Source: Streptomyces sp. CGMCC 4.7035
GTDB lineage: Bacteria > Actinomycetota > Actinomycetes > Streptomycetales > Streptomycetaceae
Direction: 5' to 3'
NCBI RefSeq assembly: GCF_031583065.1
Contig: NZ_CP134053.1
Location: forward strand, 6,551,001-6,615,000
Length of the DNA: 64,000 nucleotides
Below the pieces are notes generated by a model, which saw nothing but the letters and a program-made list of their open reading frames with translations, made no database searches and was not told the DNA's origin. Below, piece by piece: positions 1 through 64,000 of the stretch; positions within the stretch are counted from its first letter, which is position 1; each line of letters opens with the position of its first letter. Position numbers and translations under genes: made by a program.

Positions 1-73
1 CACGGGCCCGGGCCAGGGCCGTTTCGGCATCCGGCAGCGGCTCCAGCAACCGAAAGAGCTCGGAATTACTCAT
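1..73 (-). CDS. N-terminus of a protein cut by the window edge
   Basis: An open frame starts at an ATG on the minus strand at 73 and runs off the window at 1. The visible residues begin MSNSELFRLLEPLPDAE, followed by an Ala/Arg-rich helix. The start overlaps the stop of the upstream small membrane protein gene by one base (TGATG), which suggests translational coupling in one operon. The short charged start resembles the opening of several actinomycete membrane proteins, but 24 residues are too few to assign a family. The function is unknown. Confidence 0.55.
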   Translation of the reverse strand, partial: MSNSELFRLLEPLPDAETALARAR

Positions 74-381
74 CAGCGGACCTCCACGGTCCCGCCCGGA
101 GTACCGGGCGGGCAGACCGGGGTGACGGTGTTCCGCCACCCCGGGTTCAGAAGACAGGGCAGAAGCCTTGCGCCGGTCAGATGCCTTGGCGTTGCATCGC
201 GGCGAGCTTGGCGGCATAGGGCGACCACCGGCGCCATGTTCTCCCGCAGCCCCGGGAACGACTCCATTTCGATCGTCCCCCCGAAGGCGAAGAGCACGAC
301 GAGCGCCGCGAAGGCGAAGACGGCGGCCGCCGCACAGCCCCGGGCGACACGGGTGGCACGGGTGGCCCGGTTGGCGCTCAC
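73..381 (-). CDS. Small single-pass membrane protein
   Basis: This 102-residue protein has a basic N-terminus followed by one hydrophobic segment at about residues 15-35 (Ala/Val/Phe-rich). The remainder is a short polar tail with three cysteines. No family is recognised. The GTG start overlaps the stop of the upstream YcxB-like gene by four bases (GTGA), and its own stop overlaps the next start by one base, so the three minus-strand genes are probably one translationally coupled unit. The N-terminal half is the more reliable part. Overlapping frames on the opposite strand look like shadows because they lack a start with a ribosome site. Confidence 0.5.
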   Translation of the reverse strand: MSANRATRATRVARGCAAAAVFAFAALVVLFAFGGTIEMESFPGLRENMAPVVALCRQARRDATPRHLTGARLLPCLLNPGWRNTVTPVCPPGTPGGTVEVR

Positions 382-911
382 ACGCGGGTGAGATGCCGGT
401 CGAGTATCGCGCGGAGGCGGTCGACGTCGGCGGGGTGCTGGGCGCCGCGCTTGGGCAGGATCGTCATGCCGGTCGCGTTCTTGTCGCCGCTCATCAGGAC
501 GAACAGCTCCGGGGTCTCCCGGTAGCGGGGCTGCATGGTCCAGTTGACGTTGACCGTGCTGTTGTCCGTGACCACGGTCAGGCCCGTGTCCGCGACCGAG
601 GCGCGGAAGGTGCCCTGCCGCTGCGCGAACCGGAACAGCTGGCGCCCCTGGGTCATGGGCTGGAGCAGCAGCAGGACGACGACCAGCGCGGCCCAGCCGG
701 CGAACCTCCAGTCCAGATGGCCACCGGTGAGCGCGAGCAGTGCCTCCATGCAGAGCGCGATCGCGAGGAAGATGAACGCCACCTTCCGCAGTTTGCCCGC
801 CCTGCTGACCCCGCTACGCGCGCGCAGTCCCCTCACGTAGTCCTTCGCGACGGGCTGGTACACCAGCTCGACCACGTCCTGCACGGCATCCCGCCCCATG
901 TCCATGACCAT
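378..911 (-). CDS. YcxB-like membrane protein
   Basis: This 177-residue protein has two adjacent transmembrane segments at about residues 43-63 and 70-87. A C-terminal region of about 75 residues follows, with the pattern of the YcxB-like domain (TDNSTVNVNW, then a beta-strand-rich stretch with ETPELFVLM and a final helix). YcxB-like proteins are small membrane proteins of unknown role. The upstream residues 1-42 are amphipathic and probably cytosolic. Met1 and Met3 are both possible starts. It is the first gene of a coupled three-gene unit and lies 24 bases downstream of the uppS stop, so it may be co-transcribed with uppS. Confidence 0.65.
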   Translation of the reverse strand: MVMDMGRDAVQDVVELVYQPVAKDYVRGLRARSGVSRAGKLRKVAFIFLAIALCMEALLALTGGHLDWRFAGWAALVVVLLLLQPMTQGRQLFRFAQRQGTFRASVADTGLTVVTDNSTVNVNWTMQPRYRETPELFVLMSGDKNATGMTILPKRGAQHPADVDRLRAILDRHLTRV

Positions 912-935
912 GAGGCGGGATCGTAGCGCCGTTGA

Positions 936-1775
936 TCAGCTGCCCTCGGTGCTGCCCTCCATGGCCAACAGCTCCTCGTTCGGGATCGCCCCGCCGAAGC
1001 GACGGTCGCGGGAAGCGAACTCCAGGCACGCGCGCCACAGGTCACGTCGGTCGAAGTCCGGCCACAGCACGTCCTGGAAGACCATCTCGGCGTACGCGCT
1101 CTGCCAGATCAGGTAGTTGGAGGTGCGCTGCTCACCGCTCGGCCGCAGGAACAGGTCCACGTCCGGCATGTCCGGGTAGTAGAGATACTTCGCGAGGGTC
1201 TTCTCGTTGACCTTCGACGGGTCGAGCCGGCCTGCCTTCACGTCCTCCGCCAGCGCCTGCGCCGCGTCCGCGATCTCGGCACGGCCGCCGTAGTTCATGC
1301 AGAAGTACAGCGTGAGCAGGTCGTTGTCCTTGGTCTGCTCCTGGGCGACCTGGAGCTCCTTGGCCACCGACTTCCACAGCTTGGGCATCCGGCCCACCCA
1401 GCGCACCCGGACACCGAGTTCGTCGAGCGTGTCACGGGTCTTGCGGATGAAGTCGCGGTTGAAGTTCATCAGGAAGCGCACCTCGTCCGGCGAACGCTTC
1501 CAGTTCTCCGTCGAGAAGGCGTACAGCGAGATGTTCCCGACGCCCATCTCGATCGCGCCCTGGAGAACGTCCAGGACGCGCTCGGCGCCGACCTTGTGCC
1601 CCTCGGTGCGCGGCAGCCCGCGCTCCTTGGCCCACCGGCCGTTCCCGTCCATGACGATCGCCACATGGTTCGGGACCAGCTCGCCCGGGAACTTCGGCGG
1701 ACGGGCCCCGGACGGGTGCGGCTCCGGCGTCCTGTACTCGCGGCGCTGACGCCCCAGGAACCCGCGTACGGCCAT
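936..1775 (-). CDS. uppS: Isoprenyl (undecaprenyl) diphosphate synthase
   Basis: The 279-residue cis-prenyltransferase condenses isopentenyl diphosphate units to make the polyprenyl diphosphate carrier for peptidoglycan and other wall polymers, at the cytosolic face of the membrane. The family signature is clear: [14 protein letters not shown] near residues 37-50 with the catalytic Asp43, the [10 protein letters not shown] block, and the C-terminal [15 protein letters not shown] block that binds the substrate pyrophosphate. Longer open frames extend upstream, but the ATG at 1775 has a GAGGAG ribosome site about 10 bases ahead and gives the family length. It is transcribed after recO, with a 47-base gap. 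Confidence 0.95.
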
Positions 1776-1822
1776 GTGCTTCTCGCTCCTCGATCTGCTG
1801 TCGCTCTGCTGTCTGTGTCTGC

Positions 1823-2581
1823 CTACTGTTCCACGTACCGGAGCGAGCGCAGTCCGCGCTCCAGGTGCCAGTGCAGATACGCCGACACCAGCCCGCTGCC
1901 CTCCCGGACGTACCGCGGCTCGCACGCGTCCGCGGTCTCCCAGTCTCCCGTCAGCAGCGCGCCGAGCAGTTCCAGGGCCCCCGGTGAGGGTACGACGCTG
2001 CCGGGCACCCGGCAGTCGCCGCAGACGACCCCGCCGGACGCCACCGAGAAGAACCGGTTCGGCCCGGGCATGCCGCACCTGGCGCAGTCGCCGAAGCTGG
2101 GCGCGTAGCCGTTGACGGCGAGGGAGCGCAGCAGGAACGCGTCGAGGACGAGGTTCGGCGCGTGCTCACCCCGGGCAAGCGTCCGCAGCCCACCGACGAG
2201 CAGCAGATACTGCTGGACGGCCGGCTCGCCCTCGTGATCGGTGAACCGCTCGGCGGTCTCCAGCATGGCGGTCCCGGCGGTGTACCGCGCGTAGTCCGTC
2301 ACGATCCCACTGCCGTACGGAGCGATGGTCTCACTCTGCGTACACAGCGGCAGCCCGCGCCCGACCAGTTCGCTCCCGCCGCGTGCGAAGAACTGCACGT
2401 CCACGTGGGAGAAGGGTTCCAGCCGGGCCCCGAACTTCGACTTCGTCCGCCGCACGCCGCGGGCCACGGCGCGTACGCGTCCGTGACCGCGCGTGAGCAG
2501 CGTGATGATCCGGTCCGCCTCACCCAGCTTCTGGGTGCGCAGCACGATGCCGTCGTCGCGGAACAGACTCATGGGGCCCAT
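1823..2581 (-). CDS. recO: DNA repair protein RecO
   Basis: RecO (252 residues) helps load RecA onto SSB-coated single-stranded DNA in the RecF pathway and anneals complementary strands. The N-terminal OB fold is recognised by [20 protein letters not shown] and [18 protein letters not shown] ... CGDC zinc knuckle at about residues 186-209 is typical of RecO. Two starts are possible: the ATG at 2581 has an AGGCGAG ribosome-like site, while the ATG at 2572 gives the MSLFRDD start seen in many homologues. The gene lies directly upstream of uppS on the minus strand, an arrangement I recall from other streptomycetes. Confidence 0.93.
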
Positions 2582-2650
2582 TCTCGCCTACGGCGGGCGC
2601 GCTCCGGGCCGGGCGGGCACCTTTCGCCCCCACCCCCTCCCATTCCCCCT

Positions 2651-2866
2651 TCAAGGCACCTCCCCGCGGCTGCGGGCGTTGGCATACGCGGTGGCGGCGC
2701 GCAGACGCTCCGCCTGGGTCGCGACGCGCACGGCGTCCGGCTCGACGTCCCACTCCTTGCCCCCGCCGTACGGTCTCAGCTGTACGTACGGTCCCTCGTG
2801 CCCCATCACCACGCCCACCTTCCCGGTACGGATGTCGACGGCGTACGACCCGATCGGCGGCTTCAT
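2651..2866 (-). CDS. Small conserved actinomycete protein
   Basis: This 71-residue protein begins MKPPIGSYAVDIRTGKVGVVMGHEGPYVQL, a short beta-rich fold. The C-terminal helix carries AERLRAATAYANAR. I recognise the type as a small protein common in Streptomyces next to XRE/DUF397 genes, but no function is established. Its start overlaps the stop of the upstream 83-residue gene by four bases (ATGA), so the two are translated as a pair. Codon use is normal for the neighbourhood. Confidence 0.7.
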   Translation of the reverse strand: MKPPIGSYAVDIRTGKVGVVMGHEGPYVQLRPYGGGKEWDVEPDAVRVATQAERLRAATAYANARSRGEVP

Positions 2867-3114
2867 CCCACCTCCGGGTCCCGCTGCGTGCGCAGGGCCG
2901 CCGTGAGCCGGGCGGCGACATCGACGGAACAGCCGCCCAATTCCACGAGCGGACAGGGTGCCTCCCGCGCGAGACTTGCCGGGTCGAGCCGGAGCGACGG
3001 CAACTTAATTCCTGCGTTTGCGAGTGCCGCCCGCAATTCCTTCACTGCTTCCTCCGCCTCTTCGACGCAGCGCGCCGAGTCTCGTCCCCCGAGTGGTACA
3101 TGTACTGCAGTCAC
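2863..3114 (-). CDS. Small conserved hypothetical protein
   Basis: This 83-residue protein has a predicted helix at residues 15-33 (VEEAEEAVKELRAALANAG), then SLRLDPASL and a short helical C-terminus with two Cys (PCPLVELGGC). Such two-gene units next to a divergently oriented XRE regulator are frequent in Streptomyces and vary between strains. Function is unknown. The gene is read away from the XRE gene at 3231, and the roughly 116-base spacer must carry both promoters. Confidence 0.65.
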   Translation of the reverse strand: MTAVHVPLGGRDSARCVEEAEEAVKELRAALANAGIKLPSLRLDPASLAREAPCPLVELGGCSVDVAARLTAALRTQRDPEVG

Positions 3115-3230
3115 CCTGTTCCCCTCACATTTGGAGTTTCACGCTTCGCGCCTCCATGGTGACGCTCTGCGTCTACACTCGACAGGAGTCTGTGCTCTAC
3201 AAGTACGAGGCAGCAGAGGGGCGTTGAGCT

Positions 3231-4064
3231 GTGGCCAAGGGTGCACGACAGGCGGCGTGGGAGTTCTTCGGGGCGGAGCTGAAACGGCGCCGGGAGAACG
3301 CGGGATTCACTCAAGTGGAGCTGGGGACAAGGGTTTTCGTCTCCGGCGGCTACATCGGCCAATTCGAACAGGCCATTCGTAAACCACAGTTGGATGTTGC
3401 GCAGCGGATTGACGATGTCCTGCAAACCGAGGGTTTTTTCGAGCGCACGTGGCGAAAGCTGATTGATGACACGCGGTATGCGGATTACTTCGCGGAGGTG
3501 GTCGAGCTTGAGCGGACGGCCACGAAGATCTGTGAGTTCGCGCCTACGTTGGTGCCGGGGTTGTTGCAGACGGCCGCGTACGCGCGTGCGGTGACCGTGG
3601 CCAACAACCCGTTCGCCACCGACGAGTACGTGGAGGAGACGGTGGCCGCGCGGCTGGAACGGGCGCGCATCCTGGCGGACGCTACAAGGCCCGAGTATTG
3701 GGTCGTGCTGCACGAGAACGTACTGCGCATTCCGGTGGGCGGGGCGGCGGCGATGGCTGATCAGCTGGACCACATCGTGGGGATGGTGCGGCAGCGGAAG
3801 GCGCTGGTGCAGGTGCTTCCGTACGCGCAGGGCGCCCATACCGCCATGATCGGGATGCTGAAGCTCATGGAGTTCGAGGACGCACCGCCAACTGGCTATA
3901 CAGAGACCTCGTTTTCGGGCACGCTCCTCGACGATCCGGCGGTGGTGAAGCGTGCACAGCGCGCATACGATCTGCTCAGGGCCGCCGCGCTGTCGCCAAC
4001 GGCGTCCCTCCCTCTGATCGAAGCGGCGGCGGAGGACTTCAGACGATGCGCGAGTACGACCTGA
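3231..4064 (+). CDS. XRE-family regulator with DUF5753 domain
   Basis: This 277-residue protein has an N-terminal helix-turn-helix at about residues 12-70 (KRRRENAGFTQVELGTRVFVSGGYIGQFEQ). A long C-terminal DUF5753 (Scr1-type) region follows at about 95-265, recognised by FAPTLVPGLLQTAAYARA and RVLPY-like strands. The GTG start follows an AGAGGGGCG ribosome site. In Streptomyces these regulators are paired with a small DUF397 protein, as here, where the DUF397 start lies inside this gene's 3' end (19-base overlap). Some pairs affect development and antibiotic production (the bldB/abaA/WhiJ type). Others were first annotated as toxin-antitoxin systems. Which applies here is not visible. Confidence 0.9.
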   Translation: MAKGARQAAWEFFGAELKRRRENAGFTQVELGTRVFVSGGYIGQFEQAIRKPQLDVAQRIDDVLQTEGFFERTWRKLIDDTRYADYFAEVVELERTATKICEFAPTLVPGLLQTAAYARAVTVANNPFATDEYVEETVAARLERARILADATRPEYWVVLHENVLRIPVGGAAAMADQLDHIVGMVRQRKALVQVLPYAQGAHTAMIGMLKLMEFEDAPPTGYTETSFSGTLLDDPAVVKRAQRAYDLLRAAALSPTASLPLIEAAAEDFRRCASTT

Positions 4065-4321
4065 GCAACGCCCGCTGGCGCAAGAGCAGCTATAGCAACG
4101 GCGAAGGCGGCGACTGCATCGAGGTCGCGTACGACTTCCTCGGTGCTGCCCGCTGGCGCAAGAGCAGCTACAGCGACGACAACGGCGGCAGCTGCGTCGA
4201 GGTCGCCGACGGAGTCCCCGGTGTCGTCCCCGTCCGTGACAGCAAGGTCCCCGACGGCCCTGTCCTCCTCATCGGCTCGGCCGCCTGGACGGAGTTCGTT
4301 CGTACCGTGGTATCGAGCTAG
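4046..4321 (+). CDS. DUF397 protein with a tandem-duplicated N-terminal module
   Basis: This 91-residue DUF397 protein is the usual partner of an XRE/DUF5753 regulator. The DUF397 hallmark WRKSSYS...GG.C.EVA occurs twice: residues 11-27 with NGEGGDC and residues 36-53 with DDNGGSC. The rest, VRDSKVPDGPVLLIGSAAW, occurs once. A normal DUF397 protein of about 60-70 residues has one copy, so the first module looks like an internal duplication. The 3' end overlaps the convergent MFS gene (stop at 4269) by 53 bases, so one of the two genes may have lost an earlier stop. Confidence 0.85.
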   Translation: MREYDLSNARWRKSSYSNGEGGDCIEVAYDFLGAARWRKSSYSDDNGGSCVEVADGVPGVVPVRDSKVPDGPVLLIGSAAWTEFVRTVVSS

Positions 4322-5765
4322 CGGCCGTCCTGGAGCCGCGACGTGCCGTCTCGCGGTGCAGGAGGGCCAGATGCGCCGCGGTGAGCGTCAGCAGGACGCC
4401 GATGTTGAGCAGCGCCGCCACGTGCATTCCGTCCGTGAACGCCGTTTGGGCGAGGGAACCGCCGTCCATCTTCGCGCGATACACCGCACCGGCGACGGAT
4501 CCGGCGACGGCCACACCCAGCGCCTCGCCGAGGTTCGCCCCGGTCTCCCCGATGCCCGAGGCGTTGCCGGCGCGTTCGGGCGGGGCGCTGCTGATGATCA
4601 CGTCGTTGGTGAGGGCGAGCGCGGCCTGGACGCCGAAGGACAGGACGGCGAATGCGGTGACGGCGAGGAGCGGCCCGGACGTCGTACCGGCCTGAGTGAG
4701 CAGCACCAGCCCCGGCACGGACAGCAGGAAGCCGCCCGCCATCACCCCGAGCGGGCGCGTCCGGTTCGCCAGGAGAGGGGCCAGGAGCGCGCCCACGACG
4801 CCCGCCGCCACCGCGGGCAGCGTCCACAGGCCGGTCGCCAGCGGAGACAGTCCCAGCACCACCTGGAAGTACTGGAGTAGTAGGAACTGCGTCCCGGTCA
4901 CCGCGAAGAGCCCGAGGGTCAGCCCGCCCAGTGACACCCCGAACGCCGGGCGGAAGAAGAGCCGGAGGTCCAGCATGGGATCGGTGAGCTTCAGCTGCCT
5001 GCGTACGAAGACGGTACCGAGGCAGAGCCCGGCCGCGATGCTCAGCAACGGCAGTGTACGGACGCCCTGCTGGGCGATCTCTTTGAAGCCGTAGACCACC
5101 GGCAGCACCGTCACGATGGACAGGGTGACGCTGACCGGGTCCAGTCGGCCGGCCTTCGGATCGCGGTACTCGGGCAGCAGCAGCGGACCGGCGATCAGCA
5201 GGACGACGCCCACCGGCACACCGAGCAGGAACACCGAGCCGTACCAGAAGTGCTCCAGGAACAGCCCGCCGATCAGCGGGCCGATCATTCCGCCGATGCT
5301 GAAGTTGGTCATCCACACCGCGACCGCCAGCCGCCGCTGGCCGGGGTCACGGAACATGTTGCTGATCAGGGACAGGGTCGACGGCATCAAGGTCGCCCCG
5401 GCGACACCGAGCAGCGCGCGCGAGGCGATGAGCGTCCTCACGTCGGACGAGCAGGCGGCGAGCAACGAGGCCGCGGCGAATGCGGCAGCACCCGTCAGAA
5501 GGAGTCGGCGGCGGCCGATCCTGTCACCGAGAGTGCCCATCGTGGCAAGGAAACCGGCGACCATGAAACCGTAGATGTCGACGATCCACAGCAGTTCGGT
5601 CGTGCTCGGGTGCAGTCGCTCGCTGAGCGACGGCGCGGCCATGTGCAGCACCGTCATGTCGAGACCGATGAGCATGGTCGGGAGCGCGAGGACGGCGAGC
5701 CCGACCCATTCCCGCCGCCCGGCCCGTATCGCGGCCCGTATCGGAACGCCGGTACCCGTCGGCAT
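4269..5765 (-). CDS. MFS drug:proton antiporter, 14-TM DHA2/EmrB-QacA type
   Basis: This 498-residue inner-membrane transporter has the DHA2 pattern. TM1 is ALPTMLIGLDMTVLHMAAPSL, which includes the LD.TVL motif. It is followed by the LGDRIGRRRLLL loop motif, a proline-rich motif C near residues 140-160 and 14 predicted membrane spans. The family exports cationic dyes, antibiotics or the host's own metabolites. The ATG at 5765 overlaps the stop of the NUDIX gene by one base (TGATG). Together with folE upstream this gives one operon, which makes a pteridine-derived or related metabolite a candidate substrate. The C-terminal 20 residues are Arg/Ser-rich and come from sequence shared with the opposite DUF397 gene. 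Confidence 0.88.
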   Translation of the reverse strand: MPTGTGVPIRAAIRAGRREWVGLAVLALPTMLIGLDMTVLHMAAPSLSERLHPSTTELLWIVDIYGFMVAGFLATMGTLGDRIGRRRLLLTGAAAFAAASLLAACSSDVRTLIASRALLGVAGATLMPSTLSLISNMFRDPGQRRLAVAVWMTNFSIGGMIGPLIGGLFLEHFWYGSVFLLGVPVGVVLLIAGPLLLPEYRDPKAGRLDPVSVTLSIVTVLPVVYGFKEIAQQGVRTLPLLSIAAGLCLGTVFVRRQLKLTDPMLDLRLFFRPAFGVSLGGLTLGLFAVTGTQFLLLQYFQVVLGLSPLATGLWTLPAVAAGVVGALLAPLLANRTRPLGVMAGGFLLSVPGLVLLTQAGTTSGPLLAVTAFAVLSFGVQAALALTNDVIISSAPPERAGNASGIGETGANLGEALGVAVAGSVAGAVYRAKMDGGSLAQTAFTDGMHVAALLNIGVLLTLTAAHLALLHRETARRGSRTAASSIPRYERTPSRRPSR

Positions 5766-6400
5766 CAGCCGGCCGCGCGGGAAGAGACCAGCGCGCCCTG
5801 AGACGCGTCGAGCAGGCGGCGTACCGCGTAGGTGACCGGAACGGGATGGTTCAACGCTTCGTCGGGCGTGAGCCAGACGGCCGAGGTGCCCTCCGGGCCG
5901 AGTTCGACCGCGAGGTCGGCGTCCACCGCGTCGGCCGTCCGGTACACGTGCCACACATGGGCGTCGGCGCCACGGCGGCAACCGTCACCGGGTACGGGGA
6001 TCCGGGCCAGGTGTTCCAGCCGAGTGCCGGCGATGCCGGTCTCCTCGCGGAGCTCGCGCACCGCCGCCTCGTCGGGTTGTTCGCGGCGCTCGACGTGCCC
6101 GGCGGGAATCGTCAGGCCGAAGGGGAAGGCCGTACGGTCGAAGAACAGGATGCGGCCACGGAGGTCCCGCACGAACACGCCCGCCGTCTCGTGCCAGTAC
6201 TCGCCCTCGGGGTCCGTCCACCACCGGATCGCGGGATCCAGCACCAGTGCCCGGTCGGCGACGTGACCGCAGTCGAGGCACGCGCTGTGCCGCCGGCCGC
6301 CCACGGTGCGCCACTCCACCGATTCGCCGTGGCACCGCAGACAGTAGTGGTGCTCGGAGCCGTCACGCAGCGCGTGCGGCGGAACGAAGCCCAGTTCCAT
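5765..6400 (-). CDS. NUDIX hydrolase with N-terminal zinc ribbon
   Basis: This 211-residue protein cleaves nucleoside-diphosphate-X type bonds with Mg2+. The NUDIX box is complete (GHVERREQPDEAAVRELREE, followed by TGI, about residues 96-118). An N-terminal CLRC...CLDC pair (residues 20-43) suggests a zinc ribbon like that of NudC-type enzymes. It lies 18 bases downstream of folE and is coupled to the MFS gene by a TGATG overlap. Known NUDIX enzymes remove pyrophosphate from dihydroneopterin triphosphate, the product of FolE. Acting on that product is therefore a reasonable inference here, though the sequence alone cannot show it. GDP-mannose, NADH or a generic housekeeping substrate remain possible. 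Confidence 0.85.
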   Translation of the reverse strand: MELGFVPPHALRDGSEHHYCLRCHGESVEWRTVGGRRHSACLDCGHVADRALVLDPAIRWWTDPEGEYWHETAGVFVRDLRGRILFFDRTAFPFGLTIPAGHVERREQPDEAAVRELREETGIAGTRLEHLARIPVPGDGCRRGADAHVWHVYRTADAVDADLAVELGPEGTSAVWLTPDEALNHPVPVTYAVRRLLDASQGALVSSRAAG

Positions 6401-6418
6401 GTCTCGTTCCCGGAACGA

Positions 6419-6955
6419 TCAGTCGTCCAGGCCGAACCGGGTGAACAGTTCCTTGTCGCCGGTGACGTAGGAGGTGTCGGTGATCGCCGTCTGGTCGGAC
6501 GGGCCCCGGCTGCACATGCACATGTGCCGGCCGGTGGAGAGCACCCGCGCCGCCCGCGCCCCACCCGAGGACATGATCTCCTCGGCGATGTCCTTCACGA
6601 GGTGCTCCTGGATCTGGAACCTGCGGCTGAACGCCTGCACCAGACGGGGGAACTTGCCCAGGCCGAGGATCCGGTCGCCGGGCACGTACGAGATCGCCAC
6701 CTTCCCGTAGAAGGGCAGAAAGTGGTGCGCGCAGATGGAGTAGTAGTTGATGTCGTGCACGCGGACCACGCCGGCGTGCTCTCCCTGGACCTCGATCGTG
6801 GTCTTGAGGATCGTCGAGGTGTCGATCTCATAGCCGCTCAGCAGTTGGCGGTAGGCGCGGACGATACGGGGTTCGCATTCCGGCTCCCGGTACCAGTCGA
6901 GCGCGCGCTTGTCGGTCGTGACGTTCTGTTCGAGCCACTCGGCGATGCTGCTCAT
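6419..6955 (-). CDS. folE: GTP cyclohydrolase I, second-copy type
   Basis: The 178-residue enzyme opens GTP to 7,8-dihydroneopterin triphosphate, the first step to folate, other pteridines and 7-deazapurines. Zinc-site residues are visible: Cys75 and His78 in SICAHHFLPF and Cys146 in GRHMCMCSRG. The LGLGKFPRLVQAFSRRFQIQ block is also diagnostic. It is shorter than the housekeeping FolE of Streptomyces (about 200 residues) and stands apart from folate genes, so it is probably a second copy for a special pathway. The ATG at 6955 follows a perfect AGGAGG ribosome site, and longer upstream frames are rejected. It heads the folE-NUDIX-MFS operon. Confidence 0.88.
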   Translation of the reverse strand: MSSIAEWLEQNVTTDKRALDWYREPECEPRIVRAYRQLLSGYEIDTSTILKTTIEVQGEHAGVVRVHDINYYSICAHHFLPFYGKVAISYVPGDRILGLGKFPRLVQAFSRRFQIQEHLVKDIAEEIMSSGGARAARVLSTGRHMCMCSRGPSDQTAITDTSYVTGDKELFTRFGLDD

Positions 6956-7298
6956 GAAACCCTCCTGATGGGCGCCGGTCGCGCCCTTCCTGCTGCTGTT
7001 CCGGGCCGGCCCGCGGCCGGTCGCATTGCGGTGGAATCGGTCGTCCTCGCCGACCGGCCGGTGCGGCCCTCCGGGCCGGTGCCGGTCCCACGGGTGCCGC
7101 GCCACCCGCCGGCCTCTCCGAGGTCCGCCTCAGGAGCCGTAGCGCGTGCCCACCCGCTTTGAACAGCAGCTTTGCACTGACGGAGCCATGCTGCCCGCCC
7201 CTCACTCCGCCAGCAACTTGTCCGAGATGTCCGAGTGACCCGTCGCCCTCTCGGCGTGCGGGGCAGCTACAGCAACGGTGAGGGCAGCAGTCGCCGGG
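6956..7298. other. folE upstream region with a tandem 9-base repeat
   Basis: There is no convincing gene here. The stretch contains the folE ribosome site. About 265 bases upstream of the start it holds two adjacent copies of TGTCCGAG(A/T), at 7219-7227 and 7228-7236, a possible regulator binding site. A small DUF397 remnant follows at 7262-7290. No canonical promoter could be fixed. Confidence 0.35.
7262..7290 (+). pseudogene. Remnant of a DUF397 gene
   Basis: These 29 bases translate as GSYSNGEGSS, matching the core of the DUF397 motif (KSSYSNGEG...C.EV). About 16 bases are identical to the intact DUF397 gene at 4046-4321. Homology stops abruptly on both sides, so this is a scrap of a second XRE/DUF397 pair. 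It sits beside the stop of the orphan XRE antitoxin gene. Confidence 0.45.
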
Positions 7299-7622
7299 TC
7301 ACACGACCTTCCGCAACTCCCCGTCCGCGAACACCGCGACCATCACCAGGCTTCCTCCCAGGGCCTCGATGTACCGCGCCATCACGTCCGTACCTGACAC
7401 CTGACCGCTCTCGATCTGCGAGACCCGGCCCTTGCTCACACCCATGCGCTCGGCCACCTGCGCCTGGGTGAACCCCCGTTCCTGGCGCATCTCGACCAGC
7501 CGCCAGGCCCGTGCCTCGGCGAGCAGGTGCTGGGCCCCCTCAAGAAACGCGCCCGGGCCGCCGGACAACTCCTCCGCTCGCTCGCGGTGTCCACTGGCCG
7601 ACCACTTGGTGTATCCGCTCAC
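7299..7622 (-). CDS. XRE antitoxin (HigA-like) of a broken toxin-antitoxin pair
   Basis: This 107-residue protein carries a C-terminal helix-turn-helix at about residues 48-75 (ERGFTQAQVAERMGVSKGRVSQIESGQ) and ends LGGSLVMVAVFADGELRKV, the usual end of Streptomyces HigA-like antitoxins. The GTG start overlaps the stop of the upstream toxin remnant by GTGA, the normal coupling in such pairs. The toxin has lost its N-terminal half, so the antitoxin is now an orphan. A 35-base piece of a related antitoxin gene also sits at 8706-8740, next to the IS5 end. Confidence 0.8.
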   Translation of the reverse strand: MSGYTKWSASGHRERAEELSGGPGAFLEGAQHLLAEARAWRLVEMRQERGFTQAQVAERMGVSKGRVSQIESGQVSGTDVMARYIEALGGSLVMVAVFADGELRKVV

Positions 7623-7870
7623 TTCCCGGACTCCTTCCGATCAGCCAGGTATTCCGCGTACCGAAGCTCGGCCAGCGGGATCGCCTCGTCGTACCAAGCG
7701 TTCCAGTTCCCCGCCTTGTCTCCAGCCACCAGGAGGATCGCGGAGCGCCACGGGTCGAACATGAACAGCACGCGCACCTCACTTCGGCCCGTCGAGCCAG
7801 GACGCAGTTCCTTGAGATGGTGCAGAGCCGACCCCTTGACCCGATCGACCAGAGGGCGCCCTTCGGCAGG
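7619..7870 (-). pseudogene. N-terminally truncated RelE/HigB-type toxin
   Basis: Reading upstream from the antitoxin start, the frame ends ...AIPLAELRYAEYLADRKESGK and contains GRPLVDRVKGSALHHLKELRP followed by RSEVRVLFMFDP, LLVAGDKAGNWNAWY. This is the C-terminal two thirds of a HigB/phage-Gp49-like mRNA interferase. Family likeness ends near 7863, and further upstream the frame reads antisense through a beta-lactamase fragment and has no start. About 45 N-terminal residues are missing, so the toxin should be inactive. The loss happened at the same junction that removed the beta-lactamase N-terminus. Confidence 0.75.
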
Positions 7871-7896
7871 CCCGTGGCAAGCAAGAATCCAGATCG

Positions 7897-8523
7897 CGGG
7901 ACCTGGACCGCGACGGCGAGGTGCTCGCCCGCCGCGTCCACTACGCAGCCGACGAGCTGGTGGACGGCTCCGACAAGACCCGGGAACACCTGGCCGAGGG
8001 CATGACGATCGCCGAACTCGCCGACGTGGCCATCCGCTACAGCGACAACACCGCGGGCAACCTGCTGCTGCGGGAGCTGGGCGGCCCCACCGCGATCACC
8101 CGCTTCGCCCGCTCCCTCGGCGATCCGGTGACCCGACTCGACCGCTGGGAAACGGAGCTCAACTCCGCCGAGCCATGGCGGGTCACGGACACGACGAGCC
8201 CCCGCGCGATCGGCCGCACGTACGCCCGTCTCGTCCTCGGCCGCGCGCTGAACCGCCCGGATCGCGAACTGCTGACGCACTGGCTGCTCAACAACACGAC
8301 CAGCGACGCCCGCTTCCGAGCCGGACTGCCCAGGACATGGACGATCGCCGACAAGACCGGAGGCGGCTCGTACGGCACGAACAACAACGGGGGCGTCGCC
8401 TGGACGGAGACCGGCACACCGATCGTGCTGGCCGTGCAGACGACGAAGCCCGACCAGGGCGCCGCCCGGGATGACGCCCTGGTGGCCGAGGCGGCGGAGC
8501 TGCTGGCGAAGACGCTCGGTTAG
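7897..8523 (+). pseudogene. Class A beta-lactamase lacking signal peptide and catalytic serine
   Basis: The frame from 7897 reads RDLDRDGEVLARRVHY and continues through several class A motifs: SDN in RYSDNTAGN, the omega-loop Glu in WETELNSAEPW, and KTG in ADKTGGGSYG. It ends LLAKTLG. The signal peptide, the S-x-x-K serine motif and the first ~90 residues are absent. An internal ATG at 7921 would allow a 200-residue product, but this could not acylate a beta-lactam. The fragment starts about 30 bases from the truncated toxin and points away from it. Its last codons and the neighbouring regulator end recur at 18851-19053. Confidence 0.8.
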
Positions 8524-8705
8524 CGAACGCTCTCGGCAGAGCCGCCGAGCAGTGACGGGGAAGACCTGGGCACCGATACCAGCCCCGCCTCGTACGCCGT
8601 GATCACCAGGTGGACCCAGTCCCTGGCGTCCAGCTTGGTCAGGAGGCGGGTCAGGTACGTCCTCGCCGTCGCCACGCTGATGCACAGCTCGGCGGTTATC
8701 TCCGT
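8505..8705. repeat. Copy A of a ~200-bp direct repeat
   Basis: This segment is closely similar to 18851-19053 in the same orientation. Both copies carry the last codons of a beta-lactamase gene (LAKTLG) converging on the C-terminal codons of a LuxR-type response regulator. Only the 18.9-kb copy is attached to an intact regulator gene, and only this copy is attached to beta-lactamase coding sequence. The ~10.1 kb between them contains the MMPL/two-component genes and the insertion sequences. Confidence 0.7.
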
Positions 8706-8740
8706 GAACACCGCGACCATCACCAGGCCTCCTCCTAGGG
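8520..8740 (-). pseudogene. Fused scraps: response-regulator C-terminus and antitoxin C-terminus
   Basis: From 8520 to 8705 the minus strand encodes ITAELCISVATARTYLTRLL... and ...LVITAYEAGLVSV. This is the last ~45 residues (LuxR-type helix-turn-helix) of a response regulator almost identical to the intact one at 18900-19565, but the normal stop is mutated. From 8706 to 8740 the strand matches the end of the XRE antitoxin gene (GGLVMVAVF). The junction of two unrelated gene ends, followed directly by an IS5-family end, marks a recombination scar. A 67-codon frame spans it but is unlikely to be a working gene. Confidence 0.7.
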
Positions 8741-8861
8741 CGCGTATCGAGTCGTGATCATCGGGTGGTCCTGGTGAGGTCTTTGATCCAGATCATCGGG
8801 GCGTGCAGGTGGCGACTGGCGGGGTAGCTGTCGGGAGTCTTGTCGTATCGGGTGTCTCACC
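8737..8861 (-). mobile_element. End fragment of an IS5-family element
   Basis: Beginning right after CCTA, the 25-base terminal sequence GGGCGCGTATCGAGTCGTGA and the next ~100 bases match the left end of the IS5-family element at 13297. Read on the minus strand it encodes the last residues of the transposase (...PMIWIKDLTRTTR, stop). Homology stops near 8861, so the remainder was lost. The reading frame here is intact where the 13.3-kb copy has a one-base deletion, showing they are independent copies. Confidence 0.75.
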
Positions 8862-8983
8862 GTCCCAGTTCCGGCCTCTGGTACGTCTCGCTCTGGGGCG
8901 GGTGGGGCACGTGGTGGCGACCTGAGCCGACCGGTGCACTGATGTCCGGGTGGGGACTCATGGGACATGGCCCGGCACCCGGC

Positions 8984-9646
8984 TCAGGTTCCGGGGAGGA
9001 TACGGCGCGTTTCGTAGGCCCACATCGCGATCTCGACCCGGTTGCGGGCGCCGAGTTTGGCCATCAGGCTGGCCAGGTGCGTCTTCACCGTGCTGAGGCT
9101 GATATGCAGCGCATCGGCGATCTCGGTGTTGGTCAGCCCGCGAGCGACGGCGAGGAGCACCTGCTCCTCGCGGGCGGTGACGGGGGAGACCGGCTGGGCC
9201 GCGGGCCGGCCGGCGGGCAGGTCCGCGAATGCCTGGAGCAGACGGACGGTGACGCTGGGCGCGATGAGCGCCTCACCGTCGGACGCCGACCGTACGGCCT
9301 GGGCCAGAAGGTCTGGTCCCGTGTCCTTGAGGAGGAATCCGCGGGCGCCGGCACGCAGTGAGCCGTAGACGTACTCGTCGAGGTCGAACGTGGTGATGAC
9401 GACCACGACCAGCGGGTCGGCGACGCCCGGGCCGGCGATCAGCCGGGTGGCCTCGAGTCCGTCGATCACGGGCATGCGGATGTCGAACAGGCAGACGTCG
9501 GGGCGCAGTTCGCGGGCCAGGCGTACCGCTTCGTGTCCGTCGGCGGCCTCGCCGACCACCTCGATGCCGGGCTGGGCGTTCAGCATGATCCGCAGCCCGG
9601 TGCGGATGATCGTCTGGTCGTCAGCGACGAGGACGCGAATGGCCAC
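8984..9646 (-). CDS. NarL/FixJ-type response regulator
   Basis: This 220-residue cytosolic regulator has an N-terminal receiver domain (acidic pair Asp9-Asp10, phospho-acceptor Asp55 in CLFDIRMP, Lys105 in LLKDTG). A C-terminal LuxR helix-turn-helix lies at about residues 155-215 (VTAREEQVLLAVARGLTNTE and LHISLSTVKTHLASLMAKL). The GTG at 9646 follows a GAGGAGCGAG ribosome site, and longer frames upstream are rejected. The start lies 26 bases inside the 3' end of the sensor kinase gene, so the pair is coupled. A divergent MMPL transporter beyond the kinase is the likely target. Confidence 0.92.
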   Translation of the reverse strand: MAIRVLVADDQTIIRTGLRIMLNAQPGIEVVGEAADGHEAVRLARELRPDVCLFDIRMPVIDGLEATRLIAGPGVADPLVVVVITTFDLDEYVYGSLRAGARGFLLKDTGPDLLAQAVRSASDGEALIAPSVTVRLLQAFADLPAGRPAAQPVSPVTAREEQVLLAVARGLTNTEIADALHISLSTVKTHLASLMAKLGARNRVEIAMWAYETRRILPGT

Positions 9647-10793
9647 CGCTCTCGCTCCTCGCTCTCGGCAGTTCGGCTTCGACGTGCCAGCCCTGGTCGG
9701 CGCCCGGGCCGGCTCGTAGTGTGCCGCCGAGCAGGGTCGCGCGTTCGCGCAGTCCGGTAAGTCCGTATCCGTCGCGACCACGGCCGGTGCGTTGGCCGTC
9801 GTCGCGCACGCTCACCCGTACCGTGTGCCGTTCCGCGGTGACCCGGACCACGAGCTCGGTCGCGCTGACCGCATGGCGCATCGCGTTGGTCACCGACTCC
9901 TGCACGATGCGGTAGACGGCCGCGTCCACGGCCGGGGGCAGCGAGTCCAGTTCGCCGTCGAGCCCCAGGTCGACCCTGAGGCGACCACCCGGGGTGCGCA
10001 CCAGGCGCTCCAGATCCGCGACTCCGGCAGGGGGCGCCAGCTCGGCGCCGACCCCGCGGTCGCGCAGCGCGGCGACCATGGCGCGCATTTCCTCCAGCGT
10101 GCGCGCCCCTTCCTCCTCGACCCCCTCCAGCGCCTCGACGGCGGCGGACGGGTCGGTGCCCGCGAGCACCCGGCCCGCCTGGGCGATGATCACCATGGCC
10201 GACACGTGGTGGGCCACCGTGTCGTGCAGTTCCCGGGCGAGCTGCTCGCGCTCGCGGGAGCGTGTCTGCTCCAACTGCCGCTCGCGAGCGGTCCCCCGGA
10301 ACCGCACGGCGGCCCCGATCACGCCGGGCAGCCACAGGAAGACAAAGCCCCCGACCTGTTCGCCGGCCGGGGTGTCGTCCGCGACGGCCGACAGCGCGAA
10401 GGCCGTGAGGATCACCGCGCTGCCCAGCACGATCTCCCGTCCCGATCCCCACCGGGGCAGCGCATACACCAGCACGAGCACGACCACGCTGGTGTCCAGG
10501 CCGACGGGCTCGCGCGGTGCGGCGACGAGCGAGGCCACTGCAAGCAGGATCACCGAGCCGAACGCCAGCGTGACCATCGCCAGTGGGCGGGTCCGGCGCC
10601 ACAGCGGCAGCAGGCACAGCCATACGCCGAACACCACCGCCACCGGCCGCCACACGAGGTTCTCGCGCAGGGTGGCCTCCAGCACCACACCGCCCAGGCC
10701 CGCGGCGAGCAGCGCCCAGTCCCGCCACACCCGGGCGGGCGCGTCGGGCGGCCGGGGTTCGGTCCACAGGGTTCGCAGGTCGTCTCGCAGCAC
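9621..10793 (-). CDS. Sensor histidine kinase (HisKA_3/NarX type)
   Basis: This 390-residue membrane kinase has five or six hydrophobic segments in residues 25-165, then a HisKA_3 dimerisation domain with phospho-acceptor His190 in ARELHDTVAHHVSAM. A HATPase_c domain with N-box RIVQESVTNAMRHA and G-box YGLTGLRER follows. There is no large extracellular domain, so sensing is probably within the membrane. It is transcribed before and overlaps the response regulator. The GTG start lacks a strong ribosome site. The 175-base spacer to the divergent MMPL gene would hold both promoters. Confidence 0.9.
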   Translation of the reverse strand: MLRDDLRTLWTEPRPPDAPARVWRDWALLAAGLGGVVLEATLRENLVWRPVAVVFGVWLCLLPLWRRTRPLAMVTLAFGSVILLAVASLVAAPREPVGLDTSVVVLVLVYALPRWGSGREIVLGSAVILTAFALSAVADDTPAGEQVGGFVFLWLPGVIGAAVRFRGTARERQLEQTRSREREQLARELHDTVAHHVSAMVIIAQAGRVLAGTDPSAAVEALEGVEEEGARTLEEMRAMVAALRDRGVGAELAPPAGVADLERLVRTPGGRLRVDLGLDGELDSLPPAVDAAVYRIVQESVTNAMRHAVSATELVVRVTAERHTVRVSVRDDGQRTGRGRDGYGLTGLRERATLLGGTLRAGPGADQGWHVEAELPRARSESGGHSRPRR

Positions 10794-10968
10794 GGCTCTC
10801 AGCCTAGGGACCGCGCCGCGGTGCGCATCGGCCGAAAGGACGGGGCGTCACTCCGCCCTGGGGCCGACCAATCCGCGGCCCGCGAGCCGATGCCGCAGAG
10901 CGCCGTGGCGACGAACCTCGGCACCGGCGGCCGTACATGGACGGCCGACGAGGTGGTTGGAGGACCCG

Positions 10969-13248
10969 ATGCTCTCGAAAGCCCTGTTGCGCCTGGGCGC
11001 AAGCGCCGCCCGCCATCCCTGGCGGGTGATCGCGGCATGGCTGATCGCCGCCACGCTCGCCGTCCTCGCCGCGATCGCCTTCGGCGGGCGGACCGCGGAC
11101 TCGATGACCGCTCCGGGACTGGACTCCCAACGGGCCGCGGAGCTGATCGAGCGGGCCGGCACCGGCCAGGAGGGGATGACCGCGCAGGTGGTCGTCACCC
11201 CCCTCGACGGCGGTGCGACGTTCTTCGACCACAGCAGCGCGCGCACCGCTCTCACGCGGCTGCAGACCGAGGTGCAGCGGCTGCCGCACGTGCTCGGCAC
11301 GAGCGACCCGGCGGGGGCACTCGACGCGGGCGGGGACACCGCCGTGCGCGGCGGCCTTGTCTCGGCCGACGGGCGGATCGCGGTCGTGCGGGTGCAGTAC
11401 CCCGACCAGAGCCGGCTGTCGACCGAGGACCTCGACGCCCTCGTCGATCTCGGCGACCGGCTGCGCGCCGAGCTGCCCCTGCGCATCGAGATGGGCGGGA
11501 ACCTCTTCTACGTCTTCTCCGACCCCGACGGCGGCGCAAGCGAGCTGATCGGCCTCCTCGCCGCGGCCGCGATCCTGTTCCTGGCGTTCGGTTCGCTCGT
11601 CGCCGCCGCGCTGCCGATCGGCATGGCGGTCTTCGGGCTGACCGTCGGGGTTGCCACGATGACGGTACTGGCGGGGGTGACGGACGTCCCGACCTTCGCA
11701 CCGGTCCTGGGCAGCATGGTCGGGCTCGGAGTGGGCATCGACTACGCGCTGTTCGTGCTCGCCCGGCACCGGGAGTACCTCGCGCGCGGGCTCGATCCCC
11801 ACGAGGCAGCCGGACGAGCGGTGGCCACGGCGGGGAGGCCCGTGGTCTTCGCCGGCGGCACCGTCGTCGTATCGATCCTCGGCATGGCGGTCGCGAACGT
11901 GCCGTTCATGACGGTGGGCGGGCTTGCCGTCTCGATCGTCGTTCTGACCATGGTGCTCGCGTCGGTGACGCTGCTGCCGGCCTTCCTCGGCACGGCCGGC
12001 CCGCGTCTAAGCCGGGCCGGTCGGATCGGCCGGGCTCTTCGGGCCAGGCAGTTGGGCCGACTCGCACGGCGGCGGGACACGGCGGCGGGCGCTGTCCCCG
12101 CCGCCGGGTGGCGGCACTGGATCGGGCACGTCAGCCGGCACCCGGTGCCGTACGCGGTCGGCGCGGCGGGGCTGCTGCTGACCGCGACGCTGCCCGTGCT
12201 CGGCCTGCGCGTCGGCCTGCCCGACGACGGCTCACTGCCCCACAGCCGTACCGAGCGCCGCGCCTACGACCTCGTCGCCGAGGGGTTCGGCCCGGGCACC
12301 AACGGTCCCCTCGTCATCGCCGCGGACCCCACCGGTGATCCGGGAGTGCTGGACCGTCTCATCGCAACGGTCGCGGCGGATCCGGGCATCGCATCCGTCG
12401 CGCCGACGCACATCGACCGGGCCACCGGCATCGCGACCCTCGTGGTGTTCCCGACCACCAGCCCTCAGGAGAAGGCCACGGCCGACACCATCGCCCGGCT
12501 GCGCACCGAGGTGCTGCCCACGGCGATCGGGCACGGCCCGGCCAGGGCCCACGTCGGCGGCGCCGCCGCGAGCCTGTCCGATGTGGGCCAACGCACCAGC
12601 CAACGCCTGCCGGTGTTCGTCGCCGCCGTGCTAGCGCTGTCGTTCCTGCTGCTGATGCTGGTCTTCCGCTCGATACTCGTACCGCTCAAGGCGGTACTGC
12701 TGAACCTGCTGAGCATCGGCGCGGCCTACGGCATCATGGTCGCGGTCTTCCAGTGGGGCTGGGGAGGCGCACTCATCGGGCTCGAAGCGACGGTTCCGAT
12801 CGTGTCGTTCATCCCGATGTTCCTCTTCGCCATCCTGTTCGGCCTGTCGATGGACTACGAGGTGTTCCTCCTCTCCCGCGTACGCGAGGAGTACCTGCGC
12901 ACCGGCGACAACGGCACGGCGATCGTTGAGGGTGTCTCGGGCACCGCCCGGGTCATCACCTCGGCCGCCCTCATCATGGTGGCGGTCTTCCTGTCCTTCG
13001 CCGTCGCCGAGGACCCCTCCACCAAGATGTTCGGGCTCGGCCTGGCCACCGCGATCTTCATCGACGCCACGGTCGTACGCATGGTGCTGGTACCGGCGAC
13101 CATGACACTCCTCGGCCGGGCCAACTGGTGGCTGCCGAGGTGGCTGGACCGGATGCTTCCCCGAGGCCCGGTCGGCATCGACGCCGCCGACGACACCGAC
13201 GCGGAATCCACGGGCGAGGCCCCTCGTCCACGGCTGGTTGACCGTTGA
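10969..13248 (+). CDS. MMPL-family RND transporter
   Basis: This 759-residue transporter has two halves, each with one membrane span, a large external loop and five more spans. The proton-relay motifs are visible: GIDYALFVLARHREY in the first half and LSMDYEVFLLSRVREEY in the second. In actinobacteria, relatives export lipids, siderophores or antibiotics. The ATG at 10969 follows TTGGAGGACCCG, a good ribosome site. The much longer frame upstream is a shadow of the kinase gene. Its position divergent from a kinase/regulator pair suggests control by that system, a set I recall as conserved in other Streptomyces. Confidence 0.92.
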   Translation: MLSKALLRLGASAARHPWRVIAAWLIAATLAVLAAIAFGGRTADSMTAPGLDSQRAAELIERAGTGQEGMTAQVVVTPLDGGATFFDHSSARTALTRLQTEVQRLPHVLGTSDPAGALDAGGDTAVRGGLVSADGRIAVVRVQYPDQSRLSTEDLDALVDLGDRLRAELPLRIEMGGNLFYVFSDPDGGASELIGLLAAAAILFLAFGSLVAAALPIGMAVFGLTVGVATMTVLAGVTDVPTFAPVLGSMVGLGVGIDYALFVLARHREYLARGLDPHEAAGRAVATAGRPVVFAGGTVVVSILGMAVANVPFMTVGGLAVSIVVLTMVLASVTLLPAFLGTAGPRLSRAGRIGRALRARQLGRLARRRDTAAGAVPAAGWRHWIGHVSRHPVPYAVGAAGLLLTATLPVLGLRVGLPDDGSLPHSRTERRAYDLVAEGFGPGTNGPLVIAADPTGDPGVLDRLIATVAADPGIASVAPTHIDRATGIATLVVFPTTSPQEKATADTIARLRTEVLPTAIGHGPARAHVGGAAASLSDVGQRTSQRLPVFVAAVLALSFLLLMLVFRSILVPLKAVLLNLLSIGAAYGIMVAVFQWGWGGALIGLEATVPIVSFIPMFLFAILFGLSMDYEVFLLSRVREEYLRTGDNGTAIVEGVSGTARVITSAALIMVAVFLSFAVAEDPSTKMFGLGLATAIFIDATVVRMVLVPATMTLLGRANWWLPRWLDRMLPRGPVGIDAADDTDAESTGEAPRPRLVDR

Positions 13249-13296
13249 CTCAACTCCCTGCCCGCCCCTGGCGTCCGGCACCTCAGCGCGTCACCT

Positions 13297-13616
13297 ACGG
13301 CGCATATCGAGTCGTGATCACCGGGTGGTCCTGGTGAGGTCTTTGACCCAGATCATCGAGGCGCGCAGGGGAGACCGGCGAGGTAGCTGCCGGGAGTCTT
13401 GTCGTATCGGGTGGCGATGCCTCGCCATGCCTTGAGCTTGTTGATCACGCGTTCGACGGTGTTCCGCTCCTTGTAGAGGTCGGCGTCGTGGCTGACGGGC
13501 CGGCCGCCTCTGGAGCCCTTCTTCTTCCGGTTGGCGGCCTGGTCCTTCTTCTCCGGGATGACCGCCTTGATACGACGTTTGCGCAGATGGGCGCGATTAC
13601 CGCGGGACGAGTACGC
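13297..13616 (-). pseudogene. IS5-family transposase, 3' part
   Basis: Minus-strand codons read AYSSRGNRAHLRKRRIKAVI, then KKDQ..., RPVSHDADLYKERNTVERVINKLKAWRGIATRYDK, including the final catalytic Glu region (ERNTVERVIN). Near 13365 one base is missing relative to the 8.8-kb copy, so the frame ends early (LPCAPR, stop) instead of ...IKDLTRTTR. The 5' part lies beyond the inserted IS110-family element. Confidence 0.8.
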
Positions 13617-13627
13617 CTAATGGGCAG

Positions 13628-14030
13628 TGAAGCGGGGCACCGCCAGGCCCACCCCGGCCCGTCGAGGCCCTGAAAGAGACTGCGGGCCCCGCTTCAGCAA
13701 GCGCGATACATCGTGGTGGTGATCGGTGCCGGGAAGCCGCAGAGTACGCCTGGGCCCTCGAGCCGTTGGACAAGCGCCGGCCCCGGCACCGTTCAGTACC
13801 ACGAGACCGGACGCAACTACCGCATCCAGCACGACGATCGGATCGTTGAAGTCCGTGGTCCGAGCCACCCGCGGGGATCACCTCTTACAAAGCCTGGAGC
13901 CGCCGAGCTCCTGAGCAGACCGAGGACCCCGCGGGTCGCTGGGGTCACGAACGGCTAATCGGATGCTGGGCCATCGAGCCCTTCCATTAGGGAGACGCGT
14001 GCCCCCGCACGGCTGCGACCAGCAGCAACA
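13628..14030 (+). ncRNA. Candidate bridge RNA (target loop and donor loop)
   Basis: Target loop: a perfect 10-bp stem (13724-13733 with 13782-13791) closes a loop holding GAGTACGCCT (13742-13751), identical to the left target flank plus core (13609-13618). It also holds GGACAAG (13768-13774), the reverse complement of the core plus right flank (15325-15331). Donor loop: stems GGTCGC/GCGACC (13934-13939, 14015-14020) and GGGGTCACG/CGTGCCCCC enclose ATCGGATGCT (13958-13967). This matches the element's right end (15316-15323) with one extra T. The same loop holds CCATTAG (13984-13990), the reverse complement of the left end CTAATGG (13617-13623). Both loops share the 16-base linker GGGCCnTCGAGCCnTT. 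Exact RNA ends are inferred. Confidence 0.8.
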
Positions 14031-14061
14031 CGCCCCTGACCGAGAGGACGAAAACGACACG

Positions 14062-15303
14062 ATGACCGTCACCTGCGGGATCGACTGGGCCAACGACCAT
14101 CACGACGTCGCCCTGGTCGACCACGAGGGAACCCTGTTAGCCCGGGCCCGGATCACCGACGACGCCGCGGGCCTGCAACAACTCCTGGGCCTTCTCACCA
14201 CGCACGGCGACAGCGAGGACGCCCCGATCCCGGTGGCGATCGAAACCTCCCGCGGCCTGCTCGTGGCCTGCCTTCGAGCCACCAAGCGTCCCATCTACGC
14301 GATCAACCCGATGGCAGCTGCTCGCTATCGCGACCGGCACGCGGTCGCCCGCAAGAAGTCCGACCACCTCGACGCTATGGTGCTGGCGAACATCCTGCGC
14401 ACCGACAGGGCCGCCCACCGACCGCTGCCCGACGACAGTGAACTCGCCCAGGCCATCGCCGTCCTGGCCCGCGCCCAGCAGGACGCCGTCTGGGACCGCA
14501 CTCAGGCTGGCAACAAACTCCGCTCCCACCTGCGCGAATACTTCCCAGGCTTCCTCGCGGCTTTCCAGCCCAGACGCGAAGGACTGTGCACGAAGGCAGC
14601 CCGCGTCGTACTGGCCGCCGCCCCCACCCCGGAACAGGCCGCCAAGCTCACCCGCACCCAGCTGTGCTCGCTCCTGAAGAAGGCCGGCCGCCAGCGCGGC
14701 ATCGAGGCGGAAGCCGAACGGCTCCGCCAGGCCCTGCGGGTCCCGCAGATGCGGCAGCTTCCGCAAGTCGAACAGGCCATGGGCCGCCAGGCGATCGCTT
14801 TGCTGAGACAGCTCGACGCCGCCTGCACCAGCGCAGACGATCTGACGGCTGCCGCGGTGGAGTCTTTTGAAGCACACCCGGACGCCGAGATCATCACCAG
14901 CTTTCCAGGGCTCGGGTCTCTCACCGGCGCCCGGGTGCTCGCCGAGATCGGCGACGACCGATCCCGCTTCTCCGACGCGAAGGGACTCAAAGCCTTCGCC
15001 GGGGCCGCGCCGGTCACCCGGGCGTCCGGCAGAAGCCTCGCGGTCATGGCCCGCCGGGTCAAGAACCAGCGCCTGGCCTCGGTCGGCTACGTCTGGGCCT
15101 TCGCCGCACTGACCGCCTCACCGGGCGCCCGCGCCCACTACGACCGCCGACGGGCCGACGGCGACCGCCACACCGCCGCCCAGCGCAACCTCTTCAACCG
15201 CATGCTCGGCTGCCTCCACCACTGCCTCACCAAACGAACCCGCTACGACGAAGCCACCGCATTCCCCGTTCCCCAAGCTCCTCAACTCTCCGTTGCCGCT
15301 TGA
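14062..15303 (+). CDS. IS110-family transposase (serine/DEDD recombinase)
   Basis: This 413-residue recombinase has an N-terminal RuvC-like DEDD domain: Asp8 (CGIDWAN), Glu61 (VAIETSRG), Asp101 and Asp104 (KKSDHLDAM). The C-terminal Transposase_20 domain at about residues 285-370 begins ITSFPGLGSLTGARVLAEIG. It contains the candidate catalytic Ser322 in TRASGRS and the VKNQRLASVGY block. In IS621 such a protein, guided by a bridge RNA, exchanges strands at a CT core. All recognisable motifs are present and the frame is intact, so it is probably active. The ATG follows a GAGAGGA site at slightly long spacing. The stop TGA overlaps the TTGACA box at the right end. Confidence 0.92.
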   Translation: MTVTCGIDWANDHHDVALVDHEGTLLARARITDDAAGLQQLLGLLTTHGDSEDAPIPVAIETSRGLLVACLRATKRPIYAINPMAAARYRDRHAVARKKSDHLDAMVLANILRTDRAAHRPLPDDSELAQAIAVLARAQQDAVWDRTQAGNKLRSHLREYFPGFLAAFQPRREGLCTKAARVVLAAAPTPEQAAKLTRTQLCSLLKKAGRQRGIEAEAERLRQALRVPQMRQLPQVEQAMGRQAIALLRQLDAACTSADDLTAAAVESFEAHPDAEIITSFPGLGSLTGARVLAEIGDDRSRFSDAKGLKAFAGAAPVTRASGRSLAVMARRVKNQRLASVGYVWAFAALTASPGARAHYDRRRADGDRHTAAQRNLFNRMLGCLHHCLTKRTRYDEATAFPVPQAPQLSVAA

Positions 15304-15324
15304 CAGATCAACCGCATCGGATGT
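15300..15324 (+). promoter_or_regulatory. Right half of a junction promoter formed on circularisation
   Basis: TTGACA at 15300-15305 is a perfect -35 box at the end of the transposase gene. If the right end is joined to the left end across the CT core, then 18 bases later the sequence reads TCTAAT (T15324, core CT, then AAT of the left end 13619-13621), a good -10 box. The promoter exists only in the excised circle and would drive the bridge RNA and the transposase. This matches the known behaviour of IS110-family circles. Confidence 0.75.
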
Positions 15325-16022
15325 CTTGTCCCCGGCGACCGCGTCCGGCCGGGTGCGGGGGCGGCCGACGGGCCCGCGCACCCGCACCTTCTTCAGGACG
15401 GGGATGAATTGCGGGCTGTCCGCCGCCTGGCCCACGGTCAGGATGAACGCCAGCGGGCGGCACGTGCGGTCGGCGGCGAGGTGGACCTTGCTGGTCTGCC
15501 CACCCCTGGAGCGTCCGAGGAGGGCGGCCTTCAGCCGGAGTTTCCGCCGACGCCGGATGCGTCTTCGTTCTTCCCGCGCGGGATCGCTTTCGGTCTCCTG
15601 TCCGCTTTGTTCTTCGAGGCCGCCCCCTTTGACCTGGCCTTCTCCTCCTCGGCGGCGGCTTTCTCCAGGGCGGTGATGACGTCCTCGTCGAGGTGCATCC
15701 CGGCCGCGTCGTGGTGGGTCCGGGCGGTGGTGGAGTCGATGCTGACCAGGGACAGGTCCACCTCACCGCGCTTCGCGGCTTCCGCGATCAGGCCCTCCAG
15801 CAGAGCCTCGAAGACGCCGGCGTCACGCCACTGCCGGAAGCGGTTATGGACGGTCGGCCAGGCCCCGAACTCCGCCGGCACCTCCCGCCACTGCCCGCCC
15901 GTCTTGAACCGCCAGATCACGCCCTCGAACTGCTGCCGCTCGGGGTACGGGCCGTACCCGCCGATCGGCAGGTACGGCTCGATGAACTCCCAATCCGGAT
16001 CGGTCAGTTGCACTCGCGTCAC
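15325..16022 (-). pseudogene. IS5-family transposase, 5' part (orfA and start of orfB)
   Basis: The first frame (GTG at 16022 to the stop at 15531) encodes RVQLTDPDWEFIEPYLPIGG, WREVPAEFGAWPTVHNRFRQW and VSIDSTTARTHHDAAG with the first catalytic Asp. A shift near 15540 gives the second frame, LKAALLGRSRGGQTSKVHLAADRTC..., up to RTRPDAVAGDK, where the IS110-family element cuts the gene. Two-frame organisation is normal in this group, but the insertion makes the gene non-functional. Confidence 0.82.
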
Positions 16023-16149
16023 GTAAGACCGTCTATCGGACCGGACCGTGCCACGAAGGCACATCCCGCAAATTGATCACGACTCGATACGCGCCCTAGG
16101 GCCTCCCGCTCCGACGCGACCGTAGGGCGGGGGCCGGCGTCGGCACGGC

Positions 16150-16269
16150 GACCGTGAGGTTCTTGCGGCGATCATCTTCGTGGCCACCATGGGCTGCACC
16201 TGGCGGCAGTTGCCGCCGGTCTTCGGCCCGTCGGGGCCGACCGTGCACCGGCATTTCACCGAGCAGCAC
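16150..16269 (+). pseudogene. Fragment of a second, different IS5-family transposase
   Basis: The plus strand reads DREVLAAIIFVATMGCTWRQ and continues LPPVFGPSGPTVHRHFTE. This is the N-terminal DUF4096-like part of an IS5-family transposase of another group (usual text GCTWRQLPPVFGPSW.TVYRRF). There is no start, and the rest of the gene is missing on both sides. It begins about 50 bases past the right end of the split IS5 element. Confidence 0.6.
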
Positions 16270-16337
16270 ACACACCGGCCCCGCAACCGGATCCGCGGCA
16301 TCGGCGGCAAGGGTCACCTCGGTGGCAGGCCGCGACC

Positions 16338-16565
16338 GGCCCCCGCCTGGAGGAGACCCTGCGGTGCTTCCTCGAAAGCGCCGGTTCGATCCCCAGGACC
16401 GCGGAAGTGCTGCAGATCCACCGCACCTCGCTGTACTACCGCCTGCGGCAGATCCAGGAGATCACCGGGCTCGACCTGGACAACGGCGCCGACCGGCTGA
16501 TCCTGCATCTGGGCCTGCGCATCCATGAGCTGCTGGTACCGCAGGGGGACGACACCGCCGCCTGA
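16338..16565 (+). pseudogene. C-terminal remnant of a PucR-family regulator
   Basis: The frame ending at 16565 reads LEETLRCFLESAGSIPRTAE, LQIHRTSLYYRLRQIQEITG and LDLDNGADRLILHLGLRIHE. This is the HTH_30 DNA-binding end of PucR/CdaR-type regulators (usual motif SIPRTAEALHLHRTSLYYRL). Roughly the last 75 residues remain. The sensory part is absent and no start codon with a ribosome site is present, so it is dead. Confidence 0.7.
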
Positions 16566-17151
16566 GCGGACTGCCTCCCCTTCGAACCGGCATGCTTCGT
16601 CGCTACAGAGTGATGAAGTTTTCGCCGGGCGATCCCTACGTAGCGCGGTGGTGGCGCCGAGCCCCGGGAAACCAGAATGCGTTAGGCAGGAGCTGACCAT
16701 GACGTCGGCTTCTCATCGCATTGCGGTTGCCGATGCGGCTGAACAAGGTTCGCCGCAAGGCCGGGCGGAGGGACGGGGCCATGGGCGTACTGACGACGAA
16801 CCACGGAACGCGGCTGACATATCGGGAGAGCGGGGGCGACGGCGCCACCACTCGGATCAGGGGTTGCGTCGGCAGGCTCGGCCGGTGAGCGGATGTTCCA
16901 TGAATTCGTCCGCGGTATATTTCCGTTCCGCGCCGGGTTCCGCCGCGCTACGACCACTGCACCTGTGAGATTCTTTCTCGATTTGACGCGCCGACAATAC
17001 AGATCGGCCGCGACGCCATTTTGACGTAGTAGTGGACAAAATCCTGCCCGCCCGAAGCTTCGGATGCGGCCCTCGGCGCCCTTCCGCAGATTCCGTGATA
17101 GGCGCAGGTTCCACTTGAACTCACCGAACGACGCACGACTAGGAGCTCGCC
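16566..17151. other. Gene-poor stretch with decayed coding traces
   Basis: About 590 bases without a convincing complete gene. It holds the hydrolase start remnant at 16781-16888. A lower-G+C part at about 16890-17040 contains TTTCTTTCTC and poly-purine runs, which suggests foreign or decayed sequence. The AraC gene's ribosome site AGGAG lies at the end. An open frame at 16699-16968 was judged a chance frame. Confidence 0.4.
16781..16888 (+). pseudogene. Possible N-terminal remnant of an alpha/beta hydrolase
   Basis: A 35-codon frame with a GGAGGGACGGGGCC ribosome site starts MGVLTTNHGTRLTYRESGG, the way many alpha/beta hydrolases start before their first strand. It then goes out of frame and stops. 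It may be a truncated hydrolase gene or coincidence. An intact hydrolase lies at 18082. Confidence 0.3.
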
Positions 17152-18000
17152 ATGACCATGCCGGTCATATCGCGCATCCCGAATGGTACGAACGAACACA
17201 CAAGCGAAACCGCCCATGGTGTTGATTCCGGGCACTGCAGAACCCTGCCTTGGGTGTCGCAGCGAGGGGATGGCGCATGCTTGTACCTGGGACTCAAATC
17301 ATCCGAGCCAAAGATGCCCCCGACTGCGGGCGCACAGGCCTCTGCGAGGGTCGGCGACCTCGTCCTGCTCGACGCCCTGCGCCCCGAACACCTGCTGCGC
17401 AGCGACGAATTCGTGTACTTCCGCATTCCTTGTTCTTACCTGCAGATCACGAAGGATGAGGTGCTCTACCTGGCAGACGTTCAGGTGAGCGGAGCCGGCG
17501 GCATCCCGGCGTTGGTCTCCAAATTTCTGGCTGCGCTGATCGGCGAGGAAGCTCTCTGCCGGTCGATAGGCGGAAGACAGATCGCCCTCAACGCTGTGGA
17601 CCTTGTCGCCCTGCTTGTGGAGGAACTCCTCCAGCCATACCGGACCGAACCCTCGGAAGGCGGCGGCGAGATGCTGACGCGCATACGGGAATACATCGAA
17701 GAGAATCTGATGGATCCTGATATGTCGCCGGAATCGATCGCTCGCGCACACCACATATCGGTTCGCTACCTGCACAAGCTGTTTCAGAACGAGGGCGCCA
17801 CGGTGAGCACGTGGGTACGGAAGCGGAGACTCGAGTCCTGCCGCCATGACCTCGGCCGACTTTCGAACCGCAGGCGCACGGTGGCTGCGGTGGCGCAAAG
17901 CTGGGGCTTCGCCAGCCCCTCCCACTTCAGCCGGATCTTCCGCCAGGCCTATGGCGTGTCCCCCAGCGAGCGGCAGATCTCGGCCTCGGCAGAAGGCTGA
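17152..18000 (+). CDS. AraC-family transcriptional regulator
   Basis: This 282-residue protein has a C-terminal AraC/XylS double helix-turn-helix at about residues 180-280. Helix one is MSPESIARAHHISVRYLHKLFQ, and the second is TVAAVAQSWGFASPSHFSRI followed by FRQAYGVSPSERQ. The region at residues 60-165 resembles the AraC-type ligand-binding half (GDLVLLDALRPEHLLRSDEF). The first ~40 residues do not match the usual ~320-residue proteins of this type, so the N-terminus may be shortened or replaced at the rearrangement border. The start follows TAGGAGCTCGCC. It lies 81 bases upstream of the hydrolase gene in the same direction and may control it. Confidence 0.82.
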   Translation: MTMPVISRIPNGTNEHTSETAHGVDSGHCRTLPWVSQRGDGACLYLGLKSSEPKMPPTAGAQASARVGDLVLLDALRPEHLLRSDEFVYFRIPCSYLQITKDEVLYLADVQVSGAGGIPALVSKFLAALIGEEALCRSIGGRQIALNAVDLVALLVEELLQPYRTEPSEGGGEMLTRIREYIEENLMDPDMSPESIARAHHISVRYLHKLFQNEGATVSTWVRKRRLESCRHDLGRLSNRRRTVAAVAQSWGFASPSHFSRIFRQAYGVSPSERQISASAEG

Positions 18001-18081
18001 TATGCCAACCTCGATCACCGTGGCCACCACCACCCTGCGCGCCGCCCCGAAAGCGGAGTGAACAGAAGAAAGAGCCGTCGC

Positions 18082-18801
18082 ATGCTCACTTCACCCACCA
18101 CTGTCATCCTTGTCCACGGCGCCTTCGCCGACGTGTCGAGCTGGCTCGGAGTCATCGACGAACTCCAGCGCCACGGCATCGCGGTCCGCGCACTCGCGAA
18201 CCCGCTGCGCGGCCTCGCGTCCGACGCCGCCTACGTGGCATCTGTGGCGTCTCAGATCGACGGTCCGGTCGTCCTGGTGGGCCACTCCTACGGCGGTGCG
18301 CTCATCACCGTGGCGGGCACCACGGAGAACGTCGTCGGACTGGTCTACATCGCGGCCTACGTCCTCGAAGAGGGCGAGAGCCTCGGCGAGCTCCAAGGCC
18401 GATTCCCCGCCACTCCGCTGGTCAACAACCTCAAGAAATGGACTTATCCGGTCGAAGGCGGTGAACCTGCCACCGAGGTCAGCATCGCCGAGGAAGCCTT
18501 TCCCTGCGTGTTCGCCGCCGACGTCTCTCCTTCCGTCGTCAAGGTCTTGGCCGCCTGTCAGCGCCCACTCGCCGCCTCGGCGTTCACAGAGGCCGCCGCC
18601 GCGGCAGCCTGGAAGACAAAGCCTTCGTGGGCGCTCGTCGCCGGCGCGGACCAGGCGATCAACCCCGAGGTGGAACGCTTCGGCGCCAAGCGGGCCGGGG
18701 CGAGGATCGTCGAGCTGAAGGGCGCCTCGCACGCCGTCACCGTCTCCCAGCCCAAGGCCGTCGCAGACCTGATTCGCGATGCCGTAGGCATGACGAACTG
18801 A
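18082..18801 (+). CDS. Alpha/beta-fold hydrolase (EstP/salicylate-esterase type)
   Basis: This 239-residue cytosolic hydrolase shows an oxyanion-hole motif VILVHGAFAD near residues 8-17, nucleophile elbow GHSYGG (Ser ~73) and a terminal His in GASHAVTVSQP. The acid is probably the Asp in VAGADQAINP. The pattern matches small plant-MES/pyrethroid-esterase-like hydrolases, whose substrates vary. The ATG at 18082 has an AGAAGAAAGAG site upstream, and the alternative GTG at 18058 lacks one. It follows the AraC regulator in the same orientation. Confidence 0.85.
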   Translation: MLTSPTTVILVHGAFADVSSWLGVIDELQRHGIAVRALANPLRGLASDAAYVASVASQIDGPVVLVGHSYGGALITVAGTTENVVGLVYIAAYVLEEGESLGELQGRFPATPLVNNLKKWTYPVEGGEPATEVSIAEEAFPCVFAADVSPSVVKVLAACQRPLAASAFTEAAAAAAWKTKPSWALVAGADQAINPEVERFGAKRAGARIVELKGASHAVTVSQPKAVADLIRDAVGMTN

Positions 18802-18850
18802 TCGACGCGGCCGCGCGGACCACCCTCAGGCACTCCGTGTGGCTGATGCC

Positions 18851-19053
18851 GGCGAAGACGCTCGGTTGGCGAACCCTCTCCGTCAGAGCCACCGAGCGGT
18901 CACGGGGAAAACCTGGTCACCGACACCAGCCCCGCCTCGTACGCCATGATCACCAGCTGGACCCGGTCCCTGGCGTCCAGCTTGGTCAGCAGGCGGGTCA
19001 TGTACGTCTTCGCCGTCGCCACGCTGATGCACAGCTCGGCGGCTATCTCCGTG
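18851..19053. repeat. Copy B of a ~200-bp direct repeat
   Basis: This copy matches 8505-8705. It begins with a scrap of beta-lactamase 3' end (GCGAAGACGCTCGGTT, last codons AKTLG) that has no gene upstream of it. It continues into the intact response-regulator 3' end. That scrap shows that a beta-lactamase gene once converged on this regulator, so the DNA now between the copies was placed here secondarily. Confidence 0.7.
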
Positions 19054-19565
19054 TTGGATAGGCCCGTGCCGACCAGGGCCAGGACTTCTCGCTCGCGGTC
19101 CGTGATGCCCGTCAGCTCGCGGCGGCCCCGGGCCGGTTCCGGGCGGGCCGTGAAGTCCTGGATCAAGCGGCGCGTGACGCTCGGCGCGATCAGCGCATCG
19201 CCCGCCGCCACCACCCGTACCGCGCCGATGATGTCGTCCAGCGCCATGTCCTTCACCAGGAAGCCGGACGCGCCCGCCCGCAGCGCCCCGTACACGTAAT
19301 CGTCGTCGTCGAAGGTCGTCAGGACCACGATCCGCGTCTCGGACGGGCCCTCCGTGATGCGGCGCGTCGCCTCTATCCCGTCCATCCCCGGCATCCGGAT
19401 GTCCATCACCACCACGTCCGGGGTCAGTTCCTCCGTCAGCGCCACCGCCTCCACGCCCGTGGCCGCCTCCCCCACCACCTCCACGTCCTCGATGTCCGCC
19501 ATCACCATGCGCAGCGCCGTGCGGATCAGCTGCTGGTCGTCGGCGAGGACCACGCGTACGGTCAT
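18900..19565 (-). CDS. NarL/FixJ-type response regulator
   Basis: This 221-residue regulator has a receiver domain with Asp9-Asp10 and phospho-acceptor Asp55 (VVMDIRMPG), plus a Lys in LVKDMA. The C-terminal LuxR helix-turn-helix contains ITDREREVLALVGTGLSNTE and ISVATAKTYMTRLLTKL. The start overlaps the stop of the kinase gene by ATGA. The ABC transporter genes divergent from the kinase at 20910-22645 are the likely target, a common arrangement in Streptomyces. Its last ~45 codons exist as a mutated copy at 8520-8705. Confidence 0.93.
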   Translation of the reverse strand: MTVRVVLADDQQLIRTALRMVMADIEDVEVVGEAATGVEAVALTEELTPDVVVMDIRMPGMDGIEATRRITEGPSETRIVVLTTFDDDDYVYGALRAGASGFLVKDMALDDIIGAVRVVAAGDALIAPSVTRRLIQDFTARPEPARGRRELTGITDREREVLALVGTGLSNTEIAAELCISVATAKTYMTRLLTKLDARDRVQLVIMAYEAGLVSVTRFSP

Positions 19566-20776
19566 CGGACACCCGCCGGCACCGGCAGGCGGGCCGCGAC
19601 CCGGAAACCGCCCTCGGGGCGCGGTGCGGCGCTGAACTCGCCGTGCAGGAGCGCGACCCGTTCCCTCATGCCCGCCAGGCCGAAGCCCGTGTCCGTCGAC
19701 GTGCCGTGGCCCCGGCCGTCGTCCGTCACCTCCAGGGCCAGCTCATCGTCGCCGTAGTCCACGGTCACCCGGCAGGCGTGCGTACCCGAGTGCCGTACGA
19801 CGTTGGTGACCGACTCCTGGATGATGCGGAACGCCGACAGGTCGATGTCCGGGGGAAGTTGGCGGGGCGTGCCCACGCGCCGTACCTCGACGCGTACCCC
19901 GGCCGCCGTCGTGGCCTCGGCCAGCCGGTCGACGTCCTCCAGGCTGGCGGCGGGCCGCACCTCGGCTTCCGCGGCGTTCCCGTTCCCGTCCCCCGCGTCC
20001 GCCGCCCGCAGCGCCACCAGCATCCGCCGCAGCCCCGCCAGCGTCTCCCGGCCCGTAGTCTCCACCGCCCGCATCGCCTCGCGTGCCGCCTCCGGCTGGG
20101 TCGTCGCCACACGGGCCGCCGCGCCCGCCTGGAGGGCGATGATGCCGATGCTGTGGGCGACCGTGTCATGCATCTCGCGGGCTATGCGCAGCCGTTCGGC
20201 GGTCACGGCCTGGGCGGCCGTCTGCGCGCTCATCCGCTCGGCATGCACCCGGGCCTGGTGCGCGGAGTTGCCGAGCAGCCAGGCGATCGCGGTGACCAGC
20301 GCCACGGCCAGTTCCGCCGATGTGCCGACCCCCCATCCGCGCAGCAGCCGCGTGGCCTCGTACACGACGAGCGTGCCGAGTGCCATCACCAGTGCGGTGG
20401 CCGCGGTACGGCGCGGACGAGTCGCCGCGATGAAGTACAGCGCCAGCATGGCCGCGAGGTACTGCGCCATCGGGATCCCGCCCGCCGCCAGGTTGGTCGT
20501 CTCGAAGACCGAGGCCAGGATCAGCAGGGCCAAGGCCCTGAGCGGTCTGCGGACCAGCAGGCGACCGCCGTACAGCGCGAGGACGGTGGACAGCACGGTG
20601 ATCGTCAGGCCGTCCCAGCGGTAGAGCTGAGCGGCGGGCCATTCCTCGGGCCCCAGCTCACCCGGCAGTCTGACCCGTGTCAGCAGCGTGAAGAGCGTGC
20701 TCGCACACCATACGAGCGCGATCCACGCCCCCGGCGGCACACGCTTGAGCAGGGGCAGGGACGGAGTGATGTGCAT
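19562..20776 (-). CDS. Sensor histidine kinase (HisKA_3 type)
   Basis: This 404-residue membrane kinase has six hydrophobic spans in residues 15-170. A HisKA_3 domain follows, with His203 in AREMHDTVAHSIGIIALQAG and a HATPase domain with FRIIQESVTNVVRHSG and FGLAGMRER. The stretch DAGDGNGNAAEAEVRPA at about residue 260 is a low-complexity loop. The ATG at 20776 is preferred to frames reaching 20935. It is coupled to the regulator gene by a four-base overlap. Confidence 0.92.
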   Translation of the reverse strand: MHITPSLPLLKRVPPGAWIALVWCASTLFTLLTRVRLPGELGPEEWPAAQLYRWDGLTITVLSTVLALYGGRLLVRRPLRALALLILASVFETTNLAAGGIPMAQYLAAMLALYFIAATRPRRTAATALVMALGTLVVYEATRLLRGWGVGTSAELAVALVTAIAWLLGNSAHQARVHAERMSAQTAAQAVTAERLRIAREMHDTVAHSIGIIALQAGAAARVATTQPEAAREAMRAVETTGRETLAGLRRMLVALRAADAGDGNGNAAEAEVRPAASLEDVDRLAEATTAAGVRVEVRRVGTPRQLPPDIDLSAFRIIQESVTNVVRHSGTHACRVTVDYGDDELALEVTDDGRGHGTSTDTGFGLAGMRERVALLHGEFSAAPRPEGGFRVAARLPVPAGVR

Positions 20777-20909
20777 GCCGCGATCGTAGGCACGGAGCCC
20801 GGCGGCGGGCATCGGCCCGGGGACGTACAACCACGGTCGACACCGGTCCGAGGGAATGTCAGCGGCGGCGCGATGCCCCACGACCGCCGCCCGCGCCACC
20901 GTGGTCCCC

Positions 20910-21824
20910 GTGATCGAAGTCAACCAACTCACCAAGCGCTACGGCGACAAAACCGCCGTCCGCGAACTGTCCTTCACCGTCCGCCCCGGCCATGTCACCG
21001 GCTTCCTCGGACCCAACGGCGCCGGCAAGACCACCACCCTGCGGATGCTCCTCGGCCTCATCGAGCCCACCTCCGGTACCGCCACCATCAGCGGGCACTC
21101 CTTCCGCCGGCATCCGCGCGGGCTGCATCACGTCGGTGCCCTCCTGGACGCCGGTGACGTGCACGGCGGGCGGTCCGCCCGGGCGCATCTGCGGGCGCTG
21201 GCCCGCAGCAACCGCATCCCGGCACGTCGGGTGGACGAGGTACTCGCCGAGGCGGGGCTCGGCGGTGCCGCGGCCGGGCGCCGGGTCGGCGGCTACTCGC
21301 TGGGCATGAAGCAGCGGCTCGGGATCGCCACCGCGCTGCTCGGTGATCCGCCGGTGCTCCTCTTCGACGAGCCGCTCAACGGGCTCGACCCGGAAGGCGT
21401 GTTGTGGGTGCGACAGCTCTTTCGAAAGCTGGCCGCCGAAGGCCGTACCGTCCTCGTCTCCAGTCACCTCATGTCCGAGATGGAGAACACCGCCGACGAG
21501 TTGATCGTCATCGGGCGGGGTGAGCTGATCGCCGCCGAGAGTCTCGCCGAGTTCTCCGCACGCGGCACCGCGCCGACCGTGACCGTCCGTACGCCCGATG
21601 CCGGTGCGCTGGCCTCCGCGCTGTCCGCCGAGGGCGCGGCCGTGGTGCCGTACGACAAGGAGACGCTGAAGGTCACCGGGATCGGCTCCGACCGGATCGG
21701 TGAGATCGCCTTCGAGCACCACGTCCTGTTGCGGGAGCTGTCCACCCAGGCCGCCTCCCTGGAAGCCGCCTTCATGGAACTGACCGCCGACAGCGTCGAG
21801 TACCTCGCCGGAGACCCCCGATGA
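20910..21824 (+). CDS. ABC transporter ATP-binding protein
   Basis: This 304-residue ATPase of a DrrA/BcrA-like exporter has Walker A GPNGAGKTT (residues ~36-44), a degenerate signature YSLGMKQRL, Walker B PPVLLFDEPLNGLDP and an H-loop SSHLMSEM. Residues 225-304 form the extra C-terminal domain of drug-resistance ABC ATPases. Starts at 20856 (ATG), 20901 (GTG) and 20910 (GTG) are in frame. 20910 gives the family start MIEVNQLTKRYG, but none has a strong ribosome site. The stop overlaps the permease start by ATGA. The promoter region is shared with the divergent two-component system. Confidence 0.9.
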   Translation: MIEVNQLTKRYGDKTAVRELSFTVRPGHVTGFLGPNGAGKTTTLRMLLGLIEPTSGTATISGHSFRRHPRGLHHVGALLDAGDVHGGRSARAHLRALARSNRIPARRVDEVLAEAGLGGAAAGRRVGGYSLGMKQRLGIATALLGDPPVLLFDEPLNGLDPEGVLWVRQLFRKLAAEGRTVLVSSHLMSEMENTADELIVIGRGELIAAESLAEFSARGTAPTVTVRTPDAGALASALSAEGAAVVPYDKETLKVTGIGSDRIGEIAFEHHVLLRELSTQAASLEAAFMELTADSVEYLAGDPR

Positions 21825-22645
21825 CCGCATCAGCGACCGTGCTCCCCCTGCCCCGCGCCCGCTTCACCGACCTGCTGGCCGCCGAATGGATCAAGCTACG
21901 CTCGCTGCGGTCCACCTACTGGGCGCTCGGCGCCACCGCCCTCGCCGTCATCGCCTTCAACGCCAACGCGGCCCGCACCGACTACAACGAGGTCACCGGC
22001 GTCGACTCCGCCCACTGGGCGCTGCGCGACGCCTTCACCCCGGGCGCCGCCATGATGCTGCTTCTCGCCGCGGCGAGCATCGGTGCCATCACCGTCGTCG
22101 GGGAGTACTCGACGGGCCTGATCCGTACGACCTTCGCCGCCGTCCCGGACCGGCGTGCGCTGATGACCGCGAAGGTTGCCGTCGTGACCGCCGTCATGAC
22201 GGTGTACGGCGCCGTCATCGCGGGCATGTCCTTCGCCGCCACCCAGGCCATCCTCGACGGGCGCGGCAAGGCCGTGTCGCTCGGCCACCCCGGCGCGCTG
22301 CGCGTGGTCGTGGCGTCGGCGCTCCTCGCGCCGGTGTGTGCCCTGGCCGGCATGGGTCTGGGCGCGCTGATCCGGCACAGCGCGACGACCATGGTGCTCA
22401 CCACGTTCGTCCTGCTGCTCCTGCCCTCGTTCATCACCGAGCGCTACCACTGGACGGCCTGCGTCAGGAACGCCCTCCCCTTCAACGCCTGGGTCCGTCT
22501 GGTCGACATCGGCTACGGGCACCACCCCTTCACCCTGGCTTCGCGCTATCCGACGACGGTGACGGGCGGCTGGATCGTGTTCGCGGCGTGGGCGCTCGTG
22601 ACGGCCGTCGTCACGGTGGTCGCCGTCGACCGCCGTGACGTGTGA
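21821..22645 (+). CDS. ABC transporter permease (ABC-2 type)
   Basis: This 274-residue membrane protein has six predicted spans. It starts with the typical FTDLLAAEWIKLRSLRSTYWAL entry helix of Streptomyces ABC-2 permeases and contains EYSTGLIRTTFAAVP, the conserved loop of the family. It forms the transporter with the preceding ATPase, to which it is translationally coupled. Together they probably export a peptide or drug, with the neighbouring kinase/regulator pair sensing it. The 3' end is 15 bases from the convergent membrane protein gene. Confidence 0.9.
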   Translation: MTASATVLPLPRARFTDLLAAEWIKLRSLRSTYWALGATALAVIAFNANAARTDYNEVTGVDSAHWALRDAFTPGAAMMLLLAAASIGAITVVGEYSTGLIRTTFAAVPDRRALMTAKVAVVTAVMTVYGAVIAGMSFAATQAILDGRGKAVSLGHPGALRVVVASALLAPVCALAGMGLGALIRHSATTMVLTTFVLLLLPSFITERYHWTACVRNALPFNAWVRLVDIGYGHHPFTLASRYPTTVTGGWIVFAAWALVTAVVTVVAVDRRDV

Positions 22646-22660
22646 GGTGCGGCGTCCTGT

Positions 22661-23686
22661 TCAGCCGGACGCGGCGGTCGGTTCCGGCTGGTGGTCCGGC
22701 TCGGCGGGCTCGGTGGCCTCCCAGAGCATGGTGAAGCGGTTGATCCGCTCCGAGACATGGTCCCGCGTCATCTTCAGCGTCGTCTTGGCGGGCATCACCT
22801 CGACGTCCGGCTCGGTCTCGTAGGAGAGTTCCCCGTCGAAGATGATGAAGTCGTTGAGGGGCGTCACCTGGGCGGGCGGCGGCAGCAGCGACCGGACCGC
22901 GATACGGGCGTCGATGCCGAACTCCCGGTGCCGCTCGCACAGTTGCTCAAGGCTCTCGGTGCGGTCCTCGGGCTTGCTGACGAGGAACAACCGCCGTACC
23001 ACGACGCCCCGCTGTTTGATCGCCTTTTCCTGCGCCTTCAGATACCGGTTCGCCGGCTCGCTGAACCAGAAGTCGCGGTCCACCGAGGTGCTGGTGGCGT
23101 ACACCGTCTTCTTGGCGCAGGTGGTGAGGTCGATCAGCCAGTCGTGGTTCTCGCCCGGACAGTCCGCGCTGCCGTTGCTGAGGCTCTCCATCAGTGAGGC
23201 GAGCCGGCCGATCTCCTCCTGGGCGAACGTCTTGACGATCTCCGAACCGTGCTCGCCGACCTGTGTGTACTTGCGGGCCAGCCGGGTCACCCCGTCGGAG
23301 CGCAGCACCGAACGGTCCACCTGGCTGAACAGCTCGGTCGCGTCATTGATCTTGGCGAAGCTCTCGTCGACCGCCCTGCGCATCTGCTCGTGGTGCGCGG
23401 ACAGGCTCTCCCGCATCTCGCGGATGCGCCGCTTCTGACTCGCCTCCATGGTCTCCAGGCGCTGCTCGAAGTCCATGAGGTACTGCACGATCAGTGCCGC
23501 GCCGCCGAGGACGACGGACACGGTCAGCTGCCACACCTGGTTCTTGTCCTGGTTCAGGACGCTGGTCAGCACCCAGGACGCGCCGGCCACTAAGAGCCCG
23601 AGCAGTGTCTTCTTGAGCAGTCTCGGTATGCGCGGCTGGTCCTCGTTCTGCCCTGCCCTGACGTCCCCTGTCGATGCTTCGCTCAC
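22661..23686 (-). CDS. Membrane-anchored coiled-coil protein, last gene of the six-gene operon
   Basis: This 341-residue protein has two transmembrane segments at about residues 24-44 and 52-70. A charged coiled coil follows at about 72-120 (FEQRLETMEASQKRRIREMR and onward). The cytosolic C-terminal domain at about 165-320 contains KKTVYATSTSVDRDFWFSEP, KQRGVVVRRLFLVSKP and LNDFIIFDGELSYE. That order of strands resembles DUF6879/PLD-like Streptomyces domains, but I see no catalytic HKD motif. It ends the minus-strand operon, 42 bases after the preceding gene. It could be the membrane anchor or output of the system. Function unknown. Confidence 0.7.
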   Translation of the reverse strand: MSEASTGDVRAGQNEDQPRIPRLLKKTLLGLLVAGASWVLTSVLNQDKNQVWQLTVSVVLGGAALIVQYLMDFEQRLETMEASQKRRIREMRESLSAHHEQMRRAVDESFAKINDATELFSQVDRSVLRSDGVTRLARKYTQVGEHGSEIVKTFAQEEIGRLASLMESLSNGSADCPGENHDWLIDLTTCAKKTVYATSTSVDRDFWFSEPANRYLKAQEKAIKQRGVVVRRLFLVSKPEDRTESLEQLCERHREFGIDARIAVRSLLPPPAQVTPLNDFIIFDGELSYETEPDVEVMPAKTTLKMTRDHVSERINRFTMLWEATEPAEPDHQPEPTAASG

Positions 23687-23728
23687 GTCGGTCTCCCCCG
23701 TCGCTTGTGTCGTAGGTGCCGCCGCTGC

Positions 23729-24703
23729 TCAGCGCGTGCTCGTACTCAGCGCCTCGTGCAGCAACGGAATGGCCTGGACAGCCAGTTGGTCGCGGATGCG
23801 CTGGACCAGGGTCTGCCACTGGCGAGTGAACCCCGGCTCCCGTTCCAGCACCTCCCAGAGGTGAACCAGCGTGTGGTCCACGTGCGCGTGCGGCATCCAC
23901 AGATGCAGCAGGTGATCGACGGCCGGGCGCAGTGCCAGGACGGCCGAGGGGCCGTCCGCCGCACCGAGCCGACTGCTGTCCAGCATGTGCACGACGGTCG
24001 TCAGCAGCCAGTCGTGCAGGGCCAGGTCCTCGCACAGGCCCGCGGCCGCGGCGACCGGGGTGTCCTCCGGAAGCCGCAGTTCCACGGTCCGCAGCCCGTT
24101 CTCGGCCAGGGTGAAGCGTTCCAGCGACGCCCTCTCACCCTCCGGGGCACGCCGTGCGGCCCAGCGCAGATGGGTGCGCCGGGACTTGAAGGGTGCCTTG
24201 TGGTCGAGCAGCGGATGACGCACGAGCTGGGCGAGCAGGCCCTCGGCGATCATCCCGAGGTCCAGTTCGCCCCGTGCGCCGCCGCGCAGGACGCCTTCCG
24301 CGGCGGCCTGTTCGGGGAGCTTGCCGAAGGGTTCGACCAGGCCGGGCCGGACCAGGTAGTGGCCCCAGGGGCGGCGCAGGTCGGGACCTGCCGCCGGGGC
24401 GCTGAAGTAGGCGGTGGCCTGAAGGACGCGGCCCTCGGTGAGCACGGCGCGGGCGGCCACCGTGCCGACGGCGCGCACCTTGGCGCCGTTCGAGGTGGGC
24501 AGCCGGCAGTCGACTCCGGTGAGGACGTCCGGGGAGAGCGCGTACAGGTTGGGCCGTTCGGAGACCCGCACATGTTCGTCGGCGCGCAGCCTCAGCAGCT
24601 GGGCGGCGGCCCGGCCGTCCAGCGCCTGGAAGGACGGCAGCAGGCCGGTGCGCACCTCGCCGCAGGCGAGGACCGGGCGCGCCGACTGTCCTAAGGACCG
24701 CAT
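23729..24703 (-). CDS. SCO2521-family protein
   Basis: This 324-residue protein has no recognised catalytic motif. It starts MRSLGQSARPVLACGEVRTG and has an alternating beta/helix N-terminal half followed by a helical C-terminal half rich in Leu and His (DHLLHLWMPHAHVDHTLVHL). By order next to a variant P-loop protein and a methyltransferase, I identify it from memory with the actinobacterial SCO2521 family, whose function is unknown. The ATG lies one base after the stop of the preceding gene (TGAGATG). The longer frame to 24754 is rejected. Confidence 0.7.
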   Translation of the reverse strand: MRSLGQSARPVLACGEVRTGLLPSFQALDGRAAAQLLRLRADEHVRVSERPNLYALSPDVLTGVDCRLPTSNGAKVRAVGTVAARAVLTEGRVLQATAYFSAPAAGPDLRRPWGHYLVRPGLVEPFGKLPEQAAAEGVLRGGARGELDLGMIAEGLLAQLVRHPLLDHKAPFKSRRTHLRWAARRAPEGERASLERFTLAENGLRTVELRLPEDTPVAAAAGLCEDLALHDWLLTTVVHMLDSSRLGAADGPSAVLALRPAVDHLLHLWMPHAHVDHTLVHLWEVLEREPGFTRQWQTLVQRIRDQLAVQAIPLLHEALSTSTR

Positions 24704-24704
24704 C

Positions 24705-25688
24705 TCAGGTCTCCCCGCGGGAGAGGGCGCCCGTGGGCTCCTCGTAGAAGACATACGTGGCGCGCTGCGCGACGGCCGCCGGCACCGCGACCTTTTCGCG
24801 GGCGGAGCGCTCGGCGACCTGCTGGAGCGCGCCGGAGTCGATGTCCGTCTGGTCGAGGATGAGCCGGACGGCGTCCTCGACGGCCAGGAACCGGTTCGCC
24901 ATCAGCGTGCAGGTGCGGTACGCGCTGAAGGGCGCCGCGGAGGCGTTGAGCTGGATCAGCGGCGGCAGCTGGTCCCAGTCGTACGGGAAGTCGCCGCCGT
25001 TCCAGGGACGCGGGACCAGCACGGGCTCGCCGAGGTGGCGCAGCAGACCGAGGCGGGCCAGCTGCCAGACGGCGGCGAGGAACGGGCAGGACCACAGGCG
25101 CCGTCCGTCCTTCTCCGACCACAGCTCCACGTCCATGAACACGGAGTGGTTGCGGGCCGCGGTCTCCTGGGGCGGCTGCCAGCCGGTGACCTCGTCCATG
25201 GCGTGGCGCGAGCCGGGGGTCCGCTGCCCGTTGGCGAGCCAGCCGGTCTGGCTGACGGGCGGGCGGGAGCCGTAGCTGCCCGGCGGCGGTGACTCTACGA
25301 GGCGGTGCATCACGGACTCGGCGAGCTCGATCTTCTCGGCGACCGCGCAGCCCGACTCGCGGGCCAGATAGTCGATGACCAGGCCGGCCCGCTGGGCCTC
25401 GTCGAGCACCACGGGGACGAGTTCGGCGGGGGTGGAGAAACGGGTGAAGTAGTCGTCGATGAGGAAGCAGGTGCTGATACGGGGCCGCTTGCCGCCCAGG
25501 CGGCGGGCGGCTGCGGCGCGGGCGGCGTCCACCCAGATCCGCACCTCGGCGAAGTGCTCGCGCAGCCGCTCGGGACCGGCCTCGAAGTCCTCCATGTAGA
25601 GGTGGCCCAGCTCCAGGGAGAGGTGGGCCAGCGGCACGGACTGGGTGCGGGGGTCCGCGGTGGTCTCCCGGAACACGGCTTCCGTCAC
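24705..25688 (-). CDS. SCO2522-family protein
   Basis: This 327-residue protein contains PLAHLSLELGHLYMEDF, RISTCFLIDDYFTRFSTPAE and a later FPYDWDQLPPLIQLNASAAPFSAYRTCTLMA block (given here only as anchor words). It has no transmembrane segment and no known enzyme motif. FLIDDYF and LIQLNASAAPFSAYRT look like structurally important conserved stretches. The GTG start overlaps the stop of the P-loop gene by GTGA. The longer frame to 25943 is a shadow. Identification with the SCO2522 family rests on gene order and general pattern. Confidence 0.7.
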   Translation of the reverse strand: MTEAVFRETTADPRTQSVPLAHLSLELGHLYMEDFEAGPERLREHFAEVRIWVDAARAAAARRLGGKRPRISTCFLIDDYFTRFSTPAELVPVVLDEAQRAGLVIDYLARESGCAVAEKIELAESVMHRLVESPPPGSYGSRPPVSQTGWLANGQRTPGSRHAMDEVTGWQPPQETAARNHSVFMDVELWSEKDGRRLWSCPFLAAVWQLARLGLLRHLGEPVLVPRPWNGGDFPYDWDQLPPLIQLNASAAPFSAYRTCTLMANRFLAVEDAVRLILDQTDIDSGALQQVAERSAREKVAVPAAVAQRATYVFYEEPTGALSRGET

Positions 25689-26602
25689 GGCTGCTCCCAG
25701 TACTTGTCGTCGGTCAGCCGGCCGGCCAGGTCGCTCAGTGCCTCCCAGGTCTCCCGGTTGGCGATCTGACTGTCGAGCACGTCCTCGTCGGTGATGAGCT
25801 GCTCGCGCCATTGCAGGACGGGCTCCAGCGGTACGGAGCCGAGGACCTGGCTGTAGCCGATGCCGTGCGCGGAGGCGAGCTGCTTGAGGTCGCGGTCGCA
25901 CTCGCGCATCCACGCCGACTGGGTGGCCGACACCTGCGACCACAGCGCCGATTCGGGATCGGGCACGGCGGCCCGGACGAAGCGGATGACGCTGCGCAGC
26001 GCGTCCTCGTCGTGGCCGCGGGCGACTCCGCCGGGGACGATGCCGCGCTTGCCGAAGACCAGGCTCGCCGCGGCCGCCACATGCTGACGGGTCCAGCGGT
26101 GGAAGACGAGCCAGCGGAAGTCGACACCGCGCATCTCGCGCTGAGAGGTGGCCTCCAGGGCCATGTCGACGGCGTAGCTGCGGCCGGCGCTGAGGTCGAC
26201 GATGATCAGGTCGAACTCGTTGTTGAGCCGGAGCAGGAGGTCCACGCAGCGGCGCAGGTTCTCATCGGTGGTGGCGAACTCGCCGCCGCCGAGGTCGCCG
26301 GGCATCAGCACCAGACTTCCGGCGCCGGGTGGCTGGTTGCGCAGCACCGGGTGCTCGGTGTCGGCCCAGACGTCGATGCGGACCGGCTCACCGATCTCGC
26401 CCACCAGATAGGAGTGCAGGCCCCGGTCCTCAGCGGCCTGGCGTGCGGCGGTGACGTCGAAGACGGCCGCCGCGGTGGGCGAGCCGAAGTCGAAGTCGAG
26501 GTAGCAGACGTCGTCCCCGGCCAGCGCCCGGTGGTAGGCGAGGTTGGCGCTGGTGACGGAGCGGCCCGTGCCCCCCTTGTCGGAGGCCGCGAAGACGAGC
26601 AC
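25685..26602 (-). CDS. SCO2523-family variant P-loop protein (ParA/MinD-like)
   Basis: This 305-residue protein has a ParA/MinD-type fold. It starts LVFAASDKGGTGRSVTSANL, the deviant Walker A motif KGGxGK[ST] with the signature Lys9 kept but the P-loop lysine replaced by Arg14. Walker A' is present in CYLDFDFGSP (Asp in DFDF), and the Walker B-like strand is FDLIIVDLSAG. Loss of the catalytic lysine suggests nucleotide binding without normal hydrolysis, or an altered switch. ParA-like proteins position cargo or gate membrane complexes. It is translationally coupled to the genes on both sides. The GTG start is three bases from the stop of the upstream gene. Confidence 0.8.
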   Translation of the reverse strand: MLVFAASDKGGTGRSVTSANLAYHRALAGDDVCYLDFDFGSPTAAAVFDVTAARQAAEDRGLHSYLVGEIGEPVRIDVWADTEHPVLRNQPPGAGSLVLMPGDLGGGEFATTDENLRRCVDLLLRLNNEFDLIIVDLSAGRSYAVDMALEATSQREMRGVDFRWLVFHRWTRQHVAAAASLVFGKRGIVPGGVARGHDEDALRSVIRFVRAAVPDPESALWSQVSATQSAWMRECDRDLKQLASAHGIGYSQVLGSVPLEPVLQWREQLITDEDVLDSQIANRETWEALSDLAGRLTDDKYWEQP

Positions 26603-26605
26603 GGT

Positions 26606-28447
26606 TCATACCCCCTGGCTCGCGGCTTCGCGGGCCCGGGCCAGGGCGTCGAGCTGTCCCAGCACGTCGAGCGTCAACGCACAGGCGGTACCCGGTTGTT
26701 CGTCCACGAGTCGACGGGCGCGGCGCAACTTGACCTCGATGCCCCTGAGTTCCATTCCCCGGTTGCCTTCGGAGGCCGGTGCGGGCTCCATCTGTTCGTT
26801 GCCGAGGAGGTGGGTGGACTCGCTGAGCAACGCCCGGGCGAGTTCGGTCAGTTCGGTGCTGCGGATCGGGGGCTGCTTGTACATCTCGTGGACCTGGACC
26901 ATCACCTCGGTGACACGCTCGGTGATGCTCCAGGACACCGGTCCGTCGGAGACCTGCGATTCGGGGTAGGCGGCGTGGACGTTGTCCCACAGGCCGACGC
27001 CCTCGCCGTCGCGGATGCGGCGCCGCCACAGGTGGCCGAAGATGTCCTCGGCGAGTCTGAGCAGGCGGTCGTGCGAGCCGAGGTTGCGGGAGAGCGTGCC
27101 CAGCTGGATGGTCCGCTTGAGCAGCTGCGCCGAGAAGTCCGTCATGATCCACTGCATGGGCGGACCGACGCTCTCGCTGCCCTGCAGCGGCAGGATGACG
27201 CCCGGGTTGTGCAGCCGGACGATGGGGTCGTCACGCGTCATACGGCTGGTGATGCGGCCGCGTTCGGCGAGGCGTTCCATGACGCTGACGGTGCGGGTCA
27301 GGTCGTCGTCGGTGGCGCGGCGCCGCATCAGGTCGTGGACGAGGATGGCGGCGACGGAGAGGGAGAAGTACTCCGATTCCAGTTTCTGGCCCGTGGTGCG
27401 CCAGGGGATGTCCTCCAGGGGCCAGCGGTCGTTGTCGAAGCGAGCGATGCGTGACCAGAACTGCTGGGTGAGCTCCCAGCGCAGTCGTAACGCCTCGGCG
27501 AGCCGCTGCTGTTCGGAGTTGAGCAGGCCCAGGGTGAGGGTGCGGTCGGAGAACAGGTCCTGGATGCCGTCGAGGGCGACGACGGTGAAGTAGAGGTACG
27601 GCACGGCGTTGGCGACGCCCGCGGGCTGCGCCCCGATCGGTTCGTCGGTGTCCACCTCGGGCGCGTCCCTGATGATGCTCCAGCCCCAGCCGCACTCGAA
27701 GAGCTGGTTCTCGTCCTTGAGGCCCTCCTCGACGTCGAGACCGAGGGTGAAGCTCTCGACGATGGCGGCGCGCAGCGGCCGGAAGCGGCGCTGGAACTTC
27801 TGGAGCACGTGCCGCTGCGACAGCCGTCCCTGACCGAGGAGTTCGCAGAGCGTACGGCCCTGGGAGGAGTCGGTGTCGAAGACGTTGACGGTGAACGAGC
27901 GCAGCAGGCTCACCATGGCGGCGGTGAGCCGGTTGTTGGTGGCGGTCCGCAGCTCCTGGATGGTCTCCAGGACGTCGCTGCGGCGGGTCTTGGACTCGTA
28001 CACCTTGAGGAAGCCGAGCGTCGCCAGGCAGAGGGTGATCGACATCGAGTACGAGTCGACCACCCCGAGCTCACGCTGTTCCTTGGTGAGGTCCTGGTTC
28101 TGGTCCCTGGAGACGAAGTAGTAGCCGCCGGCGAACGTGGGCCTCTTGTCGTCGCTGGTGTGCGTGCGCATGAAATGGGCTGCGGCCGTGACGAGGTTGG
28201 CGGGGATCTCCAGCCGCCCGCCTGCCTTCCGCATCACCTTCTGCACGTCGTCCTGTGTGGTGTCCGGGTCGTCCAGCCGGAACGCCGGGATCTCCGTGGC
28301 CGGGTAGAGGAGGCAGAGCAGGCGCTCGGCGTCGGCGACGCTGCTTTCCCCGCCCCATTTGCCCCATGCCCACTCCCCGTCGTCGAACGAGTGGCGGGCG
28401 ATAGCCTGCCAGATGTCCAGCAGATGCTGGCGTGGCTTGATCTGCAT
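26606..28447 (-). CDS. SCO2524-family large helical protein
   Basis: This 613-residue cytosolic protein has no recognisable catalytic motif. It starts MQIKPRQHLLDIWQAIARHS and is mostly alpha-helical, with conserved-looking blocks GGYYFVSRDQNQDL, LFECGWGWSIIRDAPE and PLQGSESVGPPMQWIMTDFS. Starts at 28462, 28453 and 28447 are in frame, and the last has GAGGGG at the best spacing. It is the largest protein of the operon and could be its scaffold or effector. The tail (residues ~560-613) is a charged helix. Homology to the SCO2524 family is inferred from context and size. Confidence 0.7.
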   Translation of the reverse strand: MQIKPRQHLLDIWQAIARHSFDDGEWAWGKWGGESSVADAERLLCLLYPATEIPAFRLDDPDTTQDDVQKVMRKAGGRLEIPANLVTAAAHFMRTHTSDDKRPTFAGGYYFVSRDQNQDLTKEQRELGVVDSYSMSITLCLATLGFLKVYESKTRRSDVLETIQELRTATNNRLTAAMVSLLRSFTVNVFDTDSSQGRTLCELLGQGRLSQRHVLQKFQRRFRPLRAAIVESFTLGLDVEEGLKDENQLFECGWGWSIIRDAPEVDTDEPIGAQPAGVANAVPYLYFTVVALDGIQDLFSDRTLTLGLLNSEQQRLAEALRLRWELTQQFWSRIARFDNDRWPLEDIPWRTTGQKLESEYFSLSVAAILVHDLMRRRATDDDLTRTVSVMERLAERGRITSRMTRDDPIVRLHNPGVILPLQGSESVGPPMQWIMTDFSAQLLKRTIQLGTLSRNLGSHDRLLRLAEDIFGHLWRRRIRDGEGVGLWDNVHAAYPESQVSDGPVSWSITERVTEVMVQVHEMYKQPPIRSTELTELARALLSESTHLLGNEQMEPAPASEGNRGMELRGIEVKLRRARRLVDEQPGTACALTLDVLGQLDALARAREAASQGV

Positions 28448-28528
28448 CCCCATGCCCCTCACACAGGCCGCGCTGCCATCATTTTGATGAGTGCCCTCTT
28501 CTGTTGTTCTGTTGTGAAGATTCGGCCC

Positions 28529-29332
28529 TCAACCGGTCGGAATGTCGGAGTCCGAATTCCGTCGTCCATAAGCGACGATCATTCCAGAATAGCCCTCCCG
28601 TACGGCGGCCGAGGCCTTGAGGCGCACGGTCTTGAAGTCGTGCGCGAAAGACTCGAGACTCGCGTACACCTCCGACTCTCCCACGTCGCACGCCGGGAAG
28701 AAATGCTCGCCCGCGTGATAACCCTTGGAATGTTCCATGAAGGCGGCGGCGAAGGGCGCGCCGGGGGCGAGGGCGCGCAGGAAGCACTCGACGCCCCGAG
28801 TGAACTCCTCGTGGGAGGTGGTGATCGACTCGGCGACGAAGAACATGGTCCCCATGGACCACCGTCCCTCGTATTCCACCAGGTCGAAGAGGTTGCCCGG
28901 CTCCACCCGGACGACCTCGCGGAACTTGGCCCGCGGGTCCATGTCGAGGGCGGCGTACGCCTCGTTCTTGCACAGGACGCGCCAGAACTGGTCCCAGTTC
29001 GCGTCGTAGGAGCCCAACTGACCCTTGAGGTAGCGCACATTGGCGGGCGAACGCTCGAAGAGCGTGATCTCGTCGCACCAGGGCAGCATGGCGAGTGCGG
29101 GGTAGAGGTTGGCGCCCGCCCCGACGTCGATGCCCCTGACCGGCCGCCCGGCGGCGCGCTCTCTCAGATGATCGCCGAAATGATCGCGTACGATGTGGAG
29201 GATCTCCGCGTCCTCTGCCTGTAAGTCGCGGTAATTGTGATCAACGTAGGCGATCGGGTCGAATGCGGCCCAGGAAACATCCGCATTCAGCTGGGCGTCC
29301 CCCGGCGCGTCCCCCGGCGATCTCAAGGTCAT
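28529..29332 (-). CDS. SCO2525-family SAM-dependent methyltransferase
   Basis: This 267-residue class I methyltransferase has motif I GIDVGAGANLYPALAML (residues ~67-83), an acidic loop ITLFERSP, and motif IV-like MGTMFFVAESITTSHEEF. The arrangement, with EHSKGYHAGEHFFPA near the C-terminus, is like that of the NNMT/PNMT/TEMT group, whose members methylate small amines. It is the first gene of the operon, 81 bases ahead of the large helical protein. The substrate is unknown. The product may be a signal or modification needed by the other proteins. The ATG at 29332 has TTAGGCA just upstream. Confidence 0.85.
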   Translation of the reverse strand: MTLRSPGDAPGDAQLNADVSWAAFDPIAYVDHNYRDLQAEDAEILHIVRDHFGDHLRERAAGRPVRGIDVGAGANLYPALAMLPWCDEITLFERSPANVRYLKGQLGSYDANWDQFWRVLCKNEAYAALDMDPRAKFREVVRVEPGNLFDLVEYEGRWSMGTMFFVAESITTSHEEFTRGVECFLRALAPGAPFAAAFMEHSKGYHAGEHFFPACDVGESEVYASLESFAHDFKTVRLKASAAVREGYSGMIVAYGRRNSDSDIPTG

Positions 29333-29602
29333 TGCCTAACGGTACCAACGCCGGAGACCCGACGGATCCCCCTTGCGTCAACGCGGCGGAACAATTACGC
29401 CGCATGGGGCGCACCGGGGGCGCATCGGGGCAAATGACTTATTGGACCTGATCCGACCTTGAACGGCCAGATCGTTCCGCCTCAAGATGGTCGCAAATCT
29501 GTCGAACACACCCGAACGGCAGACCCTGCGCGTCCCACCCGTACCACCCGCACGGGTGTCAACGCGCCCTTGACCCTGACTCCTTTACCGCAGGGGGGCG
29601 GC
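29333..29602. other. Divergent promoter region of the six-gene operon and the acetyltransferase gene
   Basis: 270 bases without a gene. The stretch from 29390 to 29520 is lower in G+C than its surroundings, as expected for promoters in Streptomyces. It contains TTGAAC near 29458 and TTGACC near 29570 as possible -35 boxes. No clear operator repeat was seen. Confidence 0.3.
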
Positions 29603-30136
29603 ATGACCGCGTTTCCAGAGGAACGTTTCCCTTCACACGGCGGACCCACCGGCCCGGCACTGTTCGGCGACCGGGCGTTCGTGGACCGGCCGCTGACGAT
29701 GAGGGGGGTCGCGGAGGCGGATCTGCCCGAGCTGGTCCGTGTCGACGAGGAGGCGTTCCCCGATGACCCGTATCCCTACTTCGTCCTCCGCCAGTTGTTC
29801 GACCTGCACGGAGACCGCCTGCTCGTCCTGGACGACGGGGAGCGCCTGCACGGCTACGTCCTGTTCGTCACCACACAGGACGGGTACCGGAGTTGGATAG
29901 TGAGCCTCGGCGTCACCCGCGACCAGCGGGGGCGGGGGCTGGGCCGGCGGCTGATGCTGGAGGTACTGCGCCGGCTGCGCGCCGAGAGCGTCCGCGAGGT
30001 CCGGCTGACGGTGGAGCCGGCGAACGCCGCCGCGATCATGCTGTACCGGTCGCTGGGCTTCTCGTCCGACGAGGGCGTACGCAAGGACTACTTCGGCGCC
30101 GGCGAGGACCGGCTCATCATGACGCTCGGATTGTGA
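29603..30136 (+). CDS. GNAT-family N-acetyltransferase (RimI-like)
   Basis: This 177-residue acetyl-CoA-dependent acetyltransferase shows the acetyl-CoA-binding motif VTRDQRGRGLGRRLMLEVL (residues ~111-129) and the C-terminal LTVEPANAAAIMLYRSLGFS motif B. The YxxFVLRQLFDL entry helix resembles RimI-type enzymes that acetylate protein N-termini, but small-molecule substrates are equally possible. The ATG at 29603 follows AGGGGGGCGGC, and the longer frame to 29459 is rejected. Its last codons, including the stop, are repeated twice more downstream. Confidence 0.88.
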   Translation: MTAFPEERFPSHGGPTGPALFGDRAFVDRPLTMRGVAEADLPELVRVDEEAFPDDPYPYFVLRQLFDLHGDRLLVLDDGERLHGYVLFVTTQDGYRSWIVSLGVTRDQRGRGLGRRLMLEVLRRLRAESVREVRLTVEPANAAAIMLYRSLGFSSDEGVRKDYFGAGEDRLIMTLGL

Positions 30137-30190
30137 GTCGTGATGACGCTCGGATGGTGAGTCGTGATGACGCTCGGATGGTGAGTCGTG
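30119..30190 (+). repeat. Three tandem copies of a 24-base unit made from a gene end
   Basis: The unit ATGACGCTCGGATkGTGAGT followed by CGTG occurs at 30119-30142, 30143-30166 and 30167-30190 (k is T in the first copy and G in the others). The first copy holds the last codons and TGA stop of the acetyltransferase gene (MTLGL, stop). The repeats lie immediately before the convergent phosphatase gene end. Confidence 0.85.
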
Positions 30191-30194
30191 CGGC

Positions 30195-30644
30195 TCATGC
30201 CGTGAAGCGCCGTACGTACCGCCGCTGCCAGGGAGTTTCCACTGCGCGCCGGTCGTAGGCGGCGCGCACGAACTCCACGGCCTCCCCCGGCGGTACGCCG
30301 TCCAGCACGGCGAGACAGGCCAGCGCGGTGCCGGTACGGCCGCGGCCGCCCCCGCAGGCGACCTCGACCCGCTCACCGACGGCGCGGCTCCACGCCCCGG
30401 CCAACAGCCGCCGCGCCTCAAGACGGCTGCTGGGCAGACGGAAGTCGGGCCACCGCAGCCAGTCGGACTCCCAAGGCACCTCGGGCGGCCGCTCGCCGAG
30501 GAGGTACACGGCATACGTGGGGACCGGACCGTCCGGCAGGGGGCGCCGCAACGCCCGCCCCCGCACCAGCCGCCCGGACGGCAGCCGCAGGACACCGGGG
30601 GTGTCCGGGTGCCAGCCACCAGACTTGGTGTCGAGGTCGGCCAT
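30195..30644 (-). CDS. Protein-tyrosine/dual-specificity phosphatase-like protein
   Basis: This 149-residue protein carries the cysteine-phosphatase signature VACGGGRGRTGTALA with nucleophile Cys97 and Arg103 (C-x5-R). The general acid is probably an Asp in the DWLRWPDFRLP loop. Size and motif match small Streptomyces phosphatases of the PTP superfamily, which may act on phosphotyrosine or other phosphoesters. The N-terminal SGRLVRGRALRRPLP strand is typical for the group. The gene is convergent with the acetyltransferase. Confidence 0.8.
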   Translation of the reverse strand: MADLDTKSGGWHPDTPGVLRLPSGRLVRGRALRRPLPDGPVPTYAVYLLGERPPEVPWESDWLRWPDFRLPSSRLEARRLLAGAWSRAVGERVEVACGGGRGRTGTALACLAVLDGVPPGEAVEFVRAAYDRRAVETPWQRRYVRRFTA

Positions 30645-30659
30645 CGACCCAGTATCGCA

Positions 30660-30790
30660 ATGGCTGCGGGCAGTCGTGCCTCCCCCAGTGCCTTAAAGGC
30701 CTGGGGGGACCCCCAGGGCGGCACGGGTGGGCGCTGGGGGTGCCCCCTGCTCGAAGAGCTTGGGGGAGGCGCCTCGTAAGCGCCGGGCTG
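30660..30790. repeat. Dispersed Streptomyces palindromic GC repeats
   Basis: This spacer between convergently and serially arranged genes contains TGGGGGGACCCCCAGG, GCTGGGGGTGCCCCCTGCTC and GAGCTTGGGGGAGGCG. I recognise these as repetitive palindromic elements scattered in many Streptomyces genomes between genes. They can fold into strong hairpins and may act as terminators. A shorter version lies inside the sialidase gene at 32340. Confidence 0.6.
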
Positions 30791-30831
30791 CGCGACCTCC
30801 CCCCGCCCGGCCCAGCGCCGGGCCCCGCCCG

Positions 30832-31170
30832 TCAGAAGGCCGCCGAACCGGACTCCGTCGGCAACCCCGCGGCGATCCAGTCCTGCTTGCCGTCGTCGTA
30901 GTCGTACACGTTCTCGTAGCCCAGCTCCGTCAGGCGTCGGGCCGCGATGCCGGAGTTCGGGCAGGGCGAGTTGGCGCAGTAGACGATGATCTCCGCCTGC
31001 TTGTCCGGCAGCAGTTCGGGAGCGAGCCCGTCCACCTGGTCGTGCGGCAGGTTGACGGCACCGGGCAGGTGAGCCTCCTCGTAGTAGGAGGCGGGCAGGG
31101 CCTCGACGAGTGTCACCCCGCCGTTGTCGATCTTCTTCTGGACCTCGTCGCGCGTGATGAGCTGAGCCAT
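30832..31170 (-). CDS. Rhodanese-like sulfurtransferase domain protein
   Basis: This 112-residue single rhodanese domain has an active-site loop YCANSPCPNSGIAARRL with two Cys. The first, in IVYCANSPC, is at the usual position of the persulfide Cys. LPGAVNLPHDQV is the family's CH2A-like block. Such proteins carry sulfur or respond to redox stress. The ATG follows AAAGGAGTGCGG, an excellent ribosome site. It is divergent from a MarR regulator with a perfect inverted repeat between them, so it is very probably the regulator's target. Confidence 0.88.
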   Translation of the reverse strand: MAQLITRDEVQKKIDNGGVTLVEALPASYYEEAHLPGAVNLPHDQVDGLAPELLPDKQAEIIVYCANSPCPNSGIAARRLTELGYENVYDYDDGKQDWIAAGLPTESGSAAF

Positions 31171-31195
31171 CTCGACCGCACTCCTTTCAGGTTTC

Positions 31196-31237
31196 TGTGC
31201 GTGCGCACACAAACTACCAGTTGTGTGCGCACGCACA
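31196..31237. promoter_or_regulatory. MarR operator: perfect 16-base inverted repeat
   Basis: TGTGCGTGCGCACACA (31196-31211) and its exact reverse complement TGTGTGCGCACGCACA (31222-31237) are separated by 10 bases. Each arm is itself nearly palindromic around TGCGCA. The site lies 25 bases upstream of the rhodanese start and 23 bases upstream of the MarR start, so one dimer pair could repress both genes. Confidence 0.85.
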
Positions 31238-31260
31238 CAACCACTCGGTACACTTCCCCC

Positions 31261-31749
31261 GTGGGTAGTCATGGTGACGATGTGGGGCTCCAGGCCTGGC
31301 GGGCGCTGCTGTTGGCGCACAACGCGGCCGTACGCGCCATCGAAAGCGATGTGCAAAGTGCCGGCCGGGTCCCTCTGACCTGGTACGACGTGCTGCTCGA
31401 ACTCAACGGAGCGGGAGACCAGGGCCTGCGCATGCACGAGCTCGCAGGCCGGGTCGTCCTCAGTCGTACCCGTGTGAGCCGCCTCGTCGACGAGATGGCG
31501 CGGTCGGGGCTCGTCCGCAAGGAGCCGGACGCCGACGACAAGCGGATGGTGTGGGCCCTGATCACCGAGGCCGGCCGGACGGCGCTGCGCGAGACGGCCC
31601 CGGCGTACCTGCGGAGCATCCAGCGGCACTTCTCCGCGCATCTCACCGAGGACGAGGCCCGGACGGTCGCGGAGGCCCTGCTCAAGGTCGCCCGCACGAG
31701 CGACGAGGTCCGCTGGGGTCGCGGCTCGGCCGTCAGCCCACCTCGGTGA
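31261..31749 (+). CDS. MarR-family regulator
   Basis: This 162-residue winged-helix dimer has its recognition helix in LRMHELAGRVVLSRTRVSRL followed by VDEMARSGLVRKEPDADDKR, the classical MarR wing (DxRxxxxxLT becomes DDKRMVWALIT). The N-terminal and C-terminal helices form the dimer interface. The start is the GTG at 31261, directly after CCCCC. No strong ribosome site is visible and the transcript may be nearly leaderless. The 3' end overlaps the convergent sialidase gene by 17 bases. The rhodanese gene is the likely regulated partner. Confidence 0.9.
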   Translation: MGSHGDDVGLQAWRALLLAHNAAVRAIESDVQSAGRVPLTWYDVLLELNGAGDQGLRMHELAGRVVLSRTRVSRLVDEMARSGLVRKEPDADDKRMVWALITEAGRTALRETAPAYLRSIQRHFSAHLTEDEARTVAEALLKVARTSDEVRWGRGSAVSPPR

Positions 31750-32983
31750 CGCCGATCCGCCGGAACTCGATCGTCTCGTAAGGGCCGGTGGCCCCGGTCT
31801 CGTACAGGATCCCGACCCTCCCGCCGCCGAGCGGAACCAGGTCGCTGTAGGCCGCCCGCCGCCGGGACAGCGTCAGCGCCTTGGTGAAGGTCGCCCCGCC
31901 GTCGGCGCTGCGCCAGATCGCCATCGACGTACGGGCGGTGGCAACGGACGGGCCCGAGAAGAGCAACGGCGCGCCGATTCCACCGAGTTGGAGGACGCTG
32001 CCCTGGACGTTCGGGACGTCGTCCAGGGTGTGCTGGGCACCGTACGGGCGGTCCAGGGTCTCGCCGCCGTCGCTGGAGCGGGTGTCGAGGCGGTTGCCGG
32101 CACTTGTGCCTTTCTGGTCGCGTGCGCTGACGTACAGGCGGCCGTCGGGGAGCTGGGCGGCGCTGCTCTCATTGGAGTTGGCGTACCCGTCGTAGGAGTC
32201 GTCGACGAAGCCGATGCGCCAGTTGCGCCCGCCGTCGTCGCTGTAGATCGCGTGCCCGCCGTAGTACTTGGCTTCCCGTCCGGTGTCGGACGAGCCTTCG
32301 GGCGGTGCGGCGGAGTGGTCGGCGGGGACGACGAGACGGCTGGGGGTCCCCCCTCTGGGGGAGTGCGGGCCGTGGGTGAGGGCGACCGCGTGGCCCGGGC
32401 CCGTCGCGTACCACCGCCAGTCGGGCCGTTTCACCTGAGCCGTGATGTCGCGCGGAGCCGTGAAGTGCCGCCCGTCGTCACGGCTCGTCTGCACGAAGAC
32501 GCGGCGGCCGTGCTCGGGGGGCACCTCACCACGCGTGATCCGCGCCTCGGTCGCTGCACCGCTGTTGTAGGACGTGACCAGTACGATCCGACCGGTGCGC
32601 GGGTCCACCACGGGCGCCGGATTGCCCCGGGTGTCCCCCCGGCCGGCCGCGACGACCGTGAGCGGACCCCAGGTGCAGCCCCCGTCGAGGGAACGTCTGA
32701 GGACGACGTCGATGTCGCCGCTGTCGCCGACGCCGTCGTGTCTTCCCTCGGCGAAGGCGAGCACGGTCCCCGTCGCGGTCGTGACCGTCGCCGGGATCCG
32801 GTACGTGTCATAGCCGCCCCGGCCCGAGACGTACGGCACCGATGACACGCAGCCGGTGTTGAGGGAGGCGGGAGCGGTGGACGCGGGCGTGGTGGGCATG
32901 AGCGGGGTGGGCATGAGCGGGGTGGGCACGAGCGGGGTGAGGAGCCCCGCGGTGGCCAGGAGGGCGCGGCTGAGGAGTGTCAT
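31733..32983 (-). CDS. Secreted sialidase (GH33, BNR/Asp-box repeats)
   Basis: This 416-residue protein has an N-terminal signal peptide (residues 1-~30), followed by a short PTPLMPTPLMPT repeat. The six-bladed propeller of sialidases is shown by YDTYRIPATV (arginine of the YRIP motif) and by Asp boxes SLDGGCTW, SRDDGRHF, SDDGGRNW, SSDGGETL and SADGGATF. The likely acid/base and nucleophile are in FAEGRHD and the final YETG...PYE region. It would release terminal sialic acids from exported glycans. At residue ~215 HSPRGGTPSR is encoded by a small palindromic GC repeat that seems to have inserted in frame. Confidence 0.88.
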   Translation of the reverse strand: MTLLSRALLATAGLLTPLVPTPLMPTPLMPTTPASTAPASLNTGCVSSVPYVSGRGGYDTYRIPATVTTATGTVLAFAEGRHDGVGDSGDIDVVLRRSLDGGCTWGPLTVVAAGRGDTRGNPAPVVDPRTGRIVLVTSYNSGAATEARITRGEVPPEHGRRVFVQTSRDDGRHFTAPRDITAQVKRPDWRWYATGPGHAVALTHGPHSPRGGTPSRLVVPADHSAAPPEGSSDTGREAKYYGGHAIYSDDGGRNWRIGFVDDSYDGYANSNESSAAQLPDGRLYVSARDQKGTSAGNRLDTRSSDGGETLDRPYGAQHTLDDVPNVQGSVLQLGGIGAPLLFSGPSVATARTSMAIWRSADGGATFTKALTLSRRRAAYSDLVPLGGGRVGILYETGATGPYETIEFRRIGVTEVG

Positions 32984-33133
32984 CCCTCTCCCTCGGGGGC
33001 GTCGTCCCTCCGAGGGACGGTGACCGGTGTCGGTCCCATGCTCCCCAGTACCGCCACCGCCGACCCCTGCCTCACCGGCATCTCACCGGCCCGGGTGACG
33101 ACGACGGCGCGCGTGCCGCCACCGGAGTACAAC

Positions 33134-33290
33134 GGCGTACGCGCCGCCGCCCGGCTACGACGGCATACGCGCCACCACCCGGCTACGACGGCGTACGCGC
33201 CACCACCCGACTACGACGGCGTGCGCGCCACCACCCGACTACGACGGCGTGCGCGCCACCACCCGACTACGACGGCGTGCGCGCCGCCGC
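33134..33290. repeat. Five and a half copies of a 28-base tandem repeat
   Basis: The unit GGCGTGCGCGCCACCACCCG, followed by ACTACGAC, starts at 33134, 33162, 33190, 33218 and 33246. A partial copy at 33274 merges into the TerB-like gene. Copies differ at a few bases, with the copies nearest the gene identical. The stop codon of the TerB-like gene lies in the fifth copy, so the array looks like repeated duplication of that gene's 3' end. Confidence 0.88.
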
Positions 33291-33971
33291 CAGCAGTCGG
33301 CTCACGTCGTCCGAGCAGATCGTCAGGGCCGCGCCCACCGTGGTCAGGACCTCGCGTTCCGCCGGGGTGTACGGGCCGTCCGCCAGGGCGATGCGGGCGC
33401 CTTGGAGGAGGATCGATTCGCGGCCCGTGGCGGCGAGATGGGGGGCCAGGGGGTCCAGGGCCTCGTGGAGCTCTATGGCCAGGCTCGCGCCACCGGGTTC
33501 CCCGACGACGCGGCCCGTGTCGGCGGCCAGGGCCTCGACCAGGGCGTCGAGCTGGTCCTCCGTGCAGTCCTCGAAGCCGGCCAGGCGGACCGCGGCCGCG
33601 GCCGTCTCCAGGGACGTACGGGAGCAGTTGCCGCCGGCGGCGAGGACCGCGAGGGCCACCGTGTGGACCGCGTCGCGGAGCATCGCCGAGAAGCGGGTGG
33701 TGGTGGGGTGGTCGAGGACGTCCGTGCCGTAGTGGTGGCCGCAGGCCGCGCACTCCACGACCGGGCCCGTCGCGCCGCGGGGCAGAACGGGGACGCCGGC
33801 CAGGGTGAAACGGCGGCGGCCGGTGAGGCGCTGGTAGTTGCGGTCGCCCCCGCAGCCGGGGCAGAAGAACTCGCCGTCACCGACGGCGGTCCAGGCGGTA
33901 CGGATGCCAAGGACGTGCGCAACACGGCCCTTACGGACTCCACGGCCGTTGTGTCCCCGTCCTGGCAGCAC
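33267..33971 (-). CDS. TerB-like protein with zinc-ribbon N-terminus
   Basis: This 234-residue protein has an N-terminal zinc ribbon formed by CPGCGG and CAACGH (residues ~40-90). A helical TerB-type domain follows at about 100-230 (LRDAVHTVALAVLAAGGN and ILLQGARIALADGPYTPAER). TerB proteins are linked to tellurite resistance and metal or membrane stress, but the Streptomyces members have no assigned role. The GTG at 33971 follows a perfect GGAGGTGCGAC ribosome site, so the longer frame to 34028 is rejected. Its last codons lie in a 28-base tandem array. Confidence 0.8.
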   Translation of the reverse strand: MLPGRGHNGRGVRKGRVAHVLGIRTAWTAVGDGEFFCPGCGGDRNYQRLTGRRRFTLAGVPVLPRGATGPVVECAACGHHYGTDVLDHPTTTRFSAMLRDAVHTVALAVLAAGGNCSRTSLETAAAAVRLAGFEDCTEDQLDALVEALAADTGRVVGEPGGASLAIELHEALDPLAPHLAATGRESILLQGARIALADGPYTPAEREVLTTVGAALTICSDDVSRLLAAARTPS

Positions 33972-34100
33972 GTCGCACCTCCGTAACCCCACGGCAACAT
34001 CGCCGCGCTTGCGTGATGTTAGCCACATTGTTGATGCGGAGTCAGTACCCTGGACGAGACCTCTCCGTGATCTTCGTCCGAAATGGCCGGTCCACGACGG

Positions 34101-34132
34101 GGCCCCGCCCGCCTCACAGGGCGGACGGGGCC
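34101..34132. terminator. Hairpin downstream of leuA
   Basis: GGCCCCGCCCGCC (34101-34113) pairs with GGCGGACGGGGCC (34120-34132) around a short loop, with one bulge. It lies 22 bases past the leuA stop and upstream of the TerB-like gene, so it probably terminates leuA transcription. There is no U-run, as usual in Streptomyces. Confidence 0.65.
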
Positions 34133-34153
34133 GTGAACGTGCCGGTCAGAGGG

Positions 34154-36003
<1,850 letters not shown>

Positions 36004-36161
36004 GATGCTCCGCATGCTAGCCGAGCCGCGCCGGATGCGAGGGCCCGTATCAGTATGCGGGATCGTGGCGACATTTCGGACAAAAGGTGTGAAGCCTCAC
36101 AGTCACCCCGAAGTCCGCAGCTCACGGCCACGCGGAGGCTCACGGTCACGGCCACCCGGGA

Positions 36162-36213
36162 CCCCGGCACCCCGGCACCCCGGCACCCCGGCACCCCGGC
36201 ACCCCGGCACCCC
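36162..36213. repeat. Six tandem copies of an octanucleotide
   Basis: CCCCGGCA is repeated six times from 36162 to 36209, followed by CCCC. It lies about 105 bases upstream of the metalloprotease start, between the divergent leuA leader and protease promoters. The unit is not a multiple of three and is outside coding sequence. Copy number could vary by slippage and shift promoter spacing. Confidence 0.85.
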
Positions 36214-36315
36214 AATATCACTTCCCCACGAGGCCCAGGGCTCCCTGGAGCGGCTTTTCACCAATCATGGTTGCAGGTAGTGACAGAGTCGTGACGCAGT
36301 GCAAGGGTGCCGGGC

Positions 36316-37386
36316 ATGACCAACAACGGGGGCTTTGAGCCCGTCTTCTGCACGATCGTGCCACCGCATGTCCTCGACAAGCTCGCCCAGCACGAGGACT
36401 CCGCGCTCGCCGGTCCCGCGCGCAGCACCCTGGAACGCGACGCCCTGGAGCGCACCCACCGCCGGCTGACCACGGTCATCGGCGCGCCCACGGTGGTCCC
36501 GCCCACGGGCGCGCTCACCGACCAGCCGCACCGCACCATCTACGACGCCAGGCACCAGCAGAACCTGCCCGGCAAGAAGGTCCGCGGCGAGGGCGACAAG
36601 CCCGGCAAGGACGCCACGGTCAACCGGGCGTACGCGGGCCTCGGCGCCACCTTCGAGCTGTACCTCAAGGTGTACGGCCGCAACTCGATCGACGGCAACG
36701 GGCTGCCGCTCGACGCGACCGTGCACTTCGGCGAGAACTACGACAACGCCTTCTGGAACGGCGAGCAGATGGTGTTCGGCGACGGGGACAACGAGATCTT
36801 CCTCGACTTCACCATCCCGGTCGACGTCATCGGCCACGAGCTCACCCACGGCGTCACGCAGTACACGGCGAACCTCACGTACCACGGCCAGTCGGGCGCC
36901 CTCAACGAGTCCCTGTCGGACGTCTTCGGCTCGCTGATCAAGCAGTACGCGCTCGGCCAGACCGCCGCCGAGGCCGACTGGCTGATCGGCGCCGGGCTGC
37001 TGGCCCCGCGCGTCACCGGCGAGGCGCTGCGCTCGATGAAGGAGCCGGGCAGCGCGTACGACGACGACGTGCTCGGCAAGGACCCGCAGCCGGGGACGAT
37101 GGACGGCTATGTGGACACCTACCGCGACAACGGCGGCGTGCACATCAACTCCGGCATCCCCAACCACGCCTTCTACCTGCTCGCCACCGCGCTCGGCGGG
37201 CACGCCTGGGAGCGGGCCGGACAGATCTGGTACGACGTGCTCACCGGCGGGCAGCTCAAGCCGGAGGCGACCTTCTCGGACTTCGCCCGGCTGACGGTGA
37301 CGGCGGCCAAGGCCCGGTACAGCGGCGGCGAGGAGCAGGAGGCGGTTCTCAAGGCCTGGGAGCAGGTCGGGGTCCCGACGTCGTAG
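36316..37386 (+). CDS. M4 metalloprotease of the protealysin type
   Basis: This 356-residue thermolysin-like zinc protease has His174-Glu175-x-x-His178 (VIGHELTHGVTQY) and the downstream zinc ligand Glu198 in GALNESLSDVFG. The second His of the catalytic dyad is in VHINSGIPNHAFY. There is no signal peptide. The short N-terminal propeptide (PPHVLDKLA and onward) is the protealysin type, which suggests an intracellular or non-classically exported enzyme. The ATG at 36316 is chosen over the GTG at 36307. The next gene encodes an emfourin-like inhibitor 32 bases downstream. Confidence 0.92.
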   Translation: MTNNGGFEPVFCTIVPPHVLDKLAQHEDSALAGPARSTLERDALERTHRRLTTVIGAPTVVPPTGALTDQPHRTIYDARHQQNLPGKKVRGEGDKPGKDATVNRAYAGLGATFELYLKVYGRNSIDGNGLPLDATVHFGENYDNAFWNGEQMVFGDGDNEIFLDFTIPVDVIGHELTHGVTQYTANLTYHGQSGALNESLSDVFGSLIKQYALGQTAAEADWLIGAGLLAPRVTGEALRSMKEPGSAYDDDVLGKDPQPGTMDGYVDTYRDNGGVHINSGIPNHAFYLLATALGGHAWERAGQIWYDVLTGGQLKPEATFSDFARLTVTAAKARYSGGEEQEAVLKAWEQVGVPTS

Positions 37387-37418
37387 CCCCGACGCCCGAC
37401 TCGTACTAGACAGGTCCC

Positions 37419-37685
37419 ATGCGTATTCGTGTGAGGCGCACGGGCGGGTTCGCGGGCATCGAGCGCCGGGCCGAGGTGGACACCTCGGGACGGGCCGACG
37501 CCCCTGAGTGGCACACCCTGGCCGAGCGGGCACTCGCCGCCGGCCGGGGCGCGCCACCCGCCGGGGTGCCGGACGGTTTCAGCTACGAGATCACCGTGGA
37601 CGGCAGGACCGTGTACTGCGCGGATCCACGGCTGACGGAGGAGCAGCGGACGCTGATCTCCCGGGTCCTGAAGGAAGGGGCCTGA
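37419..37685 (+). CDS. Emfourin-like protease inhibitor
   Basis: This 88-residue protein starts MRIRVRRTGGFAGIERRAEV, the pattern of emfourins, the small inhibitors of protealysin-like M4 proteases. Emfourin genes normally stand next to the protease gene, as here. FSYEITVDGRTVYCADPRLTEEQ is the matching C-terminal half. It probably protects the cytosol from the neighbouring protease. The two genes are in the same direction and likely one operon. Confidence 0.82.
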   Translation: MRIRVRRTGGFAGIERRAEVDTSGRADAPEWHTLAERALAAGRGAPPAGVPDGFSYEITVDGRTVYCADPRLTEEQRTLISRVLKEGA

Positions 37686-37750
37686 CGGAAGGAACGTCGT
37701 TCACGCCTGCCCGTTGACTTCCGTTACCGGCGGTAAGGATGATCCAGCGC

Positions 37751-39064
37751 ATGGCGACGAACCCGATACCTCAGTTCCCGGCCGGCTTCCTGTGGGGCGT
37801 CTCGACCTCGGCCCATCAGATCGAGGGGGCGGCCGACGAGCGCGAGCCGTCCGTGTGGGACGCGTTCACCGCCGAGCCGGGGCGGGTGAAGGACGGCTCG
37901 ACGGCGGCGGTGGCCTGCGACCACTACCACCGCCACCGCGAGGACGTGGCGCTCCTGGCCGACCTGGGCGTGGACGCGTACCGCTTCTCGGTCTCCTGGC
38001 CCCGGGTGAACTCCCCCGGCGGCCTCGACTTCTACGACCGCCTGGTCGACGAGCTGTGCGCGGCGGGCGTCCGGCCGGTGGTCACCCTCTTCCACTGGGA
38101 CCTGCCGGTCACGCTGGACTGGCTGGAGCGGGACACGGCGTCCCGCTTCGCCGAGTACGTGTCGGTCGTCGCCGAACGCCTCGGCGACCGCGTGGCCAAG
38201 TGGATCACCCTCAACGAACCCGCCGAGCACACGTTGCTGGGCCATGCGCTCGGTGTCCACGCGCCGGGCCGACAGCTGATGTTCGACGCGTTGCCGGTGG
38301 CCCACCACCAGCTGCTGGCCCACGGCCTGGCGGTACGGGCCCTGCGCGCGGCCGGGGCCGCCGACATCGGGATCGCCAACTCGCACGGGCCGACGTGGCC
38401 GGCGTCCGGGAAACCCGAGGACGTGGAGGCGGCCGAGTTCTACGACATCCTGCTGAACCGACTGTTCTCGGACCCGCTGCTGCTCGGCCGGTACCCCGAG
38501 GGCATCGGCGAGCTGATGCCGGGGGATGCCGAGTCCGACCTCAAGGTCATCGCGGAACCGGTCGACTGGTACGGGATCAACTACTACGCGCCGACGAAGG
38601 TGGGCGCCCCCCAGGGCGCGGAGATCGAGTTCGGCGGTCTCACGCTCCCCGCCGAGCTGCCCTTCTCGGTGCGGGAGATCGAGGGGCATCCGGTCACGGA
38701 CTTCGGCTGGCCGGTGGTCCCTCAGGCGCTGACCGAGTTGCTGACCGGCTTCCGCGAGCGCTACGGCGACCGGCTGCCGCCCGTCGTCATCACCGAGAAC
38801 GGCTGCTCCTACGAGGGCGTCGACGACCAGGAGCGCATCGCCTACCTGGACGGCCACATACGGGCGCTGCACCGGGCGGTGGAGGCGGGGGTCGACGTGC
38901 GCGGCTACTTCGTGTGGTCGCTGCTGGACAACTTCGAGTGGGCGGAGGGGTACGCGCGCCGCTTCGGGCTCGTACACGTGAACTTCGACGACCCCGCGAC
39001 GCTGAAGCGGACCCCCAAGGCGTCGTACACGTGGCTACGGGACGTCCTGCGGACCCAGAGATGA
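37751..39064 (+). CDS. Glycoside hydrolase family 1 beta-glucosidase
   Basis: This 437-residue retaining beta-glycosidase with TIM-barrel fold starts FPAGFLWGVSTSAHQIEGAA. The acid/base is Glu156 (ITLNEP) and the nucleophile Glu349 (VITENG). Further GH1 landmarks are YRFSVSWPRV, VTLFHWDLP and FVWSLLDNFEWAEGYARRFG. It is cytosolic with no signal peptide, so it acts on imported beta-glucosides such as cellobiose. An in-frame ATG at 37739 is an alternative start. Neighbouring genes do not include a sugar ABC transporter, so substrate supply is not evident here. Confidence 0.93.
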   Translation: MATNPIPQFPAGFLWGVSTSAHQIEGAADEREPSVWDAFTAEPGRVKDGSTAAVACDHYHRHREDVALLADLGVDAYRFSVSWPRVNSPGGLDFYDRLVDELCAAGVRPVVTLFHWDLPVTLDWLERDTASRFAEYVSVVAERLGDRVAKWITLNEPAEHTLLGHALGVHAPGRQLMFDALPVAHHQLLAHGLAVRALRAAGAADIGIANSHGPTWPASGKPEDVEAAEFYDILLNRLFSDPLLLGRYPEGIGELMPGDAESDLKVIAEPVDWYGINYYAPTKVGAPQGAEIEFGGLTLPAELPFSVREIEGHPVTDFGWPVVPQALTELLTGFRERYGDRLPPVVITENGCSYEGVDDQERIAYLDGHIRALHRAVEAGVDVRGYFVWSLLDNFEWAEGYARRFGLVHVNFDDPATLKRTPKASYTWLRDVLRTQR

Positions 39065-39499
39065 CCCCGCCCGAACGCCCCGCGGACGCGCCGGGGGTGC
39101 CGCGGACGTCGGCGATGCCGCAGACCTCGGGGATGCCGCAGACCTCGGGGATGGCCGGGACGGCGGGGACCGCCGGGACCTCGGGGACCGCGGGGACCGC
39201 CGGGACCGCGAGAACCGCGAGGACCGTCGGCACGGCGAGGACCGCCGAACCCGCCAGCCGCGAGGACCGGCGGGACCGCGAGGACCGCCACCCTCCGCTT
39301 CGAGGACGAGGGCGTCAAGGCCGAAGCGGGGGTCCGGGGGCGGCAGCCCCCGGAGAGGCCCACTGCATCAGGCGGTACGAACAACCCCGTGAAAAGCCCT
39401 ACGGCGTTGTCCGTACCGCGTCGTACCCTTGAAACCGCGAGGCCGCCCTCAGCTGCGCGGCCCTATGGAGGAGGAATCGCAGGCCTACAGAGCCGGCCC
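39065..39499. other. 435-base low-complexity intergenic region
   Basis: No gene seen. From about 39105 to 39290 the DNA consists of imperfect 9- and 18-base repeats built from GGGACCGCG, ACCTCGGGGATGCCGCAG and relatives. A dispersed GC palindrome (GGGGGTCCGGGGGCGGCAGC) follows near 39330. The ~70 bases before phoH contain a strong GGAGGAGG at 39464-39471, but it is too far from the phoH ATG to serve it normally. Confidence 0.5.
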
Positions 39500-40573
<1,074 letters not shown>

Positions 40574-40585
40574 ACCAGCAGCACC

Positions 40586-41083
40586 ATGTCGATCGACGTC
40601 AACAACGAGTCCGGCACCGAGGTCGACGAGCAGGCGATCCTCGACATCGCCCGCTACGCGCTCACGCGGATGCGCATCCACCCGCTCTCCGAGCTCTCGG
40701 TGATCGTCGTGGACGCCGACGCCATGGAGCAGCTGCACGTCCAGTGGATGGACCTGCCGGGGCCGACGGATGTCATGTCCTTTCCGATGGACGAGCTGCG
40801 GCCGCCGTCCAAGGACGACGACGAGCCGCCTCAGGGCCTGCTCGGCGACATCGTGCTCTGCCCGGAGGTCGCCACCAAGCAGGGCGCCGAGGCACCGACG
40901 CAGCACTCCATGGACGAGGAGCTCCAGCTCCTGACCGTCCATGGCGTGCTGCATCTGCTCGGCTACGACCACGAGGAGCCCGACGAGAAGGCCGAGATGT
41001 TCGGCCTCCAGGCGGCCATCGTGGACGGGTGGCGCGCGGAGAAGGGCCTGACCGGCCCCTCCCCCGCCCCGACCGTGTCATGA
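40586..41083 (+). CDS. ybeY: rRNA maturation endoribonuclease YbeY
   Basis: The 165-residue zinc metalloenzyme matures 16S rRNA and takes part in ribosome quality control. The zinc motif [14 protein letters not shown] shows the three His of H-x3-H-x5-[11 protein letters not shown] and [12 protein letters not shown] are family blocks. It starts 12 bases after phoH and its stop overlaps the next start by ATGA, so phoH-ybeY-CNNM-MmcQ form one translationally linked operon. Confidence 0.95.
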
Positions 41084-42387
41084 GCCTTCAGCTCGTCATG
41101 GGCGCCGTCGCGCTGGTCGTCGTCGCCTGGCTCGCCGCCTGCGCGGAGGCGGGCATCGCGCGCGTCTCCAGCTTCCGCGCCGAGGAGGCCGTACGCGTCG
41201 GCCGGCGCGGCAGCGCCAAGCTCGCCCAGGTCGCCGAGGACCCCACCCGCTACCTCAACGTGGCGCTGCTCGTCCGCGTCGCCTGCGAGATGGCCGCCGC
41301 CGCGCTGGTCACGTACGCCTGTCTGAAGGAGTTCTCCGGGACCGCCGAGGCCCTCCTCGTCGCGATCGCGGTCATGGTCCTCGTGTCGTACGTCGCCGTC
41401 GGCGTCTCCCCGCGCACCATCGGCCGCCAGCACCCGCTGAACACCGCGACGGCGGCGGCGTACGTCCTGCTGCCGCTGGCCCGGATCATGGGGCCGATCC
41501 CATCGCTCCTCATCCTCATCGGTAACGCCCTCACCCCCGGCAAGGGCTTCCGCCGCGGCCCCTTCGCCTCCGAGGCGGAGCTGCGCGCCCTCGTGGACCT
41601 CGCCGAGAAGGAGTCCCTGATCGAGGCCGAGGAGCGCCGCATGGTGCACTCGATCTTCGAGCTGGGCGACACCCTCGTGCGGGAGGTGATGGTCCCGCGG
41701 ACCGACCTGGTGGTCATCGAGCGGTACAAGACCATCCGGCAGGCCCTCACCCTGGCCCTCAGGTCCGGTTTCTCGCGCATCCCGGTCACCGGGGAGAGCG
41801 AGGACGACATCGTCGGGATCGTGTATCTGAAGGACCTGGCCCGCAAGACGCACATCAGCCGGGACGCCGAGTCCGAGCTGGTCTCCACCGCCATGCGGCC
41901 CGCGACCTTCGTGCCCGACACCAAGAACGCTGGCGACCTGCTGCGGGAGATGCAGAAGGAACGCAACCACGTCGCCGTCGTCATCGACGAGTACGGCGGC
42001 ACGGCCGGGATCGTCACCATCGAGGACATCCTGGAGGAGATCGTCGGTGAGATCACCGACGAGTACGACCGGGAGCTGCCACCGGTGGAGGAGCTGGGTG
42101 ACGACCGCTACCGGGTCACCGCCCGCCTCGACATCGGCGACCTCGGCGAGCTGTACGGCCTGGAGGCGTACGACGACGAGGACGTGGAGACGGTCGGCGG
42201 ACTGCTCGCGAAGGCGCTGGGCCGGGTGCCCATCGCCGGTGCTTCGTCGGTGGTCGAGCTGCCCGACGGGCGCGAACTGCGGCTGACCGCCGAGGCCTCG
42301 GCGGGCCGCCGGAACAAGATCGTGACCGTGCTGGTGGAGCCGGTGGGTCCCGTCGAGCCCCCGGCGAAGGAGCAGAAGCCGGAATGA
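41080..42387 (+). CDS. CNNM/CorC-type transporter protein with CBS domains
   Basis: This 435-residue protein was formerly called a hemolysin-like protein. It has an N-terminal CNNM membrane domain with about four spans (residues 1-165) and two CBS domains (~205-330, beginning [40 protein letters not shown] in the second). A CorC_HlyC domain lies at ~345-425 ([17 protein letters not shown]). The family exports Mg2+ or Co2+. Its place after phoH-ybeY is conserved in actinobacteria. Starting inside the ybeY stop (ATGA) indicates coupling. Confidence 0.93.
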
Positions 42388-42743
42388 CCCCTCAGGAGCT
42401 GCGCGCGTTCTGCCTGTCCTTCAACGCGGCGGTGGAGGACTTCCCGTTCAGCCCGGAGATCTCGGTCTTCAAGGTCCAGGGCAAGATGTTCGCGCTGAGC
42501 TGGATGGACGGTCGGCCCCTGAAGGTCAACCTCAAGTGCGACCCGGAGGACGCGGTCCGGCTGCGCGGTGAGTACGAGGGCCTGATCGCCCCGGGCTATC
42601 ACATGAACAAGCGGCACTGGAACACCGTCACGGTCGACGGCGGGCTCCCGGACCGGGTGGTCCGGGAACTCATCGAGGACTCGTACGACCTGGTCGTGGC
42701 CGGTCTGCCGCGAGCCGACCGGCTCCGCCTGGACCGCCCCTGA
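42384..42743 (+). CDS. MmcQ/YjbR-family protein
   Basis: This 119-residue protein of the MmcQ/YjbR fold is recognised by PEISVFKVQGKMFALSWMDG, LKCDPEDAVRLR and the terminal YHMNKRHWNTVTVDG. Some members are called DNA-binding, but this is not established. The start overlaps the CNNM stop by ATGA, so it is the last gene of the phoH operon. No catalytic residues are evident. Confidence 0.9.
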   Translation: MTPQELRAFCLSFNAAVEDFPFSPEISVFKVQGKMFALSWMDGRPLKVNLKCDPEDAVRLRGEYEGLIAPGYHMNKRHWNTVTVDGGLPDRVVRELIEDSYDLVVAGLPRADRLRLDRP

Positions 42744-42798
42744 ACCGGTCCGCCGGGCCCGCGGCCACCGCGCGATCCGTTCTTCGTATGCTCGGAGC

Positions 42799-43152
42799 AT
42801 GACCGAAAGCAACGCGCTCGACCCCGAGGACCGCAAGATCGTCACCCTGGCCCGTTCCGCGCGGGCCCGCAACGGCGTGCCCGAGGGAGCCGCCGTACGG
42901 GACGAGACCGGCCGTACGTATGTCGCCGGGACCGTTGCCCTTGAGTCGTTGAAGCTGAGCGCGTTGCAGACGGCGGTGGCGATGGCGGTGGCTTCGGGGG
43001 CGAGGTCGCTGGAGGCGGCGGCGGTCGTGACCGAGGCGGAGTCCGCCGCCGCGGAGGACCGGGCGGCGGTGCGGGATCTCGGGGGGCCCGAGACGCCGGT
43101 GCTGGTGGCTTCGCCCGACGGGGTTGTGCGGGTGACGGTCTCCGCGGGCTGA
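42799..43152 (+). CDS. Cytidine deaminase-like protein lacking zinc ligands
   Basis: This 117-residue protein has the length and strand/helix order of tetrameric cytidine deaminase (ARSARARNGVPEGAAVRDETG, TYVAGTVALESLKLSALQTA, RAAVRDLGGPETPVLVASPD). The zinc and catalytic residues are missing. The usual C-A-E reads S-A-L, and the P-C-x-x-C pair is absent. It is therefore a pseudoenzyme. Its place between MmcQ and era agrees with my memory of other streptomycetes, so it is probably maintained for a non-catalytic role. It is separated from MmcQ by 55 bases. Confidence 0.75.
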   Translation: MTESNALDPEDRKIVTLARSARARNGVPEGAAVRDETGRTYVAGTVALESLKLSALQTAVAMAVASGARSLEAAAVVTEAESAAAEDRAAVRDLGGPETPVLVASPDGVVRVTVSAG

Positions 43153-43533
43153 CGGCCCTGGGGGCTCTGCCCCCCAGCCCCCCGTTCGGCCTGCCGGCCT
43201 TGTCCCGGTCGCCGGACAGGCTTGATTCAAGCGCCGGACAGGCTTGATGTGCCTGCGTACGACTTCGGCCACTTTTCCTGACCCTCGAAGAATCCTGCCC
43301 GGTGTCTCTTGCAATCCCAAGGCCCCGGCGCATCAATGGAATCGCTAGTTCCGACGGACCGTCAGATATGCCGTCACGTGGCGTGCCGCACCCCGCCCGT
43401 GGACGGTCCGCGTACAGCCGCGCATCTCTCCGCACCCGTCACCGTGGTTCCGTGACGTCCCCGTGTGCGCGGCCCGGGATGGTCCGTTCGGTTGTCCCCA
43501 CATGGCAATTCCCGTACCAGGGAAGGGATTCCG
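43153..43533. other. Intergenic region with a repeated 17-base element
   Basis: No gene seen in 381 bases. CGCCGGACAGGCTTGAT occurs twice near 43212 and 43234, a sequence type I recognise as dispersed in Streptomyces intergenic DNA. It lies after a C-rich hairpin (CTGCCCCCCAGCCCCCC). The 3' part presumably carries the promoter of the secreted protein gene, with GGGAAGGGATT as its ribosome site. Confidence 0.45.
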
Positions 43534-44007
43534 ATGAGACGCAAGCGACTCGGCACGGGCACGGCGTTACTCGCGGCGGTCGCCGCGACCGGCCTGGCCC
43601 TCACGCAGACCGCGGCCGCCGTCACTCCCCAGTCGGCGACCATCACCGCCGACTGCGGCAGCTTCGGTGGCGGTGCGGCCACCCTCACGGCCACGCAGAG
43701 CGGCACCGCCGCCACCATCACCCTCACGTCCTCCGCCATCAAGGCGCCGCTCGCGCTGTCGAAGGACTCGATCACGTCCACGCTCACCATGGTGAAGGCG
43801 AGCGGCGGCACCACTGCCTTCACCGGCAAGAAGAACCCGGCCATGGCGGCCGGCGACCCCGTCACGGTCGGTCCGCTCAGCGGCACGGTGGCCTCCGGCG
43901 ACAGCCTGGAGGCGTACGGCGGCTCGCTGAAGATGACGGTCTTCGGGATCACCATCACCTGTACGGCGAAGGCGAAGCAGTCACCGGGCCCGTTCGTGTT
44001 CGACTGA
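43534..44007 (+). CDS. Small secreted protein
   Basis: This 157-residue protein has a signal peptide at residues 1-~29 (RRKRLGTGTALLAAVAATGL, cleavage near AAA-VTP). The mature part is Thr/Ser/Gly-rich and beta-strand-like (ATITADCGSFGGGAATLTAT) with two Cys that may form a disulfide. It has no recognised domain. It precedes two WxL/DUF916-like surface protein genes in the same direction, from which a strong terminator separates it. It may belong to the same cell-surface complex. Confidence 0.75.
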   Translation: MRRKRLGTGTALLAAVAATGLALTQTAAAVTPQSATITADCGSFGGGAATLTATQSGTAATITLTSSAIKAPLALSKDSITSTLTMVKASGGTTAFTGKKNPAMAAGDPVTVGPLSGTVASGDSLEAYGGSLKMTVFGITITCTAKAKQSPGPFVFD

Positions 44008-44056
44008 CCGGGAGTTCCATCGAACCCGTAGCACCGTAAGCCCGTGGCACCGTAAG

Positions 44057-44086
44057 CCGGTGCCGCCCGGACGCGGGCGGCACCGG
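44057..44086 (+). terminator. Perfect 13-bp hairpin terminator
   Basis: CCGGTGCCGCCCG and CGGGCGGCACCGG are perfect reverse complements separated by the four bases GACG. The hairpin lies about 50 bases after the secreted protein gene, so that gene is probably transcribed on its own. Confidence 0.8.
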
Positions 44087-44275
44087 TCCCCGAGGCAGTG
44101 GCCTGTCCCCGCGCTCCCGCCCCGGTCGGCGCTCCGCTTACCGGCACCCGACAAGAACTGACGGGCCGTCAGTCCATTTGTCGCATCTCCATTGACTTCT
44201 CACACAACCCGCACATCAATGGCCCCCTGTCGGCGCAGATGAGCCGCTGCGCCCACAACCTCACGAGGGGGCAAC

Positions 44276-45595
44276 ATGGCTTCCGGAACTCGAAGACGCC
44301 GCTGGGCCTCGGTGCTCGCGGTGACCGCCCTCGCGGTCGCCGGCGGGGGTGCGCTGGCCGGTCCGGCCGGCGCCGCCGCGCAGCAGGTGGACTTCGCCAC
44401 CCACTGCATCCCGCCCGCGATCGCGGGCATCCCACCGATCGACGGCACCACCAGCGCGAAGATCACCGTGGACAACGCCAGTCCCAAGGTCGGCGACACG
44501 GTCACCGTGACCTACACGGTGGTCACACCCGCCGCGAGCAACCCCACCGACCTCGCCCTGCCGGCCGACATCATGACGCCCACCGGCAAGGTCACCCTGG
44601 GCGGCGCCCAGACCGGGGACGTCACCGTCACCGGGCCCAAGAAGAACGACCCCGTTCCGGGCAAGGGCGCCTTCCCGTCGTTCAGCATGACCGGCACCTT
44701 CGCGGTCACCTCGCCCGGTGCCATCACGCTCTCGCCGGGCGACTACAACATCCACACCAGCTACATCCTCGAACTGGACACCCCCTGCACCGTCACCAAT
44801 CCGCCCGCGCCCGTCTCCGAGACGGTCACCGCGACGGACGCCACGCCGGTCAACAACCGGGCCATCACGCTCGGTTCGGCCTCCGGGAAGCCCGGTGACA
44901 GCGTCACCGTCAACGGCAGCAACTTCACCCCGGGCGCGACCGTGACCCTCGCGGGCCGGTCCGGCGCCGCCCAGACCACGGACACGGCGACCGTGACCGC
45001 GAACGCGCAGGGCGCCATCAGCGGCTCGCTCGTCGTCAACGACAAGACGACGACCGGTGTCGTGGCCTACGAGGGCGCCACCTGGAGCGACACGAAGGGA
45101 GCAGGTCCGGCCGCGTACGTCGTCATCGACGACACGCCCGCCCCGCCGAACAGCCAGAAGGTCACCACCACGGTGAAGGCGGGCACGCTGTCCATGGCGC
45201 AGGCGGGTGACTCCGTCCAGCTGAAGGAGGTCGACTTCGGCCAGGGCGGGGCCTCGAAGGGGGCCCTTCGGACGGTGACCGTCAAGGACTTCCGCGGCGG
45301 ACCCGCGGGCTGGTCCCTGACGGGCAAGGTCACCGACTTCACCGGCCCCGGCGCCAAGATCGCCGCGGACCGGCTGAGCTGGACTCCGGCCTGCGTCACC
45401 AAGGCGGGAAGCCCGAGCACCTGCCAGGCCGGTTCGGCGGGCACCGTGGGCAGTTCGGGAGCGACGCTCGCGTCCACCCCCAACGCGGCCCTCACGGGCG
45501 GTGAGTTCACCGTGGACGCCCAGCTGTCGCTGGACGTACCGGCGTTCACGCCGCCGGGCTCGTACTCCGGCGTCCTGACGCTCACTCTCTCCTGA
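44276..45595 (+). CDS. Secreted protein with WxL-like C-terminal domain
   Basis: This 439-residue exported protein has a twin-arginine-rich signal peptide at residues 1-~35 (RRRRWASVLAVTALAVAGGG). Two Ig-like beta domains follow (ITVDNASPKVGDTVTVTYTV; ITLGSASGKPGDSVTVNGSN). The C-terminal region has AGWSLTGKVTDFTG (W-S-L) and ends PPGSYSGVLTLTLS, as in WxL domains, which bind the cell wall in Gram-positives. A DUF916 protein encoded 95 bases downstream is the usual membrane partner of WxL proteins. The ATG follows CGAGGGGGCAAC. Confidence 0.78.
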   Translation: MASGTRRRRWASVLAVTALAVAGGGALAGPAGAAAQQVDFATHCIPPAIAGIPPIDGTTSAKITVDNASPKVGDTVTVTYTVVTPAASNPTDLALPADIMTPTGKVTLGGAQTGDVTVTGPKKNDPVPGKGAFPSFSMTGTFAVTSPGAITLSPGDYNIHTSYILELDTPCTVTNPPAPVSETVTATDATPVNNRAITLGSASGKPGDSVTVNGSNFTPGATVTLAGRSGAAQTTDTATVTANAQGAISGSLVVNDKTTTGVVAYEGATWSDTKGAGPAAYVVIDDTPAPPNSQKVTTTVKAGTLSMAQAGDSVQLKEVDFGQGGASKGALRTVTVKDFRGGPAGWSLTGKVTDFTGPGAKIAADRLSWTPACVTKAGSPSTCQAGSAGTVGSSGATLASTPNAALTGGEFTVDAQLSLDVPAFTPPGSYSGVLTLTLS

Positions 45596-45690
45596 CGGAC
45601 GATTCAGGCCGATTCACCGCACCGGTGGCCGGGCGCCCCGCACCGGGGTCCGCACCCGCCCGTCCGCCTCTCCCTTGGGGGTCCGCACCC

Positions 45691-48243
<2,553 letters not shown>

Positions 48244-48283
48244 TCCAACGGTGCGGGGGCTCGTCAGAGGGTCACCGGCGCGC

Positions 48284-48321
48284 GTTTCCTGTTGCGTACG
48301 GGTGTGTTTCGGTGACGTTTC
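48284..48321 (-). promoter_or_regulatory. GlnR binding site upstream of amtB
   Basis: On the minus strand the order is GAAAC-n6-GAAAC-n6-GTACG-n6-GAAAC, with pentamers at 48321, 48310, 48299 and 48288 exactly 11 bases apart. This matches the repeated a-site/b-site GlnR consensus (gTnAc-n6-GaAAc) that controls nitrogen genes in Streptomyces. Three of the pentamers are perfect GAAAC. Confidence 0.8.
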
Positions 48322-48410
48322 GTTGCGAGGGGGTTTCCGGAAGCTCACGGGTCGGGGTGCGGGCGGACGTCTGTACGGCGGGGCTCTGTGGATCAGGGAG
48401 AATGGGCGCC

Positions 48411-49361
48411 ATGAGCGTTCGTAGCAAGTCATCCGAGCCGTCCGAGGCCCCCCACCGCGCCGGCTTCGCCTGCTTCGTGGGCCGCCCCAACGCGGGCAAG
48501 TCCACCCTCACGAACGCTCTGGTCGGGCAGAAGGTGGCGATCACCGCGAACCAGCCGCAGACGACGCGGCACACGGTACGGGGGATCGTGCACCGGCCCG
48601 ACGCCCAGCTCATCCTGGTGGACACCCCCGGGCTGCACAAGCCGCGCACCCTGCTCGGCGAGCGCCTCAACGACGTCGTCCGTACGACCTGGGCCGAGGT
48701 CGACGTGATCGGCTTCTGTCTGCCGGCGAACGAGAAGCTGGGGCCCGGCGACCGCTTCATCGCGAAGGAACTGGCGTCGATCAAGAAGACGCCGAAGATC
48801 GCGATTGTCACGAAGACCGACCTCGTGGACAGCAAGAGGCTCGCCGAGCAGCTCATCGCGATCGACCAGCTGGGCAAGGAGCTGGGGTTCGAGTGGGCGC
48901 AGATCGTGCCGGTGTCTGCGGTCGGCGACAAGCAGGTCGACCTGCTGGCCGACCTGATCATCCCGCTCCTGCCGGAGGGCCCGGCCCTGTACCCCGAGGG
49001 CGACCTGACGGACGAGCCCGAGCAGGTCATGATCGCCGAGCTGATCCGTGAGGCCGCGCTGGAGGGCGTGCGCGACGAGCTGCCGCACTCCATCGCCGTC
49101 GTCGTCGAGGAGATGCTTCCGCGCGAGGACCGGCCGGCCGACCGGCCCCTCCTCGACATCCACGCCTTCGTCTACATCGAACGTCCCAGCCAGAAGGGCA
49201 TCATCATCGGCCCCAAGGGCAAGCGCCTGAAGGAGGTCGGCATCAAGTCCCGCAAGCAGATCGAGGCGCTGCTGGGTACGCCCGTGTTCCTCGATCTCCA
49301 TGTGAAGGTGGCGAAGGACTGGCAGCGGGACCCGAAGCAGCTGCGGCGGCTGGGCTTCTGA
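48411..49361 (+). CDS. era: GTPase Era
   Basis: The 316-residue GTPase assists 16S rRNA processing and 30S assembly. The N-terminal GTP-binding domain has G1 GRPNAGKSTL (residues ~24-33), G3 DTPGL and G4 TKTD. The C-terminal KH domain has SQKGIIIGPKGKRLKEVG. Start codons at 48402 and 48411 (ATG GGC GCC ATG) are both usable with the GGGAGA site. The latter gives the MSVRS start. It is close to ybeY and phoH, as is common for ribosome maturation genes. Confidence 0.95.
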   Translation: MSVRSKSSEPSEAPHRAGFACFVGRPNAGKSTLTNALVGQKVAITANQPQTTRHTVRGIVHRPDAQLILVDTPGLHKPRTLLGERLNDVVRTTWAEVDVIGFCLPANEKLGPGDRFIAKELASIKKTPKIAIVTKTDLVDSKRLAEQLIAIDQLGKELGFEWAQIVPVSAVGDKQVDLLADLIIPLLPEGPALYPEGDLTDEPEQVMIAELIREAALEGVRDELPHSIAVVVEEMLPREDRPADRPLLDIHAFVYIERPSQKGIIIGPKGKRLKEVGIKSRKQIEALLGTPVFLDLHVKVAKDWQRDPKQLRRLGF

Positions 49362-49379
49362 GGGGTTCTTCGCCCCCGC

Positions 49380-49610
49380 CGCCCCTACCCGTCCCATCCC
49401 CAGGGGCTCCGCCCCTTCGACCCCGCCGGGGGCTCCGCCCCCGGACCCCCAGCGGGGCTCCGCCCCTGCACCCCGCCGGGGCTCCGCCCCGGACCCCGCT
49501 CCTCAAACGCCGGAGGGGCTGATTTTTGGCCGACAGCGGGAGTCTGGGGGCGCACCCCCAGGTACGGGAAGGGTAAGGGCGGCGGGGGCGAAGCCGACCG
49601 GGCCGGGGCC
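49380..49610. repeat. Cluster of GC-rich dispersed palindromes after era
   Basis: GGGGCTCCGCCCC or close variants occurs at least four times between 49404 and 49500. It is followed by CTCAAACGCCGGAGGGGCTG and GGGGGCGCACCCCC. Such strings are scattered between genes in many Streptomyces genomes and can form terminator-like hairpins between the convergent era and kinase genes. There is no gene in this 258-base gap. Confidence 0.6.
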
Positions 49611-49619
49611 ACGCCCCCG

Positions 49620-50732
49620 TTAGGCCGTGCGGCGGAAGCCGATCGTCGGGACCGCCCGCCGGCGCGGCCACGGGGGAACCTCATCCTCCGGCAGCAGCCC
49701 CGCCAGGAACGCGTACCGCCGCAGCGCAGCCGGATCCTGGTCCTCGTACGACTGGACCGTCCGCCACCATCCCGCGATCTCGGACCACCCCGGCGCCGAC
49801 AGCGATCCGCCGAACTCCTGTACGGACAGCGCGGCCGTCAGACCCGCGAAGGCGAGCCGGTCCGCCAGCGGCCACTCGGCCAGCGTGCCGGTCACGAAAC
49901 CCGCCACGAAGACATCGCCCGCTCCCGTGGGATCCAGGGCCTCGACGGCGATCGCGGGCACGCTCGCGGTATCCCCGGTACGCCCGTCCACGGCGTACGC
50001 CCCCTCCGCACCGAGGGTGACGACGGCCAGCGGCACAGACTCGGCGAGCCGGTGCGCGGCGGTGCGCGGGCAGTCGGTGCGCGTGTACCGCATGGCCTCC
50101 TCGGCGTTCGGCAGGAACGCCTCGCAGTGTTCGAGATCGGCGAGCCCCGCCAGATCCCACGCGCCGGTGTCGTCCCAGCCGACATCGGCGAAGATGCGGG
50201 TGCCGCGCCCCGCGGCCTCGGCGATCCAGGGGGCACGCTTTCCGGGGATCAACGAGGCCACGGCCGCCCGCGCCCGGGGCGGGCAGTCGGGGGCGGGCTC
50301 CTCCGGCGGCGGCTCGTGGCCGTGGGAGACCATGGTCCGCTCCCCCTCGTACGCCATGGACACGGTGACGGGCGAGTGCCAGCCGGGAACCGTGCGCGAG
50401 GGCGAGAGGTCGATGCCCTCGCCCTGTTCCAGGGCGTCCCAGCAGTACTCGCCGTAGTGGTCGTCACCGAAGGCCGCCGCCAGCGAGGTCTTCAGGCCGA
50501 GGCGGGCCAGCGCGGTGGCCATGTTGGCGACGCCGCCGGGGCTCGACCCCATCCCGCGCGCCCAGGACTCGGTCCCGCGCACCGGGGCGGAGTCGAGCCC
50601 GGTGAAGATGATGTCGAGGAAGACCGTCCCCGTGAGGTAGACGTCCCACGGCGGGTCCCCGGGCACACGCAGGGCGGCCAGAGGGTCGACATGGGCCTGG
50701 TGGTGCGGCCCCTCTCCGATGGACGCGGTCAC
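49620..50732 (-). CDS. PfkB-family carbohydrate kinase
   Basis: This 370-residue kinase of the ribokinase/PfkB superfamily has N-terminal VYLTGTVFLDIIFTGLD and the substrate-binding GMGSSPGGVANMATALARLG. The C-terminal signature is ALDPTGAGDVFVAGFVTGTL with catalytic Asp in GAGD. The sugar substrate cannot be told from sequence. The GTG start follows AGGGAGCC. It lies 111 bases downstream of the glucarate dehydratase gene on the same strand, so it could act in sugar-acid metabolism, for example on 2-keto-3-deoxy acids, but it may also be independent. Confidence 0.88.
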   Translation of the reverse strand: MTASIGEGPHHQAHVDPLAALRVPGDPPWDVYLTGTVFLDIIFTGLDSAPVRGTESWARGMGSSPGGVANMATALARLGLKTSLAAAFGDDHYGEYCWDALEQGEGIDLSPSRTVPGWHSPVTVSMAYEGERTMVSHGHEPPPEEPAPDCPPRARAAVASLIPGKRAPWIAEAAGRGTRIFADVGWDDTGAWDLAGLADLEHCEAFLPNAEEAMRYTRTDCPRTAAHRLAESVPLAVVTLGAEGAYAVDGRTGDTASVPAIAVEALDPTGAGDVFVAGFVTGTLAEWPLADRLAFAGLTAALSVQEFGGSLSAPGWSEIAGWWRTVQSYEDQDPAALRRYAFLAGLLPEDEVPPWPRRRAVPTIGFRRTA

Positions 50733-50843
50733 GGTTGGCTCCCTGGCATCGTGCGGATCCAGCCAGTGTGCACCAACCGTCCCGTTGTGCGGCGCCGGTG
50801 GCGCCGCACCCGCCGTTCGCTCCCCGCGCGGAACCGCCCGCCG

Positions 50844-52151
50844 CTACCAGCGGGGCATCACCGGTGCGACCCACCCGGGGTCCGCGACGCGCATCGCCGC
50901 GTCGTCGTCGCGGTCGCGCAACGTGCCGTCGTCATCGAGCCATCGCCGGTGGAGGGCGGCCAGCTTGTCGCGGTCCAGGGTGACGCCGAGCCCCGGTGCG
51001 TCCGGGACCGCGATCCTGCCGCCCTCGAAGGCGATGCGCTCGGTGAGAACGTCCTCGGACTGCCAGGGGTAGTGGGTGTCGCAGGCGTGGTGGAGGTTCG
51101 GCACGGTCGAGGCGACGTGGGTCATCGCGGCGAGGGAGATACCGAGGTGCGTGTTGGAGTGCATGGACACCCCGACCCCGAACGTGCGGCAGACGGCCGC
51201 GAGTTCACGCGTGTTGCGCAGCCCGCCCCAGTAGTGGTGGTCGGAGAGCACCACCTGGACGGCGCCGCGCGTGAACGCCTCCTGGATCTCCGCGAACGTG
51301 GTCACGCACATGTTGGTGGCGAGCGGCACGTCGGTCTTCGCGGCGACCTCCGCCATGGCGGGCGTGCCGAGCGCGGGGTCCTCCAGGTATTCGAGGACGT
51401 CGCCCAGCTCCCGGGCCACCCTCAGCGAGGTCTCCACGGACCAGGCGCCGTTCGGGTCAAGACGCAGCGGATGCCCGGGAAAGGCCTCGGCGAGGGCGCG
51501 GATCGCGGCGATCTCCTCGTCCGGTGGGAAGACCCCGCCCTTGAGCTTGAAGGAGGTGAAGCCGTACCGCTCCTTGAACGTCAGTGCCTGCGCGACGACG
51601 CCGGCCGGGTCGAGGGCGGCGCCCCAGTCGTCCTTCTCGCCCACCACGCCCTCGGGGTGGTCGGCCCACTTGTAGAAGAGGTACGCGCTGTACTCGACCG
51701 CGTCCCGCACCTTGCCGCCGAGCAGCGCGTGCACGGGCAGACCGAGCGCCTTGCCGAGGGCGTCGAGGCAGGCGACCTCGAAGGCGGAGACCACGGACAG
51801 GCGCAGCTTGTCGGCGGTCTGGACGCCGCGCAGTCCGCCCACGTCGACCTGGTCGTGGACCCGGGAACGGTCGACGGCGACCTCGTCGGCGACGGTGAAC
51901 AGTCCGTTCAGATCGGTGAGCCGACGGTCGATCAGCTTGGCGGCGAAGGGGCGGGCCAGCTCCAGGTACTTGGTGTCGCCGTACGTCTCGCCCACCCCCG
52001 TGGTCCCGTCGGCCGTCACCACCTCCACGATCAGCCGGGGCGTGTACGGCTGGTGGACGCCCTGCGTGTTGAGCAGCGGCGGATCGGCGATCAGGATCGG
52101 GGTCAGGCGTACCTCGGCGATGGTCAGGTCACGAGAGGTCTCGGCGGTCAC
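50844..52151 (-). CDS. gudD: Glucarate dehydratase (enolase superfamily)
   Basis: This 435-residue enzyme of the mandelate-racemase/GlucD group converts D-glucarate to 5-dehydro-4-deoxy-D-glucarate. Catalytic and metal residues are readable: Lys pair in FTSFKLKGG, Asp in LRLDPNGAW, Glu in YLEDPALG, Asn in PLATNMCVT, and the His in SMHSNTHLG. LNTQGVHQPYTPRLIVEV is the capping domain. The GTG start overlaps the stop of the upstream dehydratase gene by GTGA. Together they form the first two steps of glucarate breakdown. Confidence 0.93.
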   Translation of the reverse strand: MTAETSRDLTIAEVRLTPILIADPPLLNTQGVHQPYTPRLIVEVVTADGTTGVGETYGDTKYLELARPFAAKLIDRRLTDLNGLFTVADEVAVDRSRVHDQVDVGGLRGVQTADKLRLSVVSAFEVACLDALGKALGLPVHALLGGKVRDAVEYSAYLFYKWADHPEGVVGEKDDWGAALDPAGVVAQALTFKERYGFTSFKLKGGVFPPDEEIAAIRALAEAFPGHPLRLDPNGAWSVETSLRVARELGDVLEYLEDPALGTPAMAEVAAKTDVPLATNMCVTTFAEIQEAFTRGAVQVVLSDHHYWGGLRNTRELAAVCRTFGVGVSMHSNTHLGISLAAMTHVASTVPNLHHACDTHYPWQSEDVLTERIAFEGGRIAVPDAPGLGVTLDRDKLAALHRRWLDDDGTLRDRDDDAAMRVADPGWVAPVMPRW

Positions 52152-53119
52152 AGGGCGGCTCCTACGAGGTCGAGTCCGGCGGTCAGAAGGGTCCTCAGGT
52201 CGGCCAGGTCGGCGGGCGAGGGGTCGGTGAGCGGGGCGCGTACGGGTCCCACCGGGCGGCCGCGCAGCCGGGCCGCCGCCTTGACCAGCGACACGGCGTA
52301 TCCGGGCACCCGGTCGCGGATCGCGACGAGCGGCACGTAGAAGTCGCGCAGCAGCTTCTCCACCGTGCCGTCGTCGCCGTCGCGCAGCGCGGTGAAGAAG
52401 GCGTTCGCGATCTCGGGTGCGAAGGCGTGGACGGCGGAGGAGTAGGCGGGGACGCCGACGGCGGCGTATGCGCGGGCCTGGATCTCGGCGGTGGCGGCGC
52501 CGTTGAAGAACAGGAAGCCCTCCGGTGCGGCAAGGGTCAGCCGTTGCAGCCGGTCGAGGTCACTGTGGCCGTCCTTGAGGCCGATGACGCCGGGGATCGC
52601 GGTGATGCGCCGGAACGCCTCGGCACCGAAGGCGACCTGGCCGCGCTGGTAGGCGATGAGCGGGAGCCTGGTGCGGGCGGCGATGTGCTCCAGCTGGGCG
52701 ACGAGCCCGTCCTGCGGGGCGGCTACGAGGTAGTGCGGCAGGACCAGCAGCGCGTCGGCACCGGCCTCCTCGGCGATCCGCGCGAACCGTACGGCCTGCG
52801 CCCAGCCGTATCCGATACCGGCGACGACGGGCACCCTGCCTCCGGCGGCCTCCACCGCGGCGGCGACGACCTGCCCGTACTCCGCCTCGTCCAGGGAGAA
52901 GAACTCGCCGGTGCCGCAGGCGGGGAAGACGGCGCCGGGCGCGGTGGCGAGCTGTGCCGTGATGTGGGCGCGGAAGCCGTCGAGGTCGAGGGAACCGTCC
53001 TCGCGGAAGCTGGTGAGCGGGAAGGAGAGCACCCCCTGCGCCATGCCGTCCCTCAGCCTGCGCGCCACGCCCTCCGTGTCGGTCTCCGTCTCCGTGTCCC
53101 TCTTCGTGCCGCCACCCAT
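52148..53119 (-). CDS. kdgD: 5-dehydro-4-deoxyglucarate dehydratase
   Basis: This 323-residue member of the DapA/NAL aldolase superfamily dehydrates and decarboxylates 5-dehydro-4-deoxyglucarate to 2-oxoglutarate semialdehyde. The Schiff-base Lys is in GVIGLKDGHSDLDRL and the partner Tyr in LPLIAYQRGQ. FPACGTGEFFSLDEAEYG is the KdgD form of the family's GTTGE motif. The semialdehyde dehydrogenase needed next is not in the window. The N-terminal ~20 residues (KRDTETETDTE) are low-complexity. It is the first gene of the operon and divergent from an IclR regulator. Confidence 0.93.
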   Translation of the reverse strand: MGGGTKRDTETETDTEGVARRLRDGMAQGVLSFPLTSFREDGSLDLDGFRAHITAQLATAPGAVFPACGTGEFFSLDEAEYGQVVAAAVEAAGGRVPVVAGIGYGWAQAVRFARIAEEAGADALLVLPHYLVAAPQDGLVAQLEHIAARTRLPLIAYQRGQVAFGAEAFRRITAIPGVIGLKDGHSDLDRLQRLTLAAPEGFLFFNGAATAEIQARAYAAVGVPAYSSAVHAFAPEIANAFFTALRDGDDGTVEKLLRDFYVPLVAIRDRVPGYAVSLVKAAARLRGRPVGPVRAPLTDPSPADLADLRTLLTAGLDLVGAAL

Positions 53120-53144
53120 CGGCTCTTATCTCCCCATGTAGACG

Positions 53145-53175
53145 CTATCCATATATGAAGATGAAGATTAGATAG
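53145..53175. promoter_or_regulatory. Candidate IclR operator between kdgD and its regulator
   Basis: An AT-rich island in otherwise GC-rich DNA. TCCATATATGAA at 53148-53159 has a perfect CATATATG core, and CTATC (53145-53149) is the inverted partner of GATAG (53171-53175). The site lies 26-56 bases upstream of the kdgD start, a good place for repression released by a sugar acid. Confidence 0.55.
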
Positions 53176-53246
53176 GCGAATCCGGGCCGTCAATGGCCTC
53201 GCACCTACCGGGTACCGTCCTCCCCCGCCCCGATTACGATCGGCGC

Positions 53247-54029
53247 ATGTCAGACACAGGGGGCGTCCGCGAGGTGAAGTCCGCCGCGCGCACGGTCGAG
53301 CTGCTTGAGGTGCTCGCCGCGCGGGGCGACCGGCCGGCACGCCTACAGGAGCTCGCGGACCAGCTCGGGGTTCCGCGCAGCTCGATGTACGCCCTGCTCC
53401 AGACCCTGATCTCACGGGGCTGGGTGCGTACGGACGTCACGGGCTCGCTCTACGGCATCGGCATCCACGCCCTACTGACGGGCACGAGCTATCTGGACTC
53501 CGACCCGTGCGTCCGCGTCGTACGCCCGTACCTCGACGAGGCGTCGGACGCACTCGGCGAGACGATCCACATGGGGCGGCTCGACGGCACGGACGTGGCG
53601 TATCTGGCGACGCGCGAGTCGCACGAATACCTGCGCACCATCAGCCGGGTGGGCCGGCGCCTGCCCGCGCACGCGGGCGCGCTCGGCAAGGCGCTGCTGG
53701 CGGAACGGCCCGACGAGGCGCTGCCGGAGGGCCCGTACGAGGCGCTCACCCCGAACACGCGCACGACCCGCGAGGCCCTGGCGGCCGACCTGGCGGCCAC
53801 GCGCGAGCGCGGCCATGCCATCGACCGCGAGGAGAGCGTCGCCGGCATCGTCGGCTTCGGCTTCGCCCTCCGTTACGACACCCCGGCCCAGGACGCGATC
53901 AGCTGCTCGGTGCCGATGGCCCGGCTGACGCCGGGTCATGAGGAGCGGATCGTGGCGGTGATGCGGGAGGTCCGGGCCAGGATCGAGGGGATCGCACCGG
54001 CCGGCGCGGGCGCGCCGCACTGGCGCTGA
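53247..54029 (+). CDS. IclR-family regulator of glucarate genes
   Basis: This 260-residue regulator has an N-terminal winged helix-turn-helix at ~8-70 (SAARTVELLEVLAARGDRPA and LQELADQLGVPRSSMYALLQ). The C-terminal IclR effector domain (GETIHMGRLDGTDVAYLATR, LPAHAGALGKALLAERPDEA, GFGFALRYDTPAQDAISCSV) includes the conserved Cys of the family. The ATG at 53247 lies 7 bases after TACGAT, a good -10 box, so the mRNA may be leaderless. Divergence from kdgD-gudD points to glucarate or its breakdown product as the ligand. Confidence 0.9.
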   Translation: MSDTGGVREVKSAARTVELLEVLAARGDRPARLQELADQLGVPRSSMYALLQTLISRGWVRTDVTGSLYGIGIHALLTGTSYLDSDPCVRVVRPYLDEASDALGETIHMGRLDGTDVAYLATRESHEYLRTISRVGRRLPAHAGALGKALLAERPDEALPEGPYEALTPNTRTTREALAADLAATRERGHAIDREESVAGIVGFGFALRYDTPAQDAISCSVPMARLTPGHEERIVAVMREVRARIEGIAPAGAGAPHWR

Positions 54030-54257
54030 GACGGACCCTCGAAGGCGGCGAGGGGCGGCGGAGGACGGCGGGCCACCCGAAGGCCGTCACTTCTACCCGG
54101 CCTCACGACTCTCAAACCGCCGCATGACCCAGATCACACACCCTTCGCTTCTTCTCTCCTCGCGCGCTTGATACAAATTGCCCGCGCGTTCCTGTCGGTC
54201 GACGGACGGCGCCCCCTTTTTTTCTGAGCCGCCCTTTCCGCACGCCCTGGAACGCCC

Positions 54258-55514
54258 GTGTCCTCCCGCACCGCCCCGCCCTGGCCCCTCGTCGCCCTTT
54301 TCACGGCTGGATACCTGGCCGCGTACCTCCTGCCCACCACGGTCGGGAGGCTCGACTCCGGTCTTCCGCTGACCGCCACCGAGGCAGGCTCCATCGGCAG
54401 TGCCCTGCTGCTGAGTTCGGCCGGAGCGGGGTTCCTGCTCGCCGCCCACGTCCACCGCGTCGGCCCCCGTCGGCTCGCCCGCGCGGGCCTGCTGCTCGTG
54501 GCCGCCGGGTACGGCACGGCCGCGATCGGCCACAGCGTCCCCATGGTGGTCGCGGGGGCGGTCGCCGGCGGGTTCGGCTCCGGTACGGCCACCACGGTCG
54601 CCGCGACGGGCATCGCCGCCGAGTCCGACCCGCACCGCGCCTCCACGCTGGGCCTGTTCGGCGTCTCCGCGCTCGCCGGGGCGGTCTATCTGACGGTCCC
54701 CCACCTCGGCCCGGGACACGGTCTCCCGTTCGCCGCGATCGCGCTCACCGCGCTGCTGGTGTGGCCCGCGACCGGCCGCCTCCCCGCCCGCACCCCGGCG
54801 GCCGCCGCTCCCCGGGAGACGGGCCGTCTGCCCCATCCACGCTCCGGGCTCGTCCTCGCCGCCGGAATGCTGTGCTGGTCCCTGGCCCAGAACTCCCTGT
54901 GGGGTGTCAGCGGGCGCATCGGTCTCACCCAGGCCCACCTCACGGAGGTCACCGTCGGCGCGGTCTTCGCGGTCGCCCTCGGTGCCGGGCTGCTCGGCGT
55001 GACCGGTGCGGGCGCGCTCGGCCCGCGCCTCGGCCGCGCGCTGCCCATCGGCGCGGGCACCGCACTCATCGCGGGCTGTATCGCGCTCAGCGCCTCCGCC
55101 ACGAACCTCCCGTCCTTCGCGACGGGCGAGATCGCCTGGAACACGCTCTACCCGATCGTGCTGTCGTATCTGATCGGCCTCGCCGCCTCCCTCGACCCCC
55201 GCGGCCGCTGGGCGGTCCTCGTGGGCTCGGCGTCCTCGCTCGGCACGGCTGCGGGCCCCCTCACCGGCAGCGTGCTGTCCGCACAGGCGGGCTTCCCGGC
55301 GATGGGCGTGATCCTCGCCGCCGGTCTGCTCGCGATCACGCTCCCACTGACGGCGGTCGCCCTGCACACCGGCGGCCGCGCGCTCCTGCCGGGCGCGGTA
55401 CGCCGCCGGGGCAGCACTCCGGTCGGGGAGATCCCGGAGGTCTACGAGAACTCCGCCGGCTACGAGGACTCGGACGTCTACGAGAACTCGTACGCGTCCA
55501 CCTCGGCGAGGTAG
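54258..55514 (+). CDS. MFS transporter with an acidic/tyrosine-rich tail
   Basis: This 418-residue, 12-span MFS protein has the loop HRVGPRRLARAGLLL after TM2 and no substrate signature that I recognise. The C-terminus ends with VYENSAGYEDSDVYENSY, an imperfect triple Y-E-[ND]-S repeat that reaches 37 bases into the 3' end of the convergent add gene. The tail is encoded by a small duplicated DNA unit and probably is a recent extension. The GTG start has only a weak TGGAAC ribosome site, so a different start is possible. The 228 bases upstream contain no gene. Confidence 0.82.
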   Translation: MSSRTAPPWPLVALFTAGYLAAYLLPTTVGRLDSGLPLTATEAGSIGSALLLSSAGAGFLLAAHVHRVGPRRLARAGLLLVAAGYGTAAIGHSVPMVVAGAVAGGFGSGTATTVAATGIAAESDPHRASTLGLFGVSALAGAVYLTVPHLGPGHGLPFAAIALTALLVWPATGRLPARTPAAAAPRETGRLPHPRSGLVLAAGMLCWSLAQNSLWGVSGRIGLTQAHLTEVTVGAVFAVALGAGLLGVTGAGALGPRLGRALPIGAGTALIAGCIALSASATNLPSFATGEIAWNTLYPIVLSYLIGLAASLDPRGRWAVLVGSASSLGTAAGPLTGSVLSAQAGFPAMGVILAAGLLAITLPLTAVALHTGGRALLPGAVRRRGSTPVGEIPEVYENSAGYEDSDVYENSYASTSAR

Positions 55515-56470
55515 CGCGCGCGCCGCTCCTCGTCGTGCTCCAGGAAGGAGGCGACGAAGGAGTTGCGGGCGAGTTCGCGCAGCCGGTCCTCGCTCAGGCC
55601 CAGTTCCCGGCGCACGGCGGCGAAGTTGTCGCCGGCGTAGCCACCGAAGTAGGCGGGGTCGTCGGAGTTGACGGTGCACAGCAGTCCGGCGTCGAGCATG
55701 GCGGGCAGCGGATGGTCCGCCAGGACGTCCACGGTGCGCAGCCGGACGTTCGACAGCGGGCAGAGCGTCAGCGGCACGCGCTCGCGCACCAGCCGCTCGA
55801 CGAGCGCCGGGTCCTCCATGCAGCGCAGTCCATGGTCGACACGCTCGACGCCGAGCACGTCGAGGGCCTCGGTGATGTACTCCGGCGGCCCCTCCTCACC
55901 GGCGTGCGCGACCCGGCGCAGGCCGAGGGCGGCGGCGGCCTCGTACACCTCGCGGAACTTGACCGGCGGGTGTCCGACCTCGGCGGAGTCGAGGCCGACG
56001 CCGACGATCCGGTCGAGGTACGGCTTCGCGGCCTCCAGCGTCCGAAGCGCCGACTCGGCGGACTCGTCGCGCAGGAAGCACATGATCAGCTGGGTGGAGA
56101 CGCCGTGGTTCTCCTCGCTGCGGCCGAGCGCCCGCCACAGCCCCTCGACGACCGTGCCCATGCCGACCCCCCGGGCGATGTGGGCCTGCGGATCGAAGAA
56201 GATCTCGGCGTGCCGCACGCCCTGCGCGGCGGCGCGCACGAGATAGGCGTTGGCGAGGTCCTCGAAGTCCTGCTCGGTGCGCAGCACGGCCATGAGCTCG
56301 TAGTACAGGTCGAGGAAGGACTGGAGGTCCTCGAAGGCGTACGCCTTGCGGAGCTCGTCCGTGTCGGCGTACGGCAGCGTCACGCCGTTGCGCGCGGCCA
56401 GCTCGAACGCCAGCTCGGGCTCCAGGGTGCCTTCGATGTGGAGGTGCAGTTCAGCTTTGGGGATGGGCAT
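55478..56470 (-). CDS. add: Adenosine deaminase
   Basis: This 330-residue zinc hydrolase of the amidohydrolase fold converts adenosine to inosine in purine salvage. Zinc ligands His9/His11 are in KAELHLHIEGT, the catalytic His and Glu in RVAHAGEEGPPEYI, further residues in ERVDHGLR, and the terminal Asp pair in TVNSDDPAYFGG. The start is the ATG at 56470, and an upstream frame to 56746 is a shadow of rnz. It lies 20 bases downstream of rnz on the same strand, probably in one transcript with HIT and rnz. Confidence 0.95.
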   Translation of the reverse strand: MPIPKAELHLHIEGTLEPELAFELAARNGVTLPYADTDELRKAYAFEDLQSFLDLYYELMAVLRTEQDFEDLANAYLVRAAAQGVRHAEIFFDPQAHIARGVGMGTVVEGLWRALGRSEENHGVSTQLIMCFLRDESAESALRTLEAAKPYLDRIVGVGLDSAEVGHPPVKFREVYEAAAALGLRRVAHAGEEGPPEYITEALDVLGVERVDHGLRCMEDPALVERLVRERVPLTLCPLSNVRLRTVDVLADHPLPAMLDAGLLCTVNSDDPAYFGGYAGDNFAAVRRELGLSEDRLRELARNSFVASFLEHDEERRARYLAEVDAYEFS

Positions 56471-56490
56471 CAAAGCATCGTACGGCCGAT

Positions 56491-57396
56491 TTATCGACGT
56501 TTCGGAACCGGCACCCGCATCAGGTCGTGCGCCACGGTCAACTCGCCCTCGAAACCGGCGGCCCGCGCCTGCCGTTCGAACTCTTCGGGTTCGGAGTAAC
56601 GCTGGCTGAAGTGGGTGAGGAGGAGATGGCGCACCCCGGCGTCCGCGGCGACGCGCCCGGCCTGTCCGGCGGTCAAGTGCCCATGGTCCGCGGCGAGTCC
56701 GGCGTCCTCGTCCAGGAAGGTCGACTCGATGACGAGCATGTCGCACCCCTCGGCGAGGGCGTACACGCCGTCACACAGCCGCGTGTCCATGACGAAGGCG
56801 AACCGCTGCCCGCGCCGCACCTCGCTGACGTCGTCGAGCGACACGCCGCCGAGGAACCCCTCCCGCTGTATCCGCCCGATGTCGGGCCCCTTGATGCCGT
56901 GCGCGGCGAGCCGCTCGGGCAGCATACGGCGCCCGTCGGGCTCGACCAGCCGGTAGCCGAAGGACTCGACGGGGTGGGAGAGCCGTCGGGCTTCCAGGGT
57001 GTAGGCGGGGGTGACGGCGAGCGGCCCGTCGGTATCGACCGGCGCCTCGGTCAGCGCGACCGTCTCCCGGTAGGCCGTCGCGTACCGCAGCCGCTCGAAG
57101 AACCGCTGTCCCGACTTCGGGTAGTGCGCGGTGATCCTGTGCGGGACCTGGTCGAGGTTGATGCGCTGGATGACTCCCGCGAGCCCCAGCGCATGGTCCC
57201 CGTGGAAGTGCGTGACGCAGATCCGGCGCAGGTCGTGGGCGGCGACCCCGGCGCGGAGCATCTGCCGCTGGGTGCCCTCACCGGGGTCGAAGAGGATGCC
57301 CTCGCCGTCCCAGCGCAGCAGATAGCCGTTGTGGTTGCGGTGCCGGGTGGGCACCTGGCTGGCGGTGCCGAGGACCACCAACTCACGTACGGACAT
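56491..57396 (-). CDS. rnz: Ribonuclease Z
   Basis: The 301-residue tRNA 3'-endonuclease belongs to the metallo-beta-lactamase fold. The zinc motif is [11 protein letters not shown] (His63, His65, Asp67, His68). Further His/Asp ligands are in [31 protein letters not shown], and the terminal [30 protein letters not shown] is the family start. It follows the HIT gene after 6 bases, with the add gene downstream. Confidence 0.94.
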
Positions 57397-57402
57397 GGCG
57401 CC

Positions 57403-57756
57403 TTATCCCGGCGGCCACTGCAGGCCACGGCCGCCGAGGACGTGGGCGTGCGCGTGCCAGACTGTCTGCCCGGCTCCGCTGCCGGTGTTGAAGACGACGC
57501 GGTAGCTCTCGAGCTTCTCCTGCGCCGCGACCTCGCCGGCCTCGCGGAGCAGGTCCGCGGTGATGGCCGGTTCGGCGGCGGCGAGGGCGGCGATGTCCCG
57601 GTGGTGGACCTTGGGGATGACCAGCACGTGGGTGGGCGCCTGGGGGTTGATGTCCTGGAACGCGACGGTGGTGTCGGTCTCCCGGACGATCGTCGCCGGA
57701 ATGTGCCCCGCGACGATCTTGCAGAACAGGCAGTCGTCCTGCGGCTCTCCCGCCAT
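57403..57756 (-). CDS. HIT-family (HINT) nucleotide-binding protein
   Basis: This 117-residue histidine-triad protein has CLFCKIVAGHIPATIV at the N-terminus (two Cys of the HINT zinc site with later His) and the triad WHAHAHVLGG (His101, His103, His105). HINT enzymes hydrolyse adenosine phosphoramidates. The ATG follows GAGGAGGCACGC. It is the first gene of a HIT-rnz-add set on the minus strand, 50 bases from the tricorn protease stop. Confidence 0.93.
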   Translation of the reverse strand: MAGEPQDDCLFCKIVAGHIPATIVRETDTTVAFQDINPQAPTHVLVIPKVHHRDIAALAAAEPAITADLLREAGEVAAQEKLESYRVVFNTGSGAGQTVWHAHAHVLGGRGLQWPPG

Positions 57757-57806
57757 GTGCGTGCCTCCTCAGACAGACTGATCACTACGTCGGCATCGTA
57801 TCCGGA

Positions 57807-60800
57807 TCACAGCGACGGCAGCTCCGGCGGCGTCTTGGCGGGCCGTTCCTCCAGCGCGGCCAGCGCCATGCGTACCGCCTCGTCCAGCTGCACATCACGC
57901 CCGGCCGCGTAGTCCTGCGGTGTCTGGACGACCTCGACGTCCGGGTCGACGCCGTGGTTCTCCACGCCCCACCCGTTACCCTCCAGCCAGAACGCGTACT
58001 TCGGCTGTGTCACCAGCGTCCCGTCGACGAGCCGGTACCGGCTGTCGATCCCGATGACCCCGCCCCACGTCCGCGTCCCCACCACCGGCCCGATCCCGAG
58101 CGCCTTGACCGCCGCGTTCACGATGTCCCCGTCCGACCCGGAGAACTCGTTGGCGACGGCGACGACGGGCCCGCGCGGCGCGTCATCGGGGTAGCTGTAC
58201 GCCCGCATCCCGCGCGGCAGGTCCCAGCCCACGATCCGCCGGGCCAGCTTCTCCACGACCAGCTGGGAGGTGTGCCCACCCCGGTTCTCCCGGACGTCCA
58301 CGACCAGCCCCTCCCGGGCGACCTCGACCCGCAGGTCCCGGTGCAGCTGAGCCCACCCGGAGCCCACCATGTCCGGCACGTGCAGATACCCGAGCCGCCC
58401 GCCGGACCTCTCGTGCACGTACGCCCGCCGGTCCGCCACCCACGCGTGGTACCTGAGCGGCTCCTCGTCCCCGATCGGGACCACGACCGCGTGCCGCAGG
58501 TCGCCTCCGCCCGCCGGGGAGACCGTCAGCTCCACCGGCTTCCCGGCCGTGCCGACCAGCAGCGGCCCGGGCCCGGTCACCGGATCCACCGGCCGCCCGC
58601 CGACCGCGACGATCGCGTCCCCGGCCCGCACCGCGACGCCGGGTGCCGCCAGCGGCGCGTGCGCGTCGGGGTCTGAGGTCTCCGACGGCAGTACGCGGTC
58701 GATGCGCCAACTGCCGTCCGCGTGCCGGGAGATGTCGGCCCCGAGCAGGCCCTGCCGCCGGTCCGCGCCCGTCCCGTAGCCGTTCGGCACGACGTACGCG
58801 TGCGAGGTGCCCAGTTCGCCCTGCACCTCCCACAGGAGGTCCACCAGGTCGTCGTGCGTGGCGACACGCCCGAGCACCGGCCGGTACCGGTCCAGTACGC
58901 CCTGCCAGTCGGCCCCGCCCAGGTCCGGCCGCCAGAAGTTGTCCCGCATGAGGCGGCCGGTCTCGTCGTACATCTGGCGCCACTCGGCGGCCGGGTCCAC
59001 GGTCTGCCGTACGCGCGACAGATCCACGGTGATGTTCGCGTCGCTGTCGTCGTCGTTCGGGGCGCGCCGGTCGCTCGGTACGACCTTGAGCTTGCCGTCG
59101 GTCCACAGCAGCACCCGCTTGCCGTCGCCGGTGACCGCGAAGTGGTCGGCGTCGGCGGCGAGGTGCTCCAGTCGCTGCTGGACGAGGTCGTACCGCTCCA
59201 GCTCGGTCTTGGGATCCGGGTCGTCGGGCGTGGCGCGCGAGGCGCCCAGCACACCGATCACCGGATGCCGCAGCCACAGCACCCCGTCCTTGGCGGCCCG
59301 CAGCCCGGAGTAACGCGCGGCCTCGACCGGGAACGGCACGATCCGGTCGGCCAGCCCCTCCAGGTCGATCCTGGTCGTGGGCGTGCCCTCGCTGTCGGGC
59401 GTCTCGTCCTTCTCGGGCGCCTCGAAGGGGCGGCCGTGCCGCTGCGGCCCGAAGGGGGACGGGGTCGTCGCGGCGAGCGTGATCAGATGCGGACGCGAGC
59501 CCCCCACGAAGGCGAGATCAAACACATGCTCGTCGTAGACCGGATCGAAGGAGCGCGCCGAGAGGAACGCCAGGTGCTTGCCGTCCAGGGTGAACGCGGG
59601 CGCGTAGTCCCGGAAGCGCAGCGGTGTCGCCTCCGTGACGGACAGGTCCGCGGTGTTCGCGAGTTTCAGCTGCCGCAGCGGGCGCGGACCGGGATGCGAC
59701 CAGGCCAGCCATGCCGAGTCCGGCGAGAAGACGAGCCCGTTGACCTCGCCGTCCTCGCTGCGGTCGACCTCGCGCAGCTCTCCGCTCTCCCGCTCGACGA
59801 GCAGCACGCGCCCGTCGTGCGTGGCGACGGCGACCCGGCTGCCGTCGGGCGCCACCGCGAGAGAGAGCACGCGTCCGAGCTGTCCGGCCGCGAGCCGGCG
59901 CGGGATGGCGCCGGGCGCGAGACCGGTGGCGGGCGCGAACTCCAGGGCGTCGTCGCCCTCCGCGTCCGTCACCCACACCACCCACTCCTCGCCCTCCACC
60001 CGGAAGGAGCGCGGCAGCCGGGCCCGTACGCCGGGCTCGGCGGCGAGCGCGCGGGCGGGTCCCGAGCGGTGGGTGACCCAGTGGACGGCGCCGCGCACGG
60101 AGATCGCGCTACCGCGCCCGGTGTGGTCGGGCGAGCCGGCACCGAACCAGCGGGAGGCGCTCACGGGGTGCGGCTGGAGGTCGGCGCGCTGCCCGCCGAG
60201 CCGCACGTCGAGCCGCCGGGGCTCGGCTCCGTCCAGGTCGTCGAGGAGCCACAGTTCACCGGCGCAGGAGTACACGACCCGGGTGCCGTCGCCGGCCGCG
60301 TGCCGGGCGTAGAAGCCGTCGATCGGCGTGTGCCGCCGCAGGTCCGAGCCGTCGGCGAGCGATGAGTACAGCGCTCCGACGCCCTCGTGGTCGGAGAGGA
60401 ACGCGACGCGGTCCCCGACCCACGACGGGTACTCGATGTTCCCGTCGAGGTCCTCGTGCAGCCGTACGAACTCCCCGTCGCCCTCGCGGTCGATCCAGAG
60501 CTTGCCGGCGGTGCCGCCCCGGTACCGCTTCCACCAGGCGGCCTCACGGCCCATGGGCGCGGACAGCAGCACCGTGCCCGCCCCGTGGGCGACGTGGCCG
60601 ACAGGTCCGTACGGCAGAGTGGTGGCCGGTCCGCCGTCCAGCGGCACGGCGTGCGCCCAGCTGCGGCGCAGGGAGGCCTGGCCGACCGTGCTGAGGGCGA
60701 GCACATGTCCCTCGGGGGTCCAGCCGCGCACCTGGGTCCTCGAACTACCCCAGTGAGTCAGGCGCTTGGCGGGACCGCCGTCGATCGGGGCGATGTGCAC

Positions 60801-61013
60801 CTCGGGTGCCCCGTCGCGGGTGGAGGTCCAGGCGACGGTCGTGCCGTCCGGGGAGATACGGGGGTGGTTGACCGGCATGTTGTCGGCGCTGACCCGCCAG
60901 GCGCGGCCGCCGTCGAGCGGGGCGACCCAGACGTCGTCCTCGGCGGTGAAGGCGACCAACTCGCCGTGCAGGTGCGGGAACCGGAGATACGCGGGCGATG
61001 CGGACTGAGTCAC
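57807..61013 (-). CDS. Tricorn-type S41 peptidase
   Basis: This 1068-residue cytosolic peptidase is the expected length for tricorn. The N-terminal beta-propellers (residues ~1-650) are full of FS/SPDG blades (HPRISPDGTTVAWTSTRDGA; GLVFSPDSAWLAWSHPGPRP). A core helical domain at ~680-760, a PDZ domain at ~775-850 and the S41 domain complete it, with the nucleophile Ser960 in VANEFSGSDGDIVNAAV and a charge-relay His in the ELGTSHAYV region. Tricorn trims peptides from the proteasome, which actinobacteria also have. The GTG at 61013 is used. Confidence 0.93.
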   Translation of the reverse strand: MTQSASPAYLRFPHLHGELVAFTAEDDVWVAPLDGGRAWRVSADNMPVNHPRISPDGTTVAWTSTRDGAPEVHIAPIDGGPAKRLTHWGSSRTQVRGWTPEGHVLALSTVGQASLRRSWAHAVPLDGGPATTLPYGPVGHVAHGAGTVLLSAPMGREAAWWKRYRGGTAGKLWIDREGDGEFVRLHEDLDGNIEYPSWVGDRVAFLSDHEGVGALYSSLADGSDLRRHTPIDGFYARHAAGDGTRVVYSCAGELWLLDDLDGAEPRRLDVRLGGQRADLQPHPVSASRWFGAGSPDHTGRGSAISVRGAVHWVTHRSGPARALAAEPGVRARLPRSFRVEGEEWVVWVTDAEGDDALEFAPATGLAPGAIPRRLAAGQLGRVLSLAVAPDGSRVAVATHDGRVLLVERESGELREVDRSEDGEVNGLVFSPDSAWLAWSHPGPRPLRQLKLANTADLSVTEATPLRFRDYAPAFTLDGKHLAFLSARSFDPVYDEHVFDLAFVGGSRPHLITLAATTPSPFGPQRHGRPFEAPEKDETPDSEGTPTTRIDLEGLADRIVPFPVEAARYSGLRAAKDGVLWLRHPVIGVLGASRATPDDPDPKTELERYDLVQQRLEHLAADADHFAVTGDGKRVLLWTDGKLKVVPSDRRAPNDDDSDANITVDLSRVRQTVDPAAEWRQMYDETGRLMRDNFWRPDLGGADWQGVLDRYRPVLGRVATHDDLVDLLWEVQGELGTSHAYVVPNGYGTGADRRQGLLGADISRHADGSWRIDRVLPSETSDPDAHAPLAAPGVAVRAGDAIVAVGGRPVDPVTGPGPLLVGTAGKPVELTVSPAGGGDLRHAVVVPIGDEEPLRYHAWVADRRAYVHERSGGRLGYLHVPDMVGSGWAQLHRDLRVEVAREGLVVDVRENRGGHTSQLVVEKLARRIVGWDLPRGMRAYSYPDDAPRGPVVAVANEFSGSDGDIVNAAVKALGIGPVVGTRTWGGVIGIDSRYRLVDGTLVTQPKYAFWLEGNGWGVENHGVDPDVEVVQTPQDYAAGRDVQLDEAVRMALAALEERPAKTPPELPSL

Positions 61014-61083
61014 CAGATCACCCTAAGCAGCGATCCCGTTCCCCGACAGGGGTTTGCCCAGTTGCCCCCGTTCCGTGCGCACG

Positions 61084-61644
61084 TCACTTGCCCTGGACCG
61101 GCCAGCAGGTGGGGTCGCCCTGGCACCAGATGGTCTTCGTCACGGTGACGGTGGGCCGGGGCTGCCCGGGGGTGACCGGGTGGTACGAGGCGGGAGGCGT
61201 CGGCGTGCGGCCCGCGCAGTTGCCGAGACCGCTGACGTGGAACCACTCCTTGCCGCCCACGGTGGCTCTGAGGTCGCCGCGCACGCACTTGCCGTCGACG
61301 GCGCGGGTGACCCTGCCCTTGACGGTGATCTTCTTGTTGTCGTCCGTCTGCCCCTGGCAGTCGACGGTGACGACGTCGGTCGCGCTCGGCGACGGTGTCC
61401 TGCCGGACGCGGCGGCCTTGCCGCTGGTGCCGTAGTGGCCCGTGCAGCTGAGCCAGCGCACTTTCACATGCTGCCGCTGAAGTTCCCTGGTCGCCGTCTG
61501 GTCGGTCGTGTACGCCACCGACGCGGAGCTCAGGTCACCGGGCTGGCACGCGACGGCTCCGCCCACGGTGACCGTCACGAGCGCGGTCACCGCCGCGAGC
61601 CGCCGCCCCTTCGGGCGTCGCCAAATCCGCCTCAATGCCCCCAT
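61084..61644 (-). CDS. Probable lipoprotein
   Basis: This 186-residue exported protein has an N-terminal Arg-rich segment and one hydrophobic stretch ending GGAVAC (residue ~33), a plausible lipobox with Cys as the anchor. The mature part has paired Cys (LSCTGHY, VDCQGQ, GKCVRG, LGNCAG and IWCQGDPTC), likely three disulfides. It contains ITVKGRVTRAVDGKCVRGD, which resembles a domain I have seen in Streptomyces lipoproteins. Function unknown. No good ribosome site precedes the ATG at 61644. Confidence 0.75.
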   Translation of the reverse strand: MGALRRIWRRPKGRRLAAVTALVTVTVGGAVACQPGDLSSASVAYTTDQTATRELQRQHVKVRWLSCTGHYGTSGKAAASGRTPSPSATDVVTVDCQGQTDDNKKITVKGRVTRAVDGKCVRGDLRATVGGKEWFHVSGLGNCAGRTPTPPASYHPVTPGQPRPTVTVTKTIWCQGDPTCWPVQGK

Positions 61645-61731
61645 GGAGGGCAGCCTGCCACTGACGCGCCCGTGACGGTAGAGCGCATACGGCCACCCGA
61701 GCGCCCGCCCGTGCCCCCTCCGGACGCGCCG

Positions 61732-62124
61732 TCAGCCGCGCAGCAGCAGCCACTCCTGGAGTTCCACCAGGTTGCCCTCCGGGTCCTTGAGGTGGGCGAC
61801 GCGCATGCGGTCGGTCATCGGGGCCGGGCCGTGCAGAAGCGTCGCGCCGCGGGAGGTGATCTGCTCGCAGTACGCGTCCAGGTCGTCCACGCGCAGCACC
61901 ACCAGCGAGCGGTGGCCGGTCGCCTCGTCACCCAGTTCGCCCAGGACCTCGGCCATCATCGCCCGGTCCTGCAGCGCTATGCCCGCCGAGCCGGTGACGG
62001 CGCTGAACTTCTCGTACGGCCCGTCCACCGCCCCCGACTGGGGCTTGAGGCCGAGGACTTCGGAGTAGAACCGGTAGCAGGCGGCGAAGTCCGAGACGAG
62101 CAGCCGCACTTGGGCGAGTTCCAT
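61732..62124 (-). CDS. VOC-family (glyoxalase-like) protein
   Basis: This 130-residue protein of the vicinal-oxygen-chelate fold has two beta-alpha-beta-beta-beta modules: QVRLLVSDFAACYRFYSEVLGL at the start and VRVDDLDAYCEQITSRGATL ... LKDPEGNLVELQEW at the end, with the C-terminal Glu as a likely metal ligand. Members are dioxygenases, glyoxalases or antibiotic-binding resistance proteins, and the class cannot be fixed here. The longer frame reaching 62736 is a shadow of rsmE. It lies 14 bases downstream of rsmE on the same strand. Confidence 0.88.
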   Translation of the reverse strand: MELAQVRLLVSDFAACYRFYSEVLGLKPQSGAVDGPYEKFSAVTGSAGIALQDRAMMAEVLGELGDEATGHRSLVVLRVDDLDAYCEQITSRGATLLHGPAPMTDRMRVAHLKDPEGNLVELQEWLLLRG

Positions 62125-62138
62125 GGGTCCCCCGTGGG

Positions 62139-62879
62139 TCAGGACCAGCGGCCCGTGCGGCCGAGCAGCAGCGCGGCCGCGGCGGTTCCGGCGGTCGATG
62201 TACGCAGGACGGTATGCCCCAGCCGGAACGCCCGCGCACCTGCCTGAGCGAACAGCGCCAGCTCCTCCGGGGACACGCCCCCTTCGGGCCCGACGACCAG
62301 GACGATCTCGCCCTCGGCGGGGAGTTCCACGGTGGCCAGGGGTTCGTCGCCGCTCTCGTGCAGGACGGCCGCGAAATCGGCTTTGGCGAGAAGTGCGGCA
62401 ACCTGCTTGCTGCTTGCCGCGTCCGCGACCTCCGGGAAACGCACCCGGCGTGACTGCTTGCCCGCCTCGCGGGCGGTGGCCCGCCACTTGCCGAGCGCCT
62501 TGAGCCCGCGGTCGCCCTTCCACTGCGTGATGCACCGGGAGGCCGCCCACGGGACGATGGCGTCCACGCCCACCTCGGTCATGGTCTCCACGGCCAGCTC
62601 GCCCCGGTCGCCCTTGGGCAGGGCCTGCACGACGGTGATGCGCACCGGCGCCTGGGGCTCCTCCTGGAGGGACTCCAGATCCATGACCACCAGCCGGTCC
62701 TTGCCCTCGGCGGCCTTCACCACGCCCTCGGTCCACCGCCCGTGCCCGTCGGTGAGGACCACGTCCTCACCGGGCCGCAGCCGCTTCACCGAAACCGCGT
62801 GGCGCCCCTCGGGCCCCTCCAGCACGAACTCCGGGCCGATTCCGTCGAGTCGGTCCACGACGAACACAGGAGCCGTCAT
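62139..62879 (-). CDS. rsmE: 16S rRNA m3U1498 methyltransferase
   Basis: This 246-residue SPOUT-class methyltransferase has an N-terminal PUA-like domain (HAVSVKRLRPGEDVVLTDGH). The C-terminal knot is recognised by VETMTEVGVDAIVPWAASRC, VLVVGPEGGVSPEELALF and LGHTVLRTSTAGTAAAALLL. It modifies U1498 of 16S rRNA near the decoding site. The ATG overlaps the stop of the upstream nitronate monooxygenase gene by ATGA, so both are coupled. Confidence 0.93.
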   Translation of the reverse strand: MTAPVFVVDRLDGIGPEFVLEGPEGRHAVSVKRLRPGEDVVLTDGHGRWTEGVVKAAEGKDRLVVMDLESLQEEPQAPVRITVVQALPKGDRGELAVETMTEVGVDAIVPWAASRCITQWKGDRGLKALGKWRATAREAGKQSRRVRFPEVADAASSKQVAALLAKADFAAVLHESGDEPLATVELPAEGEIVLVVGPEGGVSPEELALFAQAGARAFRLGHTVLRTSTAGTAAAALLLGRTGRWS

Positions 62880-63952
62880 CGCTCGGCACCTCCCGTCGAC
62901 AACGCTGTCGTGGCCGCCTCGATCTCCGCCGCCAGCACCTCCACCAGCTGCCCGGCGGGCAGTTCGCGGGCCATCCGGTGGCCCTGGCCCGCCCACAGCG
63001 CCATGCCCTGCGCGTCGCCCGCCTTCGCGGCCGCCTTGCGCAGCGGCGAGGTGAGGTGGTGGATCTCGGGGTACGCGGCGGGGGCGTAGGGGCCGTGCTC
63101 CCGCATGAAGCGGTTGACCAGACCGCGCGCGGGGCGGCCGGAGAACGCGCGCGTCAGTTCCGTCCGGACGAACAGGGGGTTGGTCAGCGCCTGCTTGTGC
63201 AGAGCGTGGGCGCCGGACTCGGGGGTCGCGAGGAACGCGGTGCCGAGCTGGGCCGCGCTCGCACCCGCCGCGAGCACCGCGGCGATCTGGCTGCCCCGCA
63301 TGAGGCCGCCGGCCGCCACGATCGGGATGTCCACGGTCTCGCGTATCTGGGCGACCAGCGAGAGCAGCCCGATGCCGGAGCCGTCGTTCTCCTGGATGTC
63401 CCGGTGGGTGCCCTGGTGCCCGCCGGCCTCGACACCCTGCACGATCACCGCGTCGGCGCCCGCGTCCTGGACCGCGAGGGCCTCCTCGGCGGTGGTCGCG
63501 GTGACCAGGGTGAAGGTGCCCGCACGGCGCAGGGACTCCAGGGCGTCCGGGGTGGGGACGCCGAAGTGGAAGGAGACCGCCGGCACCGGGTTGTCGAGCA
63601 GCACGGCGAGCTTGACGTCGTAGCCGTCGTCGCGGCCGCTGTCGGGGTCGCCCAGCTCGGTCTCGTACCAGGCGGCCTCGCCGGCCAACTGGTTCGCGTA
63701 GACCTCGACGGCGGCAGGGTCGGCATACTCGGGCTGCGGCATGAACAGGTTCACGCCGAAGGGACTCCCGGTGAGCCCGCGGAGCTGCTTGATCTCCTGG
63801 TACATGCCGTCGGCGGTCTTGTACCCGGCGGCGAGGAACCCCAGCCCGCCGGCGTCGGACACGGCGGCGGCGAGCTGCGGCACGGAGACGCCGCCCGCCA
63901 TGGGGGCCTGCACGATCGGGTGGTGAAGGAGATCGGTCAGCGCGGAGGACAT
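62876..63952 (-). CDS. Nitronate monooxygenase (FMN-dependent)
   Basis: This 358-residue FMN TIM-barrel enzyme has the N-terminal IVQAPMAGGVSVPQLAAAVS, VIVQGVEAGGHQGTHRD with the likely active-site His, the phosphate-binding VAAGGLMRGSQIAAVLAAGA and the AQLGTAFLATPESGA end. It oxidises nitronates such as propionate-3-nitronate and so protects against nitro toxins. The ATG at 63952 has an AAAGGA element about 15-20 bases upstream. The 48 bases to the window end show no gene. Confidence 0.92.
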   Translation of the reverse strand: MSSALTDLLHHPIVQAPMAGGVSVPQLAAAVSDAGGLGFLAAGYKTADGMYQEIKQLRGLTGSPFGVNLFMPQPEYADPAAVEVYANQLAGEAAWYETELGDPDSGRDDGYDVKLAVLLDNPVPAVSFHFGVPTPDALESLRRAGTFTLVTATTAEEALAVQDAGADAVIVQGVEAGGHQGTHRDIQENDGSGIGLLSLVAQIRETVDIPIVAAGGLMRGSQIAAVLAAGASAAQLGTAFLATPESGAHALHKQALTNPLFVRTELTRAFSGRPARGLVNRFMREHGPYAPAAYPEIHHLTSPLRKAAAKAGDAQGMALWAGQGHRMARELPAGQLVEVLAAEIEAATTALSTGGAER

Positions 63953-64000
63953 GACGGCATGTTGTCACGTCCTTTGAACAAGTCCGAATCCGGCCGTCCC

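Follow-up and report, generated by a model that had tools for sequence, protein, structure and literature searches.

The bridge RNA of the IS110-family element IS621 has one target loop and one donor loop (Durrant et al., 2024, PMC11208160; Hiraizumi et al., 2024, PMC11208158). A long left non-coding end that holds this RNA is a feature of the IS110 group, and the only multi-loop arrangement mentioned in the sections of PMC11208160 considered here concerns the nucleotides of IS1111 RNAs that bind the donor. Structural work on IS621 places the target loop with one dimer of the recombinase and the donor loop with the second dimer. The relevant parts of that report (PMC11208158) include the authors' suggestion that the two loops may come from different RNA molecules, and the observation that separate target-loop and donor-loop molecules supported recombination in vitro. 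Further papers cited alongside these, likewise in excerpt, are PMC12859917, PMC13174815 and PMC13199778.

Other guide systems share some of these properties. The seekRNAs of IS1111 and IS110 elements operate with the same transposase family, an RNA-read choice of target and retargeting by changed guides (Siddiquee et al., 2024, PMC11187229); in the passages drawn on here, natural retargeting is described between the elements ISEc11 and ISXne4 and not as several targets within one RNA. TIGR-Tas tandem guide arrays combine a Nop-domain relative of IS110 with RNA arrays that carry several guide pairs, but these arrays guide DNA binding or cutting rather than transposition with a donor loop (PMC12045711). 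Split bridge RNAs (Pelea et al., as summarised in PMC13264000) have target and donor loops that work apart; they are engineered, whereas the loops described below are natural and stacked in one left end.

Here we describe an IS110-group element in a 64,000-nucleotide stretch of Streptomyces DNA, which we call the window. The genus name follows from genome G142, of the same genus as the window, in which a copy and its flanks are the same as in a record of Streptomyces sp. NWU339 (L008 and L037). The element resembles IS621, as presented in the parts of the two 2024 reports cited above, in that its left end specifies a bridge RNA whose target and donor loops each have a left and a right guide, and in its CT core and sequence-related DEDD recombinase. 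It differs from the single-target-loop RNA described in those parts by having two target loops (up to four are called in relatives) and a conserved pre-donor stem-loop. We consider it very probable, judging from sequence comparison, that the long left-end bridge RNA combines a single donor loop with two target loops, A and B, and that the target loops act as alternative addresses. The observations behind this reading are matches between loops and insertion sites, near-identical copies at sites that fit different loops, and conserved hairpins. Among the titles and abstract openings listed by searches of an open-licence library, none describes a bridge RNA with several target loops; preprint servers lay outside this search, and a report elsewhere is possible.

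Element boundaries, recombinase and interrupted gene

The element has the long left and short right non-coding ends of the IS110 group, with 443 bases between the left core and the open reading frame and 23 bases between the reading frame and the right end. Those 23 bases do not hold the right-end RNA by which the IS1111 group is recognised. Both boundaries are fixed by a second copy with identical ends at a different site (copy 2). CT is present at both ends of both copies and the joined sites read in frame, indicating insertion at a two-base core without a longer target duplication. The features of the locus are collected in Table 1.

The encoded protein matches PF01548 (7.4e-37) and PF02371 (2.4e-14), both above cut-off, and NF033542 ('IS110 family RNA-guided transposase'; 3.4e-51, above cut-off). 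With these three profiles it has the DEDD RuvC-like and Transposase_20 domains of the IS110 family. A distant sequence match to the IS621 transposase in the PDB was also found (6.7e-08). The match of the protein to NF052498 reached 33.9 bits against a cut-off of 100, and the recombinase does not qualify as a Tas protein of the TIGR-Tas systems at the NCBIfam cut-off.

The gene interrupted by the window copy can be read from its flanks. The left piece (13371-13616, minus strand) exceeds the cut-off of PF01609 and also matches the IS5 profile NF033580 (2.1e-17), and the right piece (15328-15762, minus strand) matches the adjoining stretch of NF033580 at 1.3e-12; both NF033580 scores lie below a cut-off that applies to the whole protein. 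The N-terminal part of the transposase likewise scored 1.2e-28 and 100.3 bits against the NF033580 cut-off of 110. When the flanks are joined, GDKAYSSR is read in frame across the site. An Rfam search of the window returned no family at gathering score.

Table 1. Features of the element and its insertion site, in window coordinates.
Feature	Position	Strand	Basis or remark
IS110-group element	13617..15326	+	CT core 13617-13618, CT again 15325-15326
Left half of used target, GAGTACGC plus CT core	13609..13618	+	Inside interrupted IS5-family transposase gene (minus strand)
Target loop A hairpin (additional target loop)	13628..13696	+	Fold z -3.7 (13628-13700); guides match copy 2 site
Left target guide A, GGCCCACC plus core-facing CC (site has CT)	13646..13655	+	8/8 non-core to copy 2 left flank
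Right target guide A, GAAAGAG (reverse complement of CTCTTTC)	13672..13678	+	7/7 to copy 2 right flank including core
Target loop B hairpin (loop 1 of the first-pass annotation; edges from fold)	13711..13804	+	Fold z -3.8 (13700-13815)
Left target guide B, GAGTACGC plus CT	13742..13751	+	10/10 to window left flank
Right target guide B, GGACAAG	13768..13774	+	7/7 to window right flank including core
Conserved pre-donor stem-loop C, target-loop-like shape (edges approximate)	13852..13953	+	Consensus fold
Left donor guide, ATCGGATG-CT	13958..13967	+	Matches right end ATCGGATG-T-CT
Right donor guide, CCATTAG	13984..13990	+	Reverse complement of left end CTAATGG at 13617-13623
DEDD recombinase, IS110 family RNA-guided transposase, 413 aa	14062..15303	+	PF01548, PF02371, NF033542
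Right half of used target, CT core plus TGTCC	15325..15331	+	Letters present
N-terminal part of interrupted IS5-family transposase, target gene of window copy	15534..16064	-	NF033580

Target and donor loops of the predicted left-end RNA

A first-pass annotation of this DNA had proposed that the left end contains two loops, here termed loop B (its loop 1) and the donor loop (its loop 2), with four guides and a target preserved on both sides. All of these letters are in place, and the assignment to the IS110 group, with a left-end bridge RNA and target-loop/donor-loop logic, was right. Specifically, the left guide of loop B at 13742-13751 is identical to the left flank at 13609-13618, and GGACAAG is the reverse complement of CTTGTCC, formed by the core at 15325-15326 and TGTCC. 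The two 16-base linkers are GGGCCCTCGAGCCGTT and GGGCCATCGAGCCCTT. The donor guide is situated 341 bases from the left core. By their letters the donor guides pair with both element ends as in a bridge RNA, although the predicted folds contain no open donor loop.

Immediately 5′ of loop B the first-pass annotation had missed a second target loop, so the guides number six rather than four. In loop A, the left strand GGCCCACC plus CC, the linker GGCCCGTCGAGGCCCT and the right strand GAAAGAG follow the same layout as loop B, and together they specify the target GGCCCACC-CT-CTTTC. The second copy of the element, in the same genome (8.09 Mb, one contig), is located at GAGGCCCACC-CT-CTTTCC. The core-facing second base of the left guide is C where this site has T. 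Loops A and B each pair both halves of a target at 13/13 non-core positions; a fit of at least 11/13 is reached by 0.06% to 0.15% of letter-shuffled targets.

A single base, at 13783, separates the two copies: the window copy has C there and copy 2 has T. Each copy fits one loop. The window site matches loop B at 13/13 non-core positions and loop A at only 5-6/13; the copy 2 site matches loop A at 13/13 and loop B at only 5-6/13. The single-target-loop architecture of IS621 is thus not what the window element presents, as it carries two loops that each fit the site of one copy. On this evidence, the element would specify a natural two-address bridge RNA, both of whose addresses are occupied in the same genome. 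The first-pass annotation had held that copies with an identical loop 1 in unrelated targets would reduce its matches to coincidence. Copy 2 is literally such a case; loop A explains it, and the interpretation survives in extended form.

Copy 2 interrupts an IS110-family transposase gene. Its flank pieces match PF01548 (7.1e-50) and PF02371 (1.8e-24), and when joined they leave a frame open over 408 codons. These flanks also bear on the proposal that the two target loops act jointly, joining two target sites in one complex for deletion, inversion or capture. The presence of two loops in one left end, and the action of the recombinase as two dimers (PMC11208158, in part), fit this proposal. In contrast, the flanks of each copy in this genome match a single loop, and joining them restores continuous frames as simple insertion predicts; furthermore, the same portions of PMC11208158 report that IS621 gave no target-target recombination in vitro. 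We regard joint action as very unlikely.

The base difference at 13783 lies in the closing stem of loop B, whose predicted fold is slightly weaker in copy 2 (-34 versus -37). Each of the two used targets lies in the transposase gene of another insertion sequence (IS5-type, GDKAYSS; IS110-type, EAHPLSKV). Among free sites in the same genome there is no exact match to the loop A or loop B pattern. With at most two mismatches, the loop B pattern occurs at 61 places (six with one mismatch) compared with 27 for the reversed-pattern control; the loop A pattern occurs at six places, all with three mismatches, compared with six for the control.

The RNA at 13618-14060 folds more strongly than its shuffles (z -4.5; 0 of 100 as good). 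The donor-loop stretch folds less strongly (13865-14013; z -1.6, 10 of 200 shuffles as good), and fully open donor guides are absent both from its minimum-energy fold and from a consensus fold, which pairs them with other stretches. The consensus, built from nine related left ends, gives separate hairpins for loop A, loop B and the pre-donor stem-loop. Eleven of its 127 pairs have changed on both sides with pairing kept: seven belong to the stem of B, each seen in at least one relative, one to the stem of A, one to the linker of B and two to the stem before the donor loop. The ten-pair run that had been described as closing loop B recurs in the fold; the stems of six and eight pairs assigned to the donor loop were not confirmed. 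Overall, the observation made in the first-pass annotation is confirmed and its interpretation is partly supported.

Stem-loop C was found by pattern in many relatives, with variable side strands. It was considered as a third target loop and rejected: the side strands matched their own targets at 9/13 or better in 2 of 53 cases, compared with 2.7% by shuffle. A shape that resembles a target loop and has no target match indicates that shape alone is no proof of use. The length of the predicted left-end RNA, about 400 bases, is explained by the second target loop, which the other copy uses, together with this conserved stem-loop before the donor loop.

Loop use among related elements

Relatives were gathered by protein and DNA similarity, elements with both ends were kept (loci lacking them were removed before counting), and the site of each element was scored against the loops of its own left end. 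Entry also required a donor loop with a right guide matching the left end and a left guide matching the right end; donor matches in this set are therefore built in by the rule and are not evidence. An earlier set held 65 entries from 128 loci (L001-L006 excluded by choice, the second copy entered as C2), an intermediate set held 77 entries and 65 distinct element-sites, and the final table holds 73 distinct element-sites. Plasmid searches (28 and 147 records) led to eight fetched matches and further added loci, and some further loci were inspected outside the counts. The many-copy distant subfamilies L185-L201, whose ends are unreliable or absent, were excluded. Related copies were counted where their sites or RNAs differ, and the sites are not all independent events.

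A loop finder that demanded contiguous stems missed known loops through bulges, and constrained folding was used instead; as its control, 54 RNAs were shuffled once each and yielded 0.07 loops per RNA at E<=-28. Loop 3 of L264 was missed as long as a C was required at the first core position, and this requirement was relaxed.

A loop was called for 67 of the 73 element-sites. The best own loop fits its site at 9/13 or better in 61 cases, at 10/13 or better in 56 and at 11/13 or better in 48, compared with 4.3%, 0.9% and 0.15%, respectively, for letter-shuffled targets (13,400 trials). Twelve element-sites fall below 9/13 (L011, L023, L024, L027, L045, L057, L065, L081, L093, L095, L219r and L252), and two of these, L011 and L045, have multi-loop RNAs in which no loop fits the element's own site.

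At least two loops were called for 38 element-sites, 36 of which have a best loop at 10/13 or better; in 33 of these 36 the second-best loop reaches 8 or fewer. In L013 and L061 the second loop also scores 10/13, and since the guides resemble each other the loop used is less certain. At 10/13 or better, the loop used in two-loop RNAs is the first in 17 cases and the second in 11; in three-loop RNAs each of loops 1, 2 and 3 accounts for two cases, and the four-loop RNA uses loops 1 and 4.

Target loops called from the predicted folds of relatives number one to four. At E<=-27, the counts for 67 RNAs are no loop in six, one in 28, two in 25, three in seven and four in one. The average at this loose cut is 1.56 loops per RNA (68 RNAs) versus 0.26 in dinucleotide shuffles, and with this background the weak second and third loops include false ones. 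Under the stricter cut of E<=-31, at least two strong loops remain in 25 of the 68 RNAs, and dinucleotide shuffles give 0.08 loops per RNA. A recombinase tree of 69 rows needs 21 changes of loop number, with L027, L057, L095 and L107 on or behind very long branches, of odd letter make-up and probably in wrong reading frames. The only use we make of this tree is the conclusion that loop number changes often.

Other genomes repeat the pattern of like copies at sites that fit different loops. In Streptomyces G058, L117 and L202 show zero differences over 1690 bases compared; L117 (13/13) and another element, L009, are at the loop A site, and L202 is at TTCACCCC-CT-TGACC, where loop 2 fits at 11/13 with the right guide at 7/7. 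Trebonia kvetii has two 1848-bp copies (L058 and L059) that differ by one base outside the RNA; of the four loops in this RNA, loop 1 fits one site (12/13) and loop 4 the other (13/13). Two diverged copies in Actinomadura kijaniata fit a loop at offset 39 (L088, 11/13) and one at offset 145 (L087, 12/13, although L087 had no called loop with an earlier, stricter finder). In a three-loop subfamily each loop has a user: L061 for loop 2 (12/13), L264 for loop 3 (13/13) and L301 for loop 1, the last judged from its left flank, as its right end was not found. The loop A hairpin is 88% identical to that of L061, and the coding parts are 73% identical.

Repeated use of the loop A site bears on another question. 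If the RNA were an ordinary single-target bridge RNA, copy 2 would be an off-target insertion, of a kind reported for IS621 (legend of Extended Data Fig. 7, PMC11208160), and its match to loop A a coincidence. This coincidence would have to produce 13/13 non-core matches in the correct register together with the loop geometry. Furthermore, eight relatives sit at the loop A site (L008, L009, L038, L116, L117, L245, L247 and L263r), and all of them carry loop A with a fit of 12-13/13. Chance is already contradicted by these repeated matches, and we find this account scarcely credible.

In a different account, one loop is active at a time, the extra loops are fossils of earlier targets, and gene conversion has homogenised an old copy, at target A, with a newer version that has loop B. 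Conversion between copies could indeed make them alike, and we counted this against alternative addresses. The guides of loop B differ among close relatives while loop A is constant, and elements at the loop A site can carry diverse loop B sequences, as fossils would allow. However, this account needs separate whole-element conversion events in at least three genomes. Unused fossils should also decay, whereas the loop A guides are invariant in nine of nine aligned RNAs, among them the RNAs of three elements at loop B sites, namely the window element, L104 and L013. We consider it unlikely, and favour alternative addresses within one RNA.

Several further arrangements were observed. The relatives L073, L076, L080 and L206r, among others, are at similar GTACGC/GTATGC-CT-TGTC sites with different loops. 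On the linear plasmid NZ_CP109328.1, L253, L258, L263 and L265 occupy mirrored positions, all four at the loop A site; these positions are consistent with long terminal inverted repeats. Six copies in Trebonia kvetii (L185-L190), with a recombinase 45% identical, have only a short site in common, about C-CT-AACCC.

Proposed alternative addresses and possible loop arrays

The reading that we favour can be stated as a mechanism. A single left-end transcript would carry loops A and B and the donor loop. The recombinase would hold the circular element through the donor loop and pair it with whichever target fits either target loop, presumably by free choice. One RNA could in this way license insertion at two unrelated conserved sites, in IS5-type and IS110-type transposase genes. 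As the target and donor loops of IS621 worked as separate molecules in vitro, one donor loop might be enough for any of several target loops, and the engineered split bridge RNAs point the same way.

If several target loops are used in one natural RNA, then target modules can be stacked. This would explain the spread of one element to unrelated sites and would provide a ready design for multi-target RNA-guided recombination. Such elements also offer a natural way to ask whether the target and donor loops need to be joined in one molecule, and a multi-loop RNA could be a step between single bridge RNAs and guide arrays. A broader proposal is that the IS110 elements of actinobacteria contain arrays of target loops that can evolve, in which modules are gained, lost and re-guided independently and the live addresses form a small list of destinations, comparable to the guides of a CRISPR or TIGR array. 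Such an array might be processed into individual target-loop RNAs with a common donor loop. We give this proposal an even chance of being correct.

The left end of L009 in Streptomyces G058 contains a tandem partial duplication (53 bp, at 1447-1552) that includes half of loop A. Duplications of this type are a possible route to new loops.
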